From NCBI GenBank assembly GCA_016744975.1, contig JADGDI010000001.1:23531-70961 (forward strand): 47,431 nt of DNA, written 5' to 3'. The notes beneath the pieces are model-generated. The model searched no databases. It had not been told where the DNA came from and was given only the letters and a program-made list of their open reading frames with translations. The translations under genes were made by a program, and so were the position numbers. Of the stretch, positions 1 to 47,431 are shown piece by piece. The DNA is from Hyphomicrobiales bacterium (GTDB lineage: Bacteria > Pseudomonadota > Alphaproteobacteria > Rhizobiales > OSC116). Position 1 is the stretch's first letter; each line of letters begins with the position of its first letter.

Positions 1-456
1 ACCTTTCAACCCTGCCCCGCGGACCAGTCTCATTAAAAATGTTTCAGCATTATCTTCCAAATTATGCGCCACAAATAAATTACTAACTTCATTCGCCACA
101 CAATAGGATGCCATTAATTGATAACGCGCATTTCTTGCCTTTTCTTGAATAGCAGAGGTCGGTTTTTCCTCAAATACCCAAGTTAATATTTCGTGTTTTA
201 TTGATAAATCTGCACACCATCTGCCAACTTGTTGTGCTTCATGTTTTGAGGTGGGTCTTAAACCATGGTCAACCGTTAAAGCCACAATTTCAAAATCAAT
301 GCCTCTTTGCTGGCGATATTGATAAAGCGCAAACAACAAAGCCATGCTGTCACCACCACCTGAAACCGCCACAGCAAGTTTAGTCAAATTCTCCACAAAA
401 CGCGGGAATGTCGCTAAAATTAAGTCAGAATTTATAGAAGCATTATACTCAATCAT
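1..456 (-). CDS. tilS: tRNA(Ile)-lysidine synthetase, C-terminus truncated by window edge
   Basis: Reverse-strand reading from ATG at 456 gives MIEYNASINSDLILATFPRFVENLTKLAVAVSGGGDSMALLFALYQYRQ...VALTVDHGLRPTS; SGGxDS PP-loop motif; next to tol-pal. Absent from the ORF track because no stop lies in the window. Confidence 0.9.
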   Translation of the reverse strand, partial: MIEYNASINSDLILATFPRFVENLTKLAVAVSGGGDSMALLFALYQYRQQRGIDFEIVALTVDHGLRPTSKHEAQQVGRWCADLSIKHEILTWVFEEKPTSAIQEKARNARYQLMASYCVANEVSNLFVAHNLEDNAETFLMRLVRGAGLKG

Positions 457-499
457 AGGCGCTTATAGCAAATAAACTCAACAATTAAAATGAAATATA

Positions 500-1474
500 T
501 CAACCACAAACATGTTCTTTTTGTGCATCATTTGCAAGTTCAGAAAGCGCAGGGTGGCTGCTAGCATATCTTTTACTGACCTCATAATAAGCCGCGCATG
601 CATCCGATCGGTTTCCAAGAATGAGCAAACTACCAGCTAATTTAAATAGGTTATCCGGTGCTTTAGCGCCAGATTTATTAACCCGATAACCTTGATAATA
701 TACACGCGCTGCAGCCACATAATTACCCCGCAAATAATAGCTCTCTCCAAGCCAAAAATAAGCATTAGAAATTAAACTTGATGATCCAAAAAATTGAATA
801 AACTGATGAAATTTTCGCTCGGCATGAGCATAGTTTTTATCATCAAAATATCCTTTAGCTTGGTTAAAGGCCAACACTTCAGGTGCCAAATTCCCCAATA
901 TACCGCCCGCATTTCTCTCAACAGCAGAAGTCTCTGACAATCGCTTAGCAGTAGGGGCAAAGGCTTTGGCCTTAACATCTTGATCCAATGAGGACTGAAG
1001 CAACGCCTCTGGTACGGTATTTAATTCATCTTCATTATTGGGTAATATCGTTGCAACTTCACTATTTGTATCGGGTGAATTAATAGCGCGGGATTTAACT
1101 TCCAAAGTCATCGTCATACGCGGCGTATCAAGGCCTGGTGGCCTGTCCAAATACGGGTCTTCAAGCGGGGTTTGCATCACCTGATTGCTAATTGCTTTGC
1201 CTTGCGGTTGTATACTCCGCTCAAAGCTTAATAAGCGTTGTCGCATATTAAGCAATTCATTCTCAATTTTTTCAATGCGCCCAGCGGTCTCACTGTCATT
1301 AATCGGAATTTGTGTCAGTTCAAACTTTATACTCTGAATTTGCAAATGCATTTGGTGAACAGCTTGTGCGTCAAACGCCATCGCATTTCCGCTCAATCCC
1401 ATCATCAAAACCGCGCTTAAACCAATAAACGCAGTTTTATGTATTTTCAAATGGAGATTTAACGCATGTAACAT
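500..1474 (-). CDS. cpoB: Cell division coordinator CpoB / YbgF-like TPR protein
   Basis: Signal peptide, coiled coil, C-terminal TPR (YFDDKNYAHAERKFHQFIQFFGSSSLISNAYFWLGESYYLRGNY); end of tol-pal cluster. Confidence 0.9.
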   Translation of the reverse strand: MLHALNLHLKIHKTAFIGLSAVLMMGLSGNAMAFDAQAVHQMHLQIQSIKFELTQIPINDSETAGRIEKIENELLNMRQRLLSFERSIQPQGKAISNQVMQTPLEDPYLDRPPGLDTPRMTMTLEVKSRAINSPDTNSEVATILPNNEDELNTVPEALLQSSLDQDVKAKAFAPTAKRLSETSAVERNAGGILGNLAPEVLAFNQAKGYFDDKNYAHAERKFHQFIQFFGSSSLISNAYFWLGESYYLRGNYVAAARVYYQGYRVNKSGAKAPDNLFKLAGSLLILGNRSDACAAYYEVSKRYASSHPALSELANDAQKEHVCG

Positions 1475-1588
1475 TTCAACAACCAGCTTAAATGGCCTTT
1501 TACCAAAAATTATTCGACATTGAATAAAATGACATTATTTTAGGGCAAAAATAGGGCAAAAGTATAACCTAATTTCAAACCCAAAATA

Positions 1589-2080
1589 TTATCTCCCAAC
1601 CACAGCAGTCACAGCTCGGCGGTTTTGACTCCAGCATGAAATATTATCGCATAAGGAAATCGGCCGCTCCTTACCATAAGACAGTGTACTAATTGCAGCT
1701 TTATCATAACCTAAAGAGGCAAAATAGTTTTTAACACTTTGTGCGCGCTTACCGCCAAGCGCAATATTATATTGCCGCGTACCACGCTCATCAGCATGGC
1801 CTTCAATTTGGATTTTTGTTACATTATATTTTCGCAACCATGCATATTGTTTTTGCAATAATAATTTACCAGATTCATTAACACCAGTTTGGTTGGTATC
1901 AAATAAAATACTATCGCCAACTATTTGGGTAAACTCAGCAACCGTCCCAGGTTTTGCAATACTGCCAGCCCCATTTAATACGCTAGATGCATCAGTACCA
2001 AGCTCATTCTTTGTGCTACACGCGCTTAAACCAAGCGCCAAACCGAGCACCAAAACCTTTTTCATCATATTCATTTTCAT
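1589..2080 (-). CDS. pal: Peptidoglycan-associated lipoprotein Pal
   Basis: Lipobox LGLSACS, OmpA-like domain with IQIEGHADERGTRQYNIALGGKRAQSVKNYF. Confidence 0.95.
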   Translation of the reverse strand: MKMNMMKKVLVLGLALGLSACSTKNELGTDASSVLNGAGSIAKPGTVAEFTQIVGDSILFDTNQTGVNESGKLLLQKQYAWLRKYNVTKIQIEGHADERGTRQYNIALGGKRAQSVKNYFASLGYDKAAISTLSYGKERPISLCDNISCWSQNRRAVTAVVGR

Positions 2081-2123
2081 TTTATTCTCCTAAACTTAAA
2101 TACACTCTATATGTAAAGTCTTA

Positions 2124-3443
2124 TTATTTACCTAATGGCGACCATGCTGGGTCGGATGCAAATCCGCCGCTATTAATGCGTCTTTCATTGCGCCCAGTGA
2201 TATCCACACTCCAAATTGAAGGGCCACCTTTAGCGCCTCGGGTTTCTCTAAAAAACATCAATACTCGGCCATTTGGCGACCATGTTGGGCCTTCATTATG
2301 ATAACCGCCCGCCAAAATACGCTCCCCACTACCGTCTGTTTTCATAACGCCAATTAAAAACTGCCCACCAACCAATTTAGTAAAGGCAATAAAATCACCG
2401 CGCGGTGACCATACTGGGGTGGAATAAGAGCCACCACCGACGCTAATACGCTGCGCTGCGCCGCCATTTGCACCCATAACAAACAATTGCTGCGATCCGC
2501 TACGGTCAGACTCAAATACAATTTTCCGCCCGTCTGGCGAATAAGATGCAGAAGTATCCAGCGCGTTACTATTGGTAAGTTGAACAATATTTTTATTGCG
2601 CAAATCCAAACGGTAAATATTTGAATTGCCATCATTTTGGATGGACATCACAACTTTGTTGCCATCGGGCGAAAATCTAGGAGCAAAACTCATCCCTGCA
2701 AAATTTCCAACCACTTCGCGTTGTCCAGTATCGACATTTATCAGCATCACTCTAGGCTGCCCACTGGCATAGGAAATATAAGTCACCTCTTGGCGTTTTG
2801 GGCTGAACCTAGGCGATAAAACAATATCCCCACCACGTGTGAGATACTTACGGTTAAACCCGTCTTGATCCATAATCGCCAACCGCTTTACCCGCTTATT
2901 TTTCGGGCCAGTTTCAGAAATATAAACAATTCTCGTGTCAAAATAACCCCTTTCGCCAGTTAAGCGCTCGTAAATCGTGTCGGAAATTTGATGCGCCAAT
3001 TTCCGCCAATTTTTTGACCTGGCGGTATATTGAACACCAGTAATTTGTTTTTGTGAAAGCACATCCCATAGCCGTAATTGCGCATTAATATTGCCATTGC
3101 CTTCAACAACCACCAGCCCACTAACCAATGCCTTAGCACCAGTTGGTCGCCAGTTGGCAAAATTTGGTCTCTGGTCTGCGGGGCGGTTATTCTCTAAAAA
3201 AACCGATTTATCCAAAGGCGCAAATAACCCACTATTGCGTAAATCATTCATAACAACAGCGGCAATATTTTGCCCAAGCCCAATCTCTTTATTATTGCTA
3301 CCACTAAAATTTTCAACCGCAATTACCAGCGGGTCAACATTGCCCTGGTCAATTTTAACTTCAACCAATGCAAGGGCTGGCTTAGCGGTTATGAGTAACA
3401 TCGCTAAAGTAAAATAAATAAGCGCGCGTATTTTAAGCATCAT
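2124..3443 (-). CDS. tolB: Tol-Pal system translocation protein TolB
   Basis: WD40-like beta-propeller repeats (FSPDGNKVVMS, YSPDGRKIVFESDRSG). ORF extends to 3509; start probably at the internal Met-Met before the signal peptide (about 3440-3443). Confidence 0.93.
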   Translation of the reverse strand: MMLKIRALIYFTLAMLLITAKPALALVEVKIDQGNVDPLVIAVENFSGSNNKEIGLGQNIAAVVMNDLRNSGLFAPLDKSVFLENNRPADQRPNFANWRPTGAKALVSGLVVVEGNGNINAQLRLWDVLSQKQITGVQYTARSKNWRKLAHQISDTIYERLTGERGYFDTRIVYISETGPKNKRVKRLAIMDQDGFNRKYLTRGGDIVLSPRFSPKRQEVTYISYASGQPRVMLINVDTGQREVVGNFAGMSFAPRFSPDGNKVVMSIQNDGNSNIYRLDLRNKNIVQLTNSNALDTSASYSPDGRKIVFESDRSGSQQLFVMGANGGAAQRISVGGGSYSTPVWSPRGDFIAFTKLVGGQFLIGVMKTDGSGERILAGGYHNEGPTWSPNGRVLMFFRETRGAKGGPSIWSVDITGRNERRINSGGFASDPAWSPLGK

Positions 3444-3572
3444 TAAATAACCTATCTCTAATTCTTTATTTGCTAGCATATATTGATATCCCAGCGATTT
3501 AAATAACATATAGTGTCAATTTGCTTAAAATATGGCAAACAAAATGCTTTAAAACTCAATCAGAGCAGTTAT

Positions 3573-4505
3573 TTAGCCGCTATACATTTCTCTGGGATCA
3601 AATAACATAGTAAAGTCCCGCCAGACATCAAACTTTTCTGGTGGCAACATTTCATAGGGCGCACATTCTATAATCGCCCTTATTGCCGCTTCAGCCATAA
3701 TATCAAATGAAGGATGGTTAGAATAATTTAATATTTCGGGCCTTCCAATCACTTCGGCATTTTGATTTAAACTAAAACCAATTTTCACCACCACACTGCC
3801 TGCATCCTGTGCGCCAGCAGGGATAGACCAACAAGAAATCATATGATTTTTTACCGCATTATATTCATATTGACTAAGTGATGCGACCTCAACATTTTCT
3901 AGCGTCTCAGCAGTTTCGCTGCCCGTATTTTCATTAAAGTCCAATTCAACATCATCACTAGCATTTAGCTCAAGCTTATCAAGCAATGCCGATATTTTCT
4001 GCTCATCCAATTTTTTTGGTTTAGGCTTAGGTTTAATGTCCTTAGGTAATGGCGGGCGCTTAGGGGGCCTAGGCACAGCAGTCAGTTTTACAACTGCTTT
4101 ATGCTTGGCTGGCTCCGACTTAGCCTTAGGGGCTTCAATTGTCTTTTCAATAAGCTTTTCCAGCGCCTGTTTAGGTTTAGGCTTGGGTTTAGGCTTAGGC
4201 TTAGGCTTAGGCTTAGGCTTGGGTTTGGGCTTGGGTTTAGGCTTGGGTTTGGGCGTGGGTTTGGGCTTGGGTTTCACAACAGACTTCTTAACTGGCTTCT
4301 TAACTGCCAACTTTTCAGTTTTTTTAACCGCTAAATCTTTTGCTTTTTTAATGCCCACTTGTTCAATCGGCGCAATAGCAACAATTTCCACCGCAACAGG
4401 CTTGGCTTCATTAACCTTAAGCGGTTCAACCAAGTTAAAACTGATAATCGCAGTAACCAACAGGCTACCATGTAAAATTGCGGTTACAAACCAACCAAAT
4501 TTCAT
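3573..4505 (-). CDS. tolA: TolA / TonB-C-terminal-type protein with long Lys-Pro spacer
   Basis: N-terminal TM, long (KP)n tract, C-terminal CWSIPAGAQDAGSVVVKIGFSLNQNAEV...RAIIECAPYEMLPPEKFDVWRDFTMLFDPREM; lies between tolR and tolB. Confidence 0.88.
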   Translation of the reverse strand: MKFGWFVTAILHGSLLVTAIISFNLVEPLKVNEAKPVAVEIVAIAPIEQVGIKKAKDLAVKKTEKLAVKKPVKKSVVKPKPKPTPKPKPKPKPKPKPKPKPKPKPKPKPKPKQALEKLIEKTIEAPKAKSEPAKHKAVVKLTAVPRPPKRPPLPKDIKPKPKPKKLDEQKISALLDKLELNASDDVELDFNENTGSETAETLENVEVASLSQYEYNAVKNHMISCWSIPAGAQDAGSVVVKIGFSLNQNAEVIGRPEILNYSNHPSFDIMAEAAIRAIIECAPYEMLPPEKFDVWRDFTMLFDPREMYSG

Positions 4506-4537
4506 TGATCTACTTTCAAATGCTTTGGCAAAATAAA

Positions 4538-4987
4538 TTATTGTTCAACCGTCGATACCAAACCGATGGATTTAAACCCTGCTTCACTAATATGCCCAAT
4601 TACCCGCATGAATTCGCCATAAGGCACATTTTTGTCGCCACGAACAAATATTTTTTCTTTAAAGCCGTTTTTAGACAGAGCTTTTAATTTACCAACCAAC
4701 TCTTCAAATAAAATTTCCGCTTCTTGAATATAAATTTTACCATCTGTTCCAATGGTAATTGATAAAGGCTCGCTGTTAGCAGCCAATGCACCCGCTTCAG
4801 ACTCGGGCAATTCAATCGGCACACCTGTGGTTAACATTGGCGCTGCAACCATAAAAATAATCAACAATACCAACATCACATCAACCATCGGCGTCATGTT
4901 TATTTCCGAAATTGGCGCATGTCGGTTACGGCGGGTACGCCGTCCCGTTGGGCGGTTATAATGGCCGTTACCTGTTGTCATTCCCAT
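4538..4987 (-). CDS. tolR: Biopolymer transport protein TolR
   Basis: ISEINMTPMVDVMLVLLIIFMVAAPMLTTGVPIELPE; ExbD/TolR family. Confidence 0.95.
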   Translation of the reverse strand: MGMTTGNGHYNRPTGRRTRRNRHAPISEINMTPMVDVMLVLLIIFMVAAPMLTTGVPIELPESEAGALAANSEPLSITIGTDGKIYIQEAEILFEELVGKLKALSKNGFKEKIFVRGDKNVPYGEFMRVIGHISEAGFKSIGLVSTVEQ

Positions 4988-4992
4988 AATTT

Positions 4993-5682
4993 TTATCCAT
5001 TTTCAAATTGACGTGAGAATATCGCCGAAAACTCATCTGCAAAATTTTCTAAATCTTGCCCAATACGGCCAATCTCACCAGAGAATTTATTGTAAAATAT
5101 TACCGCAGGTATCGCTGCAACTAGGCCAATTGCCGTTGCAAATAACGCTTCTGCAATACCAGGAGCTACCACCGCTAAACTTGTACTTTTAGAAGCAGCA
5201 ATCGCAGTAAAACTATTCATAATGCCCCATACCGTTCCAAAAAGGCCAACAAATGGCGCTGCACTTCCTGTGGTCGCTAAAAACATCAAATGCCGTTCAA
5301 GCGAGCCAACTTCACGCTGGATGGTCACATCCATTACTTTTTCTATCCGCATCTGTAGCGAAATTCGGTTATCAACATCACTGTCTTTACCAGCTTCTTG
5401 TGCCCGTTTCCATTCTCGCATTGCCGAAACAAATATTGCAGCCATTGGGTTATCTGGTCGTTGTCCAATATTGCGATATAGATCATCCAAGTTCTGCCCA
5501 GACCAAAAAGCCTTTTCAAACTGTTTTGATGCTTTGCGGCTTTTTGAAATTACAAAAAACTTATCGCCGATAATTTTCCAACTCCAAATAGAAGCCATAG
5601 CAAGACCAATCATCACAAGTTTTACAACAATATGCGCCTGCCAAAACAATTCAAAAATCGAACTTCCGCCTACTTCATTCAT
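4993..5682 (-). CDS. tolQ: TolQ proton channel protein
   Basis: MotA/TolQ/ExbB family; VGLFGTVWGIMNSFTAIAASKSTSLAVVAPGIAEALFATAIGLVAAIPAVIFYN. Confidence 0.95.
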   Translation of the reverse strand: MNEVGGSSIFELFWQAHIVVKLVMIGLAMASIWSWKIIGDKFFVISKSRKASKQFEKAFWSGQNLDDLYRNIGQRPDNPMAAIFVSAMREWKRAQEAGKDSDVDNRISLQMRIEKVMDVTIQREVGSLERHLMFLATTGSAAPFVGLFGTVWGIMNSFTAIAASKSTSLAVVAPGIAEALFATAIGLVAAIPAVIFYNKFSGEIGRIGQDLENFADEFSAIFSRQFENG

Positions 5683-5887
5683 TTAAAACCCCAATTGTAA
5701 AAATACAGTCTTAGTTGCAAACACGCTAACACCTAAAACCCTCACTTTATTTTGCTTATATCTCACGGAAATCTGTTTTAATTACGGCAAAATGCCACCC
5801 ATCCGTTAATCAGCTAAGATAAGTACAAGTTGGTAAAATATGGTTAATTTTTAGTAAAAACACAAATCAAGACCCATAAACTAAAAC

Positions 5888-6334
5888 TTATAAACCAAGT
5901 TGAAGCTTAACTATCTCATTGGTTGCAGCATCAATACGCGTTGGTTTACCATTACTGTCAATAATTGCACAAGTTACGACCGCTTTAAATAATATTTTGT
6001 CAGCGCAATGAACCTCTTGCATCAAAACAAACCGCACGCCTTTAAGTGATATAAAATGGGTTTTAACTTCAATGACATCATCAATTTTTGCTGGTAGCAA
6101 AAAATCAATATCCATGTGGCGCACGACAAAAAATAATGGCTTATCCAACATTGCTAATTTGTCATGGTGTATATCGAGCAATCGCAAATAATCACTGCGC
6201 CCACGCTCACAAAACCGTAAATAACTGGCATGATAAACCCTGCCTGAAAAATCAGTATCTTCATAATATATTCTAATCGGCAATATATGCTGTTTTTCTA
6301 CTATTTTTCCACCAAGTCCAGCCTGCATATTCAA
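5888..6334 (-). CDS. ybgC: YbgC-type acyl-CoA thioesterase
   Basis: [32 protein letters not shown] hot-dog thioesterase motif; between tolQ and ruvB. Confidence 0.93.
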
Positions 6335-7386
6335 TCCAAATCTTCAAACAAATTACCCTGAATAATCGCAGGGTTTTTAGGCACTCTCATACCAAGATGT
6401 TCAAACGCTTGTGGGGTTAACACTCGCCCACGTGGCGTTCTTGCAACAAATCCAAGTTGAATCAAATAAGGTTCGATCACTTCTTCAATACTGTCACGCC
6501 CTTCGCTCATCGCAGCAGCAATGGTGTCCGCACCAACAGGCCCGCCATGATAATTTTTAGCAATGATGTTAAGATATTTATGATCCATTTTATCAAGTCC
6601 AATATGGTCAACTTCAAGCCGCGTCAACGAGGCATCAGCAATCTCTTTATCAACCTTTTCCTGCTTGGCTACAATCGCAAAATCACGCACCCTTCGTAGC
6701 AATCGCCCTGCAACGCGGGGCGTGCCGCGCGCTCGCCGTGCAATTTCCATCGCGCCATCTTTACTCATGGCCACACCAAGCACCCGCGCACCACGCTCTA
6801 CAATTGAGCATAATTCATCATGGGTGTAATATTCAAGCCTTATCGGAATACCAAATCTATCGCGCAATGGTGTGGTTAATAGTCCTGTCCTTGTGGTTGC
6901 TGCAACCAAAGTAAACGGCGCCAATTCAATCCGAACCGAGCGAGCAGCAGGGCCTTCACCAATAATCAGATCAAGCTGAAAATCTTCCATGGCAGGATAT
7001 AAGATCTCCTCAACCGCAGGGCTAAGGCGATGAATCTCATCGATGAATAACACATCGCCCTCGTCCAAATTAGTCAATAAAGCCGCTAAATCACCTGATT
7101 TTGCAATCACCGGGCCTGAAGTTGCTTTAAAATTCACCCCTAATTCCCGCGCAACAATTTGCGCCAAAGTGGTTTTTCCAAGCCCAGGTGGGCCAGCAAA
7201 TAATACATGGTCAAGCACATCATCACGGGCCTTTGCCGCACCAATGAATATTGAAAGATTTTCCCGCGCGGTCTTTTGCCCCGTAAAATCCGATAATTCT
7301 AGCGGTCGAAAACTGGCTTCGCTTTCTGCCACTCCATCTTCTGTTTTTTTATTGCCATCAATCATGCGGTCATCGGTTTCAGACAT
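6331..7386 (-). CDS. ruvB: Holliday junction branch migration ATPase RuvB
   Basis: [62 protein letters not shown]. Confidence 0.98.
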
Positions 7387-7389
7387 GGT

Positions 7390-8010
7390 TTAATTCGCCA
7401 ATTCTTTTAATGCCAAACGGATCAGTTTTTCGGTTTTAGTATCTGCCCCATTTTCAGCTATTACTTTAGCCACCGCGCCTGCTGATTGGCCGCTTCCATA
7501 GCCTAAATTGCTCAACGCACTAACCGCATCCGCCGCCGCACTTGGTAAAGCAGAAGCATCTTCATCACCTGCTAAAATACTAGAAATAGAACCAACTTCG
7601 CCGCTAAAGGCTGGTATTTTATCTTTTAATTCTGTTACAATCCGCTGCGCAACTTTGGGGCCAACCCCAGGTGTTCTAGCCACCATTGCCTTATCTGCAA
7701 GGCTAATCGCGCTGACCAACTCGTTAGAGGATAAAGTCGATAAAATTGCCAAAGCCACCTTTGCCCCAACACCTTGCACACTTTGAACCAAGGTGAACCA
7801 TTCTTTTTCAGCTTCAGTCGCAAAGCCAAATAACCGCAGTTGGTCTTCGCGCACAAAGGTTTCAATTAACAGACTAATTTCTTGCCCCTTAGCTGGCAAG
7901 GCCGCAATGGTGCGAGTTGACGCACTCACCAAATAACCAACCCCTTGAACATCCAATATTAAAGTTGATTCGGTAAAACTATCGACAATACCTGTTAATT
8001 TTCCAATCAT
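7390..8010 (-). CDS. ruvA: Holliday junction branch migration protein RuvA
   Basis: MIGKLTGIVDSFTESTLILDVQGVGYLV; LVQSVQGVGAKVALAILS; operon with ruvB/ruvC. Confidence 0.97.
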   Translation of the reverse strand: MIGKLTGIVDSFTESTLILDVQGVGYLVSASTRTIAALPAKGQEISLLIETFVREDQLRLFGFATEAEKEWFTLVQSVQGVGAKVALAILSTLSSNELVSAISLADKAMVARTPGVGPKVAQRIVTELKDKIPAFSGEVGSISSILAGDEDASALPSAAADAVSALSNLGYGSGQSAGAVAKVIAENGADTKTEKLIRLALKELAN

Positions 8011-8042
8011 TTCAGCCCCTTACTTCAGCATATAGCCCTTAT

Positions 8043-8558
8043 TCAACCAACCACTTTCAAAGCTTTCGCGCCTCTATATTGCGCATGTGTGATGGCAATA
8101 GCAAGTGCATCTGCTGCATCTGCATTTTTGGGGTTAGCATTAGGTAGTAATATCTTTAGCATATGTAAGATTTGGTTTTTATCAGCATGCCCTGCCCCAA
8201 CCACGGTTTTTTTAACCTTATTCGGTGCATATTCAGCAACTAACAATCCAAATCTTGCAGGTACAACCAAGGCAATGCCCCGAGCTTGGCCTAGTTTTAA
8301 CGCACCAGCAGGGTCTTTATTAACAAAGGTATTCTCAACCGCCGACTCGTCCGGCTTAAATTGCTCAATAATCTCATAAAGCTGGTCATGCAATTGGCAA
8401 AGCCTAACCGCAAGTTCTAACTTACCATCAGATTTGATAACCCCATTGGCAACATGTTTAAGGTTAGAGCCCTGACAATCAATAATCCCCCAACCCATAT
8501 TTCGCAAACCAGGGTCAATGCCAATGATACGAACAGGTTGCGCTCTACTGATTGCCAT
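8043..8558 (-). CDS. ruvC: Holliday junction resolvase RuvC
   Basis: [53 protein letters not shown]. Confidence 0.98.
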
Positions 8559-8570
8559 GATCGTTAACGC

Positions 8571-9317
8571 CTATTCTTCTGCAATAGCTTGCATAAGACT
8601 GTCGCTCAGTTCCAAGTTAGAATAAACTTCCTGCACATCATCATCATCTTCAAGGTTTGAAATTAGATTATAAACTTTAACCCCAGTTTCATCATCAAGA
8701 TCAATCATCACTTGCGGTTTCCAAATTAAATTGGCCGATTTTGGTTCACCAAATTGTGCTTCTAACGCTTTGGCTACAGCATGCAACTCACTGGAATCAC
8801 AATAAATGTCATGTCCATCATCACTGCTTTCACAATCATCCGCGCCCGATTCAAGTACAGCTTCCATCATGGCATCTTCATCAGCAACATCCGCGCCATA
8901 TGAAATACAACCCACTTTATCAAACCCAAATGACACACTGCCATCCGCGCCCATCGAGCAACCAGCTTTGGTAAAAATAGATCGCACAGACGATGCCGTA
9001 CGGTTTTTATTATCGGTTAAAGCTTCAACAATAATGCCAACCCCGCCAGCTGCAAAACCCTCGTAACGCATTTCATCATAATTAGCCACATCCGTATCAG
9101 ATTTTTTAATTGCACGGGTGATCACATCTTTAGGCAGGCTATTTTGCTTGGCAGTGTTAACAGCAAGGCGTAAACGTGGGTTCATATCCACATCAGGACT
9201 GCCCATTTTAGCCGCAACAGTAATTTCTTTGGCTAGTTTTGAAAATAATTTTGAACGTTTTTTGTCTTGGGCGCCTTTTCTATGCTGAATATTTGCCCAT
9301 TTTGAATGTCCTGCCAT
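8571..9317 (-). CDS. yebC: YebC/PmpR family protein
   Basis: MAGHSKWANIQHRKGAQDKKRSKLFSKLAKEI; acidic C-terminus. Confidence 0.97.
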   Translation of the reverse strand: MAGHSKWANIQHRKGAQDKKRSKLFSKLAKEITVAAKMGSPDVDMNPRLRLAVNTAKQNSLPKDVITRAIKKSDTDVANYDEMRYEGFAAGGVGIIVEALTDNKNRTASSVRSIFTKAGCSMGADGSVSFGFDKVGCISYGADVADEDAMMEAVLESGADDCESSDDGHDIYCDSSELHAVAKALEAQFGEPKSANLIWKPQVMIDLDDETGVKVYNLISNLEDDDDVQEVYSNLELSDSLMQAIAEE

Positions 9318-9415
9318 GTCATAACCTTTAACTTTGTAACGAATGTGATTCGTTTTAACTAATATCGTTTCTTATATCTTGGAAATTACTAAACTTCAAC
9401 CGATATGTTCTTCTT

Positions 9416-10240
9416 TTATTCTACCCAAAAATCTGGTAACTGATCTTGCAACATACCACCAATTCTAAGCGGTGAGCAATGTCTTGCAAACCCTGTTTTG
9501 TCGTCAATATCCACCGCGAAACCACAAAGGGTAGCAATACCCTCAGCAGGTTTAAAGCCGCCCATACGCCGCCCATAAATAAACCGATTAAGCGGCTCAT
9601 CTTTAAGCGCGCCGATCACACTATCATAATCACCACACATGCCGGCATCAGTCATATACGCGCTACCACCTTGCATAATATGCGCATCCCCCGTGGGCAC
9701 ATGGGTGTGGGTACCAACTACGGCGGACACTCTGCCATCCAAAAAATGCCCCATCGCCATTTTTTCAGATGTCGCTTCAGCATGAAAATCCACAAATATT
9801 GCATCGGCCATTTGCCCAAGTGAGCATTGCTCGATCTGTTGTTCAACCGCCATAAACGGGCAATCTCTTGGCGGCATAAAAACCCGCCCAAGTGCATGAA
9901 CAACCAATATCATTGCGCCATTTTTCGCCTTATAAAGCCCCGTACCACGCCCAGGTGTGCCATTGGCAAAATTAACTGGCCGTACCAAAAAATCATATTT
10001 TTCAACAAAGATCAGCGCTTCTTTTTTGTCCCAGCAATGGTCACCCATGGTGATCACATCCGCACCTGCATCATATAAATCAAGCGCAATCTCTTCCGAA
10101 ATGCCAAAGCCCCCTGCTGAGTTTTCACCATTAACTATCACAAAGTCTAATTTGTACCGATCGCGCAAAGTAGGCAATAAATCATAAACTATTTCACGTC
10201 CAACTCGGCCATAGACATCGCCTAAAAATAACAAACGCAC
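9416..10240 (-). CDS. YmdB-type metallophosphoesterase
   Basis: MRLLFLGDVYGRVGREIVYDLLPTLRDRYKLDFVIVNGENSAGGFGISE...GTHTHVPTGDAHIM. Confidence 0.9.
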   Translation of the reverse strand: MRLLFLGDVYGRVGREIVYDLLPTLRDRYKLDFVIVNGENSAGGFGISEEIALDLYDAGADVITMGDHCWDKKEALIFVEKYDFLVRPVNFANGTPGRGTGLYKAKNGAMILVVHALGRVFMPPRDCPFMAVEQQIEQCSLGQMADAIFVDFHAEATSEKMAMGHFLDGRVSAVVGTHTHVPTGDAHIMQGGSAYMTDAGMCGDYDSVIGALKDEPLNRFIYGRRMGGFKPAEGIATLCGFAVDIDDKTGFARHCSPLRIGGMLQDQLPDFWVE

Positions 10241-10253
10241 ATATTTTCCTAAT

Positions 10254-10820
10254 CTAAGCCTTTACGGCCAAAAAATCATTTTCAGTTAAAATATAACCAA
10301 GGCGCTTATCATGCAAGCCCATTGGCACATTTTTCATTTCTTGCCCTGCAAAACCAACACCAATAGCACTAGCATGCCTTAGCGCTTCCAATGTTCGGTC
10401 ATAAAACCCGCCGCCATACCCCAATCGACCACCTGCTAAATCAAATCCTAAAAGTGGCAATAATATAATATCTGGCTGTAAGGTTTCATTTTTCTCACTT
10501 GGCGATGAAATATCATATAAATCCCCCGCCATTTCACAACCAGCAGACCAATGCCTAAACACCAAAGGGGCGCTTTTTTCAACCACAACAGGCATAGCGA
10601 GTTTTACGCCCAATAGCTGCAACTGTTCAGCAAGCAAAAACAGGCTAAGTTCACTACCAAAAGCATTATAAAAACTAACGGTGGGCGCAGCCAAATTACA
10701 AGTTTCTAAAATGGGTTTTGCAAATTCAACAATGCCTTGCGCAGCCTGAATACCAGTTAAGGCTAGTTGTTTTCGTAATTCTATTTGAGTTTTGCGAGCC
10801 TTAATTTTAGTAAGTCTCAA
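10254..10820 (-). CDS. fthC: 5-formyltetrahydrofolate cyclo-ligase (start uncertain; TTG at 10820 or nearby GTG proposed)
   Basis: LPLLGFDLAGGRLGYGGGFYDRTLE motif. The ORF track start (10991) would read through the 6S RNA, so the N-terminal about 57 aa are probably not coding. Confidence 0.88.
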   Translation of the reverse strand: MRLTKIKARKTQIELRKQLALTGIQAAQGIVEFAKPILETCNLAAPTVSFYNAFGSELSLFLLAEQLQLLGVKLAMPVVVEKSAPLVFRHWSAGCEMAGDLYDISSPSEKNETLQPDIILLPLLGFDLAGGRLGYGGGFYDRTLEALRHASAIGVGFAGQEMKNVPMGLHDKRLGYILTENDFLAVKA

Positions 10821-10856
10821 ACCATCACTATCCACCAAAACACCCCGCCAAATAAG

Positions 10857-11003
10857 GTACCGCGCAAGCCGTGGGTGGATCAAGATCTCGGTATACCTAA
10901 GGTATAGGTGGGCGCCAAATATACTAGACCACGGCCTAATCAGGGTCAGCTCCCTCGAGAAAAGTAAGGCTCCGGAGAAATATCCCCTCACGCACTGCGC
11001 AGC
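10857..11003 (-). ncRNA. ssrS: 6S RNA (SsrS), alphaproteobacterial type
   Basis: Reverse strand TGCGCAGTGCGTGAGGGGATATTTCTCCGGAGCCTTACTTTTCTCGAGGGAGCTGACCCTGATTAGGCCGTGGTCTAGTATATTTGGCGCCCACCTATACCTTAGGTATACCGAGATCTTGATCCACCCACGGCTTGCGCG. The ends pair partly (TGCGC/GCGCG, GCGTG/CCACG region), there is an internal CCTATACCTTAGGTATA hairpin, and it lies between zapA and fthC as in the conserved zapA-ssrS-ygfA arrangement. Ends approximate. Confidence 0.88.
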
Positions 11004-11065
11004 ATTGTTTATTTATATCAGATTTTTATATAATGAAAGCAAATTTAAACCAAAATAACAATATA

Positions 11066-11452
11066 CTAAACATCGCTCACATTATCTGCATCAATATTTG
11101 TATCAATTTTTTGAGCCAATTTTTGCACACGATCTGTCACTTTATCAAGCAGCCCAGCAATTTGAATTTCAGACTCAGCCTTTTCTTTATTATTTAAATC
11201 GTAAAAACGCTTCAAACTTTGAACTTCCTTTTCAAGCGCTTCAAGTCGCTCAACCGCTTCAAACAGCTCATCAGCAGCGGTTAAACCCGCCAATAAAAAT
11301 AATTTACTGTCGCCATGCACTGTACCAGTATTGCGAAATTGTGCAACCCTCACATCTAAATATTCTGCCAATTCAGTAATATGTGCTTGCTCCCCATCAT
11401 TACATGATATAGGGAAAGCACGACCATTCACTTTGACAACCACTTCGGCCAT
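11066..11452 (-). CDS. zapA: Cell division protein ZapA
   Basis: VVVKVNGRAFPISCNDGEQAHITELAEYLDVRVAQFR...KLFLLAGLTAADELFE. Confidence 0.93.
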   Translation of the reverse strand: MAEVVVKVNGRAFPISCNDGEQAHITELAEYLDVRVAQFRNTGTVHGDSKLFLLAGLTAADELFEAVERLEALEKEVQSLKRFYDLNNKEKAESEIQIAGLLDKVTDRVQKLAQKIDTNIDADNVSDV

Positions 11453-11793
11453 TAAGTCCTCACCATCGAACTATGTAACGCCGTTATACCTAACGACTCA
11501 CCATCACCATCGATTAATTGATTTACCTCAACCATCACCAAGCCGATTCGTTGATCTATCTCAACATTTGCAGCTTCCATACGCGCAATCTTGGCCATTG
11601 CATCATCCAATTGCCCAGCAAGTTTAGAGCGATCATCTGAAATTAAGTTCAAATCATCCGCCAAGTTTTTCTGCAAACTAGAACTATGGTTTTGTTTTTC
11701 CAGTGCATTATCAAGCGAATCAAGCGATTTCTCTAAATTTTGCAAGGATTGCGTAATACTTATGTTTAATTCCATAATATCAAATATATCCAA
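11452..11793 (-). CDS. DUF4164 coiled-coil protein, ZauP-like ZapA partner
   Basis: Coiled coil; stop overlaps zapA start by one base. ZapA-ZauP pairing is known in Caulobacter. Confidence 0.75.
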   Translation of the reverse strand: MDIFDIMELNISITQSLQNLEKSLDSLDNALEKQNHSSSLQKNLADDLNLISDDRSKLAGQLDDAMAKIARMEAANVEIDQRIGLVMVEVNQLIDGDGESLGITALHSSMVRT

Positions 11794-12154
11794 TCAATTA
11801 TATTATGCAAACTTAAATCCATTTTACTCAAAAAAATGTATATAAGCCTCATAAGACAAGATAGATATTAAAAATTCAGGTTTTTAACTGCTATTTATGC
11901 TTGCTAATCACTGGTTTCACAAAAATTTGGCTTAAAATGATCGGTTTTAATTGACTAACGCGGCTAAATGCTATTTTTATAGCTCAAAATTTTAGAGTCT
12001 TTAAGCTTTGTTAACTTTTAAAACCCTTTAAAAGCAATATCGCTTAGTGGCGCTCAATCATGAAAGGGTTGATTCTAAAAAAATTCGATTCTGAGCAATC
12101 ATGTGATCGAACCAAATTTCCTATCATCCCCAGACATTATATATAGGCAATAAT

Positions 12155-14161
12155 ATGACTGTCATAGAAACTGAAAAATTACAATCCATGGCAAATGCCA
12201 TCCGCGCACTTTCAATGGATGCCATCCAAAAATGTGGCAATGGCCACCCTGGCCTGCCTATGGGCGCGGCTGATATAGCAACCGTGTTATTTTCCAAGTT
12301 TTTAAATGTAGATCCAAAATCTCCAAATTGGGCAGATAGAGATCGTTTTGTTCTTTCAGCAGGCCATGGCTCCATGCTGCAATATGCAGTTCATCATTTA
12401 CTCGGTTATGAAGACATGACCATTGATCAGCTTAAAAACCTACGCCAACTAGGCGCAATAACCGCAGGCCATCCAGAATATGGCCATGTTCAAGGCGTTG
12501 AAACCACAACAGGCCCTCTAGGGCAAGGCATTGCAACTGCAGTTGGCATGGCAATGGGCGAGCGGATGATGAATGCCCGCTTTGGCGATGATATTGTAGA
12601 TCATCATACCTATGTATTGGTTGGCGATGGCTGCCTGATGGAAGGCATTAGCCAAGAGGCAATTTCCCTTGCAGGTCATATGAAATTAAATAAAATGATT
12701 GTACTTTGGGATGACAATAATATCACCATTGATGGCACGGTAGAATTAGCCGATTGCACCAATCAAAAATTGCGCTTTGAAGCCTGTGGCTGGCACGTAC
12801 TTGAAGTTGACGGTCATGATTTTGCTGAAATTGAAACAGCATTAGCCGCTGCAAAAGCCAGCGACAAACCAACCATGATTGCCTGCAAAACCACCATTGG
12901 CAAAGGCGCACCAACCAAAGCAGGTACATCAAGTGTACATGGTGCAGCCCTTGGTGCAGATGAAGTTGCAGGCGCACGCAAAGTTTTAAATTGGCCACAT
13001 GAAGCATTTGATATACCTTGCGATATTCGCGATGCATGGCGCTTAGCAGGTCTTAAATCTTGCAAAAAACATAAAGAGTGGCAATCTCGTCATGATGCAT
13101 TAGATGCAGAAACCAAAGGCGAGTTTGACCGCTTAATGCGCGCTGATCTACCCAGTGGCCTAGATCAAGCATTTTCCGATTACAAACAGCAGCTGGTTAA
13201 AGACATGCCAAATGTCGCAACCCGCAAAGCTTCAAATATGGCACTTGAAGTCATCAATTCAATTGTGCCTGAAACCATTGGCGGCTCAGCTGACTTAACA
13301 GGCTCAAACCTCACTAAAACCTCACAAACCGCTGATATAACCCCAACTGATTTTGCGGGCCGATTTATCAATTATGGCATTAGAGAGCATGTAATGGGCG
13401 CAGTAATGAACGGCCTGAGCTTACATGGCGGTTTCATTCCATATTCTGGCACATTCTTTGTGTTCACTGATTATTTGCGTCCTGCATTACGCCTAGGCGC
13501 GCTAATGGGCATTCACAATATTTATGTGATGACCCATGATAGCATCGGTGTTGGTGAAGATGGCCCAACCCATCAACCAATTGAGCATTTAGCTTCTGTT
13601 CGTTGCATGCCAAATGTAGAAGTTTTCCGCCCAGCAGATGCCACTGAAACTGCAGAATGTTGGCAGCTTGCTTTAGCCCATAAAACGGGGCCATCTATAT
13701 TATGTTTAACCCGTCAAGGCGTTGCTGCGATACGTAATGAGTTTACCGAGAAAAACCTTTGCGCTTATGGCGCTTATGAAGTTGCAACCCATGATGACGC
13801 TGATGTGTCAATTTTCGCCACAGGTTCAGAAGTTGGCATTGCACTAGAAGCCAAAGAAACCTTAACCCGTAAGGGCATTAGCTCACGTATTGTATCTGTG
13901 CCAAGTTTCAACGCATTTAACCGCCAAGATGCAAGCTATAAGGCCGAAATTTTAGGCAATGCCAAAGTCAATGTTGCAGTTGAAGCTGCCATTCGTATGG
14001 GCTGGGATCAATTTATCGGCTTAGATGGCATCTTCATTGGCATGGACGGCTTTGGTGCATCAGGGCCTGCTGGTGAATTATACAAAAAATTCGGCATCAC
14101 TGCTGATAATCTAGTAGCGCAAGTAGAACAAAGGTTAAATGCTATCAATGCAGCAGAATAA
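12155..14161 (+). CDS. tkt: Transketolase
   Basis: DAIQKCGNGHPGLPMGAADIATVLF, VLVGDGCLMEGISQEA, THDSIGVGEDGPTHQPIEHLASVR. Confidence 0.98.
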   Translation: MTVIETEKLQSMANAIRALSMDAIQKCGNGHPGLPMGAADIATVLFSKFLNVDPKSPNWADRDRFVLSAGHGSMLQYAVHHLLGYEDMTIDQLKNLRQLGAITAGHPEYGHVQGVETTTGPLGQGIATAVGMAMGERMMNARFGDDIVDHHTYVLVGDGCLMEGISQEAISLAGHMKLNKMIVLWDDNNITIDGTVELADCTNQKLRFEACGWHVLEVDGHDFAEIETALAAAKASDKPTMIACKTTIGKGAPTKAGTSSVHGAALGADEVAGARKVLNWPHEAFDIPCDIRDAWRLAGLKSCKKHKEWQSRHDALDAETKGEFDRLMRADLPSGLDQAFSDYKQQLVKDMPNVATRKASNMALEVINSIVPETIGGSADLTGSNLTKTSQTADITPTDFAGRFINYGIREHVMGAVMNGLSLHGGFIPYSGTFFVFTDYLRPALRLGALMGIHNIYVMTHDSIGVGEDGPTHQPIEHLASVRCMPNVEVFRPADATETAECWQLALAHKTGPSILCLTRQGVAAIRNEFTEKNLCAYGAYEVATHDDADVSIFATGSEVGIALEAKETLTRKGISSRIVSVPSFNAFNRQDASYKAEILGNAKVNVAVEAAIRMGWDQFIGLDGIFIGMDGFGASGPAGELYKKFGITADNLVAQVEQRLNAINAAE

Positions 14162-14295
14162 TTGATAGCATAAACAATAAAAATTCATCATTGCTATTAT
14201 GTTTTACTAACGACAAATGATGCGTTTTTATTATAAACTCTTGTGTAAGAATATTGAGTATTTTAAATTTGTCATTTCTTATAAGGAACTAAACT

Positions 14296-15303
14296 ATGAC
14301 ACTTCGTATTGCTATTAACGGTTTTGGCCGTATCGGACGTAACGTTCTTCGTGCAATTGCAGAACAAGGGCGCACCGATGTGCAAGTTGTTGCAATTAAC
14401 GACCTTGGTAAAAATGAAACCAATGCACTATTGTTCAAACGCGACAGTGTTCATGGTCCTTTCCCTGGTGTTGTAAAGCAAGATGGTGATATTTTAAACG
14501 TTGGGTTTGGCGACATTAAAATGACTGCTATTCGCAACCCAGAAGAGTTACCTTGGGCTGAGCTTAACGTTGATATTGTAATGGAATGTACTGGTTTCTT
14601 TACTAAAAAAGAAGCTGCTGAACTACATTTAAAAGCGGGTGCTAAACGTGTACTTATTTCTGCACCTGGCACAAATTCAGATAAAACAATCGTTTATGGT
14701 GTAAATTCAGACGAATTGACAAAAGACGACATTATCGTTTCTAACGCTTCTTGCACAACCAACTGCCTAGCGCCTGTTGCTTCTGTTCTTCAAGAAGTTT
14801 GTGGCATTGAAGCTGCATTCATGACAACCATTCATGCTTATACTGGCGATCAACGTATTTTAGACACCGACCATAGTGACCCACGCCGCGCTCGTGCTGC
14901 TGGCCTTTCTATGATCCCAACTTCTACTGGTGCCGCTAAAGCCATCGGCCTTGTTATTCCTGAACTTAATGGTAAATTTGAAGGCACGTCCGTTCGTGTA
15001 CCAACTCCAAATGTATCTTGTGTAGATTTGGTGATTACAACTTCTAAAGAAGTATCAGCTGAAGCAGTTAATGCTGCAATGACTAAAGCTGCAAACGGCC
15101 GTCTTAAGGGTGTTCTTGGTGTTAATGACGAAGCGTTAGTTTCTATCGACTTTAATCACAACCCAATGAGCTCAACATTTGACCTAACTCAAACTCAAAC
15201 GGTTGGCAAAAACATGCTTCGCGTACTTTGCTGGTACGATAATGAATGGGGCTTCTCTTGCCGCATGGCCGATACAGCCGTTGCAATGGGTAAATTTCTT
15301 TAA
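14296..15303 (+). CDS. gap: Glyceraldehyde-3-phosphate dehydrogenase, type I
   Basis: [43 protein letters not shown]. Confidence 0.98.
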
Positions 15304-15322
15304 ATTTTTATAGGCTTATCAT

Positions 15323-15361
15323 AAAAGCCTCGTTATTCATGCGGATAGCGAGGCTTTTTAT
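15323..15361 (+). terminator. Rho-independent terminator/attenuator hairpin between gap and pgk
   Basis: AAAAGCCTCGTTATTC-ATGC-GGATAGCGAGGCTTTTTA: near-continuous stem with 4-nt loop followed by T-tract. Confidence 0.85.
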
Positions 15362-15389
15362 TAAATATTCAGCGATTAAGGCAAAATCA

Positions 15390-16586
15390 ATGTCCAATTT
15401 CTACACCCTTGACGACCACGACCTAAATGGCAAACGCGTGCTATTACGGGTAGATCTAAATGTCCCGTTCATCGATGGCAAAGTAAGCGATACCACCCGC
15501 ATTCAACGCGTTGCGCCAACCATTAAAGAACTCTCCAACAAAGGCGCTATTGTGTTACTGCTCGCGCATTTTGGCCGTCCAAATGGTCAAGTTGTAGCTG
15601 AAATGAGCCTCGAACCTGTCGCGCCAATCACATCCAAAATTATTGGCAAAGATGTGACTTTCATTGCAACCGATTGGCACGATGACGCGGTTAGCACCGC
15701 CACTAAAAATGCCAAAGCAGGCGATGTCTTTTTATTAGAAAATACCCGCTTCCATGCTGGTGAAACCAAAAACGATACCGATTTGGCTAAAAAAATGGCC
15801 GCACTTGGCGATATTTATGTCAATGATGCATTCTCTGCCGCCCACCGTGCTCATGTATCAACCGTTGGCATTGCAAAATTACTACCTTCTGCCGCTGGCC
15901 GTGCCATGCAACAAGAGCTAGAAGCACTCAACAAAGCTTTAGGCAAACCACAACATCCAGTTATAGCCGTAGTAGGCGGTGCAAAAGTATCGTCCAAGCT
16001 CGATTTACTAGGGAATTTAGTAGAAAAGGTTGATGCTTTAGTCATTGGCGGTGGCATGGCTAACACCTTTCTTGCAGCATTAAACCAACCGGTTGGCAAA
16101 AGCTTGTGTGAGTATGATTTAACAGATACAGCATTAGAAATTATGGGCAAAGCCAATGATGCAAATTGCGAAATTTTACTGCCATTAGATGTTGCAACCG
16201 CAAAAGAATTTAAACAGCATGCCGATAGCCAAAACATTCCCGTTGCCGATGTGGCCGATGATGATATGATTTTAGACATTGGCTCGCGTGCTATTACCGC
16301 ATTAAAGACCAAGTTTGATGCCGCCAAAACCGTTGTTTGGAATGGCCCCATGGGCGCTTTTGAAATCGAACCATTTGATATTGGCACCAATCAAGTAGCC
16401 TTGCATGTCGCTAAGCTCACCAAAACAGGTCAGTTAACTTCTGTGGCGGGCGGTGGTGATACTGTTGCAGCGCTTAATAAATCTGGTGCAGCACAAGATT
16501 TCTCATATATTTCAACTGCAGGCGGTGCTTTCCTTGAATGGTTAGAGGGTAAAGAGCTACCAGGTGTTGAAGCATTAAACAAATAA
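15390..16586 (+). CDS. pgk: Phosphoglycerate kinase
   Basis: [45 protein letters not shown]. The track ORF starts at 15339 inside the terminator; MSNFYTLDD at 15390 is the likely start. Confidence 0.97.
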
Positions 16587-16693
16587 TTCTAATTATGACA
16601 TAATGTTATAAATACGATATATTGATTTTTAGTTTGAAATCACTATGATTAACAAATTATTTGTTTTTGGCGGACTACACTGGCAAAAATTAG

Positions 16694-17296
16694 ATGATTC
16701 GAAAGATATTTATGAATAATACAAATCAAGCAGAACGTAAAAATGATGACATGGGCCGCATTGTAAGCGAAAATTTATACAATAGCCGTACCATTATGAT
16801 TGTCGGCTCAATTGATGATACAATGGCACAAAATGTTTGTGCAAAATTGCTGTCAATGGCCGCCACCAGTGACGAGCCAATCACAGTAATTGTATCCTCA
16901 CCTGGCGGGCATGTTGAATCGGGTGATATGATCCATGACATGATTAAATTCATCAAACCTAGGGTACGTATTTTAGGCAGCGGATGGGTTGCCAGCGCTG
17001 GTGCATTAATTTATGTAGCTGCCGATATACAAGACCGTTACTCTCTGCCAAATACCCGCTTTTTATTGCATCAACCAAGTGGTGGTGTTGGCGGCATGGC
17101 CTCAGACATTAAAATTCAACGTGACGAAATTGTAAAAATGCGTGATCGCTTAAACCAAATATTTGTTTTAGCAACTGGCCAAAAGATCGAACGGATCGAA
17201 AAAGACACCAATCGTGATTTTTGGCTTTCTGTTGAAGAAGCAAAAGACTATGGTCTAGTCGGTACAATCATCAGCAACGCCGAACAAATTAAATAG
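16694..17296 (+). CDS. ClpP-family serine protease (paralog type); start may be ATG 16712
   Basis: IVSSPGGHVESGDMIHDMIKFIKPRVRILGSGWVASAGALIYVAAD...RFLLHQPSGGVGG...KDTNRDFWLSVEEAKDYGLVGTI; Ser/His/Asp positions retained. Confidence 0.9.
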   Translation: MIRKIFMNNTNQAERKNDDMGRIVSENLYNSRTIMIVGSIDDTMAQNVCAKLLSMAATSDEPITVIVSSPGGHVESGDMIHDMIKFIKPRVRILGSGWVASAGALIYVAADIQDRYSLPNTRFLLHQPSGGVGGMASDIKIQRDEIVKMRDRLNQIFVLATGQKIERIEKDTNRDFWLSVEEAKDYGLVGTIISNAEQIK

Positions 17297-17335
17297 TCCA
17301 AAATTTCATCGGGGGAAGAAATTGAATGAAAAATT

Positions 17336-17959
17336 ATGATAGATAGCCGATTTTATTTTTCTAGCCCTGCGCAAGAAATGACCGATGATTTTGTCAAATA
17401 TATGATAGAGATTGCAACTTCAGTCGATTGTGCAGCATTTTTAGTGGGCAATAGAACTGTTGAAATGAATGACCCAGATGTTTTAAAGCGTCTGGTCATG
17501 GCCTTTCAACAGGCTAACATTGCTGTATTGATTGCCGATGATGTCGCCACTATGAATATTTTATTGGCAGATGGCGTTCAAATCGGTTCTCAAGTCAAAC
17601 ATTTTGATACTTGCCGTAAAGCTTTGGGTGATCGCTTCATCATTGGCGCATATGTCGGCACGTCGCGCCATGATGCAATGTCCTTTGGCGAGGTTAATGC
17701 CGATTATGTGGCATTTGGTACGCCGCGAGATGGCTCTATTGAGCAACCAAGCAATCAAGAGATCATTAATCTAAGCAATTGGTGGCAAGAATTATTCAAG
17801 CCACCAGCAATTGCCTATTTAAACGCATCTGAAAATATAGATGAGTTTAAATTTATCGGCGAATACCCAGACTTTGTCGCATTATTGCCAAATTTTTGGG
17901 ACATAAAAGATCATAAGACCTGGTTAAAACAATTATGCAATAAACCATTGGAAAATTAA
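17336..17959 (+). CDS. ThiE-like (thiamine phosphate synthase fold) protein, catalytic motifs degenerate
   Basis: ADGVQIGSQVKHFDTCRKALGDRFIIGAYVGTSRHDAMSFGEVNADYVAFGTP matches the ThiE pattern DGVHLGQ...IIG.S...A...GADYVGFGP. Confidence 0.7.
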   Translation: MIDSRFYFSSPAQEMTDDFVKYMIEIATSVDCAAFLVGNRTVEMNDPDVLKRLVMAFQQANIAVLIADDVATMNILLADGVQIGSQVKHFDTCRKALGDRFIIGAYVGTSRHDAMSFGEVNADYVAFGTPRDGSIEQPSNQEIINLSNWWQELFKPPAIAYLNASENIDEFKFIGEYPDFVALLPNFWDIKDHKTWLKQLCNKPLEN

Positions 17960-18008
17960 TCATTCAAGCCAAATTTGGCGGTCAAAACCAATTAGGCGAT
18001 TGCCCAAT

Positions 18009-18932
18009 ATGCGCAAATTCTCTACCCTCATTGCACTAATATTATTATTAAACACAAGTATTTCAGTCGCAGAAACCAAACAGAGCCTAACCGCACATGG
18101 CGCGTTTAATAAAGGGCTGTATCTCATTGCCGAAAAGTTGGCCCTGACTGAAGCCCAATCTGGTAATAAAAATTCCGCCTATTTGCTTGGCGAAATTTAT
18201 CGCAAAGGTTTTGGTCAAACTCCAGATATTAAAACCGCCCTTTATTGGTACCGTAAATCCGCAAATCTTGGCCACACCGAAGCGGCTTTTATTTTCGGAT
18301 ATGCTTTAGCAGAAGGCGAAGGCATTGAGCAAAATATCAACGAAGCCAAAGATTATTTTCTAAAAGCCGCAAAAGCCGATCACATGATTGCCCAGTATAA
18401 TTTAGCTTTAATCTATATGGGGTTAGCTGACTTACCTGCGGATTATAATAAAGCCTTTAAATGGTTCGAAAAAGCAGCAGATAAAGGTCACCATCAAAGT
18501 CAAATTGATGTTTCGGCACTATATGCCAGTGGTAAAGGCATTAATCAAAACCACACAATGGCCGCAAGATATATGAAAAAGGCTGCCCAAAATGGCCGCA
18601 GTGATGCCATGGTGCGATACGCCATTATGGCATTCATAGGCAAAGGTGTCGAACGCAACATTCCACAAGCAGTTAATTGGTTAACACGCGCTTCAAATCT
18701 CGGTCAAGCTGTCGCGCAAACCCGCTTGGCACGGCTATATTATAAAGGCATTGGTGTTGAAAAAAATCATGAAACAGCAGTAATGCTATACCGGTTGGCG
18801 CAAAAAAATGATGCCACTGATACTTGGCTTGATCAGGAATTTAAAAAAATCCCGCAAAAAACCTTAGAAAATGGTCAAAAGTTGGCAAATAAATGGACAA
18901 AGTCTACCGCAGAGCAGTTTTTAAAGCCATAA
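18009..18932 (+). CDS. Sel1-like repeat protein with signal peptide
   Basis: Repeats such as AYLLGEIYRKGFGQTPDIKTALYWYRKSANLGHTEAAFIFGYALAEGEGI; track start 18000 is TTG, ATG at 18009 preferred. Confidence 0.9.
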   Translation: MRKFSTLIALILLLNTSISVAETKQSLTAHGAFNKGLYLIAEKLALTEAQSGNKNSAYLLGEIYRKGFGQTPDIKTALYWYRKSANLGHTEAAFIFGYALAEGEGIEQNINEAKDYFLKAAKADHMIAQYNLALIYMGLADLPADYNKAFKWFEKAADKGHHQSQIDVSALYASGKGINQNHTMAARYMKKAAQNGRSDAMVRYAIMAFIGKGVERNIPQAVNWLTRASNLGQAVAQTRLARLYYKGIGVEKNHETAVMLYRLAQKNDATDTWLDQEFKKIPQKTLENGQKLANKWTKSTAEQFLKP

Positions 18933-19054
18933 ACCGCCATATCGCCTAATAATGTGAAACAATTGTAGAATCTTAGTGCAAATTGCTGCGACTACTGTTA
19001 TTTTCGCAGCAATTTTTAATGCTTCAGAAAATATTCTGGTTTAAGGACAAAATA

Positions 19055-19621
19055 ATGAAAATTAATGGCAATGAAATCCGCCCTGGTAATATTATTGAAT
19101 ATAAAAACGACCTTTATACCGCTGTTAAAACTCAGGCGGTAAAACCTGGTAAGGGCGGTGCATTTGCACAAGTTGAGCTAAAGAGCATTACCACGGGTAC
19201 AAAATTAAACGAACGTTTTCGGGCCAACGAAACTGTTGAACGTATTCGCTTAGAACAACGCGACCATACTTACCTTTATGCCGAAGGTGACATGCTAATA
19301 TTTATGAATGTCGAAAATTATGACCAAATAGAATTGCAATCTGACTTTATTGGCGACCGTGCAAATTTTCTACAAGATGGCATGTTAGTCGTAGTAGATT
19401 TTTACGAAGACCGAGCAATCGGTATTAAATTACCCGACCAAGTAACCCTTAAAGTAGCCGATACAGAGCCAGTAATTAAAGGCCAAACATCTGCAAATAG
19501 CTTCAAGCCTGCAACCTTAGAAAATGGCGTAAGGGTTACCGTCCCACCTTTCATTAAAATTGATGAAATGATTGTGGTCGATACCAATGAGCTTATCTAT
19601 CTACGTAGAGCTGACAAATAA
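19055..19621 (+). CDS. efp: Elongation factor P
   Basis: [63 protein letters not shown]; the track ORF is N-terminally over-extended to 18983. Confidence 0.97.
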
Positions 19622-19665
19622 TAACCAACTGAATTCAGTTTTAGAATATATATCAAGGATAAAAC

Positions 19666-20448
19666 ATGGCACGTACTGCCCTCTTAAATGTAATGGTCAA
19701 CGCTGTTCGCAAAGTCGCACGTTCATTAGTTCGTGATTTTGGCGAGGTCGAAAATTTACAAATTGCCCGTAAAGGGCCGCAAGATTTTGTGACCAGTTCC
19801 GATTTGCGAATTGAAGCAAATCTTATTGAATTGCTGCAAGAAGCCCGTCCAGGTTATGGCATATTGGCCGAAGAAGCTGGCGAAACCATTGGCACAGATA
19901 AAACCCATAGATGGATTATCGACCCCATTGATGGCACCACAAATTTCATGCATGCAAACCCGCAATTCTGTATCTCACTCGCGCTTGAGCGTGATGGCAT
20001 CATCCATGCAGCTGTGGTATATAACCCAATCACCGATGAGTTATTTGAGGCCGAGCATAACCGAGGTTCTTTCTTGAATGACCATAAATTACACCTGTCA
20101 GGTCGCAATAATATTGCCGATTGCTTAATCGCGTCAGGTCAGGGCGAATTTCAAGTCGATGCAGCAAGTTACTACCGACGTTTATCGCGTGCGCAAAACC
20201 GCAGTCATGGCGTAAGAATTAGCGGTTCATCCGTACTTGACCTTGCATATCTTGCAGCAGGGCGGCTTGACTGTTTTTGGGATAATGGCCTAAAAGCATG
20301 GGATATGGCAGCAGGCATATTATTAATCAAAGAAGCTGGCGGCCAAGTTTGTGACCTAGATGGTGGTGAATTTGACCTATCTAGTGGCCGCATCGCGGCA
20401 ACCAATACTACACTTATGCCAGCATTTATAGAGTTATTAAAAATCTAG
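19666..20448 (+). CDS. suhB: Inositol monophosphatase family protein SuhB
   Basis: ILAEEAGE, WIIDPIDGTTNFMHANPQFCISLALE, GLKAWDMAAGILLIKEAGG. Confidence 0.95.
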   Translation: MARTALLNVMVNAVRKVARSLVRDFGEVENLQIARKGPQDFVTSSDLRIEANLIELLQEARPGYGILAEEAGETIGTDKTHRWIIDPIDGTTNFMHANPQFCISLALERDGIIHAAVVYNPITDELFEAEHNRGSFLNDHKLHLSGRNNIADCLIASGQGEFQVDAASYYRRLSRAQNRSHGVRISGSSVLDLAYLAAGRLDCFWDNGLKAWDMAAGILLIKEAGGQVCDLDGGEFDLSSGRIAATNTTLMPAFIELLKI

Positions 20449-20477
20449 TCAATAAAGGCTAAAAATCAACCCAAACT

Positions 20478-20514
20478 AATGGTCAATCACCACAAATGGT
20501 TGACCATTTATTTT
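20478..20514 (+). terminator. Possible suhB terminator hairpin
   Basis: AATGGTCAA-TCACCACAAATGG-TTGACCATT then TATTTT; outer CCAAACT/AGTTTGG can also pair. T-tract is weak. Confidence 0.45.
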
Positions 20515-20567
20515 GGACGTGTAAGTTTGGTTAATAAATAGTGAATAAAAGTCAAAGGGTCAGTTAA

Positions 20568-21632
20568 ATGCAGTATGAAGCGCGACAAATATCAAAACCT
20601 CGCATTTTTCTATTACGCATGTTTATTTTCATAGCTTTGGTCATTATCGCAATCACCATTCTTTATAAAGATCTGATTGATGCTTTTATATCCAATCCAT
20701 TTTTAAATGGCTTGATCTTTTTTGTTATCTTTTTTGGTGCAGCATTTACCTTCCGCCAAATTGTCCGATTATACCCTGAGATCAGGTGGCTAAATAATTT
20801 ACGCATTGCCGATCCGACCATACAAGCAGGGCGTCAACCCAAATTACTTGCGCCAATGGCCACCATGTTAGGCAACCAAACTGGCGAGGTTACCTTAAAC
20901 ACAACTTCAATGCGTAGCCTACTAGACTCAATTGGCGCACGGCTCGATGAAGCACATGAGATCTCCCGCTATATCACAGGTTTATTGGTGTTTTTAGGCC
21001 TTTTAGGTACTTTTTGGGGTTTGCTAGATACTCTAAACTCAATCGGCGAAACCATTGGCACTTTAGGCGGCTCATCTGGTGACAGTGCCGATGTGTTTAA
21101 CGACTTAAAAGCAGGCCTTGCAGCACCACTTCGCGGCATGGCAACCGCATTTAGCTCCTCATTATTTGGCCTTGCTGGCTCGTTAATCATTGGCTTTATG
21201 GACATACAAGCCAACCAAGCCCAAAACCGTTTTTACCTAGAGTTAGAAGACTGGCTGTCAACGGTAACAGACATTACCGACGGCTCACATGGTGATGCCA
21301 ATGCAAAACCAACAGTCACCCAATTTAACTTCACAGCAATTGATGAAATGCAAAAAAGTATTGTTAAGATGGACAGTCGCATCGAAGCGCAAGTTTTTAC
21401 CACCAATGCCAGCAACCAAGCCTTAAACAACATCGCCCAAGGTGTGCAAACCATCGCCGATCAAGTGCGAGAAGAAGGCGAATATGTACGCACCTTAGTG
21501 GACAGCCAGAACCAACAAACCGAGCAAGTTTCAAGCCTTTTACAACGCCTACAAAGTCAATTCCCCGAAAATGCCAGCCAATATCAGGAAAACAATCCCG
21601 ATGACTATCCGACAACTGACAAGGAGGGCTGA
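20568..21632 (+). CDS. MotA/TolQ/ExbB proton-channel-like membrane protein
   Basis: TM segments with GLLVFLGLLGTFWGLLDTLNSIGETIG and AAPLRGMATAFSSSLFGLAGSLIIGFMDI; long soluble C-terminal tail. Confidence 0.85.
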   Translation: MQYEARQISKPRIFLLRMFIFIALVIIAITILYKDLIDAFISNPFLNGLIFFVIFFGAAFTFRQIVRLYPEIRWLNNLRIADPTIQAGRQPKLLAPMATMLGNQTGEVTLNTTSMRSLLDSIGARLDEAHEISRYITGLLVFLGLLGTFWGLLDTLNSIGETIGTLGGSSGDSADVFNDLKAGLAAPLRGMATAFSSSLFGLAGSLIIGFMDIQANQAQNRFYLELEDWLSTVTDITDGSHGDANAKPTVTQFNFTAIDEMQKSIVKMDSRIEAQVFTTNASNQALNNIAQGVQTIADQVREEGEYVRTLVDSQNQQTEQVSSLLQRLQSQFPENASQYQENNPDDYPTTDKEG

Positions 21633-21637
21633 TATTT

Positions 21638-22666
21638 ATGGCTTTTTCGCGTCGTAATGTTAAACGAGAAAGTGTCAATTATTGGCCAGGCTTTATTGAT
21701 GCCTTATCAACATTGTTGCTGGTATTCATCTTTTTATTAACCGTTTTTATGTTTGCACAATTTTTCTTAAGCCAAGAAATATCAGGTAAAGACACAGTAT
21801 TAGATCGTCTAAAGGGACAAATCTCCGAGCTAAATCAAATGTTAGCGCTTGAAAAAGGCAATAGTGCCTCACTCAACGATACCATTGCCTCCCTAAGTCA
21901 AAGCCTCATTTCAGCAGAAACTGAAAAGTCCAAATTAGAAGGCTTGCTCACTGCCTTTGATGCAGAAAAAAATAAGTCAGGCAGTGCAATTGGCATCTTG
22001 AGCGATAAATTAGCCCAGCAAACCCGAATCAAATCCGAGGCTTTGGCACAAGTTGAACTGCTCAATCTACAAATTGCATCGCTACGCCGTCAAATGGACA
22101 CTATAAGCACAGTGCTTGAAGCATCAGAACAACGCGATAAAAAATCCCAGGTAAAAATTGCCAATTTGGGTAAGCGCCTAAATGTAGCACTGGCGCAAAA
22201 AGTTCAACAATTATCCAAATATAGGTCAAACTTTTTTGGCCGGTTGCGTGAAATATTGTCAAAGCGGTCAGATGTAAAAGTAGTTGGTGACCGTTTTGTG
22301 TTCCAATCCGAAGTATTATTCCCCAAAGGCAAAGTCGAAATTAACCAACAAGGCGTGGTTGAGCTGCAAAAAATTGCCGAAGCAATATTAGAAATTTCAA
22401 CTGAAATCCCAAGCGACATTAATTGGGTATTGCGAGTTGATGGTCATACCGACAGCACACCGATGAAATCGGCCATATTTCCGTCCAATTGGGAGCTTTC
22501 CGCCGCCCGTGCCATCTCAGTTGTTCGCACGCTAATTGACGCTGGCGTCCCTGCCAAACGCCTCATGGCCGCAGGTTTTGGCGAACATCACCCATTGGCC
22601 GAAGGCGACAGCGCTGAGGCCAAAGAAATCAATCGGCGCATCGAATTAAAACTAACCGAAAAATAA
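21638..22666 (+). CDS. MotB-like protein: single TM, coiled coil, OmpA peptidoglycan-binding domain
   Basis: NYWPGFIDALSTLLLVFIFLLTVFMFAQFFLS, long coiled coil, VDGHTDSTPMKSAIFPSNWELSAARAISVVRTLIDAGVPAKRLMAAGFGEHHPLAEG. Confidence 0.9.
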   Translation: MAFSRRNVKRESVNYWPGFIDALSTLLLVFIFLLTVFMFAQFFLSQEISGKDTVLDRLKGQISELNQMLALEKGNSASLNDTIASLSQSLISAETEKSKLEGLLTAFDAEKNKSGSAIGILSDKLAQQTRIKSEALAQVELLNLQIASLRRQMDTISTVLEASEQRDKKSQVKIANLGKRLNVALAQKVQQLSKYRSNFFGRLREILSKRSDVKVVGDRFVFQSEVLFPKGKVEINQQGVVELQKIAEAILEISTEIPSDINWVLRVDGHTDSTPMKSAIFPSNWELSAARAISVVRTLIDAGVPAKRLMAAGFGEHHPLAEGDSAEAKEINRRIELKLTEK

Positions 22667-22751
22667 TATCCAGCTACTTAAACCCATGCAGCTTTCGACC
22701 TTATACGATCTTTTAAATGCGCACTCAACGTCCAAGATCAAGGTGGTATAC

Positions 22752-23804
22752 TCACTGAATGCAGGAAAGAATTTTATGGTCGCTAATCGTCCCCACATAC
22801 ATTTTATTTTCAAACTGTACAGCGCCCGATGCGCCACTAAGGTTTGAGCCATCTTCTAGGTAAACCACTCGCAACTCGCCACCCTTACCATCTTTAGGTG
22901 GTATGGCATGAAACACCACACTGGGTGCTGCTTTTGAAATATCTTGCATATGCGAAAATGTCGTAATCATTTTTGGGTGGCCAGCAATATAGAGTGAACC
23001 ATCTTGGTTACGCCTAATATTATCACCACCAGCATCCAAATATAGGTCGCCCGACTTGGTCAACCCATTGGTTTGTTGATTGCGATCATAAAAAACCAAT
23101 GTCCGTTCAATCGTATCCGTTACAAATAACTGGCTACCATCTGCAGATAATTCAAGCCCATTGGCATAAACAAACCCATCGGCTACCACATTAGACTTTT
23201 CGCCGTCAAAAAATATAATTTCAGATTTTTTAAGCTTGAATACACCATTGATAAATGCCGAACCACGTGTATGACCATCTTGTGTTGCATAAAAACGCTG
23301 CTCATCAATGGCAACGATAGAATTTAACCCATCAGGCACATCAGTCACGGTTTTGACATGGCTTAATACTGAACCATCAACATTAAATATCTCAACATTG
23401 GTTTTGCCCAATATAGGGTGACTAATCGCAAATAATAACGTTTTTCCATTTTCAAGGTGGACCAAGCTCATACCATGTGGGCGAAATTTTTGGCTAAAAT
23501 CATTGGTAACTGGTTTTATTAAGTCCGCATCTGCCTTCATGTCGATATAATAAATACCGCCTGATTGTTCAAAGCGCTGATTGCCACCTTCTCTTGGTGA
23601 AGCCGAAATATACAGCAATCCTTTGTCATAATTAGCAATCAAATCCTCAGGCCCATAAGGTGATTCAATCACCTTACATTGATAATCAGACTGCGCAGCA
23701 ATGGCCTGAAACTCACCTTGCCCAATGAATAACCGCACAATAAAGAATGATAAGGCAATCACCAGAATGAATATGAAAGTTAATATTTTTCTATTTCTAC
23801 TCAC
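22752..23804 (-). CDS. SMP-30/arylesterase (paraoxonase)-like beta-propeller protein, membrane anchored
   Basis: N-terminal TM; YANGLELSADGSQLFVTDTIERTLVFYDR and LDAGGDNIRRNQDGSLYIAGHPKM. Confidence 0.75.
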   Translation of the reverse strand: MSRNRKILTFIFILVIALSFFIVRLFIGQGEFQAIAAQSDYQCKVIESPYGPEDLIANYDKGLLYISASPREGGNQRFEQSGGIYYIDMKADADLIKPVTNDFSQKFRPHGMSLVHLENGKTLLFAISHPILGKTNVEIFNVDGSVLSHVKTVTDVPDGLNSIVAIDEQRFYATQDGHTRGSAFINGVFKLKKSEIIFFDGEKSNVVADGFVYANGLELSADGSQLFVTDTIERTLVFYDRNQQTNGLTKSGDLYLDAGGDNIRRNQDGSLYIAGHPKMITTFSHMQDISKAAPSVVFHAIPPKDGKGGELRVVYLEDGSNLSGASGAVQFENKMYVGTISDHKILSCIQ

Positions 23805-23844
23805 CAGATTTACTCCAAACTTTTATATAAAAACCAACAATGAA

Positions 23845-25623
23845 CTAAATCACAACCCCTTGACTTTGCAAATCAACCAAATGAGCATAGGTGCCTCTTT
23901 GGTTCATCAAATCATTATGGTTGCCTTGTTCAACAATTTCACCTTCATCAATCACCAAAATACGATCCGCATCTCTAATGGTTGATAATCTATGAGCAAC
24001 TATAAGTGTTGTACGGCCTTTTGCCAAATTCTCTAATGCTTTTTGCACCTTCTTTTCACTTTCACTATCAAGCGCACTAGTCGCCTCATCGAGCAACAAA
24101 ATTGGTGCGTCTCGTAATATTGCCCGAGCAATTGCAATTCGCTGGCGTTGCCCGCCACTAAGCGCCATACCGCGCTCTCCAAGTGCCGTTTTATAGCCTT
24201 CAGCAGTGCGCATAATAAAATCATGCGCTTCAGCGGCTTTGGCAGCAGCCATCACTTCTTCATCCGTCGCATCCATACGGCCAAATCGAATATTCTCCAT
24301 CGCATTTGCGGCAAAAATCATCACATCTTGCGGTACGGTAGCAAATTGGGCGCGTAATTCTTTAGGGTCAAACTGTGTAATATCATGGTCATCAACACTG
24401 ATTTTACCTTGGCCAATGTCATAAAAGCGCAACAATACATTAAATATGGTCGACTTGCCAGCACCGGATGGCCCAACAAATGCAACCATTTCACCTTGTT
24501 TCACTTCAAAATTTAATGATTTGAATAAAAGATCGTCCTTTTCACTATAGCGAAAACCAACATTATCAAACTTTACCACCCCGTCGATTTTTTTCTCAAG
24601 CCTAATAGGGTTGTTCGGCACATCAATAGCAGGGCTCATATCAAGCAATTGCATGATACGGTCAGAAGCCCCTGCCATCTGCTGAATTTCGCTCCATACT
24701 TGCGAGATAGCAGCAAGACTAGAAGCTGAGAGCGCTGCATATAACACAAATTGTGCCAGCAAATCAAAACCAATATTGCCTGCATTGACCTCCTGCACAC
24801 CGAGCCAAATAATTCCAATCACCGATGCAAATATCATAAAAATAGAGGTTGCAATCAATCTAGACTGAGCCTTAATCCGCGTCCCCGCAACATCCAAAGC
24901 ATGCATTACCGAGTTTAAAAAATTCTCACTCGCCTGTTTTTCATAGGTGAAAGATTGCACAGTATGAATACCCGACAAAGTCTCACCCGCATATGCTGTA
25001 GTTTCAGCAAAGCTGCTTTGCGCATCTTTAGCAAGGCCTCGAATTTTAGAGCCTAAAAACACCAATGGAATGATCATAATCGGAATAATCGCCAAAACCA
25101 AAAGGCTTAAATACCAACTGGTCGCAAACATCATAATTGCTGCGCCAACCAAAATAAAGCCGTTGCGCAAAATCATCGAAACACTAACCCCAACTGCCGA
25201 TTTAATAGAGGTCGTATCACTGGACAAGCGCGACAATAAATCACCTGTTAAGTTTTCCTGATAAAATTTTTGGTCAAGTCGCAACAATTGGTCATAAAAC
25301 TGTGCCCGAAGGTCAGCCACCACCCGCTCACCAATCGACATTACATAAAAATATCTAAAGGCACTGGCAATAGCCATGGTAGTTGCCAACACAATTAACA
25401 ATATAAACTGTGTGTTTAATGAAATAGTTGCCGTTTCAGACAAGCCATTTTCAATCATTACCCCAATCATTTTGGGTAGCACCAACGTCGTTGCCGCCGC
25501 GATGGTTAAAAATATGAATGCGCCAATCACATATGTTTTATGGTTCCACACCAAAGGCAAAAGTTTGGCAATCGGCTTTAAATCGCCAAATAGACCAGAT
25601 TTTTTAGATTTCTCATCACTCAT
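23845..25623 (-). CDS. MsbA-like ABC exporter (TMD-NBD fusion)
   Basis: FVGPSGAGKSTIFNVLLRFYD, ALSGGQRQRIAIARAILRDAPILLLDEATSALDSESE. Confidence 0.95.
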   Translation of the reverse strand: MSDEKSKKSGLFGDLKPIAKLLPLVWNHKTYVIGAFIFLTIAAATTLVLPKMIGVMIENGLSETATISLNTQFILLIVLATTMAIASAFRYFYVMSIGERVVADLRAQFYDQLLRLDQKFYQENLTGDLLSRLSSDTTSIKSAVGVSVSMILRNGFILVGAAIMMFATSWYLSLLVLAIIPIMIIPLVFLGSKIRGLAKDAQSSFAETTAYAGETLSGIHTVQSFTYEKQASENFLNSVMHALDVAGTRIKAQSRLIATSIFMIFASVIGIIWLGVQEVNAGNIGFDLLAQFVLYAALSASSLAAISQVWSEIQQMAGASDRIMQLLDMSPAIDVPNNPIRLEKKIDGVVKFDNVGFRYSEKDDLLFKSLNFEVKQGEMVAFVGPSGAGKSTIFNVLLRFYDIGQGKISVDDHDITQFDPKELRAQFATVPQDVMIFAANAMENIRFGRMDATDEEVMAAAKAAEAHDFIMRTAEGYKTALGERGMALSGGQRQRIAIARAILRDAPILLLDEATSALDSESEKKVQKALENLAKGRTTLIVAHRLSTIRDADRILVIDEGEIVEQGNHNDLMNQRGTYAHLVDLQSQGVVI

Positions 25624-25908
25624 ATCAATTCCCGCAATATCATGTTATATATATCAAATGAGTATATAAGCGCTAATCACTAAAAAACAATGGCACATTT
25701 GCAAACATTAGAATATTTCTACATAATTATTAAGTTACGCCAAACATATTATAATTTAACCAATTATGCAGCAAAACCCCCTTATAACTAACCAAGCCCC
25801 TTGTCATTAATTCTAAACTGGTTTATACCCTGCCAATAATTCATTAAAAGCTAGTTGACTGCGGATTTTCAAAGTTACTCATAGTTTTTCAAAAAATGTA
25901 GGTTTATT

Positions 25909-26130
25909 ATGAAAAAAGACATCCACCCAGATTATCACACAATCACAATTCAAATGCTTGACGGCTCTACTTATGAAACCAAGTCTACTTGGGGCAAAGA
26001 AGGCGATACATTGGTTCTTGACGTTGACCCAACAACTCACCCAGCTTGGACAGGCGGCAATGCACAATTAACTGGCCGCGGTGGTCGTCTTGATAAGTTC
26101 AACAAACGCTTCGAAGGTATGTTGGGCTAG
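25909..26130 (+). CDS. rpmE: 50S ribosomal protein L31 (cysteine-less form)
   Basis: [50 protein letters not shown]; no Cys residues. Confidence 0.97.
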
Positions 26131-26166
26131 AATAGACCAGATATGTTGGGCTAGAATAGACCAGAT
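26119..26166 (+). repeat. Perfect 24-bp tandem duplication spanning the rpmE stop codon
   Basis: ATGTTGGGCTAGAATAGACCAGAT at 26119-26142 repeated at 26143-26166. Confidence 0.97.
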
Positions 26167-26180
26167 ATTAATAAATTAAA

Positions 26181-26206
26181 GGCTCTCTTCGGGGAGTCTT
26201 TTTTTT
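26181..26206 (+). terminator. rpmE rho-independent terminator with TTCG tetraloop
   Basis: GGCTCTC-TTCG-GGGAGTC-TTTTTTTT. Confidence 0.92.
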
Positions 26207-26221
26207 AAACTTCAAAAAATC

Positions 26222-26252
26222 AAAAAAAATGCTGGTAAAAACTTACCAGCAT
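26222..26252 (-). terminator. rcdA (DUF1465) rho-independent terminator
   Basis: Minus strand ATGCTGGTAA-GTTT-TTACCAGCAT-TTTTTTTG. Confidence 0.92.
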
Positions 26253-26276
26253 CCAATTTAAACCAACTAGCCAAAT

Positions 26277-26801
26277 TTATTTTTCACCAAATTCCGCTTG
26301 TAATAAATGAAACTGATCGCGTACACCTGCAACTTTTTCAGTTGGTGCAATTTCTTCAGACCAGAATTGCTTATCAATTTTTTGCAATCTAACTTGCAAA
26401 TCAAAGCTCTTGTGGATGAGATCAATCAATTTTACGGGCAATTCATCAACTAGTGTCGATACATCGTCAACCCTGCGTTTTGCCAATTTAATACGATTAC
26501 TATCACGCTTAATATCATCCACGCTAAGTTCGCCATTTTTAAGCGCCCTTTGCAACAATAACCAGCTGGCAATTTGCATTAACCTAGTAGTAAGTCGCAT
26601 ACTTTCAGAGGCATAAGCCAAAGCTTGCGGTCTGCTTAATTCACGTGATTCAACCCGCCCATCACCATCTAGATAATTTGCAGTTTCTTCCACCAACCCC
26701 ATACCTTCATTAAAAAGCGACTGGAATTGATTAGAAGCGGCAAAAAACTCAACAAAATTTACAGTTTCCGATACGCTGTTATTATCACTAGAATAATTCA
26801 T
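26277..26801 (-). CDS. rcdA: DUF1465 family protein, RcdA (regulator of CtrA degradation) homolog
   Basis: FVEFFAASNQFQSLFNEGMGLVEETANYLDGDGRVESRELSRPQALAYASESMRLTTRLMQIASWLLLQRALKNGELS: DUF1465/RcdA pattern. Confidence 0.85.
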   Translation of the reverse strand: MNYSSDNNSVSETVNFVEFFAASNQFQSLFNEGMGLVEETANYLDGDGRVESRELSRPQALAYASESMRLTTRLMQIASWLLLQRALKNGELSVDDIKRDSNRIKLAKRRVDDVSTLVDELPVKLIDLIHKSFDLQVRLQKIDKQFWSEEIAPTEKVAGVRDQFHLLQAEFGEK

Positions 26802-26886
26802 ACTTTAACACCACTCATTTTACGATACTCAATTTACATACTGGTGCTGATATTATACCCTAGTTACGCTATTGTCTCTAAGAAGA

Positions 26887-26920
26887 TTAACAAATAGTTA
26901 ACATGGTTAACGGTTGTTAA
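26887..26920. promoter_or_regulatory. Candidate CtrA-binding cluster upstream of rcdA
   Basis: TTAA-CAAATAG-TTAA-CATGG-TTAA-CGGTTG-TTAA; the first pair is an exact TTAA-N7-TTAA and the minus strand contains TTAACCAT (26903-26910). Confidence 0.65.
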
Positions 26921-26928
26921 TAGAAACA

Positions 26929-27050
26929 ATAAAAAAAGAGCCGTAATGTTACGGCTCAAAGTTTAAAAGGGAGGCGTAATTTAAGAATGTTAATGAAAAA
27001 AACATTCAAACAATAAATAAGATTGTCATCTATTGCATTACGTAATTTTA
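26929..27050 (-). ncRNA. Candidate trans-acting sRNA with CCUCCC motif and intrinsic terminator (5' end unknown)
   Basis: Minus strand: hairpin GAATGTT...AACATTC (26985-27007), single-stranded TTAAATTACGCCTCCCTTTTAAACTTT, terminator GAGCCGTAACATTACGGCTC-TTTTTTTATTG (26929-26957). No annotated gene upstream on this strand. Confidence 0.5.
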
Positions 27051-27270
27051 ATATATATTAAACTCAATTAAAATTTAGTTAAAATAAGTCTAATACCACC
27101 TTTAACCGCCCTTGTGACATTAAAACCACAGGTTTTATGCTAGAGTTCTAGAACAATTTAAAAGTTCATATCAGATTGAGTTAGGGTTTTCATATTGAAT
27201 TAATAAAATACTATGAGTAAAGTTTAAAACATAAAATTTTTACCCAAACATAAGTTGATTCGGAATTTCT

Positions 27271-28302
27271 ATGAGCAATTATGAAAAACAAAAAACCATG
27301 AGAGCCATTACATTAAAAACCCCTGGTGGCTGGCAAGAACTTGAAATTGCAGAACATACTATTCCATATTTGCGTTCGGGGGAATTACTCATCAAGGTTG
27401 CAGCAGCAGGGGTTAATCGCCCTGATATTGTCCAGAGGCGTGGCCACTACCCCGCCCCCAAAGGCGCATCACAAATTTTAGGGTTAGAGATATCCGGTAC
27501 AGTTATTGCAATTTCTAATAGTGAAAGCCGTTTCAATATAGGGGATAACATCTGCGGCTTGGTGGCAGGCGGCGGTTATGCACAATTTGTGACCATCCAC
27601 CAAGATAATGCATTGCCAATTCCAAAAAATTTAAATTTTATCGAGGCTGCAAGCCTTCCAGAAACTTTTTTCACCGTTTGGAGCAACCTAATTGACCGCG
27701 CAAAATTAGCCAATGGCGAAACTTTCCTTATCCATGGTGGCACCAGCGGCATCGGCATCACTGCCATACAAATCGCCCGTCAATTTTGCAATGCAAAGGT
27801 TTTTGCCACCGCCTCCAACGATAAAAAATGCCAAGCGATCGAACAATTAGGTGCAACAGCCATTAATTATCTAAGTCAAGATTATGTTGAAACCATCATA
27901 AATCAAACCAAACAGACTAGTAAAGGCGCAAATGTGATAATCGATATGGTAGGCGGGGATTATATAGACCGCAACATTCAATGCGCCGCCGAGCAAGGCC
28001 GCATTGTCAATATCGCATTTATGAACGGTGCCATTGCTGAGGTAAATTTTTTACCCGTTATGTTAAAACGCCTAAGCCTAAGCGGTTCAACATTACGCAT
28101 AAGATCCATTGCCGAAAAAGCTGAAATTGCGCAAAATTTAGAAAAACATATTTGGCCATTAATCGAATCAGGTAAAATAAAGCCGATCATTGATAAAGTT
28201 TTTGACCTTCAAGACGCAGGTTTAGCCCATAAATATATGGAAGAAGCCAAGCATATTGGTAAAATTATGCTAAAAGTCAGTGATATTCAAATGAATGCTT
28301 AA
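27271..28302 (+). CDS. NAD(P)H quinone oxidoreductase (zinc-type alcohol dehydrogenase superfamily, PIG3-like)
   Basis: MRAITLKTPGGWQELEIAE, AAAGVNRPDIVQRRGHYPAPKGAS, FLIHGGTSGIGITAIQIARQF. Confidence 0.92.
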   Translation: MSNYEKQKTMRAITLKTPGGWQELEIAEHTIPYLRSGELLIKVAAAGVNRPDIVQRRGHYPAPKGASQILGLEISGTVIAISNSESRFNIGDNICGLVAGGGYAQFVTIHQDNALPIPKNLNFIEAASLPETFFTVWSNLIDRAKLANGETFLIHGGTSGIGITAIQIARQFCNAKVFATASNDKKCQAIEQLGATAINYLSQDYVETIINQTKQTSKGANVIIDMVGGDYIDRNIQCAAEQGRIVNIAFMNGAIAEVNFLPVMLKRLSLSGSTLRIRSIAEKAEIAQNLEKHIWPLIESGKIKPIIDKVFDLQDAGLAHKYMEEAKHIGKIMLKVSDIQMNA

Positions 28303-28404
28303 ATATCACTGGAAATATGACAATTTTTAAGTTATACAAAAGCATTCCCGAACATTGGACAGAATTTACACCTTTTGTAAAATTGCAAAAGCAGGAGATA
28401 GCAC

Positions 28405-29178
28405 ATGAGCAACGGACCATTAATGCCAAAAGCCACCGCCGTTTGGTTGGTAGATAATACTGCACTAACCTTCGACCAAATTGCCAATTTTTGCAGCCTT
28501 CATCCGCTAGAAGTTAAAGCCATTGCAGATGGTGATGTCGCACAAGGCGTACGCGGCCAAGACCCGGTCCAGTCTGGCGAATTAAGCCGCGCATCTATTG
28601 AAGAAGCTCAAAATGACAGCAGCGTCGAATTGATATTAGCAAAACGCAAATTGGTCATTCCTGAAACCAAAACCCGCAAAGGGCCGCGTTACACGCCTTT
28701 ATCACGCCGTCAAGACAAACCAAGCTCTATCTTATGGTTGGTTAAATTTCACCCAGAACTTGTCGATAGTCAGGTGATGAAACTTGTTGGCACAACCAAA
28801 CCAACCATCAAGGCCATTCGTGAGCGCAGCCATTGGAATATTCAAAACATCAAACCGATTGACCCTGTTGCTCTTGGCCTTTGCAAGCAAATAGAGCTAG
28901 ACGCTGCCGTATCAAAAGCTGCAATAAGAGTCGAAAAGGAACGCGTAAAAGCCATTGAAGCTGGCACTTTATTGCCAACTGAAGAGACAACCGCACCAGC
29001 TTATAAAAAAGATAATGAGCATTTTGCTGAAATTATCGGCAACGTAAACGATGTAGCAGAATCAGAAGAAGCCACAGCAGACAATCTGTTTGATAATATC
29101 CCAACCGCAGAGACAACTGAACAACCTGACTATATTTCTGCTGAAGATGTATTTTCTAATTTTGACAGCGACGATTAG
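28405..29178 (+). CDS. trcR: DUF1013 protein, TrcR-type cell-cycle transcriptional regulator
   Basis: MSNGPLMPKATAVWLVDNTALTFDQIANFCSLHPLEVKAIADGDVAQGVRGQDPVQSGELSR; DUF1013 hallmark. Confidence 0.85.
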   Translation: MSNGPLMPKATAVWLVDNTALTFDQIANFCSLHPLEVKAIADGDVAQGVRGQDPVQSGELSRASIEEAQNDSSVELILAKRKLVIPETKTRKGPRYTPLSRRQDKPSSILWLVKFHPELVDSQVMKLVGTTKPTIKAIRERSHWNIQNIKPIDPVALGLCKQIELDAAVSKAAIRVEKERVKAIEAGTLLPTEETTAPAYKKDNEHFAEIIGNVNDVAESEEATADNLFDNIPTAETTEQPDYISAEDVFSNFDSDD

Positions 29179-29197
29179 TCACTTTTAAAAATTCCAT

Positions 29198-29234
29198 AAA
29201 AAAAGCTAGCAAGAGTTTCTTGCTAGCTTTTTTA
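29198..29234. terminator. Bidirectional terminator between trcR and prpE
   Basis: AAAAAAAGCTAGCAAGA-GTT-TCTTGCTAGCTTTTTTATT: 11-bp stem flanked by A- and T-tracts. Confidence 0.93.
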
Positions 29235-31133
29235 TTAGATTAGCCCAACATGTTTAAATCTGTCGGTTATTTCAGTCAGTATTTCGGGGTCATCAATGGT
29301 TGCAGGCATTTTATAATCCTCACCATCAGCTATCTTACGCATGGTTGCCCTCAATATTTTACCACTGCGAGTTTTAGGCAGCCGCTCAACCACAATTGAT
29401 GTTTTATAAGCCGCAACTGGGCCAATTTCATCGCGCATCATTTGTTTGCATTCGCCTTCAATCACTGCATGGTCTTTTGTCACGCCATTATTCAGTATAA
29501 TTAATCCAATTGGCATTTGGCCTTTAAGTTTATCAGTAATACCAATCACCGCACATTCTGCAACGTCATTATGTGCCGATAATACTTCTTCCATTGCACC
29601 AGTAGATAAACGGTGCCCCGCAACATTTATAATATCATCAGTGCGCGCCATGATGAATAAATAACCATCATCATCAATAAATCCCGCATCTGAAGTTTCG
29701 TAATATCCGTCAAAATTTTCAAAATATTTTTGCCTAAATACCGTATCAGCTTGCCACAATGTCGGCAAACAACCTGGCGGCAATGGTCTTTTAATCAATA
29801 CATTACCCGTCACACCTGCTTCAACTTTTTCGCCCTCATCGTCCAAAATAACAATATCATAACCAGGAATAGGTTTAGTCGGTGAGCCATATTTAATTGG
29901 CAATTTCTCAATTCCCAATGGGTTGCATACCATTGCCCAACCTGTTTCAGTCTGCCACCAATGGTCAATGACAGGGATTTTCAACTGTTGCTCGGCCCAT
30001 TTTATAGTGGCAGGGTCAGCACGTTCACCCGCCAAATATAAAGCATTTAGTTTTGAGAGGTCATAGTCAGCAATTAGCTTACCCTCTGGGTCTTCTTTCT
30101 TAATCGCCCGAAATGCAGTGGGTGCAGTAAAAAATGTCTTTACCCCATATTCCTCAATCACCCGCCAAAACACACCCGCGTCGGGGGTGCCAACTGGCTT
30201 GCCTTCATACATAATTGTCGTCGCACCCGCCAATAATGGCCCATAAACTATGTAACTATGCCCAACAACCCAGCCAACATCCGATGCCGCCCAAAAAACA
30301 TCACCCGCATCAATATTATAAATGGCCTTCATTGACCAGTGCAAGGCAACCATATGCCCACCATTATCACGAACCACACCCTTTGGTGTACCTGTAGTAC
30401 CAGAAGTATATAATATATATAGGCTATCAGTAGCCAATAGCGGAACTGGCTCAGCTTTTCTACCCGCATCTTTAGCGTCATCCACCAGCAATTGCCAGTC
30501 AAAATCTATGCCCTCATTTAATGCAACAACATGCTCTTCACGTTGGTAAATGATGCATTTTTCAACTTTATGCTCTGCCAATTCAATCGCATGGTCTAAC
30601 AAAGGCTTATATTCAACAATTCGGTTGGGTTCGATACCGCATGATGCAGCAATAATCAAATTTGGTCGGCAATCATCAATTCTTGTCGCTAGTTCAGGCG
30701 ATGCAAACCCGCCAAATACAACGCTATGGATCGCCCCAATACGCGAGCAAGCCAGCATCGCAATTGCCGCCTCAGGTATCATTGGCATATATAAAATAAC
30801 CCGATCGCCCTTTTTAACATCACTTTGCTCAAGCACTGCAGCAAAAGTTTCAACCTCTTTTAGCAGTTCTGCATAACTATATTGACGCTTTTTCCCTGTC
30901 ACAGGACTATCATAAATCAGTGCTGTTTGCTCAGCTCTTCCGCCTGCAACATGCCTGTCTAAGCAATTGTAAGATGTATTACACTGAGCTCCAATATACC
31001 AACGCTCTAGCCCATCTAGCTCACCCTGAACTTTCTTCCAAGGTTTATACCAGTCAATAGCTTGTGCTGCTTCTGCCCAAAACTTCAACGGTTCACTTTT
31101 CCAACTTTGGTAAATTTTTGAATATTCGCCCAT
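29235..31133 (-). CDS. prpE: Propionyl-CoA synthetase-like acyl-CoA synthetase
   Basis: LYTSGTTGTPKGVVRDNGGHMVAL, HWWQTETGWAM, ERLPKTRSGKILRATMRKIADG; track ORF extends to 31151, MGEYSKIYQ start preferred. Confidence 0.88.
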   Translation of the reverse strand: MGEYSKIYQSWKSEPLKFWAEAAQAIDWYKPWKKVQGELDGLERWYIGAQCNTSYNCLDRHVAGGRAEQTALIYDSPVTGKKRQYSYAELLKEVETFAAVLEQSDVKKGDRVILYMPMIPEAAIAMLACSRIGAIHSVVFGGFASPELATRIDDCRPNLIIAASCGIEPNRIVEYKPLLDHAIELAEHKVEKCIIYQREEHVVALNEGIDFDWQLLVDDAKDAGRKAEPVPLLATDSLYILYTSGTTGTPKGVVRDNGGHMVALHWSMKAIYNIDAGDVFWAASDVGWVVGHSYIVYGPLLAGATTIMYEGKPVGTPDAGVFWRVIEEYGVKTFFTAPTAFRAIKKEDPEGKLIADYDLSKLNALYLAGERADPATIKWAEQQLKIPVIDHWWQTETGWAMVCNPLGIEKLPIKYGSPTKPIPGYDIVILDDEGEKVEAGVTGNVLIKRPLPPGCLPTLWQADTVFRQKYFENFDGYYETSDAGFIDDDGYLFIMARTDDIINVAGHRLSTGAMEEVLSAHNDVAECAVIGITDKLKGQMPIGLIILNNGVTKDHAVIEGECKQMMRDEIGPVAAYKTSIVVERLPKTRSGKILRATMRKIADGEDYKMPATIDDPEILTEITDRFKHVGLI

Positions 31134-31240
31134 TATCCCCTCGTCCCTCAAATAAAACTATTACCCAATAAATAAAGTCAAACTTACTCAATTAATATGA
31201 GACATTTGTCTGAAACATTATCATCAACTATTAAATCCAT

Positions 31241-31274
31241 AAAAAAACACCTACTTACAGCCGTAAAGTAGGTG
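31241..31274 (-). terminator. Terminator of the minus-strand DUF465 gene
   Basis: Minus strand CACCTACTTTAC-GGCT-GTAAGTAGGTG-TTTTTTTA. Confidence 0.88.
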
Positions 31275-31301
31275 CTTATTTTACAATAATTTGACTAAAA
31301 A

Positions 31302-31478
31302 CTAACTAGCGATCTGAGACTCAATATTTGATATTTCTTCTTTAAGCTTCATCTTTTCTCGCTTTAACCCATTGATTTTAAATTGATCTATTGCTGGGAA
31401 ACCAGATTCCTTGGTTATTTTGCTTTCCATTTCTTTATGTTTTATCTTCAATTTATTCAAATGCGCTTCAAGAGCCAT
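31302..31478 (-). CDS. DUF465 (YdcH-like) small coiled-coil protein, 58 aa
   Basis: MALEAHLNKLKIKHKEMESKITKESGFPAIDQFKINGLKREKMKLKEEISNIESQIAS; below the track length cut-off. Confidence 0.85.
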   Translation of the reverse strand: MALEAHLNKLKIKHKEMESKITKESGFPAIDQFKINGLKREKMKLKEEISNIESQIAS

Positions 31479-31631
31479 TTTAGTATCTCCTTATAGTTAA
31501 CCCTAAAACCCTGCCACAAAAAAAAATATAAATCAAATTTTTCCAATTTTGATCTGTAATTGATTAATTTTATTAATTTTTAATGACTTTATGCTAGTTT
31601 AAGATTTTAGACCTAGCGCAACGGATTTTCC

Positions 31632-31838
31632 ATGAATGAAATTGAAAAAAATCATTTGGTTAAGATTATATCTCGCCTTTCACAAGAACATAGAGATCTG
31701 AAAATGACAATAAATTCAATGGCTAAACTCGATAATTCACATGATGTTCAAGTTCAAAAACTTTTAAACCGTAAAAACCAAATTAAGGAAGTTATCGAAA
31801 AACTAAACGAGAAGCTTACCCCAGATATCATTGCTTAG
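31632..31838 (+). CDS. DUF465 (YdcH-like) small coiled-coil protein, 68 aa
   Basis: ISRLSQEHRDLKMTINSMAKLDNSHDVQVQKLLNRKNQIKEVIEKL. Confidence 0.82.
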   Translation: MNEIEKNHLVKIISRLSQEHRDLKMTINSMAKLDNSHDVQVQKLLNRKNQIKEVIEKLNEKLTPDIIA

Positions 31839-31851
31839 TATAAATTTACAA

Positions 31852-31879
31852 TTGCATATAGAGGTTTTATGCCTATAAT
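31852..31879 (+). promoter_or_regulatory. Candidate purEK promoter
   Basis: TTGCAT-N16-TATAAT, with exact -10 consensus at 31874-31879, about 87 nt before the purE ATG. Confidence 0.55.
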
Positions 31880-31890
31880 GCCGCTTCTTT

Positions 31891-31928
31891 AGATGAATCA
31901 AAAGATGAATCAAAGTGATTCAAATCAC
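31891..31928. repeat. 12-bp tandem repeat plus 14-bp palindrome in purE leader, three GANTC sites
   Basis: AGATGAATCAAA|AGATGAATCAAA|GTGATT-CA-AATCAC. Confidence 0.95.
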
Positions 31929-31965
31929 AATTCAAGCACTAACAATTTTAGAATTTAGGAATAAT

Positions 31966-32457
31966 ATGGCCGATATAAAACCACTCATTGGCATCATCAT
32001 GGGCAGCCAATCTGACTGGCCCATCATGAAGCATGCGGCAGATATTCTCCAACAGTTAGATATTGCTTTTGAAGCAAAAATCGTCTCCGCACACCGCACA
32101 CCAGACCGTATGTACGACTATGCTAAAGGCGCCAAAGCCAATGGCCTTAATGTCATCATCGCTGGTGCTGGCGGTGCTGCCCATTTACCTGGCATGACCG
32201 CTTCTATGACTGAGCTACCCGTATTTGGTGTACCAATTGAAACCCAAGCACTTGGCGGTCAAGACAGCCTATTATCAATAGTCCAAATGCCGGGGGGCAT
32301 ACCAGTTGGCACCTTAGCCATTGGCAAAGCTGGCGCTATTAATGCCGCATTACTCGCAGCATCCATTATTGCACTGCATAATAAAGAAACTGCAAAAAAT
32401 CTAGCTGCTTATCGACAATCTATTACCGATAGCATTGCACTAAGCCCAACAGATTAA
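31966..32457 (+). CDS. purE: 5-(carboxyamino)imidazole ribonucleotide mutase
   Basis: [62 protein letters not shown]; track ORF starts upstream at 31915. Confidence 0.97.
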
Positions 32458-32506
32458 TTACCAAACCAAATATATCTGCTTCCACCTCCAATAACAGAGC
32501 AAGACC

Positions 32507-33616
32507 ATGCAAAAATCCCTAGCCAGCAATCGCATTATCGGTATTTTAGGTGGGGGGCAATTGGCACGTATGTTAAGCTTGGCAGCAGCACCACTGGGTT
32601 ATAAAACTTGCATCTACTGCCCCGAAGAAAGCGGCCCAGCACTTGATGTATGCCATAGTAATATGGTTGGCGAGTATAATGATGAGACAAAGCTCAAACA
32701 ATTTGCGGATCAGGTCGATGTCATCACTTATGAATTTGAGAATATCCCTTCCGACTGTATCGAATTTCTATCCAAATTAAAAACCGTATCACCAAATTTA
32801 AACTCACTAAAAACCGCGCAAGATCGCTTGGTCGAAAAAGACTATCTTAACAAAGTTGGTACAAAAACAGCCCCATATGCCAATGTCAGCAATCATCATC
32901 AATTAGATGCAGCCATCACTAAACTTGGTTTACCTGCAATCTTAAAAACCCGCACAATGGGTTATGATGGCAAAGGCCAATGCCTAATTAGAACCAGTGC
33001 TGATATTGCCGATGCCTACCATCTAATAGACAATAACACCCACGGGCATTGCATTTTAGAAGGCTTTATAGAGTTTGATTTAGAAATTTCTGTCATCATT
33101 GCCCGCAATGCACAGAATCAAATTGCGATCTTTGACCCATCCCAAAATGACCACAAAGATCAAATTCTGCATAAAGCCACCATTCCTGCTAATGTCAGCC
33201 AATCCACAATAGATCGCGCAAAAAAACTTGCAACCGATATCATCATCGGCTTAGATTATATTGGTGTTTTAGCAGTTGAATTATTCATCTCAACAAAAAA
33301 TGATGAAGATGATATTATCGTCAATGAAATAGCCCCACGCGTTCATAATAGTGGTCATTGGACCCAAGATGCCTGTTATGTTTCACAGTTCGAGCAACAT
33401 ATACGCTCAATTTGCAACTTACCTCTTGGCAATACTGCACGCCATAGCAATGCTATCATGCTCAATTTAATTGGTAATGATGTCAATAAAATAACCGAAT
33501 ACGCAACCATGCCAAATGCAAGCATACATCTTTACGGAAAATTAGATATTAAGGAAGGCCGAAAAATGGGCCATGTAAATTTAACCGCACCGCTCACAAA
33601 CCAAACTAAGCCTTAG
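32507..33616 (+). CDS. purK: 5-(carboxyamino)imidazole ribonucleotide synthase
   Basis: IGILGGGQLARMLSLAAAPLGY, KTRTMGYDGKGQ, VNEIAPRVHNSGHWTQDACYVSQFEQH. Confidence 0.97.
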   Translation: MQKSLASNRIIGILGGGQLARMLSLAAAPLGYKTCIYCPEESGPALDVCHSNMVGEYNDETKLKQFADQVDVITYEFENIPSDCIEFLSKLKTVSPNLNSLKTAQDRLVEKDYLNKVGTKTAPYANVSNHHQLDAAITKLGLPAILKTRTMGYDGKGQCLIRTSADIADAYHLIDNNTHGHCILEGFIEFDLEISVIIARNAQNQIAIFDPSQNDHKDQILHKATIPANVSQSTIDRAKKLATDIIIGLDYIGVLAVELFISTKNDEDDIIVNEIAPRVHNSGHWTQDACYVSQFEQHIRSICNLPLGNTARHSNAIMLNLIGNDVNKITEYATMPNASIHLYGKLDIKEGRKMGHVNLTAPLTNQTKP

Positions 33617-33810
33617 CTTTTGCCATATAAACGATAAATAACAATTATTCCTTTGATATTTATTTTTTTTCAATTGAATGACTGGACAAATGCCGTTTTA
33701 TTTGATAAATCCAACTCAATTAATTGTTGCGCATGGCGCAGCGCAAAAATCTTTCGTCGTTAAATTGGTCAGTAACCTAAACGATAATATTTTGAGACAG
33801 GAAATAAATA

Positions 33811-34038
33811 GTGCAAGTACTCGTACGTGATAATAATGTTGATCAAGCCCTTCGTGCTCTTAAAAAGAAAATGCAACGTGAAGGCATCTTCCGTGAAATG
33901 AAACTCCGTGGCCATTTTGAAAAGCCATCAGAGAAAAAAGCCCGTGAAAAAGCTGAAGCCATTCGCCGCACTCGCAAGCTTGCCCGTAAAAAAGCCCAAC
34001 GCGAAGGCATGGTTATGGGCAAAGGCCGTATGTATTAA
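33811..34038 (+). CDS. rpsU: 30S ribosomal protein S21 (GTG start)
   Basis: [53 protein letters not shown]. Confidence 0.97.
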
Positions 34039-34087
34039 GCCATATTTAGTCAGTTTAAACTGAACTAAAACAATATATATACTATAT

Positions 34088-34115
34088 AAAGGCTGCTTTG
34101 GCGGCCTTTTTATTT
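34088..34115 (+). terminator. rpsU terminator
   Basis: AAAGGCTGC-TTTG-GCGGCCTTT-TTATTTT. Confidence 0.88.
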
Positions 34116-34239
34116 TGGTTCAAACCCATCACACCAAATTTATTAATTTTTTTACCCAACACTAAAAAAATTTGATATAGTCAGCAGCGAATTAATTAAA
34201 CTTACCTATAGTTTGTATTTGTTGATATAGGAGAATGCT

Positions 34240-35052
34240 TTGCAAATATCTAAAACACTTAAATCAGGCATAATAGCATCTATAACAGTTGCACTTGTCG
34301 CTTGCCAAACCGCAGGCACACCAACCAGTACCGATATCTCCTCCCTATCCTCAGCAGTTAAGCGCAATCCAAATACCGCAAGCTCTCATATAAATCTAGG
34401 TGCAGGCCTAGCCAGTTATGACCGCTATACTGAGGCTTATAACAGCTTTTCAAAAGCCATTCTGGCTAACCCTAAATCCTCACAAGCATATTATAATCGC
34501 GGTCTAGCAGCGGCAAAGCTTAACAAAAAAACTCAAGCCCTAGCAGATTTTGACAAAGCCATTGCTCTAAAACCAAATTACGACAAAGCTTTTGTTGCAA
34601 AAGGCAATATTTTAAATGACCTTGGTCGTGCAACCGCTGCTCTTAACAATTATAATCGTGCAATTGCGATTAATCTTTACAACCCTCGCGCCCATTTTCA
34701 AATTGGTTTAATCTTGCAAAAAAGCGGCAAACATATAGCAGCAATTGAATCCTTTAATCGGGCAATTAGCTTTAGCTCAAATGTACCGCAAATTTTCTTC
34801 GCCCGCGGTAAATCTCGCTACATTTTAAAAGATTATAACGACGCGCAGAGCGATTTCATCATCGCCTCGCGATTAATGCCAAATTCATATGATGGTTATA
34901 TCAATCTCGCGCGTGCATCGGCCAAAGTTAAAGATTGGCTTGAAGCTCATAATGCATTCCATAACGCTTTACGCCGTGTTTCAGATAGTAAAGAAGCTGC
35001 CATCGGTCGCGCCAATGCTAAAAAAATGTATAACAAAACCCATAAATCTTAA
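34240..35052 (+). CDS. TPR-repeat lipoprotein, NlpI-like (TTG start)
   Basis: Lipobox VALVACQ; TPRs AYNSFSKAILANPKSSQAYYNRGLAAAKLNKKTQALADFDKAIALKPN. Confidence 0.88.
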   Translation: MQISKTLKSGIIASITVALVACQTAGTPTSTDISSLSSAVKRNPNTASSHINLGAGLASYDRYTEAYNSFSKAILANPKSSQAYYNRGLAAAKLNKKTQALADFDKAIALKPNYDKAFVAKGNILNDLGRATAALNNYNRAIAINLYNPRAHFQIGLILQKSGKHIAAIESFNRAISFSSNVPQIFFARGKSRYILKDYNDAQSDFIIASRLMPNSYDGYINLARASAKVKDWLEAHNAFHNALRRVSDSKEAAIGRANAKKMYNKTHKS

Positions 35053-35073
35053 GTTATTAATCTCCAAATAAAA

Positions 35074-35104
35074 AGGCAGAGCCAAAAAGCTCTGCCTATA
35101 ATTT
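35074..35104. terminator. Terminator between TPR lipoprotein and pntB
   Basis: AGGCAGAGC-CAAAAA-GCTCTGCCT-ATAATTTT, A-rich on the other side. Confidence 0.85.
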
Positions 35105-35129
35105 TATATATTGCTCATCAAGCCTTATT

Positions 35130-36524
35130 TTATAAAGCCTTAATAATGTCTTCAACCATCTTTTTGGCATCTGAGAATAGCATCATCGTATTGTCTTTAA
35201 AGAATAGCTCATTCTGCACACCTGCATAACCTTTGCCCATACCGCGCTTAACAAATAACACCGTACCTGCTTTTTCAACATCCAAAATAGGCATGCCATA
35301 AATCGGGCTTTCAGGGTCAGTTTTAGCCGACGGGTTGGTCACATCATTAGCGCCAATTACAAAAGCAACGTCAGATTGCGCAAAGTCATTATTGATATCC
35401 TCAAGCTCAAACACCTCATCATAGGGTACATTGGCTTCAGCCAATAATACATTCATATGCCCTGGCATACGACCTGCAACAGGGTGGATTGCAAACGCAA
35501 TTTTGACCCCATTTTCTTTAAGAATATCGCACATTTCACGTAATACATGCTGCGCTTGAGCAACCGCCATACCATATCCAGGTACAATGATAACTTTATT
35601 GGCATTTTTCATAATAAATGCCGCATCATCTGCACTACCGAGTTTAACTGGTCGCGTTTCTTCCTGCGTTTCACCGGCTTTAGGTGCATCACCAAAACCA
35701 CCCAATATCACACTGATAAACGACCTATTCATTGCTTTACACATAATATAAGACAAAATAGCACCCGAAGAGCCAACCAAAGCACCCGTGATAATCAAAG
35801 CAGTGTTACCAAGTGTAAAGCCAATACCAGCTGCTGCCCAACCCGAATATGAGTTCAGCATCGAAACCACTACAGGCATATCCGCACCACCAATAGGAAT
35901 GATGATTAAAAAGCCGAATATCATTGCAATAACAACAATCGCCCAAAATAAGATAACACTTTCTGTGCTCGAAAATATAGCAATCAAAATAATGATGCCG
36001 ACACCCAAAGCAATATTAATCAAATGCCGCATTGGTAACATAATCGGCGCACCAGACATAACGCCCTGCAATTTAGCAAAAGCAATTAACGATCCAGTAA
36101 AAGTGATTGCACCAATCGCTGCACCCAATGACATTTCAATCAGGCTAGCCATATGAATTTCACCTGCATTACCAATGCCAAAGGCTTCAGGTGCATAATA
36201 AGCAGCTCCAGCCACACAAACAGCCGACAAACCGACCAAACTATGGAAAGCAGCAACCAATTGTGGCATCGCCGTCATAGAGATTTTTCGAGCCATTACA
36301 GCACCAATAACCCCACCAATAGCAATACCGCCGATTAATATCATCCAACCGTTAAAGCTAGAGGGTGACACCATCAGTAATGTGGTTAAAATCGCAATCA
36401 CCATGCCTGCCATGCCGAAATAGTTACCCCGACGTGAGCTTTCAGGTGAGCTTAAACCGTGCAATGACATGATGAATAACACACCAGAAATCAAATAACA
36501 AAACGCAATTAAATTAGCACTCAT
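35130..36524 (-). CDS. pntB: NAD(P) transhydrogenase subunit beta
   Basis: VIIVPGYGMAVAQAQHVLREM, HPVAGRMPGHMNVLLAEANVPYDEV, VIGANDVTNPSAKTDP. Confidence 0.97.
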   Translation of the reverse strand: MSANLIAFCYLISGVLFIMSLHGLSSPESSRRGNYFGMAGMVIAILTTLLMVSPSSFNGWMILIGGIAIGGVIGAVMARKISMTAMPQLVAAFHSLVGLSAVCVAGAAYYAPEAFGIGNAGEIHMASLIEMSLGAAIGAITFTGSLIAFAKLQGVMSGAPIMLPMRHLINIALGVGIIILIAIFSSTESVILFWAIVVIAMIFGFLIIIPIGGADMPVVVSMLNSYSGWAAAGIGFTLGNTALIITGALVGSSGAILSYIMCKAMNRSFISVILGGFGDAPKAGETQEETRPVKLGSADDAAFIMKNANKVIIVPGYGMAVAQAQHVLREMCDILKENGVKIAFAIHPVAGRMPGHMNVLLAEANVPYDEVFELEDINNDFAQSDVAFVIGANDVTNPSAKTDPESPIYGMPILDVEKAGTVLFVKRGMGKGYAGVQNELFFKDNTMMLFSDAKKMVEDIIKAL

Positions 36525-36533
36525 GATCTTCTC

Positions 36534-36965
36534 CTAATTTTTCTTGCGATACATGGCAAGCATGCGCTGAGTTACTAAAAATCCGCCAAAAATATTGACA
36601 CTGGCCAATATTAAACCGACAAAACCAAATGTACTAGCAAGCCCTGAGGCTTCTGCGGCAACGCCAACCAAAGCACCAACCACAATCACCGAGCTAATCG
36701 CGTTGGTCACGCTCATCAATGGCGTGTGCAATGCAGGCGATACGCTCCACACAACAAAATAGCCAATAAAAATCGCTAGCACAAAAATTGCCAACCGGAA
36801 CATAAACGGGTCAATGCCTGTCGTACCGCCAATGCCTTGCACGCCAGCTTCAATGCTCATTGCCAAACCATCAGCATAACCTTGCGCCATTTCAGCAGCT
36901 TCTGCTGCCACATCTGCCGCCGCTTGAGCGCGCTCTAGCGCTTCTGCAGGTGATAATTCACTCAT
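36534..36965 (-). CDS. pntAB: NAD(P) transhydrogenase subunit alpha part 2
   Basis: PSALHTPLMSVTNAISSVIVVGAL-type TM segment (VSPALHTPLMSVTNAISSVIVVG); between pntAA and pntB. Confidence 0.95.
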   Translation of the reverse strand: MSELSPAEALERAQAAADVAAEAAEMAQGYADGLAMSIEAGVQGIGGTTGIDPFMFRLAIFVLAIFIGYFVVWSVSPALHTPLMSVTNAISSVIVVGALVGVAAEASGLASTFGFVGLILASVNIFGGFLVTQRMLAMYRKKN

Positions 36966-38148
36966 CGTCTGCTCCTTTTTTCCCTGTCGCCTTTGCGGTT
37001 TTTACAACCATTTTAGCTTCATCGGCAAATAAGTCATGTACAAATTCACCATTTTTTGTCACTAAAATTCCAGTGACGATCTCATCATCCCATTTAACAT
37101 CAATTGCGTTTTTATCTTCATTCAATAAAAAGCTCACAAATGTCATTAAATTACGCGCATATAAATTAGACGCATCTTGCGCCAAACGCCCCGCTAGATT
37201 GGCATAACCAATCAGTTTAACGCCGTTATGGCTTACCACTTCATCCACCTTTGAGAGCGGACAGTTGCCCCCGCGTGATGTCGCCAAATCAACAATCACC
37301 GAGCCTGGCTTCATGCTTTCAACCATAGCTTTAGAGATAAGTTCAGGCGCAGGACGGCCCGGGATAAGCGCTGTTGTAATCACAATATCTTGTTTTTGAA
37401 TATGCTTAGCAACCAGTTCCGCTTGGCGCTTTTTATAGTCAGCACTCATTTCCTTGGCGTAACCACCTTTGGTCTCACTATTTTCATCGGCATCAGGTTC
37501 AACCATTACAAATTCAGCACCAAGGCTTTCAACTTGCTCCTTGGTTGCCATTCGCACATCCGTCGCCGTTACAATAGCACCCAGCCGCCTTGCTGTCGCA
37601 ATGGCTTGCAAACCAGCAACACCAACACCCATAATAAACACCCGCGCTGGTGCAATTGTTCCTGCTGCGGTCATCATCATCGGAAAAGCTCGGCCAAATT
37701 CGCCAGCAGCTTCAAGCACTGCTTTATAGCCTGCAAGGTTAGACTGCGAGGATAGCACATCCATGCTTTGTGCGCGGCTAATGCGCGGCATTAATTCCAT
37801 AGCAAAGCTGGTATGGCCAGAATTTTTAAGCTCAGCCAATTGCTTAACACCCGCATAAGGGTCAAGCATAGCAATCACTAAAGCCGTTTTTGGCAATATT
37901 TTTAAAATCTCAGCCGTTGGCCTTTGTACAGATAATAAAATATCCGCATCCACCAATAGTTTTTTAAGGTTAGATTCAATGCTTGCGCCAGCAGCTTGGT
38001 AAAGTTCATCGGTAAAATCAGCTTTAAGGCCTGCACTTTTTTCAATAACAACATCAAAACCTAAGCCAATATATTTTTTAATCGTGAATGGCGATACGGC
38101 CACACGCGTTTCCACCGCCAAACGTTCAGCGATTATGACAATCTTCAT
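36958..38148 (-). CDS. pntAA: NAD(P) transhydrogenase subunit alpha part 1
   Basis: ERLAVETRVAVSPFTIKKYIGLGFDVVIEKSAG, GVGVAGLQAIATARRLGAIVTATDVR. Confidence 0.96.
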   Translation of the reverse strand: MKIVIIAERLAVETRVAVSPFTIKKYIGLGFDVVIEKSAGLKADFTDELYQAAGASIESNLKKLLVDADILLSVQRPTAEILKILPKTALVIAMLDPYAGVKQLAELKNSGHTSFAMELMPRISRAQSMDVLSSQSNLAGYKAVLEAAGEFGRAFPMMMTAAGTIAPARVFIMGVGVAGLQAIATARRLGAIVTATDVRMATKEQVESLGAEFVMVEPDADENSETKGGYAKEMSADYKKRQAELVAKHIQKQDIVITTALIPGRPAPELISKAMVESMKPGSVIVDLATSRGGNCPLSKVDEVVSHNGVKLIGYANLAGRLAQDASNLYARNLMTFVSFLLNEDKNAIDVKWDDEIVTGILVTKNGEFVHDLFADEAKMVVKTAKATGKKGADDE

Positions 38149-38208
38149 AGATAGCCTCCTTTAAAAGTGCCTTCGCTCCTCAAAAAAGGCAGGGATTAAT
38201 TATAAATT

Positions 38209-38346
38209 CTAAGTCGTAATGGCGTAAACTGCCCAAATAGTGAGCACAACACAAAAAATGCCACCATAAATAAAGCCCTTAATAAAGCCAGAATAGGTTT
38301 CATTATGCATTTCATAATCCATTGCAGGATGTTCTTTTTTAGTCAT
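38209..38346 (-). CDS. aa3-type cytochrome c oxidase subunit IV-like small membrane protein, 45 aa
   Basis: MTKKEHPAMDYEMHNETYSGFIKGFIYGGIFCVVLTIWAVYAITT; MDYxxHxxTYxGFIK signature. Below the track length cut-off. Confidence 0.88.
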   Translation of the reverse strand: MTKKEHPAMDYEMHNETYSGFIKGFIYGGIFCVVLTIWAVYAITT

Positions 38347-38442
38347 AATATATCTCTTTAAAATTTAACACTCTATTTCTAGCCTAGCACAAGCAATTTG
38401 TCTAAGTAAAAATACACACTATTTTTAACGCGCATCTCAAGT

Positions 38443-40314
38443 TCACTTGCCTTCTAAAGCTTCCAGCTCGTCAATCAAATCCGCAATGGCATTCAGCCCC
38501 ATATCCCAGAATGATTCTTCACTGGCATCCAAACCAAATGGCGCCAACATTTCACTATGATGTTTACTGCCCCCCGCTTTAAGTAAATCAAAATATTTAT
38601 CCGCAAACCCCTCAGGCTCAGCTTTGTAACAAGCATAAAGCGAATTAACCAAACAGTCGCCAAATGCATAAGCATAAACATAAAAAGCACTATGGATAAA
38701 ATGCGGAATATAAGACCAGTAATGCTCATACCCTTCATTCAATTTAATCGAAGGCCCAAGACTTTCTTTAGATACCTCAAGCCAAAATTTGCCCAATTGC
38801 TCAACGGTTAACTCACCATCTTTTCTGGCAATGTGAACTTTGCGCTCAAAACTATAAAAACTAATTTGCCGCACCACGGTGTTGAGCATATCCTCAACTT
38901 TAGAGGCCAACATCGCACGCCTTTGCGCTATATTTTCAGCCTTATCCAACATTGACCTAAAGGTAAGCATTTCACCAAATACACTAGCGGTTTCAGCCAG
39001 GGTCAGTGGCGTTGGCGCCATTAAAGCCCCTTGCTCATTGGCCAAATATTGGTGCACACCATGGCCTAACTCATGCGCCAACGTCATCACATCGCGCGGG
39101 CGTCCCAAATAATTAATCATCACATATGGGTGTCGGCTAGGCACAGTTGGGTGCGCAAAAGCCCCTGGGGCTTTACCATCTCTAGACCGGGCGTCAATCC
39201 AACCCTCATCAAAAAACTTCTGAGTAATATCAGCCATTTCAGGCGAAAAGTCACGATACGCTTTTAGAATAATATCCCGCGCATCTTCCCAACTGGTGTC
39301 AGCACTGTCAACATTGGGCAATGGCGCATTTCTATCCCATTGGTTTAGTTGCTCAACCCCAAACCATTTGGCCTTAAGCGCATAATAACGATGCGATAAC
39401 TTTGGATAAGCCTTTTTAACCGAAGCTTCAAGCGCATTAACCACTTCAGGCTCAACACGGTTCGCCAAATGCCGAGATTGGGCAACATCTTCAAACCCCC
39501 GCCATTTATCCGATATTGCTTTGTCTTTCGCCAAAACATTGGTCACGTGGGTAAAAAACCGTCCATTATTTTTCAAAGTCTTAGATAAAGCATGTGCTGC
39601 TTTTTCGCGCATGATACCATCTGGCGAGGTAACCATATTAAGTACGGCCTCAACTGCCAGCTCATTTCCGTCCACTTCAAAGCGCAAACCTGCCATGGTT
39701 TCATCAAATAAACGGTTCCACGCTTGCCCACCTGTTACAGATTTTTCAGCAAATAACTGCTCCAAATCATCCGACAATTGAAAAGGCTTTTCGCGTCTTA
39801 TATCTTTAAACCAAGGCGCATAAAATTCCAAACCAGCAATATTAAGCAACGGGTCTATATGGGCTTCATCAATGCGGTTAAGTTCCAATTCAAAAAACAA
39901 AGTCTGCGTGCTTAAGTCGGTCAATCTTTCCTGCACATCGCCTAAAAATTTTATCCGCGCTGGGTCAGTCGCTAATTGCGCATAAATCAAATAGGCATAA
40001 GATATAATACCGCCCAGCAAATCAGACATCGCCTCATATTGCTTCACAGCATCACACAAGCTTTCAGCCTTTTGTTCAACGCTGCTATTATCACCCGTTA
40101 GCAACTGTGCCAACTGGCCTTTATAACTATTTTCAAACTGGGTAATATCTTGCTCAGCTTGCTTAAAATCTTGTTCAACCTTGGCATCATCCATACCAGA
40201 ATAAAGCCCGCTAAAATCCCATTCAGGCAATTCAGAGGCGTCAAATGTACCGCCAGTTGTATTTTTTACATCAAATTTAGCCATGTTAAGTAGCTTCTGC
40301 ATTCCAAATTTCAT
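38443..40314 (-). CDS. pepF: M3 family oligoendopeptidase F
   Basis: TLAHELGHGVHQYLANEQGAL zinc motif and C-terminal YVYAYAFGDCLVNSLYACYK. Confidence 0.95.
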   Translation of the reverse strand: MKFGMQKLLNMAKFDVKNTTGGTFDASELPEWDFSGLYSGMDDAKVEQDFKQAEQDITQFENSYKGQLAQLLTGDNSSVEQKAESLCDAVKQYEAMSDLLGGIISYAYLIYAQLATDPARIKFLGDVQERLTDLSTQTLFFELELNRIDEAHIDPLLNIAGLEFYAPWFKDIRREKPFQLSDDLEQLFAEKSVTGGQAWNRLFDETMAGLRFEVDGNELAVEAVLNMVTSPDGIMREKAAHALSKTLKNNGRFFTHVTNVLAKDKAISDKWRGFEDVAQSRHLANRVEPEVVNALEASVKKAYPKLSHRYYALKAKWFGVEQLNQWDRNAPLPNVDSADTSWEDARDIILKAYRDFSPEMADITQKFFDEGWIDARSRDGKAPGAFAHPTVPSRHPYVMINYLGRPRDVMTLAHELGHGVHQYLANEQGALMAPTPLTLAETASVFGEMLTFRSMLDKAENIAQRRAMLASKVEDMLNTVVRQISFYSFERKVHIARKDGELTVEQLGKFWLEVSKESLGPSIKLNEGYEHYWSYIPHFIHSAFYVYAYAFGDCLVNSLYACYKAEPEGFADKYFDLLKAGGSKHHSEMLAPFGLDASEESFWDMGLNAIADLIDELEALEGK

Positions 40315-40547
40315 AATTGCCTCACTTCAATAATTTCTTTGCCAACTCTAAGCAATTTAATTCAAAGCGCAAGCCACTAATTGATTAACCTTTAATAAAC
40401 CAAGCTTTGATTAAACACCGCATAATTGGTTAACCACACAGTATAATTAGAAACTATTTTTAACGATATAATACAAAAGCTTATGAAATTTTGAAGCAAA
40501 AACTAGGTTAATTGTTATAGCCTTTAGTTTGAGCGGGGCAAAATCTG

Positions 40548-40562
40548 TTAAGCTTTGGTTAA
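40548..40562. promoter_or_regulatory. CtrA-consensus-like site upstream of response regulator
   Basis: TTAA-GCTTTGG-TTAA, an exact TTAA-N7-TTAA, 150 bp before the ATG. Confidence 0.35.
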
Positions 40563-40711
40563 ACTTTCCATATCAAGATGGCACAATTAACCACTAGTTT
40601 ATTTTTATTGGCCGCATTCGTTAAGCATCCCAATAAGATATGGTCATAAATTATGGTTTGCTTAACATAGCAAACAGCCCCATAGTTGCAAATAGTATTG
40701 AGTAAAGTAAC

Positions 40712-42301
40712 ATGCAGAACACAATTTTCATCGTCGATGACGACCCGGTACAACGCCGTATTTTACAGCAGGTTGTGGGTCGCGAAAATTACAATATTGC
40801 CATTGCACCTGGTGGCCCAGAAGCACTTGAAATGTTACGCCAACCAGATTTTAAACCCGATGTACTTATTCTAGATTTAATGATGCCCGAGTTAGATGGC
40901 TTTGGCCTACTTGATAAAATGCATGAATTGGGCATCAATATACCGACCATCGTGCAAACAGCTCAAGGCGGCATCGACACCATCGTTAAAGCCATGCAAA
41001 AAGGCGCCAAGGACTTTATGGTCAAGCCCGCCAGTACTGAGCGTATTTTAATTTCAATAAAAAATGCGCTGGAAACCAAAAAACTGCATACAGAAATTAA
41101 CCGCATTAATAAAAAGCAACAAGGTCAGTTTTCATTTGATGACCTAATCGCGTCTAGTCCAAATATGGATCGGGTTAAAACACTCGGTACAAAAGGTGCG
41201 CAAAGCAACATCCCAATATTAATTGAAGGCGAAAGCGGTGTTGGTAAAGAAGTAATTGCCCGTGCCATTCAAGGCACGTCCGAGCGCGCTGGCAAACCTT
41301 TTATCATTGTAAATTGTGGTGCAATACCTGAAAATTTGGTTGAATCAATTTTATTTGGGCATGAAAAAGGCTCATTCACAGGTGCTGTCGGCAAACAGGT
41401 TGGTAAATTTGTTGAAGCCAGCGGCGGCACCTTATTTCTAGATGAAGTTGGCGAATTACCGCTCAACATTCAAGTCAAATTATTACGTGCCATTCAAGAA
41501 GGTGAGGTAGAACCAGTAGGCGCTGCCCGCCCCGTAAAAGTTGACATAAGGCTTATTTCAGCAACCAATAGAAACATGATCGAAGCTGTGCAAAAAGGTG
41601 AGTTTCGTGAAGACCTATATTATCGGTTAAATGTATTTCCAATCGCTGTCCCACCGCTGCGTGATAGGCTAGAGGACATTGGCGAACTTACCCAACATTT
41701 CATTACCCGTTTCGCGGTTGAAGAAGGCAAAAACATTACAGGCATTAGCGATCAAGCCCTGAATATGATGGCATTATACACTTGGCCAGGCAATGTAAGA
41801 CAGCTAGAAAACACAATCTTTAGAGCAATAATTTTATGCGAACAAAGCCTGTTAGAAGTATGCGACTTCCCCCAAATCGCCGCCCATGTCGAAGGTTTTA
41901 ATAGCCAAATACCAGCAGCACCTTCCCCTCAAACCACAGCTGATATTTATCACCAGGGCCCTGCAATGTTTGGCGATGAGATCGAGCTAAACCACCGCCG
42001 CACGGCTTATACAAACGGTGTTGCTAATTCAGCACAAATGCGCATACCAGATCTTATGCCCAATATTGAACAAAAACCCCAAGCCCAACAGGCTCCAAAT
42101 TCAGGTATATCAGCCCTTCATAATAATGGCGAAATGCGCCGCTTGGAGGAGGTTGAAGCGGATATGATCCGCATGGCGATGAGTAGATATCGCGGGCACA
42201 TGTCCGAGGTCGCCCGCAAATTAGGAATCGGCCGGTCTACTTTATACCGTAAAGTTCAAGATCTCGGGCTCGATAAAAATGACAACCCAATAAATCAATA
42301 A
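40712..42301 (+). CDS. Orphan sigma-54-dependent response regulator (receiver-AAA+-Fis HTH)
   Basis: IVDDDPVQRR, LDLMMPELDG, VKPAS receiver; GESGVGKEVIARA, GHEKGSFTGAVGK, GGTLFLDEVGELP; C-terminal SEVARKLGIGRSTLYRKVQDLGLD. Confidence 0.95.
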   Translation: MQNTIFIVDDDPVQRRILQQVVGRENYNIAIAPGGPEALEMLRQPDFKPDVLILDLMMPELDGFGLLDKMHELGINIPTIVQTAQGGIDTIVKAMQKGAKDFMVKPASTERILISIKNALETKKLHTEINRINKKQQGQFSFDDLIASSPNMDRVKTLGTKGAQSNIPILIEGESGVGKEVIARAIQGTSERAGKPFIIVNCGAIPENLVESILFGHEKGSFTGAVGKQVGKFVEASGGTLFLDEVGELPLNIQVKLLRAIQEGEVEPVGAARPVKVDIRLISATNRNMIEAVQKGEFREDLYYRLNVFPIAVPPLRDRLEDIGELTQHFITRFAVEEGKNITGISDQALNMMALYTWPGNVRQLENTIFRAIILCEQSLLEVCDFPQIAAHVEGFNSQIPAAPSPQTTADIYHQGPAMFGDEIELNHRRTAYTNGVANSAQMRIPDLMPNIEQKPQAQQAPNSGISALHNNGEMRRLEEVEADMIRMAMSRYRGHMSEVARKLGIGRSTLYRKVQDLGLDKNDNPINQ

Positions 42302-42505
42302 GAATAGGCAAAGCTCATTCACAATAAAGTGATGGGCTAAGCCAATATTATACTCATTATATCTTCTTTTCTCCTATAGAATATTTTATGTTTGCTAACA
42401 ACTTGCATTATCTCAATTTAAACATTAAGTTTGCAAAAAATTAAGGCTTGCAGGTCTAACATACTTAAAATTTGTTCTATATAATATTTGGTAACGAGGG
42501 TAACC

Positions 42506-44476
42506 ATGGTTCGGAAAAGTAAAACATTTGGCTGTTTCATAATATTGGCAACAATTGTGGCCGGTCAAACAGCAATGGCAGTCAGTCAAAATACCGTCAA
42601 AGCTGTAACTAATTCCAAAATGCCAGAATTACCAAACCCACTTGATGCAGCCGATAGGCCCACCAAACCCATTATTGCCTATACCAATTTGCCCGAGATA
42701 AGCTTTAACCCGCCTAAACCGGTTAAAAACCCATTTACCATTTATAAATTAAGCAATATTGTCGACCGATTGCCAATGTTAGATGCACTCACTCGCCTTA
42801 ATATTCAAAAGCTTAGTAAAGGCAATCAAATTCTCTCTGGCCTAAAAGTTTGGAAAAAAGAAAGAACATTATTACGGCGTGATTTTATACTCAATAATTA
42901 TAAGTCCAAATGGTTTAAAGGCTACGAGCTTAACCAGCTAAAGGTTGCCGAAATTGTAGCAACCATAAAAAATGCCAATAATTTTGCATTACGCCCTGCC
43001 CGTTATAAGCTTGATGAGCTTACCAAATTAATCAACAAGGCCAAGGTGAAAATCGACCCCAATTGGTTGAAAATTGCTGGCAATCAAAAAAATATCGAAT
43101 TAGCGAAACTTGATAAAATATTAAACGATCTGGCGCTTAACAATGCTAAAATTGAATTGGCCCTTAGCCATATAGCGCTTGTTTACACCCGCCATGCTAG
43201 CGCTGGCCAACTAGTCCCATCATCTGTCGATTCAAACATAGACGTAAGGCCAAAACCAACAGCAACCAGCCAAATACTTAACAATATTGCAAAGCTTAGC
43301 AATAAGGGTGAGTTACAAAACTGGCTTGAAGCCCAGCACCCACAAAGCACAGAGTTTAAAACCATGCTTGCCGAGCTTAAAATGCATAGCCTCAATATTA
43401 AAAAGCCCGAAAAAATTGTAGTTATACCAGGCGGTAAAGCTTTAAGGGCAGGTAAAAAATCCAGCCGTGTTGTCAAGCTTGCCAAACGGTTAGAACAGTT
43501 GGGCTACTATAGTAAAGTTGCCACTAATCCATACCCAAATGTTTATAATAAATATATTGTCAATGCAGTAAAAGCTTATCAAAAATCAAATGGTTTAAAG
43601 GCTGATGGCGTTGCAGGTGCCATCACCATTGGCGCATTAAATTTCAAAAAGCCCGATTATCTAAAAACTCTTTTGGTTAACATTGAGCGCCACCGTTGGT
43701 TACCAAGGGATATGGGTTACAAACATGTTCTAGTCAATCAAGCAGAATTTCGTCTTCGGGTTTATGAAGGTCAAAAAATCACCTTCGCCACCAATGTCGT
43801 AATCGGCAAAAACAAACATCAAACCCCTGTTTTTTATAATAAAATTCGAACGGTTGTGGTTAACCCTTATTGGAATATTCCAAATTCAATCATTTATAAT
43901 GAAATGCGTAAGAAAATTATTGCCGACCCAAGCTATTTAAGCCGTAACAATTATGAAGCCATAGGCAATATCTCATGGGAAAAAGCCACCAAACGCTATG
44001 TACCATTTGCAATAAGGCAACGCCCAGGCCGGCGCAATGCACTAGGCATTGTTAAGTTTTTATTCCCCAATCGCCATTCCATCTATTTGCATGACACCCC
44101 TTCAAAAAGTTTATTTGGCAGAGCCAGCCGCGCGTTTAGCCACGGTTGCGTTCGGGTTCAAAACCCACGTGCATTAGCACTTAATTTAATGGGCTGGAGT
44201 GAAAAACAGTTTAACGCACTGATAAAGGCTGGTAGAAACCGCCATTTTGCACTTAAAAATAAAGTACCAGTCTACCTCACTTACATGACAGCAACGGTGA
44301 ATGAGCAAGGCAAATTGCGTTATTTCCGCGATGTTTATGGCCGAGATAAAGCAATTGAGAAAGCCCTTAATGTTAAGCAGACCCTAAAGTCCATTGCCCA
44401 GAATAATAACAAAGCTAGCCAACCCATCAAATCATCTGGCAAGGCTGACACAAAAAAAACAAAAAATGATCTATAA
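42506..44476 (+). CDS. LdtD/YcbB-like L,D-transpeptidase with peptidoglycan-binding domain
   Basis: PG_binding_1 region (AVKAYQKSNGLKADGVAGAITIGALN), YkuD active site SHGCVRVQNPRALAL; track start 42488 is TTG, ATG 42506 preferred. Confidence 0.93.
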   Translation: MVRKSKTFGCFIILATIVAGQTAMAVSQNTVKAVTNSKMPELPNPLDAADRPTKPIIAYTNLPEISFNPPKPVKNPFTIYKLSNIVDRLPMLDALTRLNIQKLSKGNQILSGLKVWKKERTLLRRDFILNNYKSKWFKGYELNQLKVAEIVATIKNANNFALRPARYKLDELTKLINKAKVKIDPNWLKIAGNQKNIELAKLDKILNDLALNNAKIELALSHIALVYTRHASAGQLVPSSVDSNIDVRPKPTATSQILNNIAKLSNKGELQNWLEAQHPQSTEFKTMLAELKMHSLNIKKPEKIVVIPGGKALRAGKKSSRVVKLAKRLEQLGYYSKVATNPYPNVYNKYIVNAVKAYQKSNGLKADGVAGAITIGALNFKKPDYLKTLLVNIERHRWLPRDMGYKHVLVNQAEFRLRVYEGQKITFATNVVIGKNKHQTPVFYNKIRTVVVNPYWNIPNSIIYNEMRKKIIADPSYLSRNNYEAIGNISWEKATKRYVPFAIRQRPGRRNALGIVKFLFPNRHSIYLHDTPSKSLFGRASRAFSHGCVRVQNPRALALNLMGWSEKQFNALIKAGRNRHFALKNKVPVYLTYMTATVNEQGKLRYFRDVYGRDKAIEKALNVKQTLKSIAQNNNKASQPIKSSGKADTKKTKNDL

Positions 44477-44592
44477 TAAACAATGTTGCAATAAATGGTA
44501 AACTAGCAATTTATTAACCATTCTGCAAAACTTTTTGATTACCATAAAACCGTGGTAGTGAACGAATATAAATTGTTTAAGCAGTATGCATC

Positions 44593-45747
44593 ATGTTTTT
44601 TTTATGGTCAAAAATCTCCAAATCCATTGTAATATTAAGCGTTTCAATGTTGGCATTGAGCCTGTCTTTGGCGATTATAAATAGCGAAGTATCCGCAGAC
44701 ACCCGCACCATTTCACTTTATATGATCAATACCAAACAAAGCCTAAAGGTTACCTATAAAGTTAATGGCCGCTATGTACCTGCCGCGCTTAAAAAAATCA
44801 ATAAACTAGTCGGCGACTGGCGAAACAATACCAGCACTCGGATGAGCCCAAAACTAATAGACCTAATTTGGGAGTTACACCGTGAATTAGGCTCAAAACG
44901 TGAAATCCGAGTTATATCAGGCTATCGTTCGGCCAAAACCAATGCAATGTTACGCCGCCGCTCTAAAGGGGTTGCAAAAAATTCCAATCACATCCGCGGT
45001 ATCGCCATGGATATCCAGTTCCCTGACATTTCGATCCGCACTTTACGCGAGGCAGGTTTGCTAAAACGCAAAGGTGGTGTTGGCTATTATCCGCGTAGTA
45101 GAATTCCCTTTGTACATATTGATACAGGCAACGTGCGGCATTGGCCACGGATGAGGGCAAAAGATTTGGCTGCATTGTTTAAACGCGGCAAACCTTATGG
45201 CGGTTATAAAAAGCAGCCGCTTAATGCAAGCACAAGCGTCGCATTAAAGGTCAAACGTCAACCAACAAACACTAGGGTAAAAAAACCAATTATTGTCGCC
45301 AGCGCGCCTAAACCAGTTAAACGCCCTAACATACCAACATTTATTCCTAGCAAACCAATTGTCAGACCACAACCAACAACCTCACCTGCGTTATTAGCTG
45401 AAAAACCAACCTTGCGCCCGTCGATTAGTGACCCAGATTTACTCGCTCAAAAAATGCTGCTTGCTTCTATTTTGGCCGCAGATGAAGATGAAGACGTAAT
45501 ATTTTTAGATGAATTTTCAAATGAAGACATCATTATCACCAACAAAGCAGCAAAAAGCGGCTTAACTTTTTATCCAATACGCAATGTTCCACAGCTTGAA
45601 CTGTTAGAAGCACCAATCTCGATCGGCCTTTCAAAGCAAGACGCCCAATTAATGCTTAGTCAAACCAACAACCGTTTCATTTCAGGATTTAAATTAACTA
45701 AATATCCAAATTTAAACAACCAGACATTTACCAAGCCATCTTCTTGA
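44593..45747 (+). CDS. DUF882 (MepK/YcbK-like, M15-type) murein endopeptidase with long proline/basic tail
   Basis: IRVISGYRSAKTNAMLRRRSKGVAKNSNHIRGIAMDIQFPD...GGVGYYPRSRIPFVHIDTGNVRHWPR. Confidence 0.93.
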   Translation: MFFLWSKISKSIVILSVSMLALSLSLAIINSEVSADTRTISLYMINTKQSLKVTYKVNGRYVPAALKKINKLVGDWRNNTSTRMSPKLIDLIWELHRELGSKREIRVISGYRSAKTNAMLRRRSKGVAKNSNHIRGIAMDIQFPDISIRTLREAGLLKRKGGVGYYPRSRIPFVHIDTGNVRHWPRMRAKDLAALFKRGKPYGGYKKQPLNASTSVALKVKRQPTNTRVKKPIIVASAPKPVKRPNIPTFIPSKPIVRPQPTTSPALLAEKPTLRPSISDPDLLAQKMLLASILAADEDEDVIFLDEFSNEDIIITNKAAKSGLTFYPIRNVPQLELLEAPISIGLSKQDAQLMLSQTNNRFISGFKLTKYPNLNNQTFTKPSS

Positions 45748-45764
45748 GAGGCTAAAGCTAAATA

Positions 45765-46052
45765 TTATTGATCCGCCATGCCAAGCGCATGCAAATATAG
45801 GTCTAAAATCGCCTCTTGCTCTGCCCGCTCATTGCTGTCTTGCTTGCGAATGCGTAAAATCATCCGTATGACTTTAATGTCAAAGCCTTCACCTTTGGCT
45901 TCAGCAAACACTTCTTTCATGTCTTCGCTGATAGCTTTTTTCTCTTCATCCAGCCGCTCAACCCGCTCAATAAAACTACGCAAGCGATCTTTTGCAACGC
46001 CAGATGCTGTAACCGCATCATTAAGACCTTCAATATCCGAATCCATATTCAT
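45765..46052 (-). CDS. DUF2312 (GapR-like) protein
   Basis: [55 protein letters not shown]. Confidence 0.93.
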
Positions 46053-46825
46053 TCCATTCTATTTTTATTTTGTCTATTTTTCATAATTTCAGGCAAAATA
46101 CCAGCAAAAACCGCAACCCACTCCGCAATATCAGCAGAATTTGATAATAAATCTTGGCGAAGCTCCAAAAGGCTATGCTCTAAATCTTTTTGCAAACCAT
46201 GGCGATCCATCGTATCGCCATTTAAACCACCAAAATATGGTTTATTTTCATCAACTATATAATCAGTAGAACGCGCTAGCGCCGCCATAATATCAGCAGT
46301 AAAACTTTTATTTTCATGCCACAATAACCCAACTTCAGTGTCACGCTTATTGCCTCGCCAAAATGGTGTAAAACTATGAATTGCAAATAAAGTAGGCCGA
46401 ATTTTTATCGCTTCAAATTGGCCAATCATCATGGAGATAGCCTCATCATATGGCTGATAGAATCGCGACAAACGGTTTTGTTTCTCTGCCGAATCAATGT
46501 CTCGGTTGCCAGCAACAATTTCACCATCAGCAAGGCGCATCACCAATGTCGGGTCAATAGAGCCACGGTTTGGGTCAATCAAAAGTCTGGAAAACTTACT
46601 TAAAACTGCAGGCACATTAAGTGCTTTAGCCAGTCCAATCGTAAATTCACGAACCCCAATATCATAGGCAATATGGCGCTCCAAAGCTTCAGATTGCAAC
46701 CCCAGCTTTTCATATTCTGGTGGTATATAATTACTAGCATGGTCGGCCAATAACAATAACCCACAGCCATAATCACCATTTACAATTTCGAATGCTTCAT
46801 GTTGTATATCAGATAGTTTATTCAT
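46049..46825 (-). CDS. N-formylglutamate amidohydrolase family protein
   Basis: [52 protein letters not shown]. Confidence 0.92.
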
Positions 46826-47103
46826 CGGGTTTCATTTTCATTTATTTTCACAATTTCATATAAATACCCAACCGCTCAAAAGGCAATGAATTTTATATCT
46901 AATCACCTTAAAAAAATGCAATTGAAAATTATTGACGGTATAATTTAATGAATTTTCATTTAACCCTTGCCCAATTGGGCCGCCGCCCTTAATATTCAAT
47001 TGCTTTGCATAATTTTATTGAATAAAAATAAGTTTTAATTTTTATCAAATAGCTTTATATTAAGCATATAAATATTGTAACCATTAGCGACAAACTAAAT
47101 TAT

Positions 47104-47431
47104 ATGATGCAAAGAATAGACAAGCTGCTAAGGCTTGCCCTAAACTTAAAAATTTTTGTAATAGTGTTGCTCGCCAGTATCTATATAACCACACCTGCGC
47201 GCGCAGATCTTAAAGTCTGTAATAGTGTTGCTAGTAATGTCAATATCGCAATCGGTTATAAAGTTAAATCTGGTTGGACTACAGAAGGCTGGTGGCTGAT
47301 TAAACCCAACACCTGCGAATCAATTGTCCAAGGCGATTTATTTGCACGCTTTTACTATATTTATGCAATTGAAGAAGGCACAGGCGGATACTGGGGCGGT
47401 GAAGCTGTAATGTGTACAAAAAATGAAAAGT
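47104..47431 (+). CDS. DUF1036 secreted protein, truncated by window edge
   Basis: Signal peptide then ADLKVCNSVASNVNIAIGYKVKSGWTTEGWWLIKPNTCESIVQGDLFARFYYIYA; open to window end. Confidence 0.88.
   Translation, partial: MMQRIDKLLRLALNLKIFVIVLLASIYITTPARADLKVCNSVASNVNIAIGYKVKSGWTTEGWWLIKPNTCESIVQGDLFARFYYIYAIEEGTGGYWGGEAVMCTKNEK

Follow-up and report, generated by a model that had tools for sequence, protein, structure and literature searches.

Introduction

BjrC1505 (RF02356), reportedly first described by Madhugiri et al. in 2012, is an already known family of small RNA (sRNA) that has been catalogued without a role. The other CCUCCCU family of the alphaproteobacteria is alphaR8 (suhB, RF00519), which comprises MmgR of Sinorhizobium meliloti and SisA-D of Caulobacter crescentus and of which SisA, with a core similar to that considered here, represses mRNAs by pairing over a 10-mer (PMC12559287). 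Further likeness is found in CcnA of C. crescentus, a non-coding RNA that is presumed to be activated by CtrA and acts in the cell cycle, and whose authors reported no clear homolog from S. meliloti (PMC8959179), and in EcpR1 and GspR of S. meliloti, two sRNAs with cell-cycle mRNAs (dnaA, gcrA, ctrA) as their targets. Compared by description only, CcnA differs from the RNA considered here in its length (182 nt) and its location in the replication origin. EcpR1 and GspR differ in their genomic places (EcpR1 lies between divK-pleD and rpmG) and in their pairing motifs, and the literature searched states no CtrA-box drive for either. In that literature, most of it outside subscription journals, CcnA was the only CtrA-linked RNA found, and no link of an rcdA-adjacent sRNA to CtrA was found.

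Here, an RNA gene is examined that lies in a stretch of 47,431 nucleotides from a member of the Hyphomicrobiales (hereafter the window). The explanation favored as a whole, and judged likely from sequence comparison, is that this locus encodes an independent, CtrA-driven, trans-acting sRNA that is a divergent BjrC1505 ortholog upstream of rcdA.

The candidate locus and its transcript

A total of 469 gene-free bases separate rcdA from a divergently oriented quinone oxidoreductase-like gene (QOR; Table 1). Within them, a preliminary description made from the sequence alone had proposed an unannotated minus-strand sRNA with a hairpin, an exposed CCUCCC motif, and a strong terminator lacking any annotated minus-strand gene to end. 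The terminator was confirmed (stem 26957-26938 of eight pairs, five of them G-C, a loop of four, then T7; minus strand only), no gene of that strand is annotated between QOR and rcdA, and the proposed GAATGTT/AACATTC hairpin was located as SL2. By itself, a terminator of this pattern is not significant in the window, where one was found versus 0.9 expected in shuffled sequence. The minus strand of positions 26929-27050 has a fold energy of -29.2 kcal/mol (z = -6.6) that none of 200 shuffles equaled, and the predicted transcript reaches z = -7.4 relative to shuffled sequence. From 5' to 3', the predicted fold consists of a closing stem (P1) around two hairpins, 17 unpaired nucleotides, and the terminator. 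The stretch that had been described as unpaired is so over these 17 nt, while its UUACG half pairs with the 5' end of the RNA to form P1. Comparison with relatives places the start of transcription near position 27043, allowing the 5' end and promoter, which the preliminary description had left unresolved, to be deduced; the interval that it gave is nearly that of the transcript.

Table 1. Features of the rcdA-QOR intergenic region and its flanking genes, in window coordinates.
Feature	Position	Strand	Basis
rcdA (Pfam DUF1465, 169.3 bits), adaptor for CtrA proteolysis	26277-26801	minus	Pfam profile match
CtrA box TTAACTATTTGTTAA of the rcdA promoter, separate and beyond the terminator	26887-26901	minus	TTAACCA[TC]TTGTTAA in congeners, same place
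sRNA, ~114 nt	26930-27043	minus	start predicted from -10 (+/- 2 nt), end predicted from terminator
Intrinsic terminator and U7 tract	26931-26957	minus	stem 26957-26938 and conservation
Single-stranded anti-Shine-Dalgarno stretch CCUCCCUUUUAAACUUU, 17 nt	26958-26974	minus	fold and alignment
P1 closing stem, 3' arm AUUACG	26975-26980	minus	genus alignment and fold
Hairpin SL2	26985-27007	minus	GAAUGUU...AACAUUC in window; GAGUGG...CCACUC in order; alignments and fold
Hairpin SL1	27010-27036	minus	A+U-rich in window; AUCCAG...CUGGAU in order; alignments and fold
P1 closing stem, 5' arm CGUAAU	27037-27042	minus	genus alignment (two pairs changed on both sides) and fold
-10 element TATATT, 12 nt past the box	27050-27055	minus	TATAGT in five congeners; order consensus TAT.A.T at same offset
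CtrA box TTAACTAAATTTTAA (TTAA-N7-TTAA), -35 region of the sRNA promoter	27068-27082	minus	conservation
Quinone oxidoreductase-like gene QOR, divergent, syntenic flank	27271-28302	plus	Pfam profile match and synteny

Assignment to the BjrC1505 family

At gathering score, no Rfam family matched the candidate locus. With a relaxed threshold, two families did so, namely suhB/MmgR (RF00519) with 25.6 bits against a cut-off of 41 and BjrC1505 (RF02356) with 23.3 bits against a cut-off of 50, the latter over positions 26931-27069; the five congeners score 22.8-32.0 bits with RF02356. Since the gathering score is not reached, the element is treated as a divergent ortholog (variant) rather than as an Rfam-qualified member. 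A covariance model restricted to the transcript (model R1), derived from 45 members with the genus of the window excluded, matched the window at 26931-27027 (36.8 bits, E=1.9e-7) and each of the five congeners (35.9-46.9 bits); the next match in the window, at 34049-34114 on the plus strand (14.5 bits, E=0.086), is probably due to chance. Searches with blastn recovered the element in other families of the order (genomes G007, G010, G016, G020, G021, G029, G036, G041, G046, G054, and G060) at loci that coincide with RF02356 matches. RcdA and/or QOR flanked 30 of 30 order-level BjrC1505 loci versus none of 30 suhB loci. The blastn overlap, the synteny, and the genus-free model together place the element with BjrC1505 rather than with suhB/MmgR, and there is very little doubt that it is a divergent, positional ortholog of BjrC1505.

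An alphaR8 sRNA of the MmgR/SisA type shares the CCUCCCU anti-Shine-Dalgarno core and the intrinsic terminator with the element and, in raw score, RF00519 lies slightly above RF02356. Such an identity is nevertheless very unlikely, since none of the 30 alphaR8 loci has RcdA, QOR, or a CtrA box at the corresponding place and many genomes of the order hold over-threshold matches to each of the two families at different places. Moreover, alphaR8 is linked to an FGase gene, whereas the direct neighbors of the element are rcdA and QOR, and in place of the conserved alphaR8 10-mer UUUCCUCCCU (PMC12559287) the window has ACGCCUCCCU. The alphaR8 RNAs are also shorter (77 nt) and differ in their 5' half. 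In the genus of the window (G000-G005), there is no over-threshold RF00519 copy, and the best RF00519 score falls, where this can be identified, on the present element or its ortholog; the genus may have lost MmgR, although these assemblies are incomplete.

Comparison of the window RNA with BjrC1505 reveals a common site upstream of rcdA on the same strand, a common order of SL1, SL2, CUCCCU, and terminator, and a common CtrA box. The differences lie in SL2, which in the window is A+U-rich with a U-rich loop and no longer has the CUCCUG loop found in most members (the G+C-rich SL2 with this loop is absent from some members of the order as well), in the presence of P1 instead of the small CCUCCC-displaying hairpin of two folded BjrC1505 members, and in a transcript that is ~20 nt longer. 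The sRNA proposed in the preliminary description is almost certainly a real RNA gene, one that belongs to a family already in Rfam rather than to a new one.

Covariation across relatives, which had been suggested as a check, supports the minus-strand helices. Among 45 order-level members, 97.6% of helix cells are paired, 10 of 18 pairs carry changes on both sides, and none of 500 shuffles matched the alignment in the share of paired cells, in double changes, or in covariation score. No helix is better conserved than the terminator, whose stem cells are 99.4% paired in the same members, and all 52 aligned sequences share an identical UCCCU core. The genus alignment, of only six members, supports a longer genus-specific fold that includes P1. 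The strand, the layout, and the exposed CCUCCC that had been proposed are thus supported by deep conservation, covariation, and a conserved minus-strand promoter, and the sRNA gene is almost certainly real.

Use of the opposite strand, with GGGAGG serving as the ribosome site of a micro-ORF, can be given next to no credence. The peptide MLMKKTFKQ can be read in the window, as the preliminary description had pointed out, but the distance from GGGAG to the shared ATG is too great, the peptides of the six congeners are divergent, share only 'MKK', and vary in length (7 to 29 residues), and the minus strand is indicated by promoter, terminator, and covariation alike.

Conservation of the locus beside rcdA

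Synteny was also examined in reverse, starting from the RcdA protein alone and taking the best 80 named loci, a sample biased to one order. In 75 of these 80 loci, model R1 matched with at least 40 bits at a site upstream of rcdA and in the same orientation, and one further locus (L184) had a weak match of 20.8 bits. Loci with the RNA include those of Ensifer/Sinorhizobium, Rhizobium, Brucella, Mesorhizobium, Roseibium, Methylobacterium, and Methylocystis. When 14 named loci were scanned with Rfam, nine passed the RF02356 cut-off; in the Rhizobiaceae orthologs of Ensifer L134, Sinorhizobium L160, and Rhizobium L169 and L207 (about 2626-2805; core UUUCUCCCUGUUUUACCUUGAGAGCCGC), no Rfam family was detected at gathering score. 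A class-wide search yielded further matches in other orders, many of them with RcdA, QOR, or the CtrA box, with the weak end of these matches being untrustworthy. It should be noted that the loci are related and that the counts do not represent independent events, the suhB loci of the same set of genomes being the best available control.

The neighborhood is cell-cycle themed. An open reading frame matching the Pfam family TrcR, 'transcriptional cell cycle regulator' (201.9 bits; 28405-29178, plus strand), lies two genes from the sRNA, and in several relatives the TrcR gene takes the place of QOR as direct neighbor.

A conserved CtrA box upstream of the sRNA

The CtrA box at the -35 region of the sRNA, which the preliminary description missed, recurs in all five congeners at the same place as TTAACTA[AT][AT]TTTTAA. 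In the A+T-rich 47 kb of the window, TTAA-N7-TTAA is not rare (three found versus 2.6 expected), so that its presence there is no proof of CtrA involvement by itself and the case for CtrA rests on conservation. The third and last perfect copy in the window is at 40548-40562.

For 68 order-level loci, the box was scored at a distance of 80-96 bases before the CCTCCC core, with the expectation taken from the rest of the same loci. At least seven of the eight box letters were present in 59 of 68 family loci versus 0.44 expected, and the box was perfect in 30 of 68 (about 0 expected); scored identically, it was absent from all 30 suhB (MmgR) control loci. Of 76 rows scored for the RcdA loci, 75 carry the box, which is perfect in 53; the weak-match locus L184 is among the 75, and the sole failure (L182) is a locus that lacks an upstream RNA match. 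All 74 strong R1 matches upstream of rcdA with readable upstream DNA carry the box. In nearly all loci, 38-45 bases (typically ~39 nt) separate the box from the first hairpin, and the column consensus reads gTTAACnntnnaTTAAgcnTTcc....tAt.a.t, with the first hairpin beginning ~7 bases past the -10.

In a relative whose start sites have been mapped, the same motif was attributed to CtrA (PMC12403871). CtrA is present in the genome of the window, where it is approximately 80% identical to the Caulobacter query sequence. Of 31 genomes searched, G013 alone among those at least 90% complete lacks a strong CtrA match, and it also lacks BjrC1505 and suhB matches. Control of the sRNA by CtrA is considered likely.

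The first ~45 positions of the RF02356 model hold TTAA-N7-TTAA followed by a -10-like TATTAC. Because Rfam models these 45 nt as RNA, within a model of 140 nt, the sRNA could be real and the TTAA-N7-TTAA a feature of a longer transcript in which CtrA has no role. This is quite improbable, as the 5' helices of the Rfam model have 48% of their cells paired in 55 members versus 44% when shuffled and 97.6% for the trimmed helices, and the box has a fixed offset to the -10 and matches the CtrA-assigned motif (PMC12403871). The 5' part of the model, pairing hardly better than shuffled sequence, behaves as promoter DNA rather than as structured RNA. This suggests that promoter DNA forms part of the RF02356 model and thereby hides members in Rhizobiaceae and in the genus of the window.

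The RNA gene, its family, its synteny, and the CtrA-type box with its conservation are established at the level of sequence, and we infer that the sRNA is transcribed in this organism.

Relation to rcdA

The preliminary description had mentioned a CtrA cluster at rcdA, which is present as a separate TTAA-N7-TTAA beyond the terminator, together with a TATAAT-like -10. Among named loci, this rcdA box has at least seven of eight letters in 37 of 59 and is perfect mostly in Rhizobiaceae; given its lesser regularity elsewhere, conservation is stronger for the box of the sRNA. Both the sRNA and rcdA are probably activated by CtrA.

In S. meliloti, ChIP-seq has shown binding of CtrA to the rcdA promoter region, and depletion of CtrA was without effect on rcdA (PMC4433202). 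Several start sites have been reported for rcdA in each of the three agrobacterial lineages, with CtrA sites that are unusually far upstream, further than in Caulobacter (PMC10469942). A separate CtrA-driven RNA upstream of rcdA would fit both the S. meliloti and the agrobacterial data, and binding of CtrA in S. meliloti without a change in rcdA mRNA would be expected, and explained, if one CtrA site serves the sRNA.

Since upstream start sites, along with CtrA motifs, are attributed to rcdA itself in studies of Rhizobiaceae, and since the element is on the same strand with 129 nt between its U-tract and the rcdA start, it could instead be a 5' leader of rcdA, that is, an attenuator on a read-through transcript that feeds the gene. 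This is improbable, given that rcdA has its own CtrA box and -10 beyond the terminator, that the terminator is the best conserved helix of the element, and that the invariant part is the anti-Shine-Dalgarno stretch rather than an alternative antiterminator. Some read-through from the terminator of an independent sRNA into rcdA is possible.

Proposed mode of action and candidate targets

In the proposed mechanism, phosphorylated CtrA would bind the box at -35 and RNA polymerase would start near 27043, giving an RNA of ~114 nt with a closed 5' domain, the exposed CCUCCCUUUUAAACUUU, and a terminator that would separate the sRNA from rcdA. The exposed stretch would pair with AGGGAG-type Shine-Dalgarno sequences and lower translation of those mRNAs, probably with involvement of Hfq, as far as can be judged from the anti-Shine-Dalgarno core and the U-tract that are visible. 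With a CtrA box at rcdA as well, a common signal would give rise to the sRNA and to the adaptor for the destruction of CtrA itself. The complementarity of CUCCCU to AGGGAG and the precedent of SisA lead to translational repression in trans as the presumed activity, and silencing of this kind, by analogy, seems reasonably likely; alphaR8 and the window RNA probably work in the same way.

No conserved mRNA target was identified. In the genome of the window, AGGGAG-N4-10-ATG occurs 55 times versus 19 times in a reversed control. Among the loci read, those of adenylate kinase and serine hydroxymethyltransferase give the strongest duplexes. Genes of transporter substrate-binding proteins are preceded by such a start site in at least six cases, which recalls AbcR-type control. 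These lists of start sites are leads only, as strong Shine-Dalgarno sites are expected before transporter substrate-binding genes. Across 101 relatives, ACAGGGAGGC-ATG occurs above control, and such perfect-complement start sites recur in the order, with no obvious common gene among the matches listed. The ctrA mRNA was considered as a target and rejected, its Shine-Dalgarno sequence being AAGGGG with at most 7-8 pairs in the window, which are not conserved.

There is a fair likelihood that the locus represents a conserved RNA output of CtrA across Hyphomicrobiales, and probably neighboring orders, in which a single cell-cycle signal yields an anti-Shine-Dalgarno silencer RNA and a CtrA-destroying adaptor. 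The order-wide CtrA box gives BjrC1505 a testable place in the best-studied bacterial cell-cycle circuit, and as a CtrA-linked RNA it would be far more widespread than CcnA.

Other features of the window

The only match in the window at Rfam gathering level is a 6S RNA at 10853-11008 on the minus strand (55.2 bits). In addition, a direct repeat of ~22 bp, ATGTTGGGCTAGAATAGACCAG, was noticed by eye at 26119-26170 on the plus strand, where it extends across the end of the ribosomal protein L31 gene.
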